Source: Candidatus Poribacteria bacterium (GTDB taxonomy: Bacteria > Poribacteria > WGA-4E > PCPOR2b). Taken from it: DNA of 50,937 nucleotides. Below, piece by piece: positions 1 to 50,937 of the stretch. Numbering within the stretch: the first letter of the stretch is position 1; the number at the start of each line of letters is the position of its first letter. Under the pieces are notes generated by a model. It made no database searches and was not told the DNA's origin. It saw nothing but the letters and a program-made list of their open reading frames with translations. The stretch spans positions 5,023-55,959 of the forward strand of contig JAGWBT010000013.1 of assembly GCA_021295755.1 (NCBI GenBank). Direction: 5' to 3'. Made by a program: the position numbers and the translations under genes.

Positions 1-189
1 TTCATAATCGGGTGAATAGGTCAACTCCAGCGTCGGTACGTTGCCCGGAAGTTCAAGATGGACAATCTGGTTGCCTGCCGGTGATCTATCGCTTCGACTT
101 CTCACAACAAAACCTAAGTGGTCGCAATACCATTTTATCGATTGATCGAGATCGCTCACTCTAACGCGCGTGTGTAAAAAGATAGCCAT
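1..189 (-). CDS. VOC (glyoxalase/bleomycin resistance) family protein, N-terminal part
   Basis: The reading frame runs off the left edge of the window, so only the first 63 residues are present. It begins MAIFLHTRVRVSDLDQSIKW and continues with YCDHLGFVVRSRSD and IVHLELPG. This is the usual opening of a vicinal oxygen chelate domain: a beta strand with a metal-ligand-like His at residue 6, a helix of the form DLDQSIKWY, then a beta strand. It resembles lactoylglutathione lyase, but substrate and metal cannot be judged without the C-terminal half. An AGGGA ribosome-binding site lies five bases before the ATG. Other members of the VOC superfamily (dioxygenases, resistance proteins) remain possible. 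Confidence 0.8.
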   Translation of the reverse strand, partial: MAIFLHTRVRVSDLDQSIKWYCDHLGFVVRSRSDRSPAGNQIVHLELPGNVPTLELTYSPDYE

Positions 190-215
190 TTTTGTTCCCT
201 TTCTGCATTGCCTTC

Positions 216-665
216 CTATGAACCAAGAAACACCTTGACAACCAGAGCGATGAGGGCTAGATATATGGGGGCCATTAACCCAATAATCCATCTCAGCTGC
301 GTGTTGAGTTGCCCCTCAACGCCAGAAACCCGTGCCTCAATTGCTTCAAAACGTCTCTCCAGCTGCTCAAAGCGTTTGTCTACCTGCTCAAAGCGGTAAT
401 TGAAAAGTTGGATTAGGTCGTCAATACGTTTATCCATCTGCTCAAAACGTTTATCCACTTGCTCAAAACGTTTATCCATCTGCTCAAAGCGTTGATTCAC
501 CTGCTCAAAGCGTTGATCGATAGATTGAACCAAGTTATCAAAGCGTTGGTTCATCTGCTCGAATGCGCCGCGCAAATACGCATTATCTCTAGCATTCTGA
601 TGGACCATTTCGACCGTTTGCTGAACAACTTCTCGGAGGTCAGCTGTCTCAGAATTGGTATTCAT
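216..665 (-). CDS. Heptad-repeat coiled-coil protein with C-terminal membrane anchor
   Basis: A 149-residue protein of unknown function. Residues about 35-115 form a near-perfect seven-residue repeat of the type RFEQ(M/V)(D/N)(K/Q), matched in DNA by a 21-bp tandem repeat. This predicts a long parallel coiled coil. Residues about 125-147 (WIIGLMAPIYLALIALVVKV) form one hydrophobic transmembrane helix at the C terminus, so the coiled coil probably projects into the cytoplasm as a tail-anchored protein. A GGGAGGT ribosome-binding site lies just before the ATG. Proteins of this architecture are common in Cyanobacteria and in uncultured phyla and are often annotated DUF1640-like or simply hypothetical. 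The 21-bp DNA repeat makes length variation by slippage likely. I assign no function. Confidence 0.8.
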   Translation of the reverse strand: MNTNSETADLREVVQQTVEMVHQNARDNAYLRGAFEQMNQRFDNLVQSIDQRFEQVNQRFEQMDKRFEQVDKRFEQMDKRIDDLIQLFNYRFEQVDKRFEQLERRFEAIEARVSGVEGQLNTQLRWIIGLMAPIYLALIALVVKVFLGS

Positions 666-825
666 AGTTACCTCCCATTAAATGAGAGTATAGCATAGGT
701 TGGCTTGAATCTCAAGGAAAAACCAGATTGTTACCGGCTAGGTTCGATCGAGAGATTCCACGCAGCGGGTAGAGGATAGGAAAAACCCAATCGCTCATGT
801 TAAGAAATCGTGCAGTTTTGCGATT

Positions 826-942
826 CTACTTGACGATTACCATCCGCCGCGTGGCGGAATAGTCCCTCCGGTGAGGCACCAAGAGTCCAGAGCGAACTGC
901 GAACAGGTGATAGAAATACACGCCTTTTACATTTTTTAACCC
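826..942 (-). pseudogene. Remnant of a T9SS/FlgD-like C-terminal sorting module
   Basis: Reading the minus strand from 942 to a TAG at 826-828 gives about 38 codons that contain GVYFYHLFAVRSG and end DYSATRRMVIVK. This is the classic ending of a FlgD-like/type IX secretion sorting domain (usually NGVYFYRL ... FSATRKMVILK). No start codon or upstream domain is present. An in-frame stop lies directly upstream, and the mobile element whose terminal repeat begins at 946 abuts it. I infer that this is the leftover 3' end of a surface or secreted protein gene destroyed by insertion and deletion. Confidence 0.6.
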
Positions 943-945
943 TTA

Positions 946-1295
946 TAGGACTTATACAACTGAACACTCAAATACCTATAGTTCGACGATGTATCGCCGC
1001 AAGTACCCGATGAAGGCCATCCCATTAGAATTTAAAGATTCAGATGGGACCGATAAACGTGGTTGAACACAGATTTCCATCCTTTTTCTCTTGGCTCATA
1101 TAAAAAGAAAGTGCAAAACGCGAATCGAAATCGTAGGGGCGGGGTCTCCCCACCCGCAGTCCGTAAGGGTTGGGTCACCCAACCCCTACGAAGATTCGGT
1201 TGCTGTTGCACGCTTTCTTAACATGAACTTTTCTCTTTTTATTTGCGAAAATCTGCGTCCCTATCTGCTCTTAGAACTGAAGTGCGTAAATCCTA
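946..1295 (+). mobile_element. MITE-like element, copy A (imperfect 13-bp terminal inverted repeats)
   Basis: The left end reads TAGGACTTATACA and the right end TGCGTAAATCCTA, which are imperfect inverted copies of each other. The internal sequence (about 946-1090 and 1236-1295) is closely similar to the reverse complement of 25842-26055, with the same ends. No transposase is encoded, so this is a non-autonomous element. This copy is about 135 bp longer than copy B because it carries a nested insertion at 1091-1228. Confidence 0.7.
1091..1228. mobile_element. Nested palindromic element inserted in MITE copy A
   Basis: This segment is absent from the otherwise colinear copy at 25842-26055 and is flanked by TTTTCTC on both sides (1084-1090 and 1229-1235), as expected of a target-site duplication. 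Its two halves are imperfect inverted repeats: AAGAAAGTGC ... GCGAATC on the left against GATTCGG ... GCACGCTTTCTT on the right. The centre holds GTAGGGGCGGGG and GTTGGGTCACCCAAC-type hairpins. A related arm (CATGTTAAGAAA ... GCGATTC) also occurs at about 796-827. No coding capacity of its own is credible. Confidence 0.55.
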
Positions 1296-1337
1296 AGAAG
1301 AGTAAGAAACTTATGGACTCAGAATGGAGAAAAAATT

Positions 1338-1676
1338 ATGAATGCATCAACCTGGAATCAAGTCGTTATCAGAGACGAAACGGAGGAGTTAGTCAACGCT
1401 AGCATTGCACCGAGCACTGTCGAGACATATCAGCGTGCAATGCAACAGTTGGAAAAATGGTTGGATGGACGTTCTCTGAGCGATAACCTATTTGCAACTT
1501 ATATCACGGAGTTGTATCAAAACGGAAAGTCACCGGCGACAATCAGTAAAATTGTCGCTGCGGTCAAATGGACGGTTAAAAATCAAGGTGTAGGAATCCC
1601 CTTTGAGATCACGGAAAAGGCACTCGCTGGCATTCGGCGTAAAGGCGCGATTGCACGGTTCAAATATGGAAAGTGA
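1338..1676 (+). pseudogene. Tyrosine recombinase/integrase, N-terminal core-binding domain only
   Basis: A 112-residue frame with ATG after GGAG. Residues about 20-100 match the SAM-like N-terminal DNA-binding domain of phage-type integrases: NASIAPSTVETYQRAMQQLEKW, then LFATYITELYQNGKSPATIS and ALAGIRRKGAIAR. A complete integrase would continue for another 180-250 residues with the R...HxxR...Y catalytic domain, and none of that follows. The frame instead runs straight into a repeat tract (1673-1698) and stops. I read this as a truncated integrase remnant. A free-standing core-binding domain protein is a less likely alternative. Confidence 0.7.
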
Positions 1677-1698
1677 AACGTGATGCGTAAAACGTAAG
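1673..1698. repeat. cacgtttcacg-family tract at the integrase break point
   Basis: The tract alternates GTGAAACGTGATGCG and TAAAACGTAAG units. It is the reverse-strand form of the tracts at 34581-34622 and 44005-44030. It begins at the codons where the integrase homology stops. Confidence 0.5.
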
Positions 1699-1700
1699 TT

Positions 1701-1927
1701 GTAGGTTGGGTTGAACGGTTAAAAGCAAATCTATATCAATAGAGGAGCTGGTTTTCAATAGCACCGTCTTATAGCAGAGATAAAGTGAAACCCAACACCC
1801 AATCCAACACACCTACTGATTATCAACTGTTGGGTTTCACTATCGGAGATTTCAAGCAGAATCGAACCTTGCAATTCAACTCTAATGTTTGGTATTCTTC
1901 ATAGAGATTCCGTTCAACCCAACCTAC
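1701..1927. repeat. Long nested inverted repeat (MITE-like)
   Basis: A perfect 18-bp inverted repeat bounds the segment: GTAGGTTGGGTTGAACGG at 1701-1718 and its complement at 1910-1927. Nested inside is a 12-bp perfect inverted repeat, GTGAAACCCAAC (from about 1785) with GTTGGGTTTCAC (from about 1829). The sequence TTCAACCCAACCTACG recurs alone at about 6378-6393. No gene lies in the segment. Confidence 0.6.
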
Positions 1928-1949
1928 GCGTTGAAGTGCTCTTTCTTTC

Positions 1950-2023
1950 GCTCCAGAGGAGCGATATGTTTATAGAACAGCGATATGTCCAACTCCCGCG
2001 CTTCAGAGGAGCGCAATGTATAG
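1950..2023. repeat. Two tandem GCTCCAGAGGAGC hairpin repeats
   Basis: Copy 1 (1950-1975) is a GCTCC/GGAGC hairpin followed by GATATGTTTATAG. Copy 2 (2000-2023) is GCTTCAGAGGAGC followed by GCAATGTATAG. They lie immediately before the gene at 2033 and would be transcribed in its leader. They look like a dispersed REP-type intergenic repeat; a regulatory role is not shown. Confidence 0.55.
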
Positions 2024-2032
2024 GGTTCATCT

Positions 2033-3070
2033 ATGAAGGCAATCTATTCCCTCATCCTTCTTTGGCTGTTGATTTGGCAAATCGAATTCAGCCATGCCGT
2101 TCGTGAAGGCACCGCCAACGCTAAGGCCATGATCCAACGGTATGAACGGGAGGGAAATTTCGTCAAAGCAGCCTTATGGCACCAAGCAGCTGCAGACTGT
2201 TTGAAAATCATCTCTATTCCGATGACGGAAATCCAAACTCGGTACTACGTGCATCATGGAAAACACACACTGGCAGGCCGGAGTCGTGGACAGTTGGCAG
2301 ACATAAAGAAGCGGCGAAAATACCATCTGAAGGCTGCGAAGGCATATCGGGAAAGATTGGAAACGGAGGGAACTTTACCCGAACTTGAGGCAGAACGCGA
2401 GAAAATTATGCAGTTTGTTTCAACGTGGGTACAGATCTATCCAAATCGGTTCTACCATTACGGTATCTACCCCAGTTTCTTCAAAGTAGAACAGGAGATT
2501 TTTAAAAAGAAGGGGGATTATGTCGCTGTCCTAAATCTCGAAGCCGATGCAGCGGAGATGTGTGCCAATCAGTACAACGAGATAACAGTCGTCTATTTTC
2601 AGGAGATCGCTCCGGATCGTGATACAGTCGGAGAGGGTGTGGGAGGAGAGGCAATTTCCCACCGCGGGGAAAATCACCTCTCAAAGGTAGGAAAGGACTG
2701 TGTCACTCAGTATAAAAAGGTTCGAGACACGCATCGTCAGCGGGCAGCCCTGTTGCGTAAAATCGCTGAGGGCAAACCCAAAACGCTCCCCATCGAAGCA
2801 GAAGCTGTGTTAAGGGATTTATCCCATAAAGCCATCAGCCCTGCCCCGAAATTAACGTCCACACAGGCGTTGGAGATCGCTAATAGAGATACACGTCTAC
2901 AAGAACACCTAAAAGCGCATACAAGTGTGCACGGATACGCCTCGTTTCAAGGGTTTGCGTGGTTTGTCAGTTACTACAATCACGGTTGGGGGAATCTAGG
3001 AACCGTGCTTGTCGATGACAAAACCGGAACAGTCCTCAATATGCTCAATCTCCGTCCTACTCGAAACTGA
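2033..3070 (+). CDS. Secreted protein of unknown function with PepSY-like C-terminus
   Basis: 345 residues. Residues 1-22 (MKAIYSLILLWLLIWQIEFSHA) form a Sec signal peptide with a likely cleavage after SHA. The body (about 25-270) is rich in charged helices with Tyr/Trp-containing segments (NFVKAALWHQAAADC, KGDYVAVLNLEADAAEMC), giving a TPR-like impression. The last 65 residues (TQALEIANRDTRLQEHL ... GTVLVDDKTGTVLN) read like a PepSY-type fold, where a helix is followed by strands ending in a DxxTGxV turn. AGGG precedes the ATG by nine bases. It ends 14 bases inside the convergent DUF5069 gene. I do not recognise the family; a periplasmic or outer-membrane-associated location is inferred. Confidence 0.7.
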   Translation: MKAIYSLILLWLLIWQIEFSHAVREGTANAKAMIQRYEREGNFVKAALWHQAAADCLKIISIPMTEIQTRYYVHHGKHTLAGRSRGQLADIKKRRKYHLKAAKAYRERLETEGTLPELEAEREKIMQFVSTWVQIYPNRFYHYGIYPSFFKVEQEIFKKKGDYVAVLNLEADAAEMCANQYNEITVVYFQEIAPDRDTVGEGVGGEAISHRGENHLSKVGKDCVTQYKKVRDTHRQRAALLRKIAEGKPKTLPIEAEAVLRDLSHKAISPAPKLTSTQALEIANRDTRLQEHLKAHTSVHGYASFQGFAWFVSYYNHGWGNLGTVLVDDKTGTVLNMLNLRPTRN

Positions 3071-3518
3071 GTTTGTCGTCAACGTCTTGAAGAGCTGCCC
3101 ACGTCTTAATGTCCGTACGAGTTGGAGCTACTTCTTGACGACGCTGTTCAAAATAGGCTCTTGACGACTCATCTTCAGGACCCCAATTTGCCATGCGTTC
3201 GTTGAACGCTGCGATTTCGTCTGCCCCTTTGCCACTTTGTTCAAGCACCCAGTCCCCGATTTCAACGTCGTTGGGGTTGTTGACCGCAGCTTCTTGGAAG
3301 TCCTCCGCAGATACACCGAGAAACTCCAAGATACGTCTATCCTGTCCAGAATCCTCGCCGTACTTATATTCTCCGATTTTTTCGGCGCGTGCTGCGCGTG
3401 CCTTATCTGCCATCCGTGCGACACCATGGCAGTCTGCGACATCTTTAGCGTGGGGACTGCGTGGTGGTCCGACCGTCAAGTCAACCTGCCAGAAACTACC
3501 CCAATCATCTAGTTCCAT
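3057..3518 (-). CDS. DUF5069 domain-containing protein (second of a tandem pair)
   Basis: 153 residues. It carries the DUF5069 signature seen in its neighbour: a leading LTVGPPRSPH segment, then ARMADKARAARAEKIGEYKYG and RILEFLGVSAEDFQEAA, followed by DWVLEQSG and a helix. Members are small soluble proteins of unknown function found in Planctomycetes, Verrucomicrobia and related bacteria. The ATG lies inside the last codons of the upstream paralogue (cgATGGAACTAG), a 10-nt overlap indicating translational coupling. The C-terminal 30 residues (TRTDIKTWAALQDVDDKLSFE) extend beyond the usual domain and overlap convergently with the gene at 2033-3070. Confidence 0.8.
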   Translation of the reverse strand: MELDDWGSFWQVDLTVGPPRSPHAKDVADCHGVARMADKARAARAEKIGEYKYGEDSGQDRRILEFLGVSAEDFQEAAVNNPNDVEIGDWVLEQSGKGADEIAAFNERMANWGPEDESSRAYFEQRRQEVAPTRTDIKTWAALQDVDDKLSFE

Positions 3519-3883
3519 CGATTGAAGTACCGTTGTGAAAGTCGATCCCTCAGCATTTGCTTGTATTGCTCATTCGGTGGCTCAAGACTCAATTCCCGCT
3601 GATTAAATTCATCAATGTCCGCCTGCGTGACGCTCGAATTTTCAAGCACCCACGCCTGCAAGGCTTCGTCATCATGCTCACCAGCGGCTTTGGCAAAGTC
3701 ATCGCCAGAAATTCCCAGAAGTCCGAGAACTTTAGCGTCTAGGCCGGAATTTTCTCCATAGAGGTACTCGCCGGTTGTTCCGTTGTTATGCGCTCTGGCT
3801 TTGTCGGTCATTCGTGCTGCGCCGACAATGCCGGCGAGGCTAAGGTTTGATGCACGCCGTGGTGGCTGTCGTGTAAGATCCAT
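3509..3883 (-). CDS. DUF5069 domain-containing protein (first of a tandem pair)
   Basis: 124 residues, the typical length for a single DUF5069 domain. It begins MDLTRQPPRRASNLSLAG, followed by ARMTDKARAHNNGTTGEYLYG and KVLGLLGISGDDFAKAA. The conserved DKARA segment and GEY(L/K)YGE(N/D)SG block are shared with the next gene, so the two are recent-looking paralogues. AGGAG lies nine bases before the ATG. Nothing catalytic can be pointed to. The pair is likely co-transcribed; the preceding gene on this strand is the CocE-like hydrolase, 164 bp upstream. Confidence 0.85.
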   Translation of the reverse strand: MDLTRQPPRRASNLSLAGIVGAARMTDKARAHNNGTTGEYLYGENSGLDAKVLGLLGISGDDFAKAAGEHDDEALQAWVLENSSVTQADIDEFNQRELSLEPPNEQYKQMLRDRLSQRYFNRWN

Positions 3884-4047
3884 AATTAGTAGCTCCTTTT
3901 AGTTTATTGATTCAATGGATAAAAAAAGAATCCTAAAAATCCAGTAACGGTTTCATATTATAACCTAACCTGTAATTCGGGAGGCTCTATTTTACTACAT
4001 CCACAAATCTGCGGCAATTCTAAAAACTCCAGCACCCTTAAAGAATT

Positions 4048-6075
4048 TCACAGCAAGGCGCGGGGAAAGGTTCGTACCCACCGCTGTTGATGGTGAGGCA
4101 AGCCGTTGACAGCGATATGCAGGTCAATCGTAACGTGAAACGCTGTTTCGGTGCTTCGAAAATGGCAGCAAGTGTCAACGGTGATTTCGCCATCGTTGTG
4201 CACGATGCGGCGATGATGTTTCCCCAACGCTGTAACATCGGCGGGATCCCGATTATGCGCCCATACTTCAAGTTGTGCATCGGTTTCCACTTTCGTCCCC
4301 GAATTCACGAGACTCGTGCCATGTGTACGGGTTCGTAGTCCGGTTCGGTCGCCAAGAATGTCGTAGACAATCTCCCACGGACGCACATCAGGCGAGAGAC
4401 GATAGACGTTGATCCCCATGTGTAAGGGTTCAAACTGTGCTTCACTGGCCGGTAATTCTCCTTTCTTTGCCACTCTCACTGGAACAATGGGTAACTCCAA
4501 ACACGATGAGTGCTTGGAGTCGCGATAAACGTGGTTAATCCCCGGATACGGGGTGGGCCAGAGGTTTGGGAAATCTGCGCTACATATAGAAAGACGAATG
4601 CGGTGTCCTGTTTCAAAACGCCAAGCGGTGCAGTCGAGATTGATCTCGATTTCGTAAATCTCGCTAGAATTCAGTGGTACCGGATTGGTGAGGGATTCGC
4701 GGCGCGTCGCGTTCAACACACCGCTACAGACCAATGCACTCGTTCCATCGGGGGCAACATCGCACAATTTCGCAACGAACGCCATCACAGGTGCCGTGGA
4801 ACTGACATTCAGTGCAACTTGCGGCCTGCCGATAATTTCCAAAGGTTCATCAAGCGGCTTCGCTGTGTAGTTTAGTGAATGAATTTCATCAGGACGTTGA
4901 TCTGTCGGCAATCCGAAGGGAACACCGCCACTCCACAATCCGCCTGTGACCCCGACAGTTGGACGGTAAGTATAGCTGTCGAAACGCAGCCCTTGATCCG
5001 GTGGCTGAGGACAGAGTTGATCGTCGTTGCCAAGCCAATAGGTCAGCGATTCGCTCGAATCCAGGGGGAACGCTTCTTCTACACGCCAGTATCCGCGTGT
5101 TTCGGTTCGATCCACACGCGGTTCATCGTAGGTCTGCATATAGACGCAAACCGGAGGCTCATCCATCACGCCGTTGTCCTCGCCCTTGAGCCAATAGTCG
5201 CACCAACGGACGACTTCGCGCAGGTGGTCAATGCGTGGTCCGGGGATAGCTTCATTGGGGTGCGCGTGGTTCCAAGGCCCGATGAGGACTTTTTTGGGCA
5301 CAGTGAGATTTCTAAACGTTCGCAACGGTGGGTTTGGATAGCCGTCTCGCCAGCCACCAATCATGAAAACCGAACACTGGATCTGGTCGTATCGGCCGCG
5401 CAAACTACCGGGACGCCAATATTCACCATCGGTCTGATTCTCCAGCCATTTGAGTAGATAAGGGGTATTGTGTGCGAGGTGTTCTTCCCAGATTCGCGCC
5501 CAATCCTCGCCGCTGTATTCGGGATACGGTGGCATCGCGTTCATGCCAATCATCGAACAGCCATACGCTCCGATATCGTAGTAGCAGCGCAGGGCGCCGC
5601 CGCGATAGTGACAATCGTCGGCATAACGGTCATCGGTGAAGTACATGGGGATAATGGTCGTGAGGTGCGGTGGACGGTGTGCAGCGATCTGTACAGAAGT
5701 AAAACCACCATACGATGCCCCAAACATTGCAATCTTTCCGCTGCACCACGGCTGCGCCGCAAGCCATTCAATCGCTTCAACGCCATCTTGCTGTTCACGT
5801 GGCGTGTATTCATCCGTGTTGATCCCCTCGCTGCTGCCCGTACCGCGACAGTCCAACCGCGCCCCGATGAACCCGTGCTGTGCAAAGTAGTTATGATAAC
5901 CTGAATACGGAGCGGTGTCATCTTTGCGATATGGGATGTATTCGAGGATCAGTGGACGCGGCGTCTGTTCCCAATCATCACTGTCGGGAACGTGCATATC
6001 CATCGCTAACTGCACGCCATCTGAGGTCGGAATCATCACGTTTTTGACAAAGCGAACCCTATCTTTCGGTCCCAT
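4048..6075 (-). CDS. CocE/NonD (X-Pro dipeptidyl-peptidase S15) family hydrolase
   Basis: 675 residues. An alpha/beta hydrolase domain comes first: PTSDGVQLAMDMHVP, LILEYIPYRKDD, RLDCRGTGSSEG. The nucleophile elbow is GASYGG with Ser121. The acid is Asp244 in GWRDGY and the base His270 in GPWNHAHP. The C-terminal third (TYRPTVGVTGGLWSGG, PLEIIGRPQVALNVSS, RIRLSICSADFPNLWPTP) is the jelly-roll X-Pro dipeptidyl-peptidase C-terminal domain. Family members cleave esters or amides such as cocaine, beta-lactam esters or acylated amino acids; substrate cannot be predicted here. No signal peptide is present, so it is cytoplasmic. The two amidohydrolases and the aminotransferase nearby suggest catabolism of N-acyl compounds. 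Confidence 0.9.
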   Translation of the reverse strand: MGPKDRVRFVKNVMIPTSDGVQLAMDMHVPDSDDWEQTPRPLILEYIPYRKDDTAPYSGYHNYFAQHGFIGARLDCRGTGSSEGINTDEYTPREQQDGVEAIEWLAAQPWCSGKIAMFGASYGGFTSVQIAAHRPPHLTTIIPMYFTDDRYADDCHYRGGALRCYYDIGAYGCSMIGMNAMPPYPEYSGEDWARIWEEHLAHNTPYLLKWLENQTDGEYWRPGSLRGRYDQIQCSVFMIGGWRDGYPNPPLRTFRNLTVPKKVLIGPWNHAHPNEAIPGPRIDHLREVVRWCDYWLKGEDNGVMDEPPVCVYMQTYDEPRVDRTETRGYWRVEEAFPLDSSESLTYWLGNDDQLCPQPPDQGLRFDSYTYRPTVGVTGGLWSGGVPFGLPTDQRPDEIHSLNYTAKPLDEPLEIIGRPQVALNVSSTAPVMAFVAKLCDVAPDGTSALVCSGVLNATRRESLTNPVPLNSSEIYEIEINLDCTAWRFETGHRIRLSICSADFPNLWPTPYPGINHVYRDSKHSSCLELPIVPVRVAKKGELPASEAQFEPLHMGINVYRLSPDVRPWEIVYDILGDRTGLRTRTHGTSLVNSGTKVETDAQLEVWAHNRDPADVTALGKHHRRIVHNDGEITVDTCCHFRSTETAFHVTIDLHIAVNGLPHHQQRWVRTFPRALL

Positions 6076-6191
6076 GGCTTGGCTTCCACCTCCACTTTGA
6101 TTTGACGGCTAACTGGGGCGTATTGACATTTTGATGTTGCTAATTCGGCAAACGCTGTAATCATTGGGTAATCTGACATAAGTAGCGCAAA

Positions 6192-6316
6192 CTGTATGAA
6201 GTTTAAGAAAATAATTCTGTAATTTGCTATCGACACCAGCGCGGTTTCAAACCGCGCCTACCGTATGTTTCGAGGAAAATCGGGATTACCGATTTAAATA
6301 CTTAAACTTCATACAG
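6192..6316. mobile_element. MITE-like element with perfect 16-bp terminal inverted repeats
   Basis: CTGTATGAAGTTTAAG (6192-6207) is perfectly complementary to 6301-6316. The core contains a GCGCGGTTT/AAACCGCGC hairpin at 6239-6257. The reverse-complemented core (CGGTAGGCGCGGTTTGAAAC) resembles the core of the element at 19941-20042, although the terminal arms differ. It lies in the roughly 350-bp gap between two genes; the remainder of that gap holds only a TTCAACCCAACCTACG fragment. Confidence 0.6.
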
Positions 6317-6423
6317 ATTGTGGTACAAAAGACGACTCTTATGATAAAAGTTTTTGATAGGGGTTGACGTTTAACCTTTCAACCCAACCTACGGACTGAA
6401 CTGAAGGCGCTTTAAGCGGTCGC

Positions 6424-7569
6424 CTAGGCGCGGACAACTTCTCCTGCCCGCACAGTGAGGATCGGCTCCCAACAACCTCCGGGCCGCTCCAGACCTTTGA
6501 CATCTTGTAGTGGCAGCGCATCTTGATTGAAACGCAACACAGCAAGGTCTGCACAGGCACCGGGTGCCAACGTTCCAACCTCTCCGGACAGCCCAAGAAA
6601 TTCTGCGGGACGTACCGTTACCCGCGCTAGGGCGTCTGCTTCGGTCATGCCGGCGGCGAGCAGCTTAGAAAGGGTACGGGGTAGATCATGTTGTGGGTTG
6701 CTATCCACATGCCGAATATACTGGTCTGTCGAGATAGTGTCCGGAAGAAATCCGTTTGCGATTGCTACCTCCGCCACATCAAAGTGGAATGAGTTCATGC
6801 CGTGCCCGATATCGAACAGTATCCCTTTCTCGCGAGCCTCCCAAACTTCATCCTTGATACGTCCGTCCTCTACGAGACAATCCATATTGCTCTGAAAGCA
6901 GTAAGTGATTACATCTCCGGGACGTAATAGTTCCAACTGCTCTTCAAAAGGAAAATCTGGCTCTCGTCGCGTACCGAAGAGCAGCGGACGGTTTGTCTGG
7001 TTGCCAGCTGCCAATGCACGGTTCAGAATCTCGCGGGGATCGTTATCACCGGCACAGGATTTGGCTATATTGGCAGCAATGCCCCAGATTGCCTCACCCC
7101 TATCTTCGATCGCTGCGACACAGGCGTCCACATCCACATCGCCCAGATTCTCGAAACAGCCACTCGTCGGGATCGATTCCCCGGTAACGGAGAGATTGAT
7201 AGCTAATCGGACACGTGTCCGCGCGCCTTCGATGATTGACTCCCGGTATTGAGACCAATTGCCGGCACCCGCATCCCCTTGAGAAAGCACGGTCGTCACT
7301 CCACGGGGGAGGAAGTGAACATCGGGATCGACACCGTACTTCGAGCCTTCACGTGCGGGGTGGGCGTGCATATCCACTAATCCCGGCAGTAGCATGGCAT
7401 CAGGGAAATCCAGCGTCTCCCGCGCAGATCCATCAATCTGATCACCGACAGCGACAATGCGATCGCCGCGAACGGCGACTCCGCCCGGACCCTCCAGTCC
7501 AGTCGCAGGGCAGACAACACGCCCGGCGCGGAGGTGGAGATCGTAGGCATAGGTATCAGTATTAGACAT
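6424..7569 (-). CDS. Amidohydrolase-superfamily metallohydrolase (deacetylase/dihydroorotase-like)
   Basis: 381 residues. The layout is a small beta-sandwich (DLHLRAGRVVCPATGLEGPG, GDRIVAVGDQI), the metal motif LPGLVDMHAHP with His68 and His70, a TIM barrel, then the closing TVRPAEFLGLSGEVGTLAPG and CADLAVLRF. The block DIGHGMNSFHF and the order of elements resemble the EF_0837/AHA_3915 deacetylase-like branch more than true dihydroorotase. The probable reaction is hydrolysis of an N-acyl or cyclic amide bond with two divalent metals; the substrate is unknown. AGGAGG lies eight bases before the ATG. The gene starts 28 bp after the aminotransferase stop on the same strand, so the two probably form an operon. 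Confidence 0.85.
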   Translation of the reverse strand: MSNTDTYAYDLHLRAGRVVCPATGLEGPGGVAVRGDRIVAVGDQIDGSARETLDFPDAMLLPGLVDMHAHPAREGSKYGVDPDVHFLPRGVTTVLSQGDAGAGNWSQYRESIIEGARTRVRLAINLSVTGESIPTSGCFENLGDVDVDACVAAIEDRGEAIWGIAANIAKSCAGDNDPREILNRALAAGNQTNRPLLFGTRREPDFPFEEQLELLRPGDVITYCFQSNMDCLVEDGRIKDEVWEAREKGILFDIGHGMNSFHFDVAEVAIANGFLPDTISTDQYIRHVDSNPQHDLPRTLSKLLAAGMTEADALARVTVRPAEFLGLSGEVGTLAPGACADLAVLRFNQDALPLQDVKGLERPGGCWEPILTVRAGEVVRA

Positions 7570-7597
7570 AATAACTTCCTCCTGTCGCTCACTGCGA

Positions 7598-8929
7598 TTA
7601 TTTTATAGCGCGTCCCACTGCCTCTATCAACCCGTCCACATGGCGAGTCTCAGTCGGCAGCGAGATCGCGTTCATGGACAATCCATGACTCAAGAAATAA
7701 CCTTCTGCCAACAGCGCGAGGAAAACGCGATGTGCCATCGCCTTGTCGGTGCGGGCGAGGTTACGATAGTTGACAAGGTCTTCGCTAGTAAAGTGAATGC
7801 TAAACACGGAGCCGGTGTTCACCGCTTTCGCTGCGATATTTTCACGGGCGAACAGCTCGTTCAGTCCTATGCGTAGCCGGTCAGCCAATCCGTTCAAATG
7901 GTTGAAAGCTTCAGGGGTGAGCTGTTTCAAGGTCGCCAAACCAGCTGCCATAGTGATGGGATGCGCGCTGAATGTGCCGCTTTGGAAGAAACCTGTGCTG
8001 CCGCGCGTGCCGTCTAGCAAGTCCATAATATCCGCTCGTCCACCAAATGCACCGACAGGGAAACCCCCGCCGACAACCTTGCCATAAGCGGTTAAGTCAG
8101 GTGTAACGCCGTAGTATTCCTGCAATCCGCCTGTTCCCACTCGGAAGCCGACAATTTCGTCCAAAATAAAGAGTAGGTCGTTCTTCCGTGCTATCTCCCC
8201 GACGAACTGCACGAACTCTTTACGCTGCGGCACGATGCCCGCTTTGGTATCGAAAATAATGCACGCTAACTCATCACGATGCTGCGTGATAAGGCGTTCG
8301 ACCGAGACTTCATCGTTGAAGGGAAGGACAACCACCTCCTCTGCCGCATGTGGAGACATCCCGCCTGCTGAGGGAACAGAATTGGGAGCCGTTTCAGATC
8401 CCACTTTGTCCAAGGACGGAGCAGAACTAATTTCGACGACATCGTGGCTGCCGTGATAACCACCCTCAAACTTGGCGATTTTAGCCCGTCCACTGACGCC
8501 ACGCGCCAGTCGTATGGCATGTAACGTCGCTTCGGTGCCGGAGTTGCAGAATCGGATTCGGTCTAGGGAGGTCACTCGGCGGCACATCTCCTCGCACAAT
8601 TCTGCCTCGATGCCAACCGGTGCACCTAGCGCAATGCCATTCGCCATCTGTTCCTGGATAGCATCTATGACCGCGGGATGGTTATGACCCAACACCTGTG
8701 CCGTGTGATGATTTGCAAAATCCACATATCGCTGCCCTTCGACATCATACAGATAGCACCCCTCGCCCCGCGCCATTGTGAGGGGATACGGCTGATGAAA
8801 GTATGCACCTTTTGCCCCACCGGGCATCGTCTTTCGTGCCCGCTCAAAGAGTTCCTGCGACCGTGGGGTGCGCGCTCGATAACTCTCCTCTAGTGAAACT
8901 GTGACATCTTCAGCTGTTCTGTTTTCCAT
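7598..8929 (-). CDS. Class III PLP-dependent aminotransferase, glutamate-1-semialdehyde aminomutase-like
   Basis: 443 residues of fold-type I PLP enzyme. It has the opening ARKTMPGGAKGAYFHQPYP, the phosphate-contacting FCNSGTEATLHAIRLAR, Asp257 in ILDEIVGFR and the Schiff-base Lys284 in TAYGKVVGGGFPVGAFGG. It resembles HemL (whose true copy is at 42650-43933), but the N-terminal VNSPVR motif is replaced and the middle carries a longer loop (PSLDKVGSETAPNSVP). I read it as a HemL-like transaminase or aminomutase acting on another substrate. The amidohydrolase downstream could release a free amine or keto substrate. AAGGAG lies six bases before the ATG. Confidence 0.9.
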   Translation of the reverse strand: MENRTAEDVTVSLEESYRARTPRSQELFERARKTMPGGAKGAYFHQPYPLTMARGEGCYLYDVEGQRYVDFANHHTAQVLGHNHPAVIDAIQEQMANGIALGAPVGIEAELCEEMCRRVTSLDRIRFCNSGTEATLHAIRLARGVSGRAKIAKFEGGYHGSHDVVEISSAPSLDKVGSETAPNSVPSAGGMSPHAAEEVVVLPFNDEVSVERLITQHRDELACIIFDTKAGIVPQRKEFVQFVGEIARKNDLLFILDEIVGFRVGTGGLQEYYGVTPDLTAYGKVVGGGFPVGAFGGRADIMDLLDGTRGSTGFFQSGTFSAHPITMAAGLATLKQLTPEAFNHLNGLADRLRIGLNELFARENIAAKAVNTGSVFSIHFTSEDLVNYRNLARTDKAMAHRVFLALLAEGYFLSHGLSMNAISLPTETRHVDGLIEAVGRAIK

Positions 8930-9086
8930 TGCGATCTCCTTGCGTAATTGGTGTATTAGTTCATTAATAAACCCAAAACAGTCTCTGTGACCTCTGTGTC
9001 TCTGCGGTTGGCTATAATGCTATAAGTTTGTGTTCTACTATGGACACGCAAGCGCAGTTTTCGTATTGTTGTACAGGCTTTGAAAT

Positions 9087-9995
9087 TCAATCCTCAAAAA
9101 GTCGATTCCAGTCGTGATGCGATTGTGCTACGCGTTCCGGATGCTTGTGGCTGCGGGCGATAAAGCCGGGAACGTTCTCACGCCCCGTTGGAAGCCCGAT
9201 TTGGTTGTACCGCGTATCGACGCTCCACCTAACGGTATCCGATCGGTTCGGAACTGACCGATGCACCAACCGCTCCGTCGTCATCAGGACATCGCCCACA
9301 TCAACTTCCCCTGCCACAACCTCGCAAGGCGGCAGATTGGAGTCAGCGATACCTTTTCCGCCCTTATGACCCGGTGTCGATATGAGACGGCTATGTGGCA
9401 ACAACCCCAGACGATGCGAGCCCCGCATCACCTCCATACACCCGTTAGTGACTGTGGCATCCACAAGTGGAATCCAGAAATTGGCAACCAATGTATCCCC
9501 CGCTTCCTCCGGTCTCAAGTACGCGAGATCCTGATGCCAAGGGATGACTGTTAGATCCTGGTCCGGCAGTTTGGCGCGGCAGCTGAATTGTGGGTGTGCT
9601 AGAATTTCGGGCCCCATCAACGATTCAGCGACATCTAGCAGTGCAGGAACTGTTCTTAGCACAAACATCCCAGCACTCATCGGCTTTTGACTGGAAAAGT
9701 AGTGATGCCAGACCCAATCCGGTTCGGTGCAGGCTTTGCACACCTGCGCCAGGCGAGTTTCAAAGGGGGCATCACCAAATGTGTTATCCGGACCGAGTAC
9801 CCCCTGCTTTACCGCTTCGTCCGTTGCTTCATCGACTCGCTGCGCCAGTTCATCGATCAATGGTTGAATCGCTTCGCGTGGAAGCAGATTGCGGATAATC
9901 AGAAAGCCGTCATCCTTGAGCTGCTGGATCTGCTGGGGTGTGAGCCCACTTTTCACGGCTGAAGTTTCAGTTGAAACGGAGTCTTTTATAACCAT
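9087..9995 (-). CDS. Phytanoyl-CoA dioxygenase (PhyH) family Fe(II)/2-oxoglutarate oxygenase
   Basis: 302 residues forming a double-stranded beta-helix oxygenase. The facial triad is visible as His154-x-Asp156 in IPWHQDLAYL and His245 in ERLVHRSVPN. The 2-oxoglutarate-binding Arg is likely Arg256 in VRWSVDTRY. The opening helix and strand (LTPQQIQQLKDDGFLIIRNLL) are standard for the family. These enzymes hydroxylate unactivated carbons in lipids, amino acids or natural products; the substrate is unknown. The family is strongly expanded in Poribacteria, which supports but does not prove the host assignment. GAGAGG lies just before the ATG. It shares the strand of the sulfatases and aminotransferase but is separated from each by about 150 bp. 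Confidence 0.9.
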   Translation of the reverse strand: MVIKDSVSTETSAVKSGLTPQQIQQLKDDGFLIIRNLLPREAIQPLIDELAQRVDEATDEAVKQGVLGPDNTFGDAPFETRLAQVCKACTEPDWVWHHYFSSQKPMSAGMFVLRTVPALLDVAESLMGPEILAHPQFSCRAKLPDQDLTVIPWHQDLAYLRPEEAGDTLVANFWIPLVDATVTNGCMEVMRGSHRLGLLPHSRLISTPGHKGGKGIADSNLPPCEVVAGEVDVGDVLMTTERLVHRSVPNRSDTVRWSVDTRYNQIGLPTGRENVPGFIARSHKHPERVAQSHHDWNRLFED

Positions 9996-10035
9996 AGATC
10001 CTCTCCAATCGGCTCAAATCAGCTGACATTTGGGC

Positions 10036-10054
10036 GTCGAGAATGAATCTCGAC
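10036..10054. repeat. GTCGAGA/TCTCGAC hairpin
   Basis: A 7-bp stem with a 5-nt loop in the 155-bp gap between the dioxygenase and first sulfatase genes, followed by CTACAGG. It looks like another small dispersed palindrome. It lacks a U-run, so I do not call it a terminator. Confidence 0.4.
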
Positions 10055-10150
10055 CTACAGGTTATCTGCCGGTATTGGACCCAACGAGAGGGTCTACCAA
10101 GATGCCCGACTTACGCGTTGTCAAACGTCTAACACACCTTAATCAGTGCG

Positions 10151-11587
10151 CTACCTACGCTGGAATTGCCGTTGTCGGACCTCGTGCCAGTCCTCTGGTA
10201 GCGGATGGAAAGCACCTTCGCCACAGGAACCCGATTCGATTTTGGCGGCATGCCCCAAACCTGTGACTTGGAACCGTGTCCCGTCAAGCTCCGGCAGGAC
10301 ATATCGGCTGAACCAAGAAGCGAGTTGTTGACGCATCTCCTTCATCAGTGCACTCTTCGCTTTCTCGTCCACAAGGTTTTTTCGTTCGTCTGGGTCATTC
10401 ACCAGATCATAGAGTTCATGGGGACCATAAGGATAGCGGTGGACATATTTCCATTCCTGCGTCCGAATCATCCGGACAGGACCATATTCGTCAAAGATAA
10501 CCACTTCATCCTGTGCATCGTTTGTTTCACCGAGCAACGCCGGTTGGAAACTTCGTCCGGGGCGCAATGGATCCGCTGGCATCTCCAAGCCGAGGTAATC
10601 AAGCAGAGTGGGCATAAAATCGTATTGACTCGCCATCGCTTCCGTAACGCGTCCTAGTGGAATACCGCCGGGGTGGCTCATAATAAAGGGAACTTTGACC
10701 GAGTTCTCGTACATATTCAGCGGGAAGGTGCCGTTCCCTTTATGCCAAAAGCCGTGATGCCCACAGGAATAGCCATTGTCGCTGCTGAAGACGATCAGAG
10801 TATCTTCCCGCAAGCCAAGCCCTTCAAGCTTCTCCAGAATGCGACCAACGTTTAGATCCATCGCTGTAATCGCTGCAAAGTAACCCTTCAACGATTCCCT
10901 GTTTCCTAGATGTATCCGAGCGCCGGGAATCGCCCACGGGTGTGCCGCTTCTTGGGGACAGGTTTTGAATGGACAATCGTCGTAAGAATCCACAATATCC
11001 TGTGGGTGTCCGTCGAACGGCGTATGAGGCGCGTTATAGTGGACGCTGAGATAGAACGGTTGATCTTTGTTACCCTCAATAAACTGCAAAGCGTCGTCTG
11101 TGATGATATCGGTAACGTAGCCGGGCTGCACCTCTACAACCCCATCCCGAATCATCTCCGCGTCATTATACTTACTACCACCGAGTGGCATCGCAAACCA
11201 GTGGCTGAAGCCGTGCTGTGGGGTCATACTATCGCCAAGATGCCATTTCCCACTGAGTCCAACGGTGTAGCCGTTGGCACCGAGCACATCGGTGTAGCAC
11301 GTCAAGCCTTCAAGATACTTCGCGGAGGTCGGTGGCATATTTCCATCTCGAATCCAGTCGTGCACGCCGTGCGCTGACGGAATCCGCCCGGTCATCAGGC
11401 TAGCGCGTGCTGGCGAACAGACGGGAGAGGTACAGAAAAAGTTTTCGAAGCGAACACCTGTTTCCGCAAGTCGATCCATGTTTGGTGTGCGAACTTCATC
11501 GTTTCCACAGCAGCCTGCCGCCCAAGGTCCCTGATCATCAGTCAAAATAAAGATTACATTGGGCTGACGACTATTGGAATCAGACAT
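10151..11587 (-). CDS. Sulfatase (formylglycine-dependent alkaline-phosphatase superfamily)
   Basis: 478 residues. The N-terminal metal site is NVIFILTDDQGPWAAG (Asp17, Asp18). The modification motif is CSPARASLMTG (Cys57-x-Pro-x-Arg61), in which Cys is converted to formylglycine by a sulfatase-maturating enzyme. Further landmarks are SGKWHLGD, FSSDNGYSCGHHGFWHKG and the short C-terminal domain with RMIRTQEWKYVHRYPYGP. It hydrolyses sulfate esters, probably on glycans. There is no obvious signal peptide, so it may be cytoplasmic or exported after N-terminal misannotation. AAAGGAG precedes the ATG by eight bases. It forms a same-strand pair with the next sulfatase, 190 bp upstream. Confidence 0.92.
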   Translation of the reverse strand: MSDSNSRQPNVIFILTDDQGPWAAGCCGNDEVRTPNMDRLAETGVRFENFFCTSPVCSPARASLMTGRIPSAHGVHDWIRDGNMPPTSAKYLEGLTCYTDVLGANGYTVGLSGKWHLGDSMTPQHGFSHWFAMPLGGSKYNDAEMIRDGVVEVQPGYVTDIITDDALQFIEGNKDQPFYLSVHYNAPHTPFDGHPQDIVDSYDDCPFKTCPQEAAHPWAIPGARIHLGNRESLKGYFAAITAMDLNVGRILEKLEGLGLREDTLIVFSSDNGYSCGHHGFWHKGNGTFPLNMYENSVKVPFIMSHPGGIPLGRVTEAMASQYDFMPTLLDYLGLEMPADPLRPGRSFQPALLGETNDAQDEVVIFDEYGPVRMIRTQEWKYVHRYPYGPHELYDLVNDPDERKNLVDEKAKSALMKEMRQQLASWFSRYVLPELDGTRFQVTGLGHAAKIESGSCGEGAFHPLPEDWHEVRQRQFQRR

Positions 11588-11618
11588 AAATTTTACTCCT
11601 TTTCCCGGGATAAAATTG

Positions 11619-11762
11619 ACCGCAGAGACGCAGAGGTCACAGAGGGATTATGAGGGAGCGTGTGTGTGAGTCTGTGAGGTAGTGAATGCTCGCTCCCTCA
11701 CTTCCCCGCTCACCCGCTTTCTCGTTTGCTCTGCGTTCTCCGCGCCTCTGCGGTAAGTTTTC
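11619..11762. repeat. Large imperfect inverted repeat with inner hairpin
   Basis: ACCGCAGAGACGCAGAG near the left end and CTCTGCGTTCTCCGCG ... CTCTGCGGTAAG near the right end are inverted copies. TGAGGGAGCG (from about 11650) pairs perfectly with CGCTCCCTCA (from about 11692). A related string, CTCTGTGTCTCTGCGGTT, lies at about 8991-9010, in the gap upstream of the aminotransferase gene. It fills most of the gap between the two sulfatase genes. Confidence 0.5.
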
Positions 11763-11777
11763 AACTCAAACGTTTTA

Positions 11778-13244
11778 TTACATCGGTCCAATTCGTCGAG
11801 GGCCTCGATCCATCGCCAGCATCGAAGCATCATAACTTCGTTTCATTAAGTCCACCTTGAGGCTTTGCGCGCTCGACGTATCCCACAGGTTTTCAAACTC
11901 CCCCGGATCCGTTTCAAGATCGTAAAGCTCGCCGTGCGGGTGACCGTGGTACATCACCAGCTTATGCTGCCTATCGCGGTACATCGTAGCAAAGGTCCCG
12001 TCCGGCTGATCTAAGGCATCATAGAATTCGCAGCGGACGAAATCCCGGTGATGAGTGGGAGAAGCCTCTCCCTTGAGGATTGGCAGCAGCGACCTGCCTT
12101 GCATACGATCAGGGATTTCCAAGCCAGCTAAGTCCAGCAAGGTCGGTGTCTTGTCCAGCAGCCCGACCAACGCATCGCTTCTCAAACCCTGCTCAAAATG
12201 CCCAGGGAAAGAAAAGATGAGCGGCACACGGACTAGTCCTTCGTAGAAACGACACCCCTTCTGAATCAGTCCGTGATCGCCGAGCATTTCTCCATGATCA
12301 CTAGTGAAGATAATCACCGTCCGCTCACGCTGTCCGGTTTCGTCCAACGTCTCCAAGATACGCCCCAACACATCGTCAATTAGCTTGATCATAGCATAAT
12401 ATGCCGCTTGCAAGGTTTTGGCATCGCGTCCGCCCGCTGAAGCTACTTCAGCTGTCCCCGGAGACTGCGGCACGATCGGGCTGCGGATATCCAATTCCTC
12501 TGGAGGTCGTCCCTTCGACTGGAAATCTACGGCTTCTAGCTTCCGCTGCTGTTCCAGATCGCTCTCTCGGAAAAGGGGACCTGGCATATCTGCCGGATTG
12601 AACATATCCCTGTAAGTTTTGGGCGGATTGAAGGGTGGGTGAGGATCGTAGATGTTTACACTTGCCAGCCACGGTGTTTCCCGTTCTTGTCGGATAAATT
12701 CAATCGTCTTTTCCGCACACCATGTGGTTTGATGGAGTTCGGCAGGCACACCGTCAATGCTTTTGGTCAATTCCCCCAGAATATGCCCTTTGAATCGCAC
12801 CCAGTCTGCGTAGTCGTGTCCCGTGTCCCAGTCGTCACGGGGTGCGTGGCTGTACTGCCAATACTGGTATCCATCGTTCACGCGGGGTTCGATGCGACGG
12901 TGAGCACTAGCGAGGTGCAGCTTACCAATCAACCCACAGTCGTAGCCAGCATCTGCGAGGAGGCGGGTTACAAGGGGCGGACTATCTGGGAAGTATTCGT
13001 TGCCGTTTCCGTTGACGTGCACCGCACTCGGATACATTCCTGTGAGAAAACTCCCCCGGCTAGGTGTGCAGATTGGGCTTTGGCAGTAGGCGTGGGTAAA
13101 AGTAACCCCCTCCTCGACTAAGCCATCAATGTTCGGAGTTGAGACGTACTGGTTTCCCAGCGCACCAATTGTGTCGTAACGCTGTTGGTCTGTACAGATC
13201 CAGAGGATGTTCGGACGCCTATTTTGTTTGCTGTTTGTAGCCAT
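11778..13244 (-). CDS. Sulfatase, second member of the pair
   Basis: 488 residues from the ATG at 13244, which has AAGAGG seven bases upstream. An ATG nine codons further upstream lacks a ribosome-binding site. The metal site is RPNILWICTDQQRYD and the formylglycine motif CTPSRGSFLTGM (Cys59, Pro61, Arg63). Other landmarks are GKLHLASAHRR, IIFTSDHGEMLGDHGL and KLVMYHGHPHGELYDLETDP. It differs clearly from its neighbour in sequence, so the two probably act on different sulfate esters or positions. Substrate class cannot be fixed by reading; the sialidase-fold and dehydrogenase genes nearby suggest glycan breakdown. Confidence 0.92.
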   Translation of the reverse strand: MATNSKQNRRPNILWICTDQQRYDTIGALGNQYVSTPNIDGLVEEGVTFTHAYCQSPICTPSRGSFLTGMYPSAVHVNGNGNEYFPDSPPLVTRLLADAGYDCGLIGKLHLASAHRRIEPRVNDGYQYWQYSHAPRDDWDTGHDYADWVRFKGHILGELTKSIDGVPAELHQTTWCAEKTIEFIRQERETPWLASVNIYDPHPPFNPPKTYRDMFNPADMPGPLFRESDLEQQRKLEAVDFQSKGRPPEELDIRSPIVPQSPGTAEVASAGGRDAKTLQAAYYAMIKLIDDVLGRILETLDETGQRERTVIIFTSDHGEMLGDHGLIQKGCRFYEGLVRVPLIFSFPGHFEQGLRSDALVGLLDKTPTLLDLAGLEIPDRMQGRSLLPILKGEASPTHHRDFVRCEFYDALDQPDGTFATMYRDRQHKLVMYHGHPHGELYDLETDPGEFENLWDTSSAQSLKVDLMKRSYDASMLAMDRGPRRIGPM

Positions 13245-13270
13245 ATTGAACCTCTTCAAGAATGAGAGCA

Positions 13271-13299
13271 TTGTTCGATAGATAGTTTTATGGTATAAT
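13271..13299 (+). promoter_or_regulatory. Candidate sigma70-type promoter
   Basis: TTGTTC (13271-13276), a 17-bp spacer and TATAAT (13294-13299). It points away from the sulfatase and towards the small gene at 13403. Assigned by consensus only. Confidence 0.45.
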
Positions 13300-13402
13300 T
13301 TTTCCTAGGATAATTTGACGAATCTGCCATTGTCGCCTAAATTAGAGTATCGAATGAGTACACCTACTTGTCTAGCCGGAGAACCAAAGGGGATGACTTC
13401 CG

Positions 13403-13594
13403 ATGAGAAAGCTCACCGACGCCGAAAAACGGCAACTGCAAAATAAGATAAAAGATGAGCGAGAACAGCAATATCAAGCAGTTAGAAAAATTGTCCGAAA
13501 GAACGACAATGAGGAACCAAGTAGGATACTGTCTCTATTGTTTTTCTGGAAGTTCTCCAGTTTCTGGGACTTCTTCTTTTTCTGGAGCGATTGA
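13403..13594 (+). CDS. Small hypothetical protein
   Basis: 63 residues. The first 40 are highly charged and helical (MRKLTDAEKRQLQNKIKDER). The last 20 are extremely aromatic (ILSLLFFWKFSSFWDFFFFW), which could be a membrane-inserting tail. A consensus-like promoter lies about 100 bp upstream, but no convincing ribosome-binding site precedes the ATG. It sits alone between two minus-strand genes, convergent with the dehydrogenase. I know of no family and the coding status is uncertain. Confidence 0.35.
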   Translation: MRKLTDAEKRQLQNKIKDEREQQYQAVRKIVRKNDNEEPSRILSLLFFWKFSSFWDFFFFWSD

Positions 13595-13617
13595 TGTACT
13601 CCTGCCCCATGTCCTCC

Positions 13618-14601
13618 CTACAAATCTTGCATAGGCAAGATAACCTTAGTCTTTTCCTTTGCTGAACGGTAGGTCGCTAAGACAACCTCAACAGCATGAC
13701 GCCCACCTCTGCCATCAATCAGGGGTGTTTTATCCTCACGGATACAATCGACAAAATGGGTCAGTTCACCGACGACGCCGTGAGGTCCCGTGCGGTCAGG
13801 AGTGAGCGTTTGCCATTCCGATTCACCGATTTTTTTGAGGTATGCGATGTCGGCTCCCATATCGAGCCGTAGCGAGCCTTTCGATCCGTCAATAATGGTC
13901 TCGTTTGTGCCGCGTGCGCCCATGAACCCACCCCATCGCAATATCCCCACCGCCCTCGTATCATACCGAATGAGCGAGACGGTGTAATCTTCCCAATCAT
14001 CGTGTCCAGAAAAGCTGCCCACTTCCGCCGCAACCGTTAGAGCGGTCCCGCCATACCAGTTAATGAGATCAGATTTGTGGATGCCGTTCTCTAGCAGCCC
14101 ACCGACACTCCCGTACCAAGTTGATGGGCGTTCCCGTGGTCCTCGATAGGGACCGCTATAATCCGTTTCAATATAGGTAACATCCCCAATCTCACCGTCA
14201 TCGATCAACTGTCTGCCGAGGACATGCACGGGGTAGAAACGGAGAACCTGTCCCACCATCAGGTGCGTCCCCGCTTTGTCTGAAGCGTCAATCATTGCGT
14301 CCGCATCGCTGAGGGTGAGGGATAGGGGTTTTTCGCAAAAGGCGTGGACACCAGCCTCTGCTGCTGCAACAACAACCTCCCCATGTGCCACCGGCGGCGT
14401 CGCAACTACAACACCATCCACGATCTCTAGCAGTTCGCGGTAATCTTGAAACGCACGGATTTGGTGCTGTTCTGCGATAGCTTGTGCCGCTTCCAATCGA
14501 AGGTCCGCAACACCGACAAATTCACAATTTTCAACTTGAGGCAGTGAATTGCAATGAGCACCGCCCATGCCGCCTGTACCGATAACGCCAATACGTGCCA
14601 T
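13618..14601 (-). CDS. Gfo/Idh/MocA family NAD(P)-dependent oxidoreductase
   Basis: 327 residues from the ATG at 14601, which has AGGAGG five bases upstream; a TTG one codon earlier is too close to the site. The Rossmann motif is RIGVIGTGGMGG. The family's catalytic EKP triplet is in VHAFCEKPLSLTLSDAD. The C-terminal alpha/beta domain includes YGSVGGLLENGIHKSDLINW, where the His and Asp would act on substrate. Members oxidise or epimerise sugars, inositols and their derivatives. Its place beside the sulfatases and a sialidase-fold protein fits carbohydrate catabolism; the exact substrate is unknown. Confidence 0.9.
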   Translation of the reverse strand: MARIGVIGTGGMGGAHCNSLPQVENCEFVGVADLRLEAAQAIAEQHQIRAFQDYRELLEIVDGVVVATPPVAHGEVVVAAAEAGVHAFCEKPLSLTLSDADAMIDASDKAGTHLMVGQVLRFYPVHVLGRQLIDDGEIGDVTYIETDYSGPYRGPRERPSTWYGSVGGLLENGIHKSDLINWYGGTALTVAAEVGSFSGHDDWEDYTVSLIRYDTRAVGILRWGGFMGARGTNETIIDGSKGSLRLDMGADIAYLKKIGESEWQTLTPDRTGPHGVVGELTHFVDCIREDKTPLIDGRGGRHAVEVVLATYRSAKEKTKVILPMQDL

Positions 14602-14639
14602 CAAGACCTCCTTTATGTACGGAAACCTAAGTCCTTGAA

Positions 14640-14670
14640 GTTCATTGGTTCACTCATTCATTAATGAATC
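14640..14670. repeat. GTTCATT-type tract
   Basis: Runs of GTTCATT/GGTTCACT units ending in ATTCATTAATGAAT, a self-complementary centre. It matches tracts at 16825-16860 and 18711-18759. Confidence 0.5.
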
Positions 14671-14757
14671 CCTGACCATTTACATTTCACGTCCCAGTAT
14701 CGTTGTCTTTCGGGCCGAAAGATTTACGAGACCGTGGATCCCGATAGGAGAGGCGCA

Positions 14758-16068
14758 TCACGTTTCACTGATAAGTCCTTCCTTTTGAAGGATATCCCCA
14801 GCAATCGCGTAAGTCGTTCCGTGCATGGCAATGACCACCAATCCAATGCCCGATGCGAGGTAACCGCCCATATAGAGATTCGGGATATTGAACGCCTCGT
14901 AGTTATGCGGATGCGTCATCACCTGATCCAACTGGAAACGGTAGTTGTCATATTTTTCGACCTGTGGCAGCGGTTCAAATCCCTCAAAGGGAGAATAGTC
15001 TGGGATACCGCCAATCTCCAAGATAATATGCTCGGCTTCGATGATCTGTTTTTCACTCTGACGGTCTATTGTCGCCAGGCCGGCGGAGGTTCCTTCTTCA
15101 ACCTTGCAAATGTGGCTTTGGTACAACGTCTGAAAACGGGGATCTCGGCTTTCCATGATCTCTGCAAGTCGGGCGTAATAAGGTAGCCCGTAACGGCTAT
15201 CGCTGATTAATCGCCAATGATTCTCAAAGGGCTGGCGCATCACATAGTAGACCTGTTTGCCCGCATCGTAAAGTTCCGTTGCCGCCCAATCCGCCGATCT
15301 ACCACCACCAACGACAACCACCCGTTCACCGGGGAAATCCTCCGGCCGATCGTAGCTTTTCGCCACAAACGGAAGATCTTCCCCGGGCACATCGAGCCGC
15401 CGAAGGATGCACCGCTGCCCAACGGCGTAAACGAGGTACTTGGCGGTATATTGATGCGTTGTCTCCGTCCCCAAATCCTTGCTCGTGACTAGAAAACCGC
15501 GTTCATGCGGTTCAATACGGACGACCTTTTCGCCGGTATGGATGCGGTCGGTCTGTCCAAACCGGGCAGGAATGCTGTGATAGTAACGCAGTAGGTCGCC
15601 CTTGATTATCAAATCGTTGACGTTTAAGTCAATCCCCTGTTCTTCAACATGTAGGGCTAGCGGATAGAACGCAAATTCCATCCACTGTCCTGGAGAGAGG
15701 GTCAAGAGATTTTGGGGAACATTGTTCCACAGCCCGCCGACCTCCTCTTGAGTAATGAGTAGGTAATCTATCGGGGGCTCTTGGCGAAAGTCCATCGCGA
15801 TCTGTGTGAGCTCTTCAAACAACTGTCTGGGGTGATGGAGGAGTCGGAAGAGATCCACGGGCGGGACGTTTCTGGACAACCCCTTGAAATCTAATCCCAG
15901 AAGGGTGCCTTTGATTTGCTGTAGCCCCGCAGCCAACTGTGGATAGCGCATGCTGAACATACGACTTCCGCGAAAGTAAGGGTGCCAACCTCCCAACACC
16001 ACAGCGAGCGGAAGTCCAGCAGGTCCCCCGCCCACAATAATTACAGTATGATGTTCTATATTCGGCAA
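14758..16068 (-). CDS. FAD/NAD(P)-binding oxidoreductase, flavin monooxygenase-like
   Basis: 436 residues from a TTG start that follows GAGGTGA. The FAD dinucleotide motif is GGGPAG at residues 13-18 and a second NAD(P) motif, GGGRSA, lies at 254-259. Between them is a helical insert (SRMFSMRYPQLAAGLQQ ...) and the ATG-like linker AKYLVYAVGQ. The C terminus (NIPNLYMGGYLASGIGLVVI) is the usual FAD-closing segment. The two-nucleotide-domain plan fits flavin-containing monooxygenases or OSGIN-like proteins; the typical FMO fingerprint FxGxxxHxxx(Y/F) is not obvious, so the reaction stays open. A TTCACGTCC repeat fragment lies about 80 bp downstream. Confidence 0.75.
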   Translation of the reverse strand: MPNIEHHTVIIVGGGPAGLPLAVVLGGWHPYFRGSRMFSMRYPQLAAGLQQIKGTLLGLDFKGLSRNVPPVDLFRLLHHPRQLFEELTQIAMDFRQEPPIDYLLITQEEVGGLWNNVPQNLLTLSPGQWMEFAFYPLALHVEEQGIDLNVNDLIIKGDLLRYYHSIPARFGQTDRIHTGEKVVRIEPHERGFLVTSKDLGTETTHQYTAKYLVYAVGQRCILRRLDVPGEDLPFVAKSYDRPEDFPGERVVVVGGGRSADWAATELYDAGKQVYYVMRQPFENHWRLISDSRYGLPYYARLAEIMESRDPRFQTLYQSHICKVEEGTSAGLATIDRQSEKQIIEAEHIILEIGGIPDYSPFEGFEPLPQVEKYDNYRFQLDQVMTHPHNYEAFNIPNLYMGGYLASGIGLVVIAMHGTTYAIAGDILQKEGLISET

Positions 16069-16140
16069 TCAATCACCTCGGAAGCAGATGGAATCTTCAG
16101 AAGAACCTGTCCTCGAACCATTCGTTTCACATTTCACAAG

Positions 16141-16803
16141 CTACAACTCGTCCCGATAATAGAGACAATGTGCCGTGATGGGACACTGATCGCATTTCGG
16201 CTTGCGTGCGTTGCAGATCCGGCGTCCAAAAGCAATAAGGTTCATGTGAAACGGGTACGCTTTGCCTTCGGGGATGATTTGCGGCATCAATTCATGCGCT
16301 TTTTCCGCAGTACAATTTGATGGCACGAATCCAAGCCGTTTGCTGATCCGCAGGACGTGCGTATCCACAGGAAACACATCACGCCCACAAGCGAAGGCAA
16401 GTGTAACGGATACGGTTTTGATCCCGATGCCCTTGTGCTGAGACAGCAGTGGTATTGCGTCTTTGGTGTCCATCTCGCGGATGAATTCCAGATCTAGCTC
16501 ACCATACTCGGCCTTGAGCCATGTTAAGAAATTCTTGATGGTTTGGCTTTTTTGTCCGCTCAACCCTGCAATCTTGATAGCGTCCGCGATTTCCTCCACA
16601 TCAGCGTTGAGCACCTCTTCCCACGTAGGGAAGCGTTCCTTGAGGATCGCGAATCCCTTATCACGGTTGACATCGTTTGTGTTCTGGGACAAGACGGTAA
16701 GCATTAAACAATCGAGGACATTTTCTTCCATATCCGGTTCGGGCGCGCCGTAAAGTTCCTCTAAAGCATCAGAAATTAACTCTGTTTTCTGCTCAAGGTC
16801 CAA
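16141..16803 (-). CDS. nth: Endonuclease III-like DNA glycosylase/AP lyase
   Basis: 220 residues, the family's usual length, from a TTG start with GGAGG seven bases upstream. The helix-hairpin-helix is HKGIGIKTVSVTLAF with catalytic Lys129, followed by Asp147 in VFPVDTHVLRISKRLGF. The C-terminal 4Fe-4S cluster ligands are Cys197, 204, 207 and 213 in the canonical C-x6-C-x2-C-x5-C spacing. It would remove oxidised pyrimidines and nick the abasic site. SQNTNDVNRDKGF replaces the more usual SAQTTD, as in archaeal-type or Planctomycete-type homologues. The gene is solitary, in a strand run of unrelated catabolic genes. Confidence 0.88.
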   Translation of the reverse strand: MDLEQKTELISDALEELYGAPEPDMEENVLDCLMLTVLSQNTNDVNRDKGFAILKERFPTWEEVLNADVEEIADAIKIAGLSGQKSQTIKNFLTWLKAEYGELDLEFIREMDTKDAIPLLSQHKGIGIKTVSVTLAFACGRDVFPVDTHVLRISKRLGFVPSNCTAEKAHELMPQIIPEGKAYPFHMNLIAFGRRICNARKPKCDQCPITAHCLYYRDEL

Positions 16804-16824
16804 ATCATACCTCCAATCCTTTTT

Positions 16825-16860
16825 GGTTCATTGGTTCATTAGCGTATCAGTTCACTAATA
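16825..16860. repeat. GTTCATT-type tract
   Basis: GGTTCATTGGTTCATTAGCG and GTTCACTAATAG units just upstream of the endonuclease III gene. Same family as 14640-14670 and 18711-18759. Confidence 0.5.
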
Positions 16861-16903
16861 GATAAATGCAATCAATACTCGCACCAACCCGTACCAGAAG
16901 TTA

Positions 16904-18061
16904 TTATGAGGGTTTTCCAATGCCCAATAGTTCTATACCATCCCGTGTGGGGTTGACTTGGAAGCGAATTACGTACACACGATTTGGGGCTTTACCACTT
17001 TCACAATACGAGATAAGCAGCGATCCATCCTCCATCTGGAGGCCGCCGGGGTAGCCGTAGCAAGATACATCGAGGGGAATCTCTGGTGTCCAATCCACGC
17101 CTCCGTTCCGGCTCAAGAAGACATATAGCCCGCCTTGGTAGGTTGCGACACAGACAAGGGTACCATCGTCTAGCACGAACAATCGTGGTGCTTTGACTGT
17201 CCCACTTTCGACGATTTGCCTAGACTCGCACCAACTCACACCATCATCATCTGAGAAAAAGATACCGCCATCGGGTCGGGACACCATGACAAGATGTCCA
17301 TCGTCAAAACGAGCGATGGCAGGTTCGTCCACATCCTTATCTTCACGACGGATAGTAGAGACGGTGCGCCATGTCTGGCCAGCATCATCGGAGCGGCGAA
17401 TCGCGCCAAAGAGATGATCCTCATTTTGATTTGAACAGTAGGTGGGCCAGAGGATACCTCCATCGGGGAGTTGAAACGCTTGACCGTGGCTCCTTTCGTA
17501 AAATGAGCCGGGACTGTCTAACCAAATCGGTTCACTCCAAGTTGCTCCGCTATCAGTCGATCTAATCACGCACTGTTGAGTATTCAATCCATTCAGGTCT
17601 TTGCGGAAAGCCGGGGGTGCCTCTGGAAATCCATACCAGGATGCTTGCACATTGATGAAACAGAGCACGGTATTATCTTTGCAAACAAACAGTGTAACGG
17701 GACCGTCATCTAAAGGAATGTTTGTCAGTTCGACAGGTTTGCTCCAAGTACAACCATCATCGGTGGAATGGACTCCCATTGAGCGTCCACCTGTGGGCGC
17801 AACAAAATCCACGGGCCAACCTTCATCGGCATAGCGTTCGCGGGTCTCTTGCTCAAACAATCTCGGTGAGGCAAACGAGGCATGCCAGTAACCAGCGGAG
17901 TGAGCGAGCAACAGATTTCCATTGGGCATTCGCTCTAGTCCCCCAGCCCAGCCGATGAAGTCACCGAGTCCGGGAAATGGGTCAGGACGATTGAAATCCC
18001 AGCCGGTGGCACATACCCGCGCCTCTTTAGGCGTGAGCGGTTTTGTTGTGGTAGGAGGCAT
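16904..18061 (-). CDS. Sialidase-fold (BNR/Asp-box repeat) glycosidase-like protein
   Basis: 385 residues forming a six-bladed beta-propeller. Five Asp-boxes (SxDxGxTW type) are visible at about residues 99-106 (STDDGCTW), 168-175 (STDSGATW), 224-231 (SDDAGQTW), 270-277 (SDDDGVSW) and 317-324 (SRNGGVDW, degenerate). The N-terminal RMPNGNLLLAHSAG and the QLPDGGILWPTYCS blade resemble exo-alpha-sialidase family members. The Arg triad of true sialidases cannot be confirmed by eye. No signal peptide is present from the chosen ATG, which has AGGAG upstream. Likely hydrolysis of an acidic sugar; the co-located sulfatases support a glycan role. Confidence 0.82.
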   Translation of the reverse strand: MPPTTTKPLTPKEARVCATGWDFNRPDPFPGLGDFIGWAGGLERMPNGNLLLAHSAGYWHASFASPRLFEQETRERYADEGWPVDFVAPTGGRSMGVHSTDDGCTWSKPVELTNIPLDDGPVTLFVCKDNTVLCFINVQASWYGFPEAPPAFRKDLNGLNTQQCVIRSTDSGATWSEPIWLDSPGSFYERSHGQAFQLPDGGILWPTYCSNQNEDHLFGAIRRSDDAGQTWRTVSTIRREDKDVDEPAIARFDDGHLVMVSRPDGGIFFSDDDGVSWCESRQIVESGTVKAPRLFVLDDGTLVCVATYQGGLYVFLSRNGGVDWTPEIPLDVSCYGYPGGLQMEDGSLLISYCESGKAPNRVYVIRFQVNPTRDGIELLGIGKPS

Positions 18062-18121
18062 TTTTTTCTCCTAATTTCGAGAACTGAGAATTGAAGAAGA
18101 CGATACCAACGGTGTTGATGG

Positions 18122-18706
18122 CTATTGCCCACATCGCTGACGATGGAGGTTAGGATCAATCGCTGCAGCCATGGCGCAAACATCTAGGTCTTCACTGAGA
18201 AATTCTCGAATCTGCTCTGCAATCTTCATTGGGTACTGAAGGGCATCCGAATACGCCACATCAAGCATCGGAATATTGCGTTGACTCAACAGCCGCTTAA
18301 CCTCAAGGACCTGACGTTCAAAGATAGGGTGCAGCTGCGCATCGGACAGATTGCCGCCATCTTTTCCCTGACGCTGAAGCATCTCCCGCTGGGAGGCGAG
18401 TACTTCGCTGATGTCACGCTCCATGAAGATAACTTGATAGCTGAATTGAAGTGGCAGAAACGGAATCAGCTGGACGATGATTTTTACTGCCTTGCCTTTC
18501 GCTTCGGGCAGCCATGCACAATCTCGCCGAAGCTGTTTCACCTTCTCGTATTCAAAATACCCACGCGGATTATCAGCATCCGCCCTCCGTACGCCGTCAG
18601 TCAGGCACGGGTAGCCAGCGGCATCTAGCATCTGCATCAGCATTGAGGTGCCAGACCGGGGGAGACCAGATACCACCGTGATGAGTTCATTCGTACATGT
18701 GTTCAT
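18122..18706 (-). CDS. Small sulfotransferase-like P-loop protein
   Basis: 194 residues. The 5'-phosphosulfate-binding loop VVSGLPRSGTSMLMQML (residues 12-25) is typical of PAPS-dependent sulfotransferases. VIFMERDISEVLASQREM corresponds to the 3'-phosphate-binding strand-helix with its Arg and Ser. The protein is shorter than most sulfotransferases (250-300 residues), so either a compact family or a non-enzymatic relative is possible. It would transfer sulfate to a hydroxyl, opposite in effect to the neighbouring sulfatases. There is no clear ribosome-binding site; the start lies against a GTTCATT repeat tract. Confidence 0.72.
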   Translation of the reverse strand: MNTCTNELITVVSGLPRSGTSMLMQMLDAAGYPCLTDGVRRADADNPRGYFEYEKVKQLRRDCAWLPEAKGKAVKIIVQLIPFLPLQFSYQVIFMERDISEVLASQREMLQRQGKDGGNLSDAQLHPIFERQVLEVKRLLSQRNIPMLDVAYSDALQYPMKIAEQIREFLSEDLDVCAMAAAIDPNLHRQRCGQ

Positions 18707-18710
18707 TTGT

Positions 18711-18759
18711 TCACTTTAGTTCATTCGTTCATTAATGAACCAGTGAACCAATGAACCAA
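18711..18759. repeat. GTTCATT-type tract with self-complementary centre
   Basis: Contains GTTCATTAATGAAC (perfect palindrome) flanked by GTTCATTC and GTGAACCAATGAACC units, so the whole tract can fold on itself. It is the longest example of the family in this window. Confidence 0.55.
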
Positions 18760-18783
18760 ACAGCGATCCTAGCTATCAATTTG

Positions 18784-19887
18784 TCAAGATTCCTGTGAGG
18801 GTATTTTTTTCTCTAACTCGATATACCTCTTCAGCAGCTTTTCCTGTTGCCTCGTTAGGGCAGTAGGGATTTCAATAACAACAGTGACAAGGAGATCGCC
18901 GTTCTCGTTTTCAGATTTTTTTATCCCCCGCCCGATGAGCCTGAACGTCTGATTGGGTTGTGTCCCTCGTGGGAGGTTCAACACAATAGGATCGGTAAGC
19001 GTCGGGACGTGGATCTCTCCACCTAGAGTCGCAGTCGCAAAACCAACTGGAACCTGACATCGCAAATCATACCCATCACACTGTAGGACCGGGTGTGACT
19101 TGACAACAACATCTACAAACAGGTCGCCATAAGGTCCTCCACGTAAACCACATTCCCCCTGACCGGGTAGACGTAATGATTTCCCACTCTCAATCCCCTG
19201 AGGCGTTTTCACTAGTAAAGAACGCTCCTTGCGGGTGGCACCTGTCCCGTGACAAGTTTGGCACGGACGGTGAATGAGGACACCTGTTCCACGGCAGCGC
19301 TCGCACAGTTTATTCTCCGTTGTGTTACCCCGCAGCAACTGGTCGAGAATCTCGCCGTTCCCCATACAATTAGGACAAGTTGATTCGGGCGATTCCTTTT
19401 GTGCACCTGTACCGTTACAACTGTCACACTCCTCGTTGCGATGAATACGGATGGACCGCTCCGTTCCCAACATGGCTTCAGTAAATGAGAGGGTTAGACC
19501 GGTTCTTATGTTGGAACCCCGCCTTCCATTTGCTTTAACCGTTCGTCTTGCTTTTGTTTTTCGTTTCGTTTGCGGACCGGACCTAAATAGACCATCAAAG
19601 AAGTCATTAATTTTGGAGTCGCTATCGCTAGCACGTCGAAATCCCCCATTCCCTTGACCTCCCGTATCCTGCCCTGACGATTGATCATCGGTATGCTGCG
19701 GATTGAGCTCGATCAATGCCTGATAAGCCATCGATGCTTCTTTGAATCTCTCTTCCGCCCGTTTATCTCCCGGATTTTTGTCCGGATGATATCGCATCGC
19801 AATTTTTCGATAGGCTTTCTTTATTTCGTCGAGGGTCGCATTCCGACTGACACCAAGGATTTGATAGTTATCCTTCTTCCTCACCAA
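18784..19887 (-). CDS. dnaJ: Molecular chaperone DnaJ (Hsp40, type I)
   Basis: 367 residues. The J domain holds the HPD motif at residues 34-36 ([10 protein letters not shown]). A linker with little Gly/Phe follows (GGQGNGG, then acidic Ser/Asp). Four CxxCxGxG zinc-binding repeats lie at residues 154-161, 171-178, 195-202 and 209-216, giving two zinc centres. The C-terminal substrate-binding domain includes [19 protein letters not shown] and [18 protein letters not shown]. It stimulates DnaK ATPase and holds unfolded protein. No dnaK or grpE lies nearby, so this could be a second dnaJ. The start is TTG at 19887 or GTG at 19884, both behind GAGGAGAG. Confidence 0.92.
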
Positions 19888-19940
19888 TCTCTCTCCTCAC
19901 AACCGCCAAAACTAAACAGACAAGATTCTTTACCGCAATC

Positions 19941-20042
19941 TATAGTGAATTCAAAAAATAAATAAACACTTTCGCCCCCCGGTAGGTTCGGTTTGTAACC
20001 GCACCGGTTTGGAGTGTCTCATTAATTCTAAGGTCCACTATA
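19941..20042. mobile_element. TA-bounded MITE-like element
   Basis: Begins TATAGTGAATTC and ends GGTCCACTATA. The inverted arms stay similar for about 30 bp, both reaching an ACACT string. The core is a GGTAGG hairpin around CGGTTTGTAACCGCACCGG. The TA ends match an IS630/Tc1-mariner type target preference. No gene lies within. Confidence 0.5.
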
Positions 20043-20057
20043 ATTATAAATTTATCT

Positions 20058-23000
20058 TTATTTTTGGATTAACAATACCCGCTTGGTTCCCTTGTTTGAA
20101 GCCTGCCGAACAAGTGCCTTTAGGTCGAGAATATCATTGACGGAAACTGTTGGACGATGGAAGCGGAGTGTCTGCTTCATCACCATTTTTCGTTTCGATT
20201 TTGTATATTCGAGTTGGATAGATCCGACACGGTTGTGGATCTCACGGTCCTCAGGCACAGAATCCACTGAAAACAGAGACGGTAAATTAACGGTAACCTC
20301 ATCTTCAAAGGTAATTGCTTTGCCGAGGACAACCGGGTGTGTCCTGCTCTCTTCACTGAGCAATGCAGCGTACGGATGCTTGACAAGCGGTAATTCGAGG
20401 ACATACTGCTGACCAATAGCAAAGAGATAATCCTCACACCACCATGTGAGGACAATTTTCAATTCGTCCTCCATAGTATCGAGTTTTGAGATTGAAACTT
20501 TTTCTAACTTCGCGCGGTCATCAAGTTCCATGTATTCATGGAGAAACTTTGATTGTTCATCAGGAATGATATATTTCAATTGACCTCGTAGTTTTGTATT
20601 GAACGCTCCAGTTACGGTGAGTGTTTGTGTAACCTTTACTGATAGATCATCTTCTACCTGTATCCGTGTTTCAACACCTTTGAGATTTGCCGCTGCTTCG
20701 ATGGTTGGACTTTTCGCAAATCGGTATAATTGCTCCCGCATTCCACCAATTTCCTCGGAACTTGAGGTGACCTCAATGGCTGTGGAGGTCCTCCCTTGGT
20801 CTACCTCTCCCCTTTCCTTCATAAGAAAATCGGGGTTGACGATGAGTGCCCACCGATCCTGATCGCTGGCGGGGAGATCTCCAAACGCGCAGGTCTCCGC
20901 TGTCGCATCTAGCCAGATGAGTCCACCGTTGTCGTTTTCCTCCACAGCGAGAATCATATGATTGAAGTACGAAAGCGAGGGAATCTCACGGATAACTTTA
21001 CTAGACTCACCCGCGGAAATCAGGACCGGATAGGACTGGATGCCCACCGCCGATAGCATTGTGCTGAGCAGGGTCGTTTTATCCTTGCAGTCCCCATAGC
21101 CTTCCTTAAAGATTTCGGGCGCTGAGTGCGGCTTTATTGCCCATATTCCGAGTTCAATGCCGACATAATCAATGTTTGTCGCAACGTATTCGTAGAGCCG
21201 TTTAATCTTCTCTTTTCGGCTCCATGCGCCCCTCAACAACGCCTTCGTTTTCTGCTCGATTTCTGGCGTCAAATAATCTTGCTCACGGATGAGAGTGCCG
21301 TACCATTCCATCAGTTTATCCCACGAGTCAAGCGACGTAATATTGATGCTATAGGCAAGGTCCTCGACAGCTGGCATAAATGCCTCTTCGCGGAGTGGTG
21401 GGACATCGCGCATTTCAAATGTATAAGTGCGTGTATAGCGGGTCTCCGTGATTGTCGGTTCGGATCCAACCGCTTGTGGACTGTTACTCTGGTAGTAAAC
21501 CGTCTTCTTTTTTGGCGCGTGAATGGTAAAACGGTAGTGCCGCACAGGCTCTGAGGTTTGAAAGTAGACCTGATGCCAAAATTCGCCCTGCATCAGATGG
21601 CCCCGATTGTTGGACGAGTAGGCATAGTCAATGATACAATCATCCGACATCTCCGGCATTGAAAAATGCATGAGGCGCGCGTCTACAAACAACCCCGCTT
21701 CGACCGCACTCGGTGGCGGGATATTTTTCACGATGCTCCGTTGATCGAGATCGACCACACGACCATCGGGGGTGAGTGTTCGAGCGTGATGAATCGTGAT
21801 GTCATCGTTTCCGCGTGTGTAAGGTATGCTAACCTTACCAAATTTATGGCCCATATCATTAAAGATTTTCACAATCCGCCGTGTCGAATAGATGTAGCTG
21901 CTGTCTTCGTTGACGTTCATCACCTCTACTTCCCAAAGCACGACCGCACTGCTATCAGGATAATCATCTGCCTTTGGTGCATCAGCGAGTAACCCTTTGA
22001 TCTGGGCTTCATCCGCTCCTGAAATGAAATTATAAGAAATTGAAGTGCGTTGGGATTGTGGTTCATCGACCTCATCAAATGCTTCCGTAAATTCATTGGC
22101 GGGGCGGTCTAACTCCAGTTCAGCGGATACAGAGTCAACAAGTGCTGAATGACGTTTTCCTAAGTAAGTTCTTTGAGCGAGGGTGCCGTCCGAGGCATTT
22201 GGTAACTCCGTGCGTGAGGCAACCCCATCCCCGTTATCGTCAAGGTGGGGATGCTCCGATTGAACAGAGCCATCGTTCGTGTACCACGTTTTCACCCGAT
22301 TTTGGGTGTATAGAAACGCTTCTAACAGTGAAATAGCTCCATTGTCGTCAGCATCAGCCGCGCGATCAGAAAAGGCATCGATGAAGATGTTCCCAAAGCC
22401 TGAACGCATGTAGCCCTCACGCGCTGAACAAGCGGTGATAACTGTTCGTCCCTCCTTGCTCACTTGAGAGACGAGGCGCGCACTGTAGGGAAATCCGAAG
22501 ATTAAAACCATCTGCTCCGCGGGAATCTGATTGATGAGCGTAGCCCATTCTACATCTCGGATATCCCGTCCGGGGGAGTTGAATTTCAGTCCGCCTCCGG
22601 TTTTGGTTGCATGCCCCACCATGAAGAGGAGAAATCGATCCTCTGACTGTATCTGCGCTTGCAAGTTAGCAAAGGCAGCTTCAACCCCAGCCTTCGTCGA
22701 TTTCCCATCGACTAAGTCTGACACCTCTCCGCCATCTTCAAATAGGAAGGTGATATGCTCCGGTGCATAGCCGTACTCCTCCACCAGCAGTTCACGCATT
22801 CGTGTGGTCGCGTTCCAAAACTCATCGTAAAAGGATTTTTCACCCCCAACACCGCCAATAATAAGCGCGTAATCTTCGGCAGGGGTATCCAGTGTGATGA
22901 ACAGAATGCAGCTCAAAATCAGGCAAACGTAAATTGCTGCAAAGTTCGATCTCACGCCGGAGATTTGGATTAATCTCCTCATCAAGCCTACCCGTCTCAT
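20058..23000 (-). CDS. Secreted caspase-like / DUF3857 / transglutaminase fusion protein
   Basis: 980 residues. An N-terminal hydrophobic segment (residues about 20-37) acts as signal or anchor. Residues 43-210 form a caspase/legumain-like peptidase domain with His130 in LLFMVGHATKTGGG and Cys191 in TVITACSAREGY. Two EF-hand-like acidic loops follow (DADDNGAISLLEA near 216-228, DDNGDGVASRTEL near 254-266), suggesting calcium binding. Residues about 335-530 match DUF3857 (RRIVKIFNDMGHKFG, ARTLTPDGRVVDLD). A transglutaminase-like domain shows Cys638 in GYGDCKDKTTLL, His681 in YFNHMIL and Asp698 in IWLDAT. Transglutaminase-fold members may be proteases or cross-linkers. The ATG overlaps the moaC stop (TAATG), so translation is coupled. 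Confidence 0.82.
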   Translation of the reverse strand: MRRVGLMRRLIQISGVRSNFAAIYVCLILSCILFITLDTPAEDYALIIGGVGGEKSFYDEFWNATTRMRELLVEEYGYAPEHITFLFEDGGEVSDLVDGKSTKAGVEAAFANLQAQIQSEDRFLLFMVGHATKTGGGLKFNSPGRDIRDVEWATLINQIPAEQMVLIFGFPYSARLVSQVSKEGRTVITACSAREGYMRSGFGNIFIDAFSDRAADADDNGAISLLEAFLYTQNRVKTWYTNDGSVQSEHPHLDDNGDGVASRTELPNASDGTLAQRTYLGKRHSALVDSVSAELELDRPANEFTEAFDEVDEPQSQRTSISYNFISGADEAQIKGLLADAPKADDYPDSSAVVLWEVEVMNVNEDSSYIYSTRRIVKIFNDMGHKFGKVSIPYTRGNDDITIHHARTLTPDGRVVDLDQRSIVKNIPPPSAVEAGLFVDARLMHFSMPEMSDDCIIDYAYSSNNRGHLMQGEFWHQVYFQTSEPVRHYRFTIHAPKKKTVYYQSNSPQAVGSEPTITETRYTRTYTFEMRDVPPLREEAFMPAVEDLAYSINITSLDSWDKLMEWYGTLIREQDYLTPEIEQKTKALLRGAWSRKEKIKRLYEYVATNIDYVGIELGIWAIKPHSAPEIFKEGYGDCKDKTTLLSTMLSAVGIQSYPVLISAGESSKVIREIPSLSYFNHMILAVEENDNGGLIWLDATAETCAFGDLPASDQDRWALIVNPDFLMKERGEVDQGRTSTAIEVTSSSEEIGGMREQLYRFAKSPTIEAAANLKGVETRIQVEDDLSVKVTQTLTVTGAFNTKLRGQLKYIIPDEQSKFLHEYMELDDRAKLEKVSISKLDTMEDELKIVLTWWCEDYLFAIGQQYVLELPLVKHPYAALLSEESRTHPVVLGKAITFEDEVTVNLPSLFSVDSVPEDREIHNRVGSIQLEYTKSKRKMVMKQTLRFHRPTVSVNDILDLKALVRQASNKGTKRVLLIQK

Positions 23001-23485
23001 TATGCCAATTCCTCCCGAATAAATGTTCCACTTTTCCCACCAGTCTTTTTGACCAATCGAATATCAGAGATTTCCATCTCCCTGTCTACCGATTTGCACA
23101 TGTCATAGACTGTCAAACTAGCAACAGAAACAGCGGTCAAGGCTTCCATTTCAACACCTGTTCGCCCAACGGTCTGAACCTCCGCCTCAATTTCAACGCG
23201 GTGTTCCGCTTCATTGATCAACAGATCGACTTTGACGGAGGTCAGTTCGAGCGGATGACAGAGGGGGATAAGATCTCCGGTGCGCTTGGTCGCCATGATG
23301 CCGGCAAGACGAGCCACTTCAAGGACATCCCCTTTTGCAAAACCCCGTTCAGCGATTAACTGAAGCGTCTCCGGTTTTGCCAATACATGCCCACATGCCA
23401 CTGCAACCCGTAGCGTTTCCGCTTTCGGCGTGACATCAACCATGCGGGTATGTCCTTTTTCGTCAAAATGTGTGAGTTTATTCAT
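23000..23485 (-). CDS. moaC: Cyclic pyranopterin monophosphate synthase
   Basis: 161 residues, the standard MoaC length. Landmarks are [16 protein letters not shown], the active-site loop [20 protein letters not shown] (Lys67, Cys76, His77), [16 protein letters not shown] and [11 protein letters not shown] with Asp128 and Lys131. It converts 3',8-cyclo-7,8-dihydro-GTP, made by MoaA, to cyclic pyranopterin monophosphate in molybdenum cofactor synthesis. No other Moco gene is visible here. It overlaps xylB by 8 nt upstream and the fusion protein by 1 nt downstream, so it lies in a tightly coupled three-gene run whose members share no obvious pathway. Confidence 0.95.
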
Positions 23486-25025
23486 TATATTCTCCGCCCG
23501 AAACTAGTGCCGTCACCTGATCAAACTGTGGCTTGAGCGCGGGATAAAGCGCGCGATAAATCTGGTAATATTCCTCATAAACTCTTACACTATCAGCGTT
23601 CGGCTGCGTCGATGATGTGATTTTGATAATTTCATCTGCTGCACTCTCAACGCTATCGTAAATCCCCGTTCCAACACCTGCGAGGATTGCTGCGCCAAAT
23701 GCGGGTCCTTCGGCGATGTTAATCGTCACCAGTTCAACATCGTAGACATCGGCTTGAATCTGTCGCCAGAGTGAACTCCGTGCACCACCGCCTGTGGCAT
23801 AGATTCGCTCAATGGGCGTTCCTAACCCACGGATAATCTCTAGCGAGTCACGTAGGGCGTAGGCGATGCCTTCCATTACCGATCGAATTAGATGGGATTT
23901 GCCGTGCCGCAACGTCATACCGAAGAAGGTCGCTTTGGCGTTTGCATCCGCGTGTGGTGTGCGCTCGCCGGTCAGGTAGGGCAGAAAGATTAAGCCTTCG
24001 CTGCCAACGGGTGCTTCTGCTGCGTGTCGAGTCAAAATCTGATATGAATCAACGCCTTCGATTTTTGCAGCTGCAACCTCTGAGTCACCCAAATTATCGC
24101 GAAACCAACGAAATGCACCGCCGGCTGAAAGTACCACACCCATCAGATACCACTTGTGCGGGGCAGAGTGGCAGAAGCTGTGTGCCTGTAGGTTTGGGTC
24201 CACTTTGGCTTCATCGGTATGTGCGACGATTGCTCCCGACGTTCCGATACTTGCCGAAACCCGTCCCGTACTGACAATCCCGTTGCCAACTGCGCTACAG
24301 GCGTTGTCCGCCCCACCTCCGACGACCGGAGTCCCCGCCGGGAGTCCGGTCAGTTCGGCGACCTCAGCGGTAATTTTTCCACAGATATCGACCGACTCGT
24401 ACACAGGCGGTAGAAGTGATGGGTCGATATCGAGCTTATGCAACACCTCCTCAGACCACCGCCGTTTCCGTACATCAAATAGGAGTGTCCCCGCTGCATC
24501 GGAAACCTCCGCGGCGATCTCGCCTGTCAAGCGGAATCGGACGTAATCCTTAGGGAGTAACATTGTGGCTGTCTTTTCCAGAATCTCCGGCTCATTGTCT
24601 CGTACCCAGATCACTTTTGGTGCGGTAAACCCCTCAAGTGAAGGGTTACATGTACTCTGCACCAGCAGATCCTCACCGACAGTCTCCGTGATGTAGTGGC
24701 ACTGCTCCGTCGTTCGCACATCACACCATAGGATCGCCGGACGTAGGACGCGGTGTCCCCTGTCCATCAACACCAGACCGTGCATCTGACCGGACAGCCC
24801 TAATCCTTTGACCTCTTTAGGCGAAACCTGCGATTCGGCAAGCACCCTTTGGATGGATTTCACCGTTGCCTGCCACCAATCCTCCGGGGCTTGTTCCGCC
24901 CATTTCGGTTGAGGCGTGTACAGCGGATATTCCTCTAGGGCGCTGGCGTGCAGTTGACCGGTTTCATCAACAAGAATCGTCTTCGCCCCTGTTGTTCCAA
25001 CATCGATACCGATGAGATATGCCAT
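23478..25025 (-). CDS. xylB: Xylulokinase
   Basis: 515 residues of FGGY carbohydrate kinase. The ATP/phosphate site is [14 protein letters not shown] with Asp8. The xylulose-contacting [13 protein letters not shown] (Met81-His-Gly83) is diagnostic of XylB against GlpK or AraB. The catalytic base is Asp240 in [14 protein letters not shown]. The C-terminal FGGY signature region includes [19 protein letters not shown] and [20 protein letters not shown]. It phosphorylates D-xylulose to xylulose 5-phosphate for the pentose phosphate pathway. AGGAAA lies close before the ATG. No xylose isomerase or transporter is adjacent, though a xylose-isomerase-like TIM-barrel gene lies about 7 kb away. Confidence 0.93.
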
Positions 25026-25092
25026 AGATCATTTCCTGAGAGCAGCGAGGCGCGATATGCTAGTGACTCACAATCCCATCTTGAGATTCGCT

Positions 25093-25695
25093 TCATTGAT
25101 CGACAGATCGACTTTTCAGAGAGGTAAGCGGAACCAAGAGATCGTTGACGACAGGCTGCCACCCGGGCAACACGTGGGATTGGACTCGCGCGCCATTGCT
25201 GAATCGTTCAACGGTCTTAGATGAATCAGAGATGAATTGCACCACTTCAATCGTGCCCTCCCTTGAACGTACAAGCCAGCACTCATCAACCCCCATCCGT
25301 TGATAGTCCGCGAGTTTGTCCGAAACGTTTTGTTGCGATTCGCTGGGGAAGACAATTTCGACGACCAGATTTGGTGCGATGTCAAGGAAAGGCAGGGTCT
25401 CCATATCCTCCAACCCCAACTGTGTAATCCGTTCAAAACTGATGTAAAGTACATCTGGTTGTCGAGTCCGCAACGGTGCTCGACTAATCATGATGTCAAC
25501 GGGGGCATACACGACAAGCCCTAATAGGTGCTCATCCACATAATTCGCCATCGGTTGAAAGATCTTTCTCGAGTGCCATTGGTGTCCAAACAGCGGTGCA
25601 GGCTCCATAATCAGCTTCCCGTCAATAACCTCATATCGCTGCATGGTTTCTGGCAGCGCGAGGTAGTCATCGTAAGTCAAGAGTGCTTGTTTCAT
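25093..25695 (-). CDS. Uma2 family (DUF820) predicted restriction-endonuclease-fold protein
   Basis: 200 residues, typical for the family. The opening LTYDDYLALPETMQRYEVIDGKLIM, then QPDVLYI (Asp), LVVEIVFPSES (Glu) and the SDKLADYQRMGVDECWLV helix match the DUF820 PD-(D/E)xK core. Uma2 proteins are very abundant in Cyanobacteria and in several uncultured phyla, occur in many copies per genome and have no firmly established role; some are proposed to be mobile or defence-related nucleases. AAAGGAG precedes the ATG by eight bases. It is separated from xylB by only 67 bp on the same strand. Confidence 0.88.
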   Translation of the reverse strand: MKQALLTYDDYLALPETMQRYEVIDGKLIMEPAPLFGHQWHSRKIFQPMANYVDEHLLGLVVYAPVDIMISRAPLRTRQPDVLYISFERITQLGLEDMETLPFLDIAPNLVVEIVFPSESQQNVSDKLADYQRMGVDECWLVRSREGTIEVVQFISDSSKTVERFSNGARVQSHVLPGWQPVVNDLLVPLTSLKSRSVDQ

Positions 25696-25841
25696 CTAAA
25701 AAACTCCTTTAGCGCGGAAACCCAAGCATTTGAAGAAAATAGAACCTAGTACTCAATCAGATAAGTTTTGCAATTATTATATATGTTATCGTTTGCTTTC
25801 AATCAATATACACAACCATAATTTGCCTGACAGTGTACTAG

Positions 25842-26055
25842 TAGGAGTTACGCACTTCAGTTCTAAGAGCGGATAGGGACGTAGATTTCGCTGATTTTCG
25901 CAGACAAAAAGAGGAAAAAGGATAGAAATCTGTGTTCAACCCCGTTTATCGGTCCCATTTGAATCTTAAATGCTGATGGGATGGACTTCATCAGGTGCTT
26001 GCGGTGATAAATCGCCGAACTACAGGTATCTGAGTGTTCAACTGCGTAAGTCCTA
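25842..26055 (-). mobile_element. MITE-like element, copy B (inverted relative to copy A)
   Basis: 214 bp bounded by TAGGAGTTACGCA and TGCGTAAGTCCTA, inverted copies with one mismatch. The reverse complement aligns with 946-1090 plus 1236-1295, including GATGGGACCGATAAAC, TTGAACACAGATTTC and CTCTTAGAACTGAAGTGCG. It has no open frame of note. It occupies the centre of the 430-bp gap between Uma2 and the amidohydrolase, whose remainder shows no gene. Confidence 0.7.
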
Positions 26056-26127
26056 ACCTAGGACACAGAGACGGAAAAAAACTGGTGCCCTTGCGACTTT
26101 GCGTTTTATCACATTTCACGCATTACA

Positions 26128-27669
26128 TTAATGTCGCACTACGCGCCCCGGCAGTTGCCCTGTGGGGTTTCCATCGTCGATCACGGGAACCCCGTTGACC
26201 AATACCCAGTTGACACCGGCTGCCGGCTGCACCGGATCCTGCCACGTTGAACGGTCAGCAACGGTCTCCGGATCGAAAACAACCAGATCGGCAGCCAAGC
26301 CTTCGGCGATCCGCCCACGGTCTTTGATCCCAAAACGCGCCGCCGGAAATCCACTCATCTTGTAGACCGCCTCATGTAAGGACACCAGTTGACGCTCCCT
26401 GACGAAACGTCCAAGATACTGCACGAAGCAGCCGTATCCCCGTGGGTGCGGATGGGGAATATCGTAGACGCCGTCGCTAGCAATCATCATTCGCGGGTGA
26501 ACAGCTGTGCGGTCAATTGTCACCTTATTATTTTCTGGCGGCGTCTGCCAAGGAAAAACGAATGTCTCTATCCCTTCCTCTTCAAGCATCAGATCGTAAG
26601 CAAAATCCTCGCGGGACTTGCCCACACTCTCGGCGGCTTCCGATAAGGTCATACCGATGAACCGACCGGAACGGGTATAGCCGACAATCTGATCGCCTCG
26701 TCCCAACTGCTCCCGGATATGGGGCAGGCACTTTTCCCGGACCTCCGACCTTTCCATATTTGCCAAGACCTCTGTGAGGCTTCCCGCTTGGAATTCCGCC
26801 GGCAGCATCAGCGCGAGATGGGTCATCCCTGCGGGGTACAGATAGGATTCAAAAGTCAAATCAATTCCCTCGCGATCTACCTGCTCAAGCAACGCAGCGC
26901 TCTCGTCATCTACCCGCTCGTGAGAGATATGGACGGGGATGCCCGATTGTTGGGCAAGTTCAAAGGTCTCTTCCCACGCTTTCTGCCGTCCAAGGATTCG
27001 GTAACGGATATGCGCGGCATAGATTGCATCGTATGAAGCTGCCAACTTGCACAGAGTCACAAGTTCGCGGAGATCCGCATTGGCACTCGGCTGGTAGTCA
27101 AGCCCCAAGCAGAGGCAACCTGCACCCGCTTCCAACCATTCACGGGTTGTCTCCACCATGGCAGCCAGTTCTTCATCAGTAGCTGGTCGGGGATCCCACC
27201 CCATCGCTCCCAAACGAACAGCGCAATGCGGCACCTGTGGATAAACGTTGGCGGGAGTATTGCCGGGGAAAATGCTCAAATAATCTTCGACAGTATGCCA
27301 ATCAAGGTTGAGTTCCGCATCCCCAATCGCAAACTGCGTATAGCGCCACATCTCCTGCGCTGTTTCAGGGGGAAGCGGTGCCCATCCAAACCCATCCGGG
27401 GCAGTAAGCTGAGTAGTCACACCCTGACGGACAGCTCCCAGCTGATCTCGACCACCCAACAGTGAAATTTCCGAATGAACATGGACATCAATGAAACCGG
27501 GACTTATGACCTGTCCGGCCGCATTGATACGCTGGTTTGCCTGTGCGGAATCTAATTTTCCGATGGCAGCGATCCGATCATCAATGACACCTACGTCAGC
27601 GGGGAAAGGCTCGTGCTCGCCTGTGCCATCGACAACCTTTCCACCATGAATAATATAGTCAAACTGCAT
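26128..27669 (-). CDS. N-acyl-D-amino-acid deacylase-like amidohydrolase
   Basis: 513 residues from the ATG at 27669, which has GGAGAG upstream. The N-terminal strand set (FDYIIHGGKVVDGTG, VGVIDDRIAAIGKL) leads to the metal motif SPGFIDVHVHSE with His63 and His65. A TIM barrel includes AAHIRYRIL and GIPVHISHER. The C-terminal MSGFPAARFGIKDRGRIAEG and ADLVVFDPETVADRSTW is the family's closing sandwich with the usual DP-T(V)-D-R string. Members hydrolyse N-acyl-D-amino acids or related amides, usually with one or two zinc ions. It is distinct from the amidohydrolase at 6424-7569. The substrate is not predictable from sequence alone. Confidence 0.88.
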   Translation of the reverse strand: MQFDYIIHGGKVVDGTGEHEPFPADVGVIDDRIAAIGKLDSAQANQRINAAGQVISPGFIDVHVHSEISLLGGRDQLGAVRQGVTTQLTAPDGFGWAPLPPETAQEMWRYTQFAIGDAELNLDWHTVEDYLSIFPGNTPANVYPQVPHCAVRLGAMGWDPRPATDEELAAMVETTREWLEAGAGCLCLGLDYQPSANADLRELVTLCKLAASYDAIYAAHIRYRILGRQKAWEETFELAQQSGIPVHISHERVDDESAALLEQVDREGIDLTFESYLYPAGMTHLALMLPAEFQAGSLTEVLANMERSEVREKCLPHIREQLGRGDQIVGYTRSGRFIGMTLSEAAESVGKSREDFAYDLMLEEEGIETFVFPWQTPPENNKVTIDRTAVHPRMMIASDGVYDIPHPHPRGYGCFVQYLGRFVRERQLVSLHEAVYKMSGFPAARFGIKDRGRIAEGLAADLVVFDPETVADRSTWQDPVQPAAGVNWVLVNGVPVIDDGNPTGQLPGRVVRH

Positions 27670-27745
27670 CAAGTACTCTCCATTAATATGTTGAGGAGAT
27701 TATTCTGCTAATTATTTTTAATTTCTGATAAATTCAGATTTTCGA

Positions 27746-27774
27746 TTGACAGAGAAAAAGGAATCAAGTATGAT
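27746..27774 (+). promoter_or_regulatory. Sigma70-type promoter for the lipoprotein gene
   Basis: TTGACA (27746-27751), a 17-bp spacer and TATGAT (27769-27774), very close to consensus. About 70 bp upstream of the start codon at 27847. Confidence 0.65.
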
Positions 27775-27811
27775 TTAGTCCGGCTTAAACATAAATCCAA
27801 GTTGCTTTGAA

Positions 27812-27837
27812 CCCCGATTGTAGTATCGGGGAGGAGA
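27812..27837 (+). promoter_or_regulatory. Leader hairpin abutting the Shine-Dalgarno sequence
   Basis: CCCCGAT (27812-27818) pairs with ATCGGGG (27825-27831) across a 6-nt loop, and the 3' arm runs directly into AGGAG. Folding could limit ribosome access to the following gene. A regulatory role is inference only. Confidence 0.4.
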
Positions 27838-27846
27838 AATGCACGA

Positions 27847-28311
27847 ATGCACAATAAATTTCATCTTTTCGGTCTCTTTATAAAACTCTTTCTGATTGGC
27901 ATCATTTTTGGTGGATGCGATGATGCGGGCTCAGGTGGAAGTGAATCGGTCAGCCTACTCCGGGGTGAGCCTGTGATTTTGGACTCTGCCCTCGCAATTA
28001 ATGTCAGCGATGATCGCCCGGATGGAATTATCAATTCTTTCTTTAGGGACGAACGGATCTACTTATGGGTGTTTTGGGTGAACGTCGAGGGACGGCATAC
28101 GGTTGAAGTCAACTGGTTTTCGCCGGAGGACGACTTAGACGCTCCACCCTTCCGAGAGGACCAAGAAACCTTCACCTCCTCAACGGGAGATCAGATTACG
28201 TGGTTTTTTATCGATCCGCCTTCGAGTGGTTTTCCTGAAGGCGACTGGCGTGTTGAGATTCTCTTGGATGGGCTGTTTGAGCGGAGTCATCTGTTCTTTG
28301 TCAATGAATAG
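27847..28311 (+). CDS. Predicted lipoprotein with Ig-like domain, unknown function
   Basis: 154 residues. The N-terminus KFHLFGLFIKLFLIGIIFGGC is a lipoprotein signal with Cys24 as the acylated residue, followed by a flexible DDAGSGGSES linker. The rest is a beta-rich domain with ERIYLWVFWVNVEGRHTVEVNW and a closing FPEGDWRVEILLDGLF, similar in feel to small Ig-like or DUF2914-type domains that bind or stiffen envelope components. AGGAGAAATGCACGA precedes the ATG. It is preceded by a good sigma70-type promoter and is monocistronic, convergent with purC. I do not recognise a named family. Confidence 0.72.
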   Translation: MHNKFHLFGLFIKLFLIGIIFGGCDDAGSGGSESVSLLRGEPVILDSALAINVSDDRPDGIINSFFRDERIYLWVFWVNVEGRHTVEVNWFSPEDDLDAPPFREDQETFTSSTGDQITWFFIDPPSSGFPEGDWRVEILLDGLFERSHLFFVNE

Positions 28312-28332
28312 GGCAAGATACCATCCATAGTT

Positions 28333-29229
28333 TTACATTAACTCCCGCCCAACAATCAGGCGATATGCCTCTAGATATTTTTCGCTGGTTTGACGGATGA
28401 CTTCTGCCGGCAATTCAGGTGCCGGGGGCTCTTTGTTCCATCCAACATCACTCAGATAATCACGGACATACTGCTTGTCAAAACTGGGTGGAGAGCTACC
28501 GGGCTTATATTCGTCCTTGGGCCAAAAGCGAGAGGAATCGGGAGTGAAAACCTCATCAATGAGAATCAGTTGACCGTCAATCTGCCCAAACTCAAACTTG
28601 GTGTCGCAGAGGATAATCCCGGACTTTTCGGCATGTTCGCTTGCGGCTTCAAACAGCGCAAAACTGGTCTGGATAATCTTTTCGGACAACTCCTTTCCAA
28701 TCTCCGCCTCCATCTCTGCGATTGAGATGTTCTCATCGTGTTCCCCCTGCTCCGCCTTCGTGGCGGGCGTGAAGATAAGTTCTGGCAACCGCTCCGATTC
28801 GGTTAGCCCTGCCGGTAGCTTTTCCCCACACACCGTTCCATCCGCTTTATACTCCGACCACGCCGAGCCCGCAATGTATCCCCGCACGACGCATTCGATA
28901 TCGATTCGATTCGCTTTCCGCACCAGCATTGACCGCCCTTTAAGCACCTCCGCGTCGGCCTGCAGCACGCCAGGATACTGTGAAACATCGGTGGTGATGA
29001 TGTGATTGTCAACGATTGATTTCGTGTAATCAAACCAGAACTCAGAGAGTCCGGTCAGGATTTGTCCTTTGTACGGAATCCCATTCGGCAACACAACATC
29101 AAATGCCGAGATCCGATCCGTTGAGATAATTAATAATTCATCACCGAGGTCATAAAGGTCTCGGACTTTACCTTTGTTAGCGAGATCAAGGTTCGTTAGG
29201 CTTGTTTCTGTGATAGCGTTTTGTGACAT
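28333..29229 (-). CDS. purC: Phosphoribosylaminoimidazole-succinocarboxamide synthase
   Basis: 298 residues, the longer (yeast/bacterial ATP-grasp-like) form of SAICAR synthase. Landmarks are NKGKVRDLYDLGDELLIIST, DRISAFDVVLPNGIPYKG, ECVVRGYIAGSAWSEYK, TPATKAEQGEHDENIS, LCDTKFEFG and LIDEVFTPDSSRFWP. It ligates aspartate to CAIR in purine synthesis, step 8 in bacteria. Two adjacent ATG codons exist (29232 and 29229); the second fits the GGAG site better, at six bases. No other purine gene is nearby. Confidence 0.95.
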   Translation of the reverse strand: MSQNAITETSLTNLDLANKGKVRDLYDLGDELLIISTDRISAFDVVLPNGIPYKGQILTGLSEFWFDYTKSIVDNHIITTDVSQYPGVLQADAEVLKGRSMLVRKANRIDIECVVRGYIAGSAWSEYKADGTVCGEKLPAGLTESERLPELIFTPATKAEQGEHDENISIAEMEAEIGKELSEKIIQTSFALFEAASEHAEKSGIILCDTKFEFGQIDGQLILIDEVFTPDSSRFWPKDEYKPGSSPPSFDKQYVRDYLSDVGWNKEPPAPELPAEVIRQTSEKYLEAYRLIVGRELM

Positions 29230-29291
29230 CATTCACTCCAGTAAATATAGAATTTTGGTGCTAAGATAAATTATGGTAATATCGTCTACGC

Positions 29292-29323
29292 TACGCCATT
29301 TGCCACGTGGCGCAAAAGGCGTA
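29292..29323. other. Intergenic hairpin
   Basis: TACGCC (29292-29297) pairs with GGCGTA (29318-29323) around a TTTGC/GCAAA inner stem and the palindrome GCCACGTGGC. It lies between purC and the Pro/Lys-rich gene. There is no U-tract on either strand, so an intrinsic terminator is not claimed. Confidence 0.4.
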
Positions 29324-29351
29324 CTTTCAGCATTTTGTGAGACTATCTTCC

Positions 29352-29540
29352 TCAATCCTTCTTTGCAGGGGTTTTAGAGTTCTTCCCGGCGGGAGCAGGA
29401 TTCACGGTAGGTTTTGAGTCAGGTTGTTGACTGGGAAGTTTTTTGATTGGTGGATCTGGCCACGGTTCCAGGGGTTTCACCTTCACGATAAAATCTTCAT
29501 TGAGAGATTTATCTTTGGGATTTTTCTTACCACTAGACAC
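29352..29540 (-). CDS. Small Pro/Lys-rich protein
   Basis: 62 residues from a GTG start with AGGAGG ten bases upstream. It is of low complexity: MSSGKKNPKDKSLNEDFIVKV at the start, then many Pro, Lys and Ser residues (PLEPWPDPPIKKLP, NPAPAGKNSKTPAKK). No hydrophobic segment. It starts 2 bp after the stop of the broken membrane-protein gene on the same strand, so the two were probably co-translated. A small basic, proline-rich partner directly behind a two-TM membrane protein suggests a functional module. No family name is known to me. Confidence 0.55.
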   Translation of the reverse strand: MSSGKKNPKDKSLNEDFIVKVKPLEPWPDPPIKKLPSQQPDSKPTVNPAPAGKNSKTPAKKD

Positions 29541-29542
29541 GG

Positions 29543-30212
29543 TTACTCACCTCCTCTTTCAGCAAGATTCAATCTTTTTTTTGATTCTAAAACCTCATCG
29601 CGATATCGCTTTAGTAATTTCTTGTTACGTGGAAGGTCTGGCGCAGTGTTGTCTTCTTCACCTTCCATTTCATTCCGGATTCTTCTATATTCCTCGACAA
29701 GCTCTGGGCTTGTTCGACCTAACAATAAGTCCTCCCATAAATTTTCATATGCCCTACTTATTCGCGACCATTTTCCTCTTATAGTAAACACGAGAAATAA
29801 GGAGACATTTACCAATAACTCCGACCCGATCGAAGTTTCCGAAGTCCCCCTGATAACGGTTTCCCCCTTGATAAGGGGGGCTAGGGGGGTTGGGGGATTT
29901 AAATAATTCTAAACTTTACTATAAATTGGACATTTCTCCGATTTTTTTCTGCCAATTCACTATTGGAAGCGCGATTGCAGTAATTGCTGAAACAGCAGAG
30001 AGACCCTTCCATAAAATATCAACCTCATTCCAGATACGCCAACCCGCTACCGTAGATGAGGACATTATTGCTAGAAATATCTTTGTATATTTATCCCACG
30101 CGGAGTAACGTCGACTTAAATGGTCCCAGTATCTAAAATTTAAATCCGCGTCCAACATTGCCTCCCAGACTACTTGTATGATGTATTCTTCACTTGCTTC
30201 CGGTGTCTGCAT
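29543..30212 (-). pseudogene. SLATT-like two-TM membrane protein gene interrupted by a MITE
   Basis: The 5' part (30212 to a premature stop at 29919) encodes 97 residues with two hydrophobic helices, YTKIFLAIMSSSTVAGW and SAVSAITAIALPIVNW, ending KKIGEMSNL. The 3' part continues RGKWSRISRAYENLW, EEYRRIRNEME and PRNKKLLKRYRDEV. Deleting the 144-bp element (29780-29923) but keeping one TA joins these parts in frame to give 175 residues and a contiguous KKIGEMSNLRGKWSRI junction. Two TM helices followed by a cytosolic helical region resembles SLATT-type proteins, which are proposed as pore-forming effectors in conflict systems; that is a comparison by eye. As it stands only a truncated membrane peptide can be made. 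Confidence 0.75.
29780..29923. mobile_element. 144-bp TA-flanked MITE inside a membrane-protein gene
   Basis: The ends are TATAGTAAA and TTTACTATA, perfect 9-bp inverted repeats whose terminal TA is duplicated, as for IS630/Tc1-mariner insertion. The interior has a CCCCCTT/AAGGGGG hairpin (29863-29879) and the string GGGGGGCTAGGGGGGTT. No coding capacity. Removing it with one TA restores the host frame. Confidence 0.75.
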
Positions 30213-30254
30213 CTTTTTATATTTCCCATCAACTGCTAAAATTGAGCAGAACCA

Positions 30255-31175
30255 TTAACTGACTAAAGCTCTAAAAACAGACAAGCAATATTTCCAGTAT
30301 TCGACTGCGTATTTTTTGACTTCCTCCGGCTGACCTACCACTTCCATATAGCTCCGAATCCAGTTAAACAATAGGTCTTGAGATGCCTTTTTGACGGTGC
30401 AGCCTTCTATATCATAAGCGATATTGCAAAAATTGTCCAGATCTTCTTCATCTAGATAGAAATCAACCTCACGATATAGGACTAAATTGACCATCAGCGC
30501 AATCGTGATTTGGCGGGAGGTATCACTTTCGGCGTCCGGAGGATAGTCAGCGGCAAAAATTTTCTCTTGCGGTAATGCTTGGAGGTAATTGAATCGGAGA
30601 TTGATATAATCTAGCTGTTGATTGGCAATGTTGATGTCGGCGAGACTCGTCAAGGACCGGGGGTTGGCGGATAGCTGATTAAATGAAACCTGTGCAGCAT
30701 CAATTGCGAGTTTCTTCCCGATAATTGATTCCAGAAAATCGCTTTCCCATTCATTATAAGCGGGGATCTGCTCTTGCTCGACAGCTTGCGTCGCTGGTGG
30801 GATGAGGATCGCCTTTTCAAGTGTATTTTGGGAACGTTCCGTCAACTTATCAACAAGCGTATTGCCAATTTGAAAGAACCTAATCAACCGATTGCTGTTC
30901 AACAGGCGAACCGATTTGTCGAGCGCGCCTCCGCAACCGTATTCCAATCCTAAACTTGTCAAGGTAAACGCTTCTTGAATCTGCCTTCGAACCTCCGAGC
31001 GCGAGGAGAGGTCTTCCACTTTGATTGCAATCAACTTTTGAGCAAGGGAGGCAATATCGTGGTGAATTTTGTCTAGATGTGTAGGTGAAATCTGCCCCGT
31101 CTTTTGTCCATGTGCGAGTGTTTGGGCGAGAAATAACCGACTATCGTAATGGGTCAGTGCGTCAACTTCAAGCAT
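30255..31175 (-). CDS. Acidic alpha-helical protein of unknown function
   Basis: 306 residues from the ATG at 31175, which overlaps the upstream stop (ATGCTTGA) and has GAGG nine bases before it; a TTG six codons earlier is less likely. It is predicted to be all-helical and cytoplasmic. Visible blocks are EAFTLTSLGLEYGCGGALDKS, NSNRLIRFFQIGNTLVDKL, LQALPQEKIF and YREVDFYLDEEDLDNFCNIAYD. No catalytic motif or signal peptide. It is translationally coupled to the DUF6178-like gene, and the two may together correspond to one longer DUF6178-type protein split into two chains. The broken membrane protein gene starts 42 bp downstream. Confidence 0.6.
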   Translation of the reverse strand: MLEVDALTHYDSRLFLAQTLAHGQKTGQISPTHLDKIHHDIASLAQKLIAIKVEDLSSRSEVRRQIQEAFTLTSLGLEYGCGGALDKSVRLLNSNRLIRFFQIGNTLVDKLTERSQNTLEKAILIPPATQAVEQEQIPAYNEWESDFLESIIGKKLAIDAAQVSFNQLSANPRSLTSLADINIANQQLDYINLRFNYLQALPQEKIFAADYPPDAESDTSRQITIALMVNLVLYREVDFYLDEEDLDNFCNIAYDIEGCTVKKASQDLLFNWIRSYMEVVGQPEEVKKYAVEYWKYCLSVFRALVS

Positions 31176-31986
31176 CTTCCGATTCCTCGTCAACTTTAGA
31201 CCCCTGCTTGTCTTCTAAATCCAGTTGATCGAGGTCTACTTTTTCGAGAATCTCTGCTTCGGTGATGTCAATGCCAGCTGTTTTATCGCGTTCCCTGACT
31301 CGTTCTTCCTGTTCCTCTTTCGCGCGGTCAAGCGCCCCCCAGAGTTCCTCACCTAACTCATCTCCCCGATCTAGCCCAAAGAGTTCATACAACACACGAA
31401 CGAACAGGTCGGCATCCGCTTCCCAGATTGCATCTATGATGGCCTTTGCCCGTTCATCTGAGTAGTCAATGCCCGGTGTTGACGGATCGACCAATCCCTC
31501 CTCAATAAACAGTGCTTTGAATTCTTCGTCCATCTCAACGCGCTCACGCAACAGACCGCCGAGAATTCCGACATCAATTTGGGAGAGCATCTCTCCAAGT
31601 TCATCCGTCTCGCACTCCGACAACTCAAAGAGCCACAAATCAAGTGTTTTTTCATCGAGTTTGCCGTTGCGCCACAAGACGAAATCCATCATATCTTCAA
31701 ACTGATCGGACGACAGACACGGTAGCAGCGCGGACGCTGTCCCTGTACCAAGCCTTGTGTCCAAAATCTGCAACACATCTTCCATTGGACTCATCTGGAT
31801 TAACTCGGTACAGTCTGGCACAAGATAATACAACTCCTCTCGCGCCTTAGTATCTCGTACGGAGGAGATGAGTTCCAGTTGCTGGTCTATTGTGTAGCTT
31901 TGAAACAGCACTTCAGCCGCAGTCACCGGCATCTTTAGCAGCTTCTCAGCTTCGAGGTATGGGTTGATGAGCCTTGCACTACTCAC
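31168..31986 (-). CDS. DUF6178-like helical protein
   Basis: 272 residues from a GTG at 31986, chosen because the upstream extension would overlap the neighbouring gene and lacks conservation-like features; the ribosome-binding site is weak. The segment LLPCLSSDQFEDMMDFVLW and KTLDLWLFELSECETDELGEML reads like the repeated helical unit of DUF6178, with the D-Q-F/LD-W-L pattern. LRERVEMDEEFKALF and a Glu/Asp-rich C terminus follow. No enzyme motif is visible. It lies 30 bp after the TIM-barrel gene and overlaps the next gene by 8 nt, so the three are probably one operon. Function unknown. Confidence 0.6.
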   Translation of the reverse strand: MSSARLINPYLEAEKLLKMPVTAAEVLFQSYTIDQQLELISSVRDTKAREELYYLVPDCTELIQMSPMEDVLQILDTRLGTGTASALLPCLSSDQFEDMMDFVLWRNGKLDEKTLDLWLFELSECETDELGEMLSQIDVGILGGLLRERVEMDEEFKALFIEEGLVDPSTPGIDYSDERAKAIIDAIWEADADLFVRVLYELFGLDRGDELGEELWGALDRAKEEQEERVRERDKTAGIDITEAEILEKVDLDQLDLEDKQGSKVDEESEDA

Positions 31987-32015
31987 ATTTATATCTTTCT
32001 TATTGATTGGAAATC

Positions 32016-32780
32016 TTAGTAGTTCTCTCGGACAAAATTCAGGTTCTTTATTGCCGAAGCTATTGGATCGCTGTTTGCCGGTGTTTCGAGGACAAGCCAA
32101 CCGTCATAACCAATTGCGTGTGTGGCTTCAATAACAGCAGAGAAATCAACTCCACCTTCGCCGGCGTGGCTTCCTGCGGTGTCTTTGATGTGCATCTGCG
32201 CGATAGCATTTCCAAGCTGGCGAATCTCTTTGGCGGCGTCATATCCGCGTCCCGTGGCGTTGCCCATATCGTAATAAACACCCACCGCCGGGGAGTCAAC
32301 CAGATCAAGAATCTGTTGATGTTCAGCAGCAGTTAACGTCGATTCCAACGCGAGGCAAACGTTATGTTGTTCCGCCGTTGCTGCAGCAGCCTGCACGCCG
32401 TCAATGAAACGTGGCGACGTTATATGCTCCGTTTCAATCTTGCCATCGCCGAAGAACGGCACAAGAATGACCCGCGCCCCAAGTTCTGGGCAAACCGCTG
32501 AGAGGTGTTGCAACATCGCGATTCCTTCGGCTCGCGTCGCATCGTCTGGGTGGGCAAACGTATATGCAGTGAAACTGCCCGGCGAGAGTGCCGGTGTTTC
32601 AATGCCAGCCGCGTCGGATAATGCCTTGATGTCGTCCACACCGGACTCGCTCCAAAGTGGGTGCTCACGATAATTGGCACCGATACATATTTCCACGCCG
32701 TCAAAGCCAATCTCTTTCGCTTTGCCGAATACCTCTTCAAAGGGCAAACCCAACATTCCGTCTCGGATGCCAACTTTCAT
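32016..32780 (-). CDS. Sugar phosphate isomerase/epimerase (xylose isomerase-like TIM barrel)
   Basis: 254 residues. MKVGIRDGMLGLPFEEVFGKA and IGFDGVEICIGANY open the barrel. Candidate metal ligands are Glu in LALESTLTA, Asp in VGVYYDMGNATGRG, His in AQMHIKDTAG and Glu near the end in GWLVLETPAN. This is the usual E-D/H-H-E set of the AP-endonuclease-2/xylose isomerase-like superfamily. The reaction could be isomerisation or epimerisation of a keto-sugar or inosose. AGGAG lies before the ATG. It heads a minus-strand run of unrelated-looking genes; a 200-bp divergent region separates it from the transglutaminase gene. Confidence 0.85.
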   Translation of the reverse strand: MKVGIRDGMLGLPFEEVFGKAKEIGFDGVEICIGANYREHPLWSESGVDDIKALSDAAGIETPALSPGSFTAYTFAHPDDATRAEGIAMLQHLSAVCPELGARVILVPFFGDGKIETEHITSPRFIDGVQAAAATAEQHNVCLALESTLTAAEHQQILDLVDSPAVGVYYDMGNATGRGYDAAKEIRQLGNAIAQMHIKDTAGSHAGEGGVDFSAVIEATHAIGYDGWLVLETPANSDPIASAIKNLNFVRENY

Positions 32781-32927
32781 ATTTTTCTCCTGTCTGTATG
32801 GATGAATTCATAATGGGAAGAAATTATTTCTAAGTCTAGTGTCGATATAATAACATTTTTAAATTATTGGTGTCAAGAGACGCATGAGAGAAACCCTCTG
32901 GAGATTAGTTTGGCAGACGATTTTCGA

Positions 32928-32957
32928 TTGCCCACCACCTCAAACCTGTGCTATCAT
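32928..32957 (+). promoter_or_regulatory. Candidate promoter for the transglutaminase-C25 operon
   Basis: TTGCCC (32928-32933), an 18-bp spacer and TATCAT (32952-32957), ending 20 bp before the start codon at 32978. Consensus match is moderate. Confidence 0.4.
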
Positions 32958-32977
32958 AACAGCGAGGAGAGAAGGCA

Positions 32978-34522
32978 ATGAAATACCATAAATTGGAGTG
33001 GAAATGCTTTCCTGCGAAGCAACAGATTTTTTGCACTTGTTGTTTGCTTTTTATCCTAATTGGCGGTGCTGTAGGGCAGCGGTTGAAAACTGATCCGGCG
33101 GAGATTGAGAAAATGATGCAGTTGCCTCAAGATGATTGGTTAAATCTAACACTGATGGGCACGAAAATCGGGTATGCTCATATCTATATGGAGAAATCAA
33201 GATATGAAGGTGAGGAGGCCATTCGGGTGCGTGTTGATATGGTGATGGACCTCAAGCGCACTGACACCGGATTAAGACTTGCAACAACACGAATCTCATA
33301 CGTTGGTATGGACCTCGTCCCGCGCTATTTTATTATCACCTCCAACGAGACAGGGCAAGAGAAGTATGTCGAAGGGCGCATCAGAAATAGTGTCGCCTAT
33401 CTAGAGACAAACCTTGCAGGAAAAATAACCCACGCCCAAACACCTATTTCAGCCGATACGATTTTTGAACAGATGATCAGTTACTTTGTCCTGCAACGTC
33501 GTATCCAAATCGGTGATGTACATACCTTGCACGTATTCAATCTGGACCTCATGAAGCCCGTGAAAACAGATGTCAAAGTCCTCCGAAAAGACCAGATCGA
33601 ATTTGAGGGCAAGACAGAGCCGGTTTATGTCGTCAGGTACACAATGGACATCATGGGCGGACTCACGACAACTCAGTGGTTGGGACATGAGGGTACGACT
33701 TATCGGATGGAAATCGGGTTGATGGGACTAAATATGGTTCTGGCAAAGACCGATATGCAAACGGCACTCGGCGAATCGGGAGAAATTGATGTTATCCTGA
33801 ATACAAAGATCTTCGCCCAAGGGGAACGCCCAACTCCCCATGCACGTCGCCTCAAAGCGCATTTGCGGTTGACCGAGGGACAATTGGATAAGGCAGTCAT
33901 GATCGATAGCCGTCAGAAACTGAAGGTTGATAATGACCCCCGCCATGGAATACTTGAAATCAATATACCTGAGATGAATCAAGACGCAGCACCAAACTTG
34001 CCAATACAGGATCAACAGGGCAATGAGGAACTCACGCAATTCTTGAAATCAACCGTATATATCCAAGCGGAACACCCAGCAATTCAGTCAAAAGCCAGTG
34101 AGGTAGTTGATGGGGAGACGAATGCTTGGAAATCCGCAGAGAAGCTATGTCGATGGGTGTATAAAAATATCCGTGACAAGAATCTGAAAATTGGGTTCGG
34201 CTCGGCATTACAAACGTTAGAATCGCTGGAGGGAGACTGTACGGAACATACAGTTCTAATGATTGCAATGGCACGCTCCGTTGGTATCCCTGCGCGGGTG
34301 TGTGCGGGGCTTGTATTTCAACGTGACGCTTTCTACTACCACTTTTGGCCCGAAGTGTATGTGGGCAAGTGGGTTGCGATGGAGCCAACGCTCGGTCAAA
34401 TCCAAGCAGACGCAAATCATATTCAACTCGCCGGCAGCGAGTTGGAATCCGATTCTATGCTGGAGTTCGGCGAAGGAGTGATGCGAACTCTAAATCAGCT
34501 TGAGATCGAGGTGCTTGAGTGA
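32978..34522 (+). CDS. Secreted transglutaminase-like protein
   Basis: 514 residues. A signal peptide spans about residues 14-33 (QQIFCTCCLLFILIGGAVG). The middle (35-340) is a beta-rich domain, with DWLNLTLMGTKIGYAHIYMEKS typical of proteins preceding this fold. The transglutaminase core has AWKSAEKLCRWVYKNIRDKN, Cys421 in SLEGDCTEHTVLM, and His455 in YYHFWPEVYVG. The third position is Glu469 (WVAMEPTLGQ) where Asp is usual, a conservative change. GAGGAG lies before the ATG. The stop overlaps by 4 nt the GTG of the C25 peptidase gene, so the two are translationally coupled and probably act together in the envelope or in processing of secreted proteins. Confidence 0.85.
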   Translation: MKYHKLEWKCFPAKQQIFCTCCLLFILIGGAVGQRLKTDPAEIEKMMQLPQDDWLNLTLMGTKIGYAHIYMEKSRYEGEEAIRVRVDMVMDLKRTDTGLRLATTRISYVGMDLVPRYFIITSNETGQEKYVEGRIRNSVAYLETNLAGKITHAQTPISADTIFEQMISYFVLQRRIQIGDVHTLHVFNLDLMKPVKTDVKVLRKDQIEFEGKTEPVYVVRYTMDIMGGLTTTQWLGHEGTTYRMEIGLMGLNMVLAKTDMQTALGESGEIDVILNTKIFAQGERPTPHARRLKAHLRLTEGQLDKAVMIDSRQKLKVDNDPRHGILEINIPEMNQDAAPNLPIQDQQGNEELTQFLKSTVYIQAEHPAIQSKASEVVDGETNAWKSAEKLCRWVYKNIRDKNLKIGFGSALQTLESLEGDCTEHTVLMIAMARSVGIPARVCAGLVFQRDAFYYHFWPEVYVGKWVAMEPTLGQIQADANHIQLAGSELESDSMLEFGEGVMRTLNQLEIEVLE

Positions 34523-37500
34523 AGCGCAAGGAGAATGCGAGAAAACGAGTCCTATTTTCCCGTTTTTCCGTTCTCTATTTTTCACGTTTCACGCATTACG
34601 TTTCACGCATTACGTTTCACGTCCGGATTTATCGAGAATCCCCGCTTCGCGGGACATCATGTCTCACGTTTTATACACTTCTAATCTTCTGGCTTTCCGT
34701 CACTGTTGCTGCCGCCAAACCTCCGCTTCAGATTATCCAAGCAAGTACGGATAGTTTCCTCATCAAATTTGAGGTGCCGACGCTGCAATCTAGTTCGCAA
34801 GAAGTCAATGGACGCACTTTCACGAGTATCTCTTTTAGGGGAGCAACCCTCACGACAGATGTAGGACGCCCTAGCCTGCCTGTTTATCCAGAATTAATTG
34901 GCATTCCCCTTGATACCTCACCGCATGTGACCGTGATTGATTCTCGACTGGAAGTCCGCCAAACCGAGCGCGTTATCCCCGCCCAACCACCGGGACTTGC
35001 CAGCCTCCAACCGACGTTCATCATAGACAGGGACTTTTATAGACGGGATCGGCCGCACCCAACCAAACTGGTCGAAGCAATACCGCTTGGACTTATCCGC
35101 GGACAACGGGTCGCACGACTCCAAATCCAGCCGATTCAGTATAATCCCGCCAGATCACAGCTCAAAATCTATCACGAGTTATTAATCCGAATCGACTTCA
35201 ATTCTACGCCCACCCAATCCTATCAAGGCTCAAAGCGGCTTGTTACCCCTTCCCTCATCATAGAACCTTCGCCAGCTTTTGAACAACTCTTTCGGACAAA
35301 GCTACTCAATTATAATCAGGCAAAGACATGGCGAGATCTTCCCCAAAGTGTTCCTGCTGCCCCAGCGGTGCAGCGCGCTAGCGAACCCTCGAACAGGTAT
35401 AAAATCCGAATTAGCCGAACAGGAATGTATCAAATAACATATAGCGAACTCAGACGTGCCGGTGCCAATCCCATGGGTATTGAACTTGGAACCTTTAGAA
35501 TGGAGAACCGTGGACGACGAGTCGGTCTTCATATCTTTGACCATAATACAAACGATAGGTTCGATCGGGACGACTCGATTGTTTTTTACGGGGGTGCACT
35601 AATCGGGGACAGGTTTACCGACACCAACGTGTATTGGTTGAGTTGGGGCGGCGTTGGCCGTTCACAGGTTGATGTTAGAGACGCTGCCCCAAAAACGTCG
35701 AACGCGCCTACCCCGTTTGCGTTCAAAAAAACAGCACGCTTTGAACAAGATCGTAAGTATGACCGGCTGCTTGATGTGAAATCTGAACAGGCAGACCACT
35801 ATTTCTGGGAAAGTCTGACAGGCGGAACAGACAGTAGATTCAACCAGAAGCATTTCCCGATTCAACTACCTCATGCAGTAGGTAGGCAAATAAATCGGAA
35901 TGCCGAGATTCGGATTAAGTTTCAAGGGGTATCGCGCGAAAGGAACGCCAGACATCAGGCGCGTATTTTGCTTAACGACGCACAACTTGGCCAAGTTGCC
36001 GAGTGGCGGCAGCAGGAGGCACCGTTAGTTGTGCGTAAAATTGAACCGCGTCAATTTAGTAATCCAGAGAACATGAATGTTCTGAAAATTATAGCCGACG
36101 ACCGTAACAGCACGCCGGCAGGAGAACCTGATTTTTATCTGGATTGGTTTGAGATCGATTATTGGCACATCTTTGAGGCATCCGAGGGCGGGCTTGCGTT
36201 CAACTCAGAAACCGAACCACGAAGAACTGAACGCGTTCAGTACCGTGTGACAAACTTTCTTCGTCCAGAGGTTGATGTATATCGGATTCAAGACGACAGT
36301 ATTGTTGCAAAACTTGTTAATGGTAGGCTTGAACGCAAGGACGGGACTTTTCAACTAACCTTCGAGGATAGTGTAACAGCGCCAACTGGCTACTTTGCGC
36401 TTGAACGAGGACAATACGCCCAAGTGGATCGCATTGCCCTCGCCAAACCGTCAATAATCAGCAATCCCGCGAACCAAGCGGATTACATCATTATCGCTCA
36501 CAGCAAGTTTATAGATGCCATCCAACCCCTTGCAGCCTATCGGCGGTCACAAGGCTTATCCGTCATGATCGCTGACATCGAAGAGGTGTACGATCAGTTC
36601 AACCACGGAATTTTCAATCCCATCGCCATCCAGAAGTTTTTACGCCACGCCTACACCCATTGGCGTGTCCCTAAGCCGACATACGTCCTGCTGGTCGGCG
36701 ATGCGCACTACGATTACAAAGGAGCAATTGTTAAGCGATATCGCGATGCACTCAACAGGGACTACGACCTTCACCCAATCTACGTGCCAACCTTTCACGG
36801 TTGGGCACCGGCGAGTGGGGAAACCGCAATCGACCACCATTTTGTCACTGTCAGTGGCGACGACCCATTACCGGATATGTTCATAGGACGACTCCCGGTA
36901 CAGTCACCACACGAATTGGAGGAGATGGTAAAAAAGATTATCAATTATGAGGTAAAGCGGCAGCCCGGCTTATGGCAAGGCAGGCTGATGCAGGTCGCAG
37001 ATAACGAAGTGAACAACGTTGAGGACGACATCTTTGAGCGAGCGAGCAAGCAGCTTATTGAGGAATATATCCCTGTCGGCTACGACACCCGCAAGGTGTA
37101 CCTGCGACAGATTGAGAGTCCAGAACGCACCAATCAAGCTATCCTAACGACAATTGATGAGGGCGTTCTCGTTGTCGAATATTCGGGGCACGGTGGTACT
37201 CAAACGTGGGCGGATGAGGGTATTTTTCGTATTGCGGACGCGGAGGGCTTACGAAATGTGCACCTACCGTTTATCATCACAACAACGTGTCTCAACGGGC
37301 AATTTGATCAGCCTCTACAATTCGGGCAACGCAGTTTAAGCGAACAATTCTTGATGGGCAGTGCCGGTGCGATCGGTGTCTTGAGCGCGACCCGTTTGAC
37401 CTACGCAACAGTAAATGCAAAATTCGATAAAAATCTCTTCACCTCGATCTTCACTGTTAAACCTTCGACACTCGGCGCAATCATCGCCGACGCAAAAACA

Positions 37501-40500
37501 CAATTTATGATGACTGCACCCCAACTGTGGATCCCCGGCGTAACGCAGTACACCCTCTTCGGTGATCCAGCGACGCGCCTTGCTGTGCCAGAACTGAAAA
37601 TTCAGGCCGAGTTGGAGAGGGTTGTGGTCGATCCAAACAAAGAGCTGATCATCCGTCATAATATTGTTGGTCAGCATCAAGTGTCGCCAATTACAGGAGC
37701 AATAGAGCTTCGCAAGGCGATCGATTTCAGCACAGGAACAATGTCGGCACTAGCCCTGTTTGTTAACGATCTAGACGATGATTTGACCAACGATCTCCAG
37801 CAACAACGGAACAATATTCAAGTATGGCAGGGCGAGTTTGGCGCAATTCGTATTCCTATTCCAGAAGATGTCCCCTCCGGACAGGGTATTGTTCGCCTCT
37901 TCGCTTTTGATGATCAGCGGACAGCGGTTGGAGGGGTGAAATTCTGGACGTATCAACCCGCTATCTTAGAAGTACGCGAAGATATTGATCCACTCACTAA
38001 CACGCTGAACCTCTCCGTCCTAATAGTAGACAATGAAGACCCCGCAGGACTCAAGTTGATAGAAGTGGCTTGGACTGACACCGTGGAATCCAAGGAACGC
38101 ACGGTGGCGATGATACTCCATCCAGCACCGCCTCCCCCTGCGGTGGACGGTGGACGGTGGTACAAGCTGCAAACCGCAATTCCCTTACCGAAAGGTGGAC
38201 AGACGGTACAGTATCAAATCGTGGTAACCGATAGCACGAATCATACCATCAGGACCGACAAAAAATCACTCAGGGTGCCCGAAGGAGCGAATATCGCTAT
38301 TGCTTCAGCAGCGATCGCTCCTCTCCGCTACACCTTTTCAAAGGAGAAAAAAGCCCATACACTTACCGCCAAACTGATTAACGATGGCGGGCAACAAATT
38401 GATGTCCCCATTGAAGTTTGGTTCGCTAAAGAAGATCCAGATCGGGATGGGGACGGTCAAATCGATCACGGTGCGGATGTGCTTGGACGTGTCTTGGTCA
38501 GAACCGATGCATGGCATTCGGGGACAACGTATTTGCAAGAAACAACAGCAACGTTAATTCTCGCGAAACCGCTATCTACCGGCTCTCATCAAGTCTATGT
38601 CTTTGCGGATCCAGAATCGCCCGATGATGATCACGAAGATGGGGTTATCGGCAAGCTTGATGAACCACGTTCGTTTGATAACAAAGGGTCCGGATCTTTT
38701 GTAGTCAACGAATTTATCTTGAAAGCGAATGAAGACCTAACCGCGTCCAGTTTGGATCGGGTATTTGACGCGGTATTTCCGATAGGAGCTACCCCTGAAC
38801 ACATAACAACGATTTCCGTCAATACAATCGAACCGCCCATCTCATTTCAACCCGACCTCCGCTTTGTTTCGCTTCCTCGTGTATCGGCATTGCAACGTGG
38901 TGCATATCAAGTTGAATTGTATTCTGACTCTGAGCAGTTGATCAAACCTGCTGCGCTCAAATTCCGTTTCGATATAGAGGCTTTGAAAGCTCGCTTGCAG
39001 ACAAATTGGGGACTCAACCCTGAAACAGAGGAATCCAATTCTGTATTACATAGAGAGACCGAAAAACTCACAATCTATCAATGGGAAGTAGATATCAACG
39101 CTTGGAAGCGGCTTCCCTCCGAGATACTGCGCGACAACACTGGAAAATTGGTATCGGAAAAATTTGTGACATCACCACAAACCGAAAATACAAGCGTTCA
39201 GAAATTACGGACCTCTTATATTCATGTCAATCCAAACCTCACGCCGGCGGGGAGATGGGCAGTCCTTCTCCTTGATGCAGATCGGTATCGTGTCCTGTTT
39301 CAGCGAAAAGGCAAAAGAAAAATCGAAGAACTTGAGCCAACCGGGCGCATCGGTCAAACCCTCAGAAACGAGGGATTGGGGATCGAGTTAGATATCCCCC
39401 GACTTGGGGCAACAGACGGGCTAGGCAGAAATCTAGTCTTTGAATTCGGCGATGTACTGACCTTTGAAACCGATGCTAGTCCGAACGGGGAGGTACACCT
39501 TTCTGCGCTACGGAGCACCAACCGAGGCGAAGGCTCTGCGCATGTGAACATCAGGACGAAGAATCAGATCACTGGTAAAGAGGGTCAGTCCGATGTCAGT
39601 GACTGGCTGATTTTCTTCCGGGATAGCGAACACTTTGAGATACGAAATGCGCGAAACGAGTTGGCGCGCCATGCGACTGGAAGCCCCGTTGTGGGGACGG
39701 TTAATCAACTTTTGATTCTTGACAACCTTGGAATCGAGGTGTTCGTTAAGTCTACAATGGATTCGGGATTTAAAGAAACTGACAATCCGCCGTTCCAGTT
39801 TGGAGACAAGGTCAAGTTCAGCAAAACGATTGTAGGCATCATTTCCACAAAGACCAGAGAACTTTCCACTTTTGCGCTGATGCAGAGTTCTGACCAAGAG
39901 CCTCCCAAAATCCAACTCTGGGTGGACGGAGAAGTACCTAGGCCCGGCAGCACCATTCCACCCCGTCCGCAAATCTCTCTCCTCTTGACGGATAAAAACG
40001 GAGTGGATATGGACAGCGTCAACCTAGCGGTGAGCAAGGATGGAGGAACGTTTGATACAATTGAGAATTTCGAGATTGGGAACGGACAGGTAACATCGGT
40101 TTCCATCCACTACAAACCAACGCTGTTCATCGGCAGCTATCGTTTCAGAGTCAAGGCAAACGATCTCACCGGGAACGTACTCAGCGGGGAGAACGGATTC
40201 CGTGAATTTACCTTCTCTGTGGTGGAGCAACCCGACCTTGAACCACCAACGGTTGAAATCCTCCTCAACGATGAAGTCTTGGTGGACGGGGAGATTCTAC
40301 ACGAACAACCAAAATTTGAGATTTTGATTGATGACGCAGGCGGAATCAGTCCAACGACGATTCAACTTGCTTTCGGTCCAACAACCGGTCCGCTGTTTCC
40401 ATTGCCTGAAAACCACTACGAGCTTGAGTTCAATGTTGCCCAACCAACGCAAGCGCGAATTGCTTTTGAGCCTGACCTATCAAATGACGAGTATCAACTT

Positions 40501-40866
40501 CAAGTCCTCGCCGCAGACGATAGTGAAAACACAGCCGAATCGAAAATCTACCATTTCCACCTTGAGGAGCCCGTGTCTATCACTCGTCTATTAAACGTGC
40601 CGAATCCCATACGCACTAACACGGTTTTTACCTATAACCTTGCACAGGCACCAGACCAAGTCACAGTTAAGATCTATACGGTGAGCGGTAGGCTTATCCG
40701 AACAATCGAAGATGCCTCAGCGAGACGGGGCTACAACGAAACCGATTGGGACGCTCGTGACGAGAATGGCGAACGTTTGGCAAATGGTGTTTACTTTTAC
40801 AAAGCTATCGTTAAAACAGGTGCACACAGAATCGAAAAAATCGGACGATTGGCAATTTTGCGCTAA
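34519..40866 (+). CDS. C25 (gingipain/PorU-like) peptidase with T9SS-type C-terminal module
   Basis: 2115 residues from a GTG overlapping the previous stop. The first 40 residues are partly encoded by a repeat tract (34581-34622); a signal-like LLIFWLSVTVAAAK follows at residues about 54-67. After a PorU-like beta domain (QIIQASTDSFLIKFE, RPSLPVYPELIGIPLD), the peptidase C25 domain spans about 655-1024, with His891 in VVEYSGHGGTQTW and Cys924 in TTTCLNGQFD. A long series of beta-sandwich domains follows (CARDB-like VPIEVWFA near 1295). Residues about 2018-2115 form a FlgD-like/T9SS sorting module (NVPNPI ... GRLIRTIED ... NGVYFYKAI). It is probably exported and surface-linked. In Bacteroidetes PorU is the T9SS sortase; whether this is the sortase or a substrate protease is open. 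Confidence 0.85.
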   Translation: MKRKENARKRVLFSRFSVLYFSRFTHYVSRITFHVRIYRESPLRGTSCLTFYTLLIFWLSVTVAAAKPPLQIIQASTDSFLIKFEVPTLQSSSQEVNGRTFTSISFRGATLTTDVGRPSLPVYPELIGIPLDTSPHVTVIDSRLEVRQTERVIPAQPPGLASLQPTFIIDRDFYRRDRPHPTKLVEAIPLGLIRGQRVARLQIQPIQYNPARSQLKIYHELLIRIDFNSTPTQSYQGSKRLVTPSLIIEPSPAFEQLFRTKLLNYNQAKTWRDLPQSVPAAPAVQRASEPSNRYKIRISRTGMYQITYSELRRAGANPMGIELGTFRMENRGRRVGLHIFDHNTNDRFDRDDSIVFYGGALIGDRFTDTNVYWLSWGGVGRSQVDVRDAAPKTSNAPTPFAFKKTARFEQDRKYDRLLDVKSEQADHYFWESLTGGTDSRFNQKHFPIQLPHAVGRQINRNAEIRIKFQGVSRERNARHQARILLNDAQLGQVAEWRQQEAPLVVRKIEPRQFSNPENMNVLKIIADDRNSTPAGEPDFYLDWFEIDYWHIFEASEGGLAFNSETEPRRTERVQYRVTNFLRPEVDVYRIQDDSIVAKLVNGRLERKDGTFQLTFEDSVTAPTGYFALERGQYAQVDRIALAKPSIISNPANQADYIIIAHSKFIDAIQPLAAYRRSQGLSVMIADIEEVYDQFNHGIFNPIAIQKFLRHAYTHWRVPKPTYVLLVGDAHYDYKGAIVKRYRDALNRDYDLHPIYVPTFHGWAPASGETAIDHHFVTVSGDDPLPDMFIGRLPVQSPHELEEMVKKIINYEVKRQPGLWQGRLMQVADNEVNNVEDDIFERASKQLIEEYIPVGYDTRKVYLRQIESPERTNQAILTTIDEGVLVVEYSGHGGTQTWADEGIFRIADAEGLRNVHLPFIITTTCLNGQFDQPLQFGQRSLSEQFLMGSAGAIGVLSATRLTYATVNAKFDKNLFTSIFTVKPSTLGAIIADAKTQFMMTAPQLWIPGVTQYTLFGDPATRLAVPELKIQAELERVVVDPNKELIIRHNIVGQHQVSPITGAIELRKAIDFSTGTMSALALFVNDLDDDLTNDLQQQRNNIQVWQGEFGAIRIPIPEDVPSGQGIVRLFAFDDQRTAVGGVKFWTYQPAILEVREDIDPLTNTLNLSVLIVDNEDPAGLKLIEVAWTDTVESKERTVAMILHPAPPPPAVDGGRWYKLQTAIPLPKGGQTVQYQIVVTDSTNHTIRTDKKSLRVPEGANIAIASAAIAPLRYTFSKEKKAHTLTAKLINDGGQQIDVPIEVWFAKEDPDRDGDGQIDHGADVLGRVLVRTDAWHSGTTYLQETTATLILAKPLSTGSHQVYVFADPESPDDDHEDGVIGKLDEPRSFDNKGSGSFVVNEFILKANEDLTASSLDRVFDAVFPIGATPEHITTISVNTIEPPISFQPDLRFVSLPRVSALQRGAYQVELYSDSEQLIKPAALKFRFDIEALKARLQTNWGLNPETEESNSVLHRETEKLTIYQWEVDINAWKRLPSEILRDNTGKLVSEKFVTSPQTENTSVQKLRTSYIHVNPNLTPAGRWAVLLLDADRYRVLFQRKGKRKIEELEPTGRIGQTLRNEGLGIELDIPRLGATDGLGRNLVFEFGDVLTFETDASPNGEVHLSALRSTNRGEGSAHVNIRTKNQITGKEGQSDVSDWLIFFRDSEHFEIRNARNELARHATGSPVVGTVNQLLILDNLGIEVFVKSTMDSGFKETDNPPFQFGDKVKFSKTIVGIISTKTRELSTFALMQSSDQEPPKIQLWVDGEVPRPGSTIPPRPQISLLLTDKNGVDMDSVNLAVSKDGGTFDTIENFEIGNGQVTSVSIHYKPTLFIGSYRFRVKANDLTGNVLSGENGFREFTFSVVEQPDLEPPTVEILLNDEVLVDGEILHEQPKFEILIDDAGGISPTTIQLAFGPTTGPLFPLPENHYELEFNVAQPTQARIAFEPDLSNDEYQLQVLAADDSENTAESKIYHFHLEEPVSITRLLNVPNPIRTNTVFTYNLAQAPDQVTVKIYTVSGRLIRTIEDASARRGYNETDWDARDENGERLANGVYFYKAIVKTGAHRIEKIGRLAILR
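34581..34622 (+). repeat. cacgtttcacg-family tract within a coding region
   Basis: Three TTCACG-containing units, alternating CACGTTTCACGCATTACG. Read in frame they encode FSRFTHYVSRITFHVR in the N-terminal extension of the C25 peptidase. The same family occurs in non-coding sequence at 1673-1698 and 44005-44030. Confidence 0.6.
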
Positions 40867-40946
40867 CAGTGTAAGCCGATCTTTGAATCGGCGAATCAGG
40901 TTCCAATTTTGAAGTTTTGACTCATTTCTAACGATTTGCTTTTACT

Positions 40947-40974
40947 TGCGCTTTATATGGAGATCGGTTATAAT
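40947..40974 (+). promoter_or_regulatory. Candidate promoter of the rex-hem operon
   Basis: TTGCGC (40947-40952), a 16-bp spacer and TATAAT (40969-40974), about 35 bp before the rex start. I could not find a clear Rex operator (TTGTG-N8-CACAA type) nearby. Confidence 0.5.
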
Positions 40975-41010
40975 GTACTGATTTTTTATATAGTTTGCGG
41001 TCAGGTCATA

Positions 41011-41667
41011 ATGAGCTCAAATGCTTCGCTTATTCTGAACTATGAAAACATCTCCCAAGCCACAATCAATCGCCTCTCTTTGTACTCCCGGCTTTTATCA
41101 ACGCTTGCACTCGAAGGGGTCACGGTTGTGTCTTCAAAGGAGTTATCAGGACGCACCGATTTTACAGCGACTCAAATCCGAAGAGACTTAGCTTATTTTG
41201 GACAATTCGGGAAGCGTGGGATCGGCTATGAGGTTGCTGCGCTTAAACAAGCCATTGACAAAATTCTCGGCGTTCATGTCCCTCGAAAAGTTGCACTCAT
41301 CGGTGTCGGTAACTTGGGAAGTGCTTTATTGGGGTATCGCGTACTGCGGGAACACAATTTTGAGATTGTTGCGGCATTCGATAATGATTCAAGTAAATGG
41401 GATCGGGGCATCAATGACGTTGTGATCCAGAACATCGCAGAGCTTCCCGCAACCGTGCAATCCAAGCAAATTGAAATTGGCATTATTGCCGTGCCGCTCC
41501 ATGCGGCGCAGAGCGCACTCGATTGTCTCGTTGCAGCAGGGATTAAGGCGATTCTTAATTTTGCGCCAGCGCACCTGACCGTTCCACGTCATATTAAACT
41601 GAGAAATGTTGATTTATCTATAGAGCTTGAAGGGCTTTCTTACTTTTTGCAGCATCAAGCGCCATAA
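41011..41667 (+). CDS. rex: Redox-sensing transcriptional repressor Rex
   Basis: 218 residues from the ATG at 41011. An ATG 25 codons earlier would include non-homologous, promoter-like sequence. The N-terminal winged helix shows QATINRLSLYSRLLSTL, SSKELSGRTDFTATQIRRDL and AYFGQFGKRGIGYEV, the hallmark of Rex. The Rossmann domain has KVALIGVGNLGSALLGY (Gly98, Gly100, Gly103). The C-terminal domain-swapped helix is visible as VDLSIELEGLSYFLQ. Rex senses the NADH/NAD+ ratio and represses respiratory and fermentative genes when NAD+ is high. It ends 9 bp before hemB, implying that haem synthesis is redox-controlled in this organism, though no operator was found by eye. Confidence 0.92.
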   Translation: MSSNASLILNYENISQATINRLSLYSRLLSTLALEGVTVVSSKELSGRTDFTATQIRRDLAYFGQFGKRGIGYEVAALKQAIDKILGVHVPRKVALIGVGNLGSALLGYRVLREHNFEIVAAFDNDSSKWDRGINDVVIQNIAELPATVQSKQIEIGIIAVPLHAAQSALDCLVAAGIKAILNFAPAHLTVPRHIKLRNVDLSIELEGLSYFLQHQAP

Positions 41668-41676
41668 GGAGTATCT

Positions 41677-42630
41677 ATGAGTCACTTTCCGATTTATCGC
41701 CCGAGACGGCTCCGTGCTAACGAGAACCTCCGGCGGCTTGTTCGAGAGACACAACTTGCCGTTGATGACTTAATCTACCCGATGTTTGTTGTCCATGGGG
41801 TTGATGTTGCATCGGAGATCCCATCAATGCCGGGGTGTTACCAATACTCAGTCGATCGACTCGTCCGGGAAGCAAAGGAACTGGCAGCCCTTGGCATTCC
41901 GGGCACACTCCTATTCGGGATTCCAGAATCCAAAGATCCGGTCGGCTCCGAAGCCTACGCCGACGATGGCATTATTCAGCGTGCTGTGCGAGCGATCAAG
42001 GACGCTGTCCCTGAGTTACTCGTAATCACAGATGTTTGCCTTTGCGAATATACGGATCACGGCCATTGTGGTATAATCCATGAGGGCGAGGTACTGAATG
42101 ACCCCACGTTGGAATTATTGGTTAAAGAGAGTTTGTCCCATGCCCGCGCCGGTGCAGATGTCATCGCACCATCCGATATGATGGACGGACGAGTGGGGGC
42201 AATCCGCGAGGCATTGGACGACAACGGATACGATCAAACTCCCATCATGGCGTATTCCGCAAAATATGCATCCGCGTTCTACGGCCCCTTCCGAGAAGCG
42301 GCAGAATCCGCTCCACAGTTTGGTGATAGGCGTGCGTATCAGATGGATCCCCCGAATGTGGAGGAAGCGTTGCGGGAGGTTGCCTTAGATATTGAGGAAG
42401 GTGCGGATATCCTCATGGTCAAGCCTGCGCTGTCCTATCTTGATGTGCTCAGTCAGGTAAAAACGCATTACGTGAGCGGGGAATACTCAATGATCAAAGC
42501 CGCGGGACAAAACGGTTGGATCGACGAAAAGCGGGTTGCGTTAGAGGTGCTCACCAGCATCAAGCGTGCAGGCGCAGATATAATCTTGACTTACTTTGCA
42601 AAATCGGTTGTGGAGTGGCTCGCAGAATAA
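41677..42630 (+). CDS. hemB: Porphobilinogen synthase (delta-aminolevulinic acid dehydratase)
   Basis: 317 residues. [18 protein letters not shown] and [10 protein letters not shown] open the chain. The zinc-type ligands are Cys121, Cys123 and Cys131 in [14 protein letters not shown], so it is of the zinc-dependent rather than magnesium-only class. Active-site lysines are Lys196 ([18 protein letters not shown]) and Lys249 ([12 protein letters not shown]). It condenses two ALA molecules to porphobilinogen. AAGGAG precedes the ATG. It is the second gene of the rex-hem operon and is followed by hemL after 19 bp. Confidence 0.96.
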
Positions 42631-42649
42631 ATGAAAGGGAGAAAACAAG

Positions 42650-43933
42650 TTGAACAACGCCAAATCTTTGGCAGCATGGCAAAAATCACAGCAACTTATT
42701 CCCGGCGGCGTTAATAGTCCGGTAAGAAACTTTAATAAGGTTGGTGGTAGTCCACTCTTTATCCAGCGTGGTAAAGGTTCAAGGGTCTATGACATCGACG
42801 GTAACGAATATATCGACTATTTGGCATCATGGGGACCACTAATTTTAGGGCATGCACATCCGAGCATTCTTGAGGCAATTCAAGGGGTGGCAGAGAACGG
42901 TACCAGCTTCGGGGCGGCAACGCCATTAGAAACGGAACTTGCTGAACTGATAGTTGACGCCTGCCAGTCAATCGAGATTGTTCGATTGGTCAACTCCGGC
43001 ACAGAAGCTACAATGAGCGCAATCCGCGTGGCACGGGGATACACTGGGCGCGATAAGGTCATCAAAATGGCGGGTTGTTATCACGGGCATGTTGACTCAC
43101 TCCTCGCCGAAGCGGGGTCCGGGGTTGCAACCTTCAGCGTCCCTGAGTGTATGGGCATCCCGGCAGATTTCACACGACACACCCTCGTTGTACCGTTCAA
43201 TGACGTTGATGCCGTGCGAGATACAATTGAAGCGAATCCCGATCAGATCGCCTGCTTGATTCTTGAACCGATCGCAGGCAATATGGGTGTGATACCGCCG
43301 CATGACGGTTACCTTCAAGAATTGCGCGAGATTACCACCGAATACGGCATTCTGCTCATTTTCGATGAAGTGATCACCGGATTTCGTGTAGCGTACGGCG
43401 GGGCACAGACCCTCTACGGAGTTACCCCCGATATGACCTGCCTTGGCAAGATCATCGGCGGAGGAATGCCGGTCGGTGCGTACGGAGGAAAAAAAGAGAT
43501 TATGGAAAATGTCGCGCCACTCGGTGGCGTCTACCAAGCAGGAACATTATCGGGCAATCCGCTTGCAGTATCCGCTGGAATCGCAATGCTGAAAGCGCTT
43601 TCCGAGCCTAATGTCTATGATCAACTTGAGACACGCGCTGCTACCCTTGCAGAGGGACTCCAAGCAGCCACCAAACGCCACGGAATTGACGCTTGGCACA
43701 GTCGAATCGGTTCGATGTTGATGTTCTATTTCACAAATGAAACCGTCGTCGATTACGAGGGCGTACAGACCGCGGATACCGAGCGTTACGCACCTTATTT
43801 CTGGAATTTGCTTGAGAAAGGGGTTTATGTCGCGCCATCTCAGTTCGAGACCGGCTTTGTTTCACTGGCACATTCTGAGGCAGATATAGACCAGACAATC
43901 CAAGCAGCCGATGAAGTGTTATCAAGACTTTAA
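42650..43933 (+). CDS. hemL: Glutamate-1-semialdehyde 2,1-aminomutase
   Basis: 427 residues from a TTG start with GGGAG eight bases upstream; this start gives the family's expected opening NAKSLAAWQKSQQLIPGGVN followed by SPVR. PLP contacts include VNSGTEATMSAIRVARG, Asp239 in LIFDEVITGFRV and the Schiff-base Lys267 in TCLGKIIGGGMPVGAYGG. It converts glutamate-1-semialdehyde, supplied by HemA, to 5-aminolevulinate, so the cell uses the C5 route. A divergent paralogue lies at 7598-8929. Genes hemB and hemL are adjacent, as in many bacteria. Confidence 0.96.
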   Translation: MNNAKSLAAWQKSQQLIPGGVNSPVRNFNKVGGSPLFIQRGKGSRVYDIDGNEYIDYLASWGPLILGHAHPSILEAIQGVAENGTSFGAATPLETELAELIVDACQSIEIVRLVNSGTEATMSAIRVARGYTGRDKVIKMAGCYHGHVDSLLAEAGSGVATFSVPECMGIPADFTRHTLVVPFNDVDAVRDTIEANPDQIACLILEPIAGNMGVIPPHDGYLQELREITTEYGILLIFDEVITGFRVAYGGAQTLYGVTPDMTCLGKIIGGGMPVGAYGGKKEIMENVAPLGGVYQAGTLSGNPLAVSAGIAMLKALSEPNVYDQLETRAATLAEGLQAATKRHGIDAWHSRIGSMLMFYFTNETVVDYEGVQTADTERYAPYFWNLLEKGVYVAPSQFETGFVSLAHSEADIDQTIQAADEVLSRL

Positions 43934-43976
43934 CATATGAAAGGGAGATAAACGGAGAAACAAAAAGGAGCATAAC

Positions 43977-44054
43977 GTGAAAGTTATAGGCGAAAGAATC
44001 AACCTTCACGTTTCACGTTTCACGTTTCATATCCATGCTAACACCAAGCCTTAG
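43977..44054 (+). pseudogene. Possible 5' remnant of a pterin-binding methyltransferase gene
   Basis: GTG behind AAAAAGGAG begins a frame MKVIGERIN, which matches the start of MetH/AcsE-type pterin-binding domains (typically xxIIGERIN). After nine codons it enters the CACGTTTCACG tract and stops at 44052-44054. The match is short, so this is tentative. Confidence 0.3.
44005..44030 (+). repeat. cacgtttcacg-family tract before the prenyl synthase gene
   Basis: TTCACG followed by TTTCACG repeated three times, ending five bases before the ATG at 44035 and leaving that gene without an evident ribosome-binding site. Same family as 34581-34622 and 1673-1698. Confidence 0.55.
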
Positions 44055-45021
44055 CGAAATTTGTCATTTTATTACAGACGACTTACAAGCTGTCGAAAAA
44101 AAACTTAGCGAGAAAACTACGAGTCATTACGATTTTGTTGATCTTGCTGTCCAGCATGTGGTCGAAGGGGGTGGAAAGCGGCTGCGCCCAATCCTGTTGT
44201 TGCTCTCCGCCAAAGCATGTGGGTACCAAGGCGAGGATGCCCATACGCTTGCAGCAACTGTTGAGCTAATCCATGTCGCATCGCTCGTTCATGATGATGT
44301 ACTTGATGAAGCACCTATGCGTCGGGGACGTGAAACATTGCATTCTAAATGGGGCAATAAAGTGGCGGTGCTCGTCGGAGACTATCTTCATGCCCGCGTG
44401 CTTTCGATGCTCGTCAATCGACGTGCCGATGATCTCGCGATGGCGCTTCTCTCCGACGCGACACATTCGATGTGTGAAGGGGAAGTCATCCACGCCTATA
44501 AAAATGGGGATTTTGACATTTCGCAGGACGACTATCTAAAAATCATCGACCTGAAAACGGGCAAACTTATCACTGCCTCGTGCGCGATGGGAGCAGTACT
44601 TGGAACACAGGATTCGCAAATTACCCAAGCCTTGACAGAATATGGGGAAGCGATCGGCGCAGCATTTCAGATTATTGATGATCTCCTCGACCTCGTGGCA
44701 GATGGAGAAACGTTAGGCAAGGAACCATTTAACGACCTACGTGATGGAAAACTGACATTTCCGATGATCTATGCTCGTGAAGTCTGTACAACCGAGGATA
44801 GGACGGAACTCGAACGAATTTTTAGTTTACAAATGGATGAGGCTGGGGCAATCGAATGGATCGAAGCGCTGCTTGAACGCTATCAGATTCAGGCACATTC
44901 CCGTGGGGTTGCTCAAGAATACGCCGACCACGCGAAATCTGCTTTGAATGTGCTCCCTGAAACGCCTGCAAGAGATGCACTTGCTCAGCTTGCGGACTAC
45001 GGTGTGTCGAGGGATTGGTAA
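44035..45021 (+). CDS. Long-chain polyprenyl diphosphate synthase
   Basis: 328 residues of trans-isoprenyl diphosphate synthase. GGGKRLRPILLLLS binds isopentenyl diphosphate. The first Asp-rich motif is LVHDDVLDEAPMRRG (Asp87, Asp88, Asp91) and the second is FQIIDDLLDLVAD (Asp215, Asp216, Asp219), both binding Mg-pyrophosphate. Small residues (VASLVHDD) before the first motif, without bulky blocks, favour long products, as in octaprenyl or heptaprenyl synthases for quinone side chains. Its position among haem genes fits respiratory-chain biogenesis. No ribosome-binding site is evident because a repeat tract occupies the upstream 30 bp. Chain length needs biochemical proof. Confidence 0.9.
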   Translation: MLTPSLSEICHFITDDLQAVEKKLSEKTTSHYDFVDLAVQHVVEGGGKRLRPILLLLSAKACGYQGEDAHTLAATVELIHVASLVHDDVLDEAPMRRGRETLHSKWGNKVAVLVGDYLHARVLSMLVNRRADDLAMALLSDATHSMCEGEVIHAYKNGDFDISQDDYLKIIDLKTGKLITASCAMGAVLGTQDSQITQALTEYGEAIGAAFQIIDDLLDLVADGETLGKEPFNDLRDGKLTFPMIYAREVCTTEDRTELERIFSLQMDEAGAIEWIEALLERYQIQAHSRGVAQEYADHAKSALNVLPETPARDALAQLADYGVSRDW

Positions 45022-45151
45022 AAAAATAATACGCAACGAGTAATACGTAAAGGATTATTTACACAACCACCGTCATTTCGTAGGCACGTTTTTTTACGTC
45101 TTACGCATTATCCTTCATAGAAACAGTGGGTACAGAGAAGAACGGGCTATA

Positions 45152-46351
45152 ATGCCCCAATGTGCTACCTTTGATATCATGTTCTATCCAGCGTATCTGA
45201 ACCTCCAAAATCGTAAATGCCTCGTTGTGGGGGCAGGGCTTGTTGCCGAACGAAAAGTGCTTTCTCTGCTGCGCAGCGGCGGGGATGTAACATTAATCAG
45301 TCCCGAAGCGACGCAAGCCAATGCGGATTTGGCACAGCACGATCGGATTGCATGGTATAAACGCCAGTTTCGGCCCGGCGATACGGAAGAGATGTTCCTT
45401 GTCTGTGCGGCAACCGATCTGCCGGAAATCAATACACAAGTATTCAAGGAGGCACACGAAGTATACGGAATCAACCTTGTTAATGTAGTTGATGTGATCC
45501 CTGAATGCACCTTCGCAGCGGCATCCGTAATTACGCACGAAGACCTGACGATTAGCATCTCTACAAGCGGCAAGAGCCCTGCGTTGTCTAGGCGCATCCG
45601 AGAATATCTTGAAGCAAAATTCGGAGCGGCATCTCTTTACGATGAACCATCTGAGACAAATTTCAATCTGCCTCTCAAGGGGGACGGACTTCCGTATCCG
45701 GTCTATTTTCTGTTGGAGAATCGCCATTGTGTCGTAATCAGCAATTCAGAGGAGATAACACAACCCCTCGCGCAGAGATTAGACCTATTGTTGCGGTGCG
45801 GTGCATCTGTTGAACGAGTTGCTCCGAACTCCGACAACTTAGAACATGTATCAGATGCTTTTCTTGTGTTGGTTGACGATTGCAAGTCCAAAGTTTCTGA
45901 CTTCGCCGATCTCAATCGGCATCAACTAATTGAATGCATCAATACTCCAAGATTTAGTACATTCACCACGCCTCCTCTGGTGAGAGACAGCGATTTGATT
46001 ATCAGTATCTCCGCCAATCATATTCAGGCAATCGACAAAGGTGTAAACGGGAACCGTAAAATCGAGTCTGTACAAACCCAGCTTGCCCATCAGTTTAAAA
46101 ATAACGGTTATGGGAAGTTTATCGATTTTCTCGGTTCGCTACGACCTATGGTGATGGAATCTATCCTAACTCAAAAAGGTCGCCAGCAATACTACGATCA
46201 CCTTATCGATCAGATTCCCGGAAATGAAGGGCAGAAATGCTGCTTAGGCTTTGAAGCCCCTAGCTGTGCGGTTGAATGCACTTTCAATATGATCCGTAGC
46301 GGGCGGATCGACGCTGCTCGCCAATATGCTCTTCAACGGGTCCGTGAATAA
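45152..46351 (+). CDS. Duplicated Met8/SirC-like precorrin-2 dehydrogenase protein
   Basis: 399 residues, about twice the usual length. Residues about 11-158 are a Met8/CysG-N domain: FYPAYLNLQNRKCLVVGAGL with the NAD motif Gly27-x-Gly29-x-x-Ala32, Asp114 in NVVDVIPECTF as likely catalytic acid, then DLTISISTSGKSPALSRRIR. Residues about 181-355 repeat this plan (YPVYFLLENRHCVVISNSEE, ERVAP, LIISISANHIQA), but the glycines are lost and Asp114 becomes Asn264. The tail holds four cysteines (363, 364, 372, 376). The family oxidises precorrin-2 and may insert Fe2+ for sirohaem. The start at 45152 overlaps a TATAAT string; the family-like start MFYPAYLNL would be 45179. Confidence 0.85.
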   Translation: MPQCATFDIMFYPAYLNLQNRKCLVVGAGLVAERKVLSLLRSGGDVTLISPEATQANADLAQHDRIAWYKRQFRPGDTEEMFLVCAATDLPEINTQVFKEAHEVYGINLVNVVDVIPECTFAAASVITHEDLTISISTSGKSPALSRRIREYLEAKFGAASLYDEPSETNFNLPLKGDGLPYPVYFLLENRHCVVISNSEEITQPLAQRLDLLLRCGASVERVAPNSDNLEHVSDAFLVLVDDCKSKVSDFADLNRHQLIECINTPRFSTFTTPPLVRDSDLIISISANHIQAIDKGVNGNRKIESVQTQLAHQFKNNGYGKFIDFLGSLRPMVMESILTQKGRQQYYDHLIDQIPGNEGQKCCLGFEAPSCAVECTFNMIRSGRIDAARQYALQRVRE

Positions 46352-46386
46352 ACTTAGTAGATACGCTTCTTACATTTTATGTCACA

Positions 46387-47202
46387 ATGAATTCACAATT
46401 CTTTTATACGCTTTTGCTAGTCTATTTGGCAGCAAGCATACTTCACATTCTTTTCCTCGCCACTGGGAATCGAAGGATTGCGCAATTCGCCTACTGGCTG
46501 ACGATAGGAGGGTTTTCGCTACACTCGTTCTTTATCGTACTGCGCTGGCGGCATACAGGACATCTAACAGCGCATTGGTATGATTCAACCTCCTTCTTAG
46601 CATGGGCGATTATTTTGATTTACCTGTGCATCGCATACCGGACCCGTCTTCGCACGATTGGGGTTTTTGTAGTTCCTGCTGCTTTTATAGCCACTTTAGT
46701 CGTTTACACGCTACAAACTCAAGAAAATACTGCGATTCCCGCTTATTTGCAAAACTACTGGCTCCTCGCCCATTCTTCTGTTATCTTTCTGGCTTACGCT
46801 GCATTCGTCGCCGCGTTTGGGTTTGGACTGATGTATCTGATTGAAGAGAAGAAAATTCGTGAAAAGCAGCACACACTCATCTTTAATCTCCTGCCCGCGC
46901 TTGGCCGCTCCGATGAGCTTTGTCACAAGTGTATCTTCGTTGGCGTAATTTTGATGACGATGGGCATTGTTATTGGTGTACTCTGGACACAGTACACCAT
47001 AGAAGTTAAATGGACATGGCTCGATTCAAAGGTTATCTTCACAATCGCCACATGGCTTATCTATGTGTTACAACTCAGTATCCGCCAAATTCTCGGTTGG
47101 CGCGGGCGTAAAACCGCCTATTCTGCAATTATCGGTTTGGCTGCTGTGTTGTTCACCTATGTAGGCGTTAATCTTTTTTTACCTAGTATACACGCATTCT
47201 AA
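46387..47202 (+). CDS. Cytochrome c assembly/HemX-like membrane protein (CcsA family)
   Basis: 271 residues with about eight predicted transmembrane helices, among them FFYTLLLVYLAASILHILFL, FLAWAIILIYLCI, VFVVPAAFIATLVVYTL, LLAHSSVIFLAYAAFVAAF and VILMTMGIVIGVLW. The LLAHSSVIFLAYAAF and WTQYTIEVKWTWLDSKV segments match the CcsA/HemX family, whose conserved histidines (HSLH near 45-48, LLAH near 128) can handle haem. HemX lies next to hemA in Bacillus and modulates HemA levels; CcsA delivers haem to apocytochromes c. Lying directly 10 bp before hemA, a HemX-like role is the better inference. No WWD haem motif is obvious. Confidence 0.85.
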   Translation: MNSQFFYTLLLVYLAASILHILFLATGNRRIAQFAYWLTIGGFSLHSFFIVLRWRHTGHLTAHWYDSTSFLAWAIILIYLCIAYRTRLRTIGVFVVPAAFIATLVVYTLQTQENTAIPAYLQNYWLLAHSSVIFLAYAAFVAAFGFGLMYLIEEKKIREKQHTLIFNLLPALGRSDELCHKCIFVGVILMTMGIVIGVLWTQYTIEVKWTWLDSKVIFTIATWLIYVLQLSIRQILGWRGRKTAYSAIIGLAAVLFTYVGVNLFLPSIHAF

Positions 47203-47212
47203 CATTTAACAG

Positions 47213-48535
47213 ATGAATCAAATTGTCACTGTCGGCACCAGCCATCATATTGCATCGCTCGATTTTCGAGAACAGTTGTCGTTTTCTGAAAGCCAGCTTA
47301 CAGAGGCTCTCCAACTTTTAAGCGAACATCCCGACGTTCGAGAGGCAGCAATTCTCTCGACCTGCAATCGTGTCGAAGTCTATGCCGTGACTCACAGTAA
47401 AGAGGGTTGTGCTGTTCTTTTCGATTTTCTATCAAATTATCATCAAATCGAGCCGCAACAACTGGACAAGTTTACATATAGCCACCAAAATCTCGATGCA
47501 GTTCGCCATCTCTTTAATGTAACTGCAAGCCTCGATTCCATGGTTGTCGGCGAGCCTCAGATTCTTGGTCAGGTGAAAGAGGCGTATGCCCAATCACTCG
47601 CTGCTGGTGCAACCGGTGATATCTTGAATCGCTTGTTTACCAAAGCACTAAGTGTTGGCAAGCGCGTCCGAACTGAAACTAACATCGCCGCCGGTGCGGT
47701 GTCTATCAGCTATGCATCGGTTGAACTTGCTAAGAAGATTTTTCAAAGCCTAGAAGATAAAACGGTCACTATCATCGGTGCCGGTGAAATGAGTGAATTA
47801 ACAGCCCAACACCTTGTGAAGAACAATGTCTCGAAAGTCATCGTGGCAAACCGAACATATCAACGTGCAGTCGACATCGCGAAAAAATTTAATGGGATTC
47901 CCCTAGCGTATGACGCCGACCTAAGTTTCCTTGTCGAAGCAGACATTGTGATCAGTTCAACCGATGCACCGCATTACCTAATTGATCGGCATTCACTTGC
48001 AGAGATTATGAGACAGCGGAAGCACCGCTATATGTTCCTGATTGACATCGCTGTACCGCGTGATATCGATCCTGAAGTGAGCAAAGTAGACAACGCCTTC
48101 CTATATAATATCGATGATCTTGAGATGGTAGTCGCCTCAAACCTCAAAGACCGGGGACATGAAGCAGAGATCGCAGCGCAGATTGTCAAGGAAGAAGTCG
48201 TAAAATTCCAGTCACAGTTGCAAGCCTTTGAAGTCAATCCGACGATCAAAGCACTCCATCAGCAATTTCAGGGAGTGGTTTCAAAAGAGTTAGCAGTCTG
48301 TCTTGACAAAGCGCAGCTGACTCCTAAACAGCAGAAGACGGTTGAAGCTATGACGCAAGCGATTATCAAAAAATTGTTGCATCAACCGACAGCAAGTTTG
48401 CGGCAGGTCGCTTTGAATTCTGATCTTATCGGGGCAATTAATGATAGCGATGGCGAACATGTGCAGTATGTTCGCGCGCTGCAGGAATTGTTTGATTTGG
48501 AAAAGGCAGCAAATACGAATGACGCAGAAAACTAA
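47213..48535 (+). CDS. hemA: Glutamyl-tRNA reductase
   Basis: 440 residues. The N-terminal catalytic domain has VTVGTSHHIASLDFREQLSF and ILSTCNRVEVYAV with nucleophile Cys51, plus LDSMVVGEPQILGQVKEAY. The NADPH domain has VTIIGAGEMSELTAQHL and ISSTDAPHYLI, followed by the conserved LIDIAVPRDIDP. The C-terminal dimerisation helix ends in HVQYVRALQELFDLE. It reduces glutamyl-tRNA to glutamate-1-semialdehyde, the committed step. In most operons of this kind hemC follows directly; here a restriction-modification locus starts 5 bp after the hemA stop. Confidence 0.96.
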   Translation: MNQIVTVGTSHHIASLDFREQLSFSESQLTEALQLLSEHPDVREAAILSTCNRVEVYAVTHSKEGCAVLFDFLSNYHQIEPQQLDKFTYSHQNLDAVRHLFNVTASLDSMVVGEPQILGQVKEAYAQSLAAGATGDILNRLFTKALSVGKRVRTETNIAAGAVSISYASVELAKKIFQSLEDKTVTIIGAGEMSELTAQHLVKNNVSKVIVANRTYQRAVDIAKKFNGIPLAYDADLSFLVEADIVISSTDAPHYLIDRHSLAEIMRQRKHRYMFLIDIAVPRDIDPEVSKVDNAFLYNIDDLEMVVASNLKDRGHEAEIAAQIVKEEVVKFQSQLQAFEVNPTIKALHQQFQGVVSKELAVCLDKAQLTPKQQKTVEAMTQAIIKKLLHQPTASLRQVALNSDLIGAINDSDGEHVQYVRALQELFDLEKAANTNDAEN

Positions 48536-48540
48536 AGCAT

Positions 48541-49380
48541 ATGGTACGGATGGATGTAGTCAATTTGATTCTCGAAATCGCTGGATCGGAAAATGCTTTC
48601 GACATTTTGGAAGAACAATTTTCAGAAATCACGAAGGATAAGTTGAGTTCAAGTCTATTAGAATGTGGAATTATTCCTGAGTTATTGGAACACGACTCAT
48701 CTGAAGAAAAGTTATGGGCTAAATACTGTGACATCCTATTAGCGCAAACATGGACGCATTTGTCTATTCCTGCCGAAGTTTTAAGAGCGAGAGGTGACTC
48801 TGCTGACGTTTTTGGAAGAACTCATAATTGTAGTATTGTTGGTGATGCCAAAGCATTCCGCCTGAGTCGCACAGCAAAAAATCAGAAGGATTTTAAGGTA
48901 CAAGCACTAGACGATTGGCGCAAAAGTAATACATACGCTTGTCTTGTATCACCGCTTTATCAATATCCTCAGCGAGCAAGCCAAATTTACGGACAAGCAA
49001 TTGAGCGAAACGTCACCTTGTTATCATACACCCATCTCAAATTTCTACTTGATTGCACTGATGGACAAAATCTCGATCCCCTTTAGTGTATAGGCAATGA
49101 GCTACCAAAAAGCAAAAATGCCCAACAGTACTGGGAAGTAATTGATGAGACAACGCGTAAAATCGCTGGTGAAAGCGAAGAGACACTCAGCAGTTATAAA
49201 CAGGAAACAATTGATAAAATCAAACAACTCGGTAAAGAAGGCATTGATTATTGGGAAACAAGAATAGCCGATTATAAGAAATTATCCCAAGAAGAAGCAG
49301 TAGCAAGACTGATTAAGGCAGAAAAAGTTGAAGCTAAGATCTCGACAATACAAAAGGCGATTGAAATTGTTCAATCGTAA
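48541..49380 (+). pseudogene. HindIII-like type II restriction endonuclease with in-frame amber codon
   Basis: A single frame of 280 codons, starting ATG at 48541 and ending TAA at 49378-49380, broken only by TAG at 49084-49086 (codon 182). Before the stop, GDAKAFRLSRTAKNQKDFKV (Asp102-x-Lys104), LVSPLYQYPQRASQIYGQAI and LLSYTHLKFLL match the HindIII family's PD-(D/E)xK core. After the stop the same frame continues with GNELPKSKNAQQYWEVID, TTRKIAGESEETLSSYKQE and KEGIDYWETRIADYKKL, a plausible helical C-terminal region. The total of 279 residues with the amber codon read fits HindIII-type enzymes. TGG to TAG is a single change. The enzyme is probably inactive unless the stop is suppressed. 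Confidence 0.78.
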
Positions 49381-49388
49381 AAAAACTG

Positions 49389-50315
49389 ATGGACACATTA
49401 CTTGATAAAATTATCCAAGGCGATTGTATAGATTGGCTTCCCAAAATTCCACCGGAATCTGTTCACCTCTTCCTCTCGGATATACCTTACGGCATCGGAT
49501 TGGACGATTGGGATGTTCTACACAATAACACAAATTCTGCTTATCTCGGTCAATCCCCGGCGCAACATGGCAAAAGTGGCTTCAAAAGAAGAGGAAAACC
49601 GATTCGGGGATGGAACGCCGCTGACAGGAACATTGTCAGAGACTACCAAAAATGGTGCGATCAGTGGGCGCAACTCGTTTACCCCGTCATGAAAAAAGGG
49701 GCAAGCTTATTCGTGTTCGGTGCACGTCGAACCATCCACAGAGCAATTATTGCGCTTGAGGATGCTGGTTTTCTGCTTCGTGACGTTCTTATTTGGAAAA
49801 AGGATTCTGCTCACCATCGGAGTCAACGTTTGGAAATCGTCCTGAATAGAAGGGGAGAAGAAAAGTTATCAGAAAAGTGGAAGGGGTGGCGGATAGGCAA
49901 TTTAGCACCGATCTACGAACCGATTGCATGGTTGTTTAAGCCGTATGACCACACAATTACTGACAATATCATTGAAAACGAAGTTGGAGGGATGAATATC
50001 GCCGAATGTTTAATCAATGGCAAAAGTCCTACCAATGTGTTAGAGATTGACTTTCGCCCCAACGAAACACGAGTACATGAAGCACAGAAACCTGTTGCTC
50101 TAATGGAATACCTTATTAGACTCACGACGCTTGATAATCAGATTGTGCTAGATCCCTTTATTGGAAGTGGAACGACTGCAATTGCATGTCGTAACTTGAA
50201 CCGAAGGTTTATCGGTTTCGAGATTAACGAATCCTATTATCACAGTGCCCTCCGCCGATTGGAAACTGAAACGAAGCAATTACGGTTTCTACATGAGTCG
50301 GCCGGGGCAGGCTAA
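49389..50315 (+). CDS. DNA methyltransferase (beta-class N6/N4), cognate of the HindIII-like locus
   Basis: 308 residues, about the length of HindIII-type methyltransferases. The catalytic motif IV is LSDIPYGIG (Asp31-Ile-Pro-Tyr34) near the N terminus. The S-adenosylmethionine motif I, VLDPFIGSGTTAIACRNL, is near residue 254, so order IV then I makes it beta class. RFIGFEINESYYHSALRRL is motif II. It would methylate adenine N6 or cytosine N4 in the recognition site to protect host DNA; the specificity (AAGCTT if truly HindIII-like) is inference. It starts 8 bp after the endonuclease frame and is intact. Codons 274-282 are duplicated as DNA just before hemC. Confidence 0.9.
   Translation: MDTLLDKIIQGDCIDWLPKIPPESVHLFLSDIPYGIGLDDWDVLHNNTNSAYLGQSPAQHGKSGFKRRGKPIRGWNAADRNIVRDYQKWCDQWAQLVYPVMKKGASLFVFGARRTIHRAIIALEDAGFLLRDVLIWKKDSAHHRSQRLEIVLNRRGEEKLSEKWKGWRIGNLAPIYEPIAWLFKPYDHTITDNIIENEVGGMNIAECLINGKSPTNVLEIDFRPNETRVHEAQKPVALMEYLIRLTTLDNQIVLDPFIGSGTTAIACRNLNRRFIGFEINESYYHSALRRLETETKQLRFLHESAGAG
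50208..50234 (+). repeat. Direct repeat, copy 1 (within the methyltransferase)
   Basis: TTTATCGGTTTCGAGATTAA with CGAATCC, coding for FIGFEINES. A 27-nt copy with one A/G difference lies at 50577-50603. Confidence 0.85.
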
Positions 50316-50420
50316 ACCATTGGGAAATTCGCTGGAATCCACTTCGACGAGTCGCAAACGCTGATACAAACGAATAAAGATTGTAGCTGATGTTATACAA
50401 ACCTGATCAAGGAACCTACA

Positions 50421-50561
50421 ATGGAGACATTCGGAATTATCGGAATGGCACTTGGAATGACTGGCTTTCTCTTTGGCATGTTAGCTTATGCTTTGACTGC
50501 TCGCCTCCAAGGACGGATAGAACGTTTGGAATCTGAACTTGAAAAATTGAGAGCTGAATAG
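50421..50561 (+). CDS. 46-residue membrane microprotein
   Basis: ATG with AAGGAA eight bases upstream opens a 46-codon frame ending TAG. Residues 4-24 (FGIIGMALGMTGFLFGMLAYA) form one hydrophobic transmembrane helix; the remainder (LQGRIERLESELEKLRAE) is a short amphipathic coiled-coil with clear heptads. The layout is common for small uncharacterised membrane proteins in many phyla, usually annotated hypothetical. It lies between the methyltransferase and the repeat copy before hemC. It could belong to the inserted restriction-modification segment or to the host operon. Confidence 0.6.
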   Translation: METFGIIGMALGMTGFLFGMLAYALTARLQGRIERLESELEKLRAE

Positions 50562-50576
50562 TGTCGCTTGAATTGC

Positions 50577-50603
50577 TTTATCGGTTTCGAGATTAACGAG
50601 TCC
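50577..50603 (+). repeat. Direct repeat, copy 2 (just upstream of hemC)
   Basis: Matches 50208-50234 at 26 of 27 positions and ends two bases before the hemC ATG. It occupies the position where a ribosome-binding site would be expected. Confidence 0.85.
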
Positions 50604-50605
50604 AT

Positions 50606-50937
50606 ATGAAACAAACTATCACCATCGGCACACGCGGCAGCCAACTTGCTCTCTGGCAGGCAGAATATGTGAGGAAGCGTCTGAATGATCACTTTCCCAA
50701 CCGCTCGATTGAACTCAAAATCATCAAGACGACGGGGGATAGAATTACAGACCGCTCTCTCGTCGGACTCGGTAAAGGAGTTTTTACGAAGGAGATTGAA
50801 ATTGCGCTTTTGGACGGCACAATTGATCTCGCTGTCCACAGCATGAAAGATCTGCCGACAGATCTGCCTGACGGGCTCTGTATCGCCGCTATCCCCGTGC
50901 GCGAAGACCCTCGCGATGTGCTGGTCACGCAGTCTGG
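50606..50937 (+). CDS. hemC: Porphobilinogen deaminase (hydroxymethylbilane synthase), N-terminal part
   Basis: The first 110 residues are present; the gene runs off the window. TITIGTRGSQLALWQAEYV, IIKTTGDRI, GLGKGVFTKEIEIALLDG, DLAVHSMKDLPTDLP and IPVREDPRDVLV are textbook HemC motifs, including the Lys and Asp that contact the growing pyrrole chain. It polymerises four porphobilinogen units to hydroxymethylbilane, continuing the operon's pathway. Upstream there is no good Shine-Dalgarno site because a 27-bp copy of methyltransferase sequence abuts the ATG, so expression may be altered or depend on translation from the upstream microprotein. Confidence 0.95.
   Translation, partial: MKQTITIGTRGSQLALWQAEYVRKRLNDHFPNRSIELKIIKTTGDRITDRSLVGLGKGVFTKEIEIALLDGTIDLAVHSMKDLPTDLPDGLCIAAIPVREDPRDVLVTQS

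What the first reader, a model, noticed from the sequence alone, without database searches (positions are those of the whole stretch)
48541..49380. HindIII-like endonuclease gene split by a single in-frame amber codon
The frame is open on both sides of TAG (codon 182), with protein-like, family-like sequence continuing to codon 279, while the adjacent methyltransferase is intact. This is the expected decay pattern (restriction lost first), but a suppressible amber or natural recoding would leave an active enzyme. TGG to TAG is the simplest origin.
Basis: partly seen in the sequence, partly recalled or inferred. Interest (0 to 1): 0.7.

Follow-up and report, generated by a model that had tools for sequence, protein, structure and literature searches.

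The report
HindIII-type nuclease cut by nonsense codon
A sponge-type Poribacteria genome carries a HindIII-like restriction system in which one early stop codon removes the last third of the DNA-cutting enzyme while the partner DNA-methylating enzyme stays intact, an ordinary and probably recent decay of a bacterial defence system (or, less likely, a one-base assembly error).

Summary
Frame 48541-49380 is a HindIII-family endonuclease (Pfam PF09518) interrupted once, by TAG at codon 182 (49084-49086); both halves match the family, and the adjacent methyltransferase is intact. A same-genus genome (91% identical) and one from another family of the order (79%) have uninterrupted genes at the same hemA-R-M-hemC position, both with TGG at codon 182. 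Of 86 homologue rows (some duplicate loci), 61 have Trp there and none ends there. TGG to TAG is therefore the simplest origin. No UAG-reading tRNA was found, release factor 1 is present, TAG is an ordinary terminator, no in-frame restart codon follows, and no recoding element was detected. Truncation removes four long C-terminal helices of the HindIII fold. The gene is otherwise well conserved, with a weak hint of relaxed selection, so the lesion is probably recent, or is a consensus or strain-level artefact. Raw reads were not available, so this is unresolved. Verdict: ordinary decay of a type II restriction-modification system leaving a probable orphan methylase; low interest. More unusual in passing: the hemA-hemC gap suggests repeated gain and loss of this cassette.

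The parts
48541..49083 (+). 5' part of HindIII-family restriction endonuclease gene (181 codons, predicted product); holds the PD-(D/E)XK-type core, including the invariant D102-A-K104 and the RxAKNQKDFK block
   Evidence: PF09518 E 4.4e-58; all 27 invariant columns of the 56-row alignment lie in residues 46-153
49084..49086 (+). in-frame amber codon TAG at codon 182; TGG (Trp) in the two nearest orthologues
49087..49380 (+). 3' part of the endonuclease gene (97 codons plus TAA), not expected to be translated; helices 184-278 of the read-through model; no in-frame ATG, GTG or TTG
   Evidence: PF09518 E 2.8e-11; model; restart scan
49389..50315 (+). intact beta-class (motif IV before motif I) N6/N4 DNA methyltransferase, partner of the endonuclease
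   Evidence: PF01555 E 3.3e-46; conserved columns intact; orthologues adjacent to R in G004 and G009
47213..48535 (+). hemA (glutamyl-tRNA reductase), upstream neighbour; R start codon lies 5 bases after its stop codon
   Evidence: name from general knowledge of the protein and the haem gene cluster
50422..50562 (+). small ORF (about 46 codons) between M and hemC; also present in G002, G003 and G004
   Evidence: sequence and alignment
50577..50604 (+). scrap matching the 3' part of the M gene (27 bases, 96% identical), immediately upstream of hemC
50606..50937 (+). hemC (hydroxymethylbilane synthase), 5' part, runs off the window
   Evidence: name from general knowledge

Best explanation
A complete HindIII-type type II restriction-modification cassette sits between hemA and hemC of a Poribacteria (sponge-symbiont type) genome. 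In this lineage a single G-to-A change turned Trp182 (TGG) of the endonuclease into TAG. Translation stops after 181 residues. The product keeps the catalytic core but lacks the C-terminal helical part of the fold, so it should be unstable or inactive. The methyltransferase, in its own intact reading frame, should go on methylating the HindIII-type site (AAGCTT by homology, not shown) as a solitary enzyme. Shown: the frame, the stop, the family, the TGG in orthologues, the intact methyltransferase frame, the absence of a detected suppressor or restart. Inferred: loss of restriction activity, continued methylation, and that the stop is in the living genome.
For: Both halves belong to PF09518. 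TGG in G004 and G009 in near-identical sequence context. Uninterrupted orthologues at the same hemA-R-M-hemC place. Trp or another hydrophobic residue in all 86 homologue rows, none ending there. No CUA tRNA, RF1 present, TAG an ordinary terminator (39 of 147 coding-like ORFs; 6 of 32 window genes). No in-frame restart codon. The read-through model (pLDDT 93) matches HindIII 2e52 with TM-score 0.90; helices 194-209, 213-246, 250-260 and 263-278 are lost. Two of 80 other HindIII-family loci are similarly interrupted (L020 TGA, L035 TAG), each with an intact M, so the pattern recurs at low frequency. Weak sign of relaxed constraint on this branch: amino-acid changes 10:6 (this genome: G004) in R against 11:20 in M plus hemA (p = 0.12), one at a 95%-conserved site (Y97C); a joint codon model with free branch lengths gains 2.5 lnL units for a neutral last fifth of the branch.
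Against: No reads were available, so a consensus error or a minority strain variant is possible. Except for the stop, R looks almost fully conserved: the window departs from only 1 of 56 columns that are at least 85% conserved, as a recent break, an error or a read-through gene would all give. The relaxation signal is weak and depends on how branch lengths are set.
Confidence: 0.77

Rival explanations
1. The TAG is not fixed in the organism: it is a base error in the metagenome assembly, or a minority strain variant picked by the assembler; the enzyme is intact in most cells.
For: The genome is an assembly of 257 contigs with 4.7% estimated contamination. The rest of R is nearly perfectly conserved.
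Against: No other long gene read in the window looks obviously broken, so the contig is not obviously error-rich. Weak extra amino-acid change in R on this branch. A random error would rarely give exactly a stop.
Confidence: 0.17
2. The amber codon is leaky or read (suppressor tRNA, near-cognate Trp or Gln tRNA, or a recoding signal), so some full-length endonuclease is made and restriction is merely lowered.
For: The downstream frame is intact and still family-like. The tRNA set seen is not complete (no tRNA-Asp found), so an unassembled tRNA cannot be excluded.
Against: No CUA tRNA, RF1 present, TAG used as a normal terminator. No special fold (z = -1.27). Orthologues have a plain sense codon, so nothing suggests an evolved read-through.
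Confidence: 0.04
3. The 181-residue product, which keeps every invariant residue of the family, has a retained function of its own (for example DNA binding or nicking).
For: All 27 invariant columns lie before the stop.
Against: A third of a compact dimeric enzyme is lost, including nearly invariant A253, L257, I267, I270; no relative ends here.
Confidence: 0.02

Closest known systems
HindIII restriction-modification system (R.HindIII, PDB 2e52/3a4k; Pfam PF09518)
   Same: Same fold (TM-score 0.90, 31% identity on structural alignment), same family, R accompanied by a methyltransferase
   Different: R is interrupted at codon 182 here; recognition site not tested; chromosomal position inside a haem-biosynthesis gene cluster
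G004 cassette (JAJDUM010000111.1, Candidatus Poribacteria, L006/L010) and G009 cassette (JAPPIK010000025.1, L007/L011)
   Same: 91% and 79% identical R, 93% and 86% identical M, same hemA-R-M-hemC position
   Different: R uninterrupted in both, with TGG at codon 182
Orphan methyltransferases next to degraded restriction genes (Seshasayee et al., as cited in PMC6471742)
   Same: Intact methyltransferase beside a broken endonuclease gene
   Different: Here the lesion is a single codon with little other decay, i.e. a very early stage

Membership tests
HindIII-family type II restriction endonuclease (PF09518) | Profile match above curated cut-off over nearly the full model | tested here: met
   243.9 bits against cut-off 25.3, model 18-283 of 285, for the read-through; both halves match apart
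HindIII-family type II restriction endonuclease (PF09518) | PD-(D/E)XK-type core with the family's invariant residues | tested here: met
   D102, K104, the AKNQKDFK block and the other invariant residues present before the stop
HindIII-family type II restriction endonuclease (PF09518) | HindIII fold | tested here: met
   AlphaFold2 model of the read-through, pLDDT 93, matches 2e52 at TM-score 0.90
HindIII-family type II restriction endonuclease (PF09518) | Full-length uninterrupted product | tested here: not met
   TAG at codon 182; no restart or suppressor detected. Filed as a disrupted member (pseudogene), not an active one
HindIII-family type II restriction endonuclease (PF09518) | Cleavage at A|AGCTT | not testable with these tools
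   No assay; AAGCTT depletion in the genome (0.56 of expected) is not specific to genomes with the cassette (0.39 and 0.70 in two without it)
Beta-class N6/N4 DNA methyltransferase (PF01555), partner of HindIII-type R | Motif IV before motif I, intact frame, adjacent to R | tested here: met
   SDIPYG near the N-terminal end, DPFIGSGTT near the C-terminal end; 67 of 80 R loci have such an M next to R
Stop-codon recoding (suppressed amber) | A tRNA reading UAG, or TAG avoided as terminator, or a recoding element | tested here: not met
   No CUA tRNA among 43 distinct tRNAs, TAG ends 39 of 147 coding-like ORFs, RF1 present, no Rfam hit; the tRNA set is incomplete

The most novel reading that the evidence does not exclude
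The amber codon is partially read in this symbiont, giving a low-activity restriction enzyme that keeps the cassette in the haem gene cluster with little self-damage.
Probability: 0.03. Interest if true: 0.55.

Novelty: new member of a known kind. Interest (0 to 1): 0.2.

Why it matters
It is a clean early example of a restriction-modification system losing restriction first: one nonsense codon, nearly no other damage, and intact relatives at the same chromosomal place to compare with. The place itself is of some use: the hemA-hemC gap in this order shows presence, absence and scraps of the same cassette in related genomes, so gain and loss of a type II system can be followed at one locus.

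Tried and rejected
Genome-wide TAG reassignment: rejected, TAG is a normal terminator and long open frames after TAG (9 of 64) are not clearly commoner than after TAA or TGA (13 of 190) or than in relatives. Suppressor tRNA: none found, though tRNA-Asp is also missing from the set, so the set is incomplete. Restart downstream: no ATG, GTG or TTG in frame. RNA recoding element: z -1.27, no Rfam hit. Natural family end at this position: none. Dating by AAGCTT avoidance: uninformative, relatives without the cassette are depleted too. Dating the stop by codon models: loosely bounded only; with free branch lengths any neutral fraction from 0 to 1 stays within about 2.6 lnL units of the best, with equal branches more than about 0.2 is disfavoured. 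Synonymous changes polarised on G009 (20 synonymous, 2 nonsynonymous plus the stop) were not relied on, because that outgroup is near saturation. The stop in L085 lies before the likely true start and the M stops in L049, L076, L087 lie at the very end of the match, so they were not counted as broken genes. No phage record carries a relative; 19 plasmids carry ones below 60% identity (the listed ones about 40%) and 8 viral contigs ones at 38-42%.

Full report
Observation. The stretch 48541-49380 reads as 181 codons, TAG, 97 codons and TAA. The reading frame on both sides is HindIII-family protein: PF09518 hits the 181-residue part with E 4.4e-58, the 97-residue part alone with E 2.8e-11, and the read-through with E 2.7e-72. 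HindIII itself is the best solved structure by sequence, and the AlphaFold2 model of the read-through protein (pLDDT 93) matches HindIII 2e52 with TM-score 0.90. An open frame of 97 codons arises in 0.075% of shuffles of that stretch. The methyltransferase that follows at 49389-50315 is unbroken, PF01555 E 3.3e-46, and keeps 88 of 90 highly conserved positions.

Origin of the stop. In the genomes searched around the window's own (98 in all), the two closest relatives of the gene are uninterrupted: G004 of the same genus (91% identity) and G009 of another family in the same order (79%). Both have TGG where the window has TAG, after the same LDPL. Across 86 homologue rows (including a few duplicate loci) the aligned residue is Trp in 61, Phe in 20, Leu in 4 and Met in 1; none ends there. 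A single G-to-A change is the simplest account.

Can the codon be read? ARAGORN on the tRNA loci found in the genome gives 43 distinct tRNAs, none with a CUA anticodon; tRNA-Asp is not among them, so the set is slightly incomplete. RF1 is present. TAG ends 39 of 147 coding-like ORFs in a 450-kb sample and 6 of 32 genes read in the window. There is no in-frame start codon after the stop, the local RNA fold is unremarkable and no Rfam family matches. Suppression or programmed recoding thus has no support, though it is not strictly excluded.

What is lost. All 27 invariant columns of the family alignment lie before the stop, so the catalytic core is encoded. The lost part is helices 184-187, 194-209, 213-246, 250-260 and 263-278, with the nearly invariant A253, L257, I267 and I270. 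HindIII acts as a homodimer (PMC4081073). Losing a third of such an enzyme should abolish activity; this is inference.

How old is it? Between the window and G004 the endonuclease has dN/dS 0.096, the methyltransferase 0.079, hemA 0.080. The window departs from only one of 56 strongly conserved columns, Y97C. Amino-acid changes assigned to this genome's branch against that of G004 are 10:6 in R and 11:20 in M plus hemA, p = 0.12. A joint codon model prefers a neutral fraction of about 0.2 of the branch by 2.5 lnL units with free branch lengths, and about 0.05 (gain 0.35, not significant) with equal branches, where more than about 0.2 is disfavoured. With free branch lengths an old break cannot be excluded firmly. 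The most likely reading is a break that is recent relative to the split, or an assembly or strain artefact; reads were not available.

Family background. Of 80 HindIII-family loci from the genome collection, two more are interrupted by one in-frame stop (L020 TGA, L035 TAG), each with an intact methyltransferase next to it. Loss of restriction with retention of methylation is a known fate: orphan methyltransferases beside degraded endonuclease genes are reported (PMC6471742, citing Seshasayee et al.). The same paper, citing Oliveira et al., notes that the step from restriction-modification methyltransferase to orphan methyltransferase is infrequent.

The place. R starts 5 bases after the hemA stop codon, and hemC lies about 290 bases after M. 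The cassette is at this same place in G004 and G009. At E below 1e-60 the M gene occurs in the window's genome, G004, G009 and G065 only, among 73 genomes of the order, and each of these also has R. In G001 the gap between hemA and hemC is about 25 bases. In G004 an approximately 80-base second copy of the hemA 3' end lies after M, 84% identical to that of G003. Directly before hemC the window, G004 and also G003, which has no cassette, carry what looks like a scrap of the M gene, and G002, also without cassette, carries a different scrap (for G003 this rests on the alignment, not on a separate BLAST hit). dS between the window and G004 is lower for R (0.46) and M (0.38) than for hemA (0.88), which fits later sharing of the cassette. 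Gain and loss at one site is the simplest reading. It resembles the insertion of restriction systems with long target duplication named in the literature (found by search), but that was not tested further.

Verdict. Ordinary: a disrupted member of the HindIII family beside a probable orphan methyltransferase. Interest is low for the amber codon itself and modest for the locus history.

Noticed in passing
window 50577-50604; G002, G003, G004 upstream of hemC (L148, L149, L006): Scraps resembling the M-gene 3' part lie directly upstream of hemC, also in two same-genus genomes that lack the restriction-modification cassette, suggesting past presence and loss at this site.
   Followed up: partly
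L006 (G004), just downstream of M: About 80 bases duplicate the 3' end of hemA (84% to the hemA end of G003) after the cassette, as if the cassette arrived with its own hemA end by homologous recombination.
   Followed up: partly
window 48541-50315 against hemA: dS between the window's genome and G004 is about half as large in R and M as in hemA, which suggests more recent sharing of the cassette than of the surrounding chromosome.
   Followed up: partly
L020 and L035: Two further HindIII-family endonuclease genes (Anaerolineae assemblies) are interrupted by one in-frame stop each, with intact methyltransferases.
   Followed up: partly
G000 sampled stretches (about 450 kb): TTCGAA (0.07 of expected) and CTCGAG (0.17) are strongly depleted; TTCGAA is depleted in the three sampled same-genus relatives too. 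Cause not examined.
   Followed up: no
window 40936-50937: Rex-like regulator followed by a haem-synthesis cluster (hemB, hemL, prenyl synthase, siroheme-type gene, cytochrome c assembly gene, hemA, hemC) that hosts the cassette (names from general knowledge).
   Followed up: no
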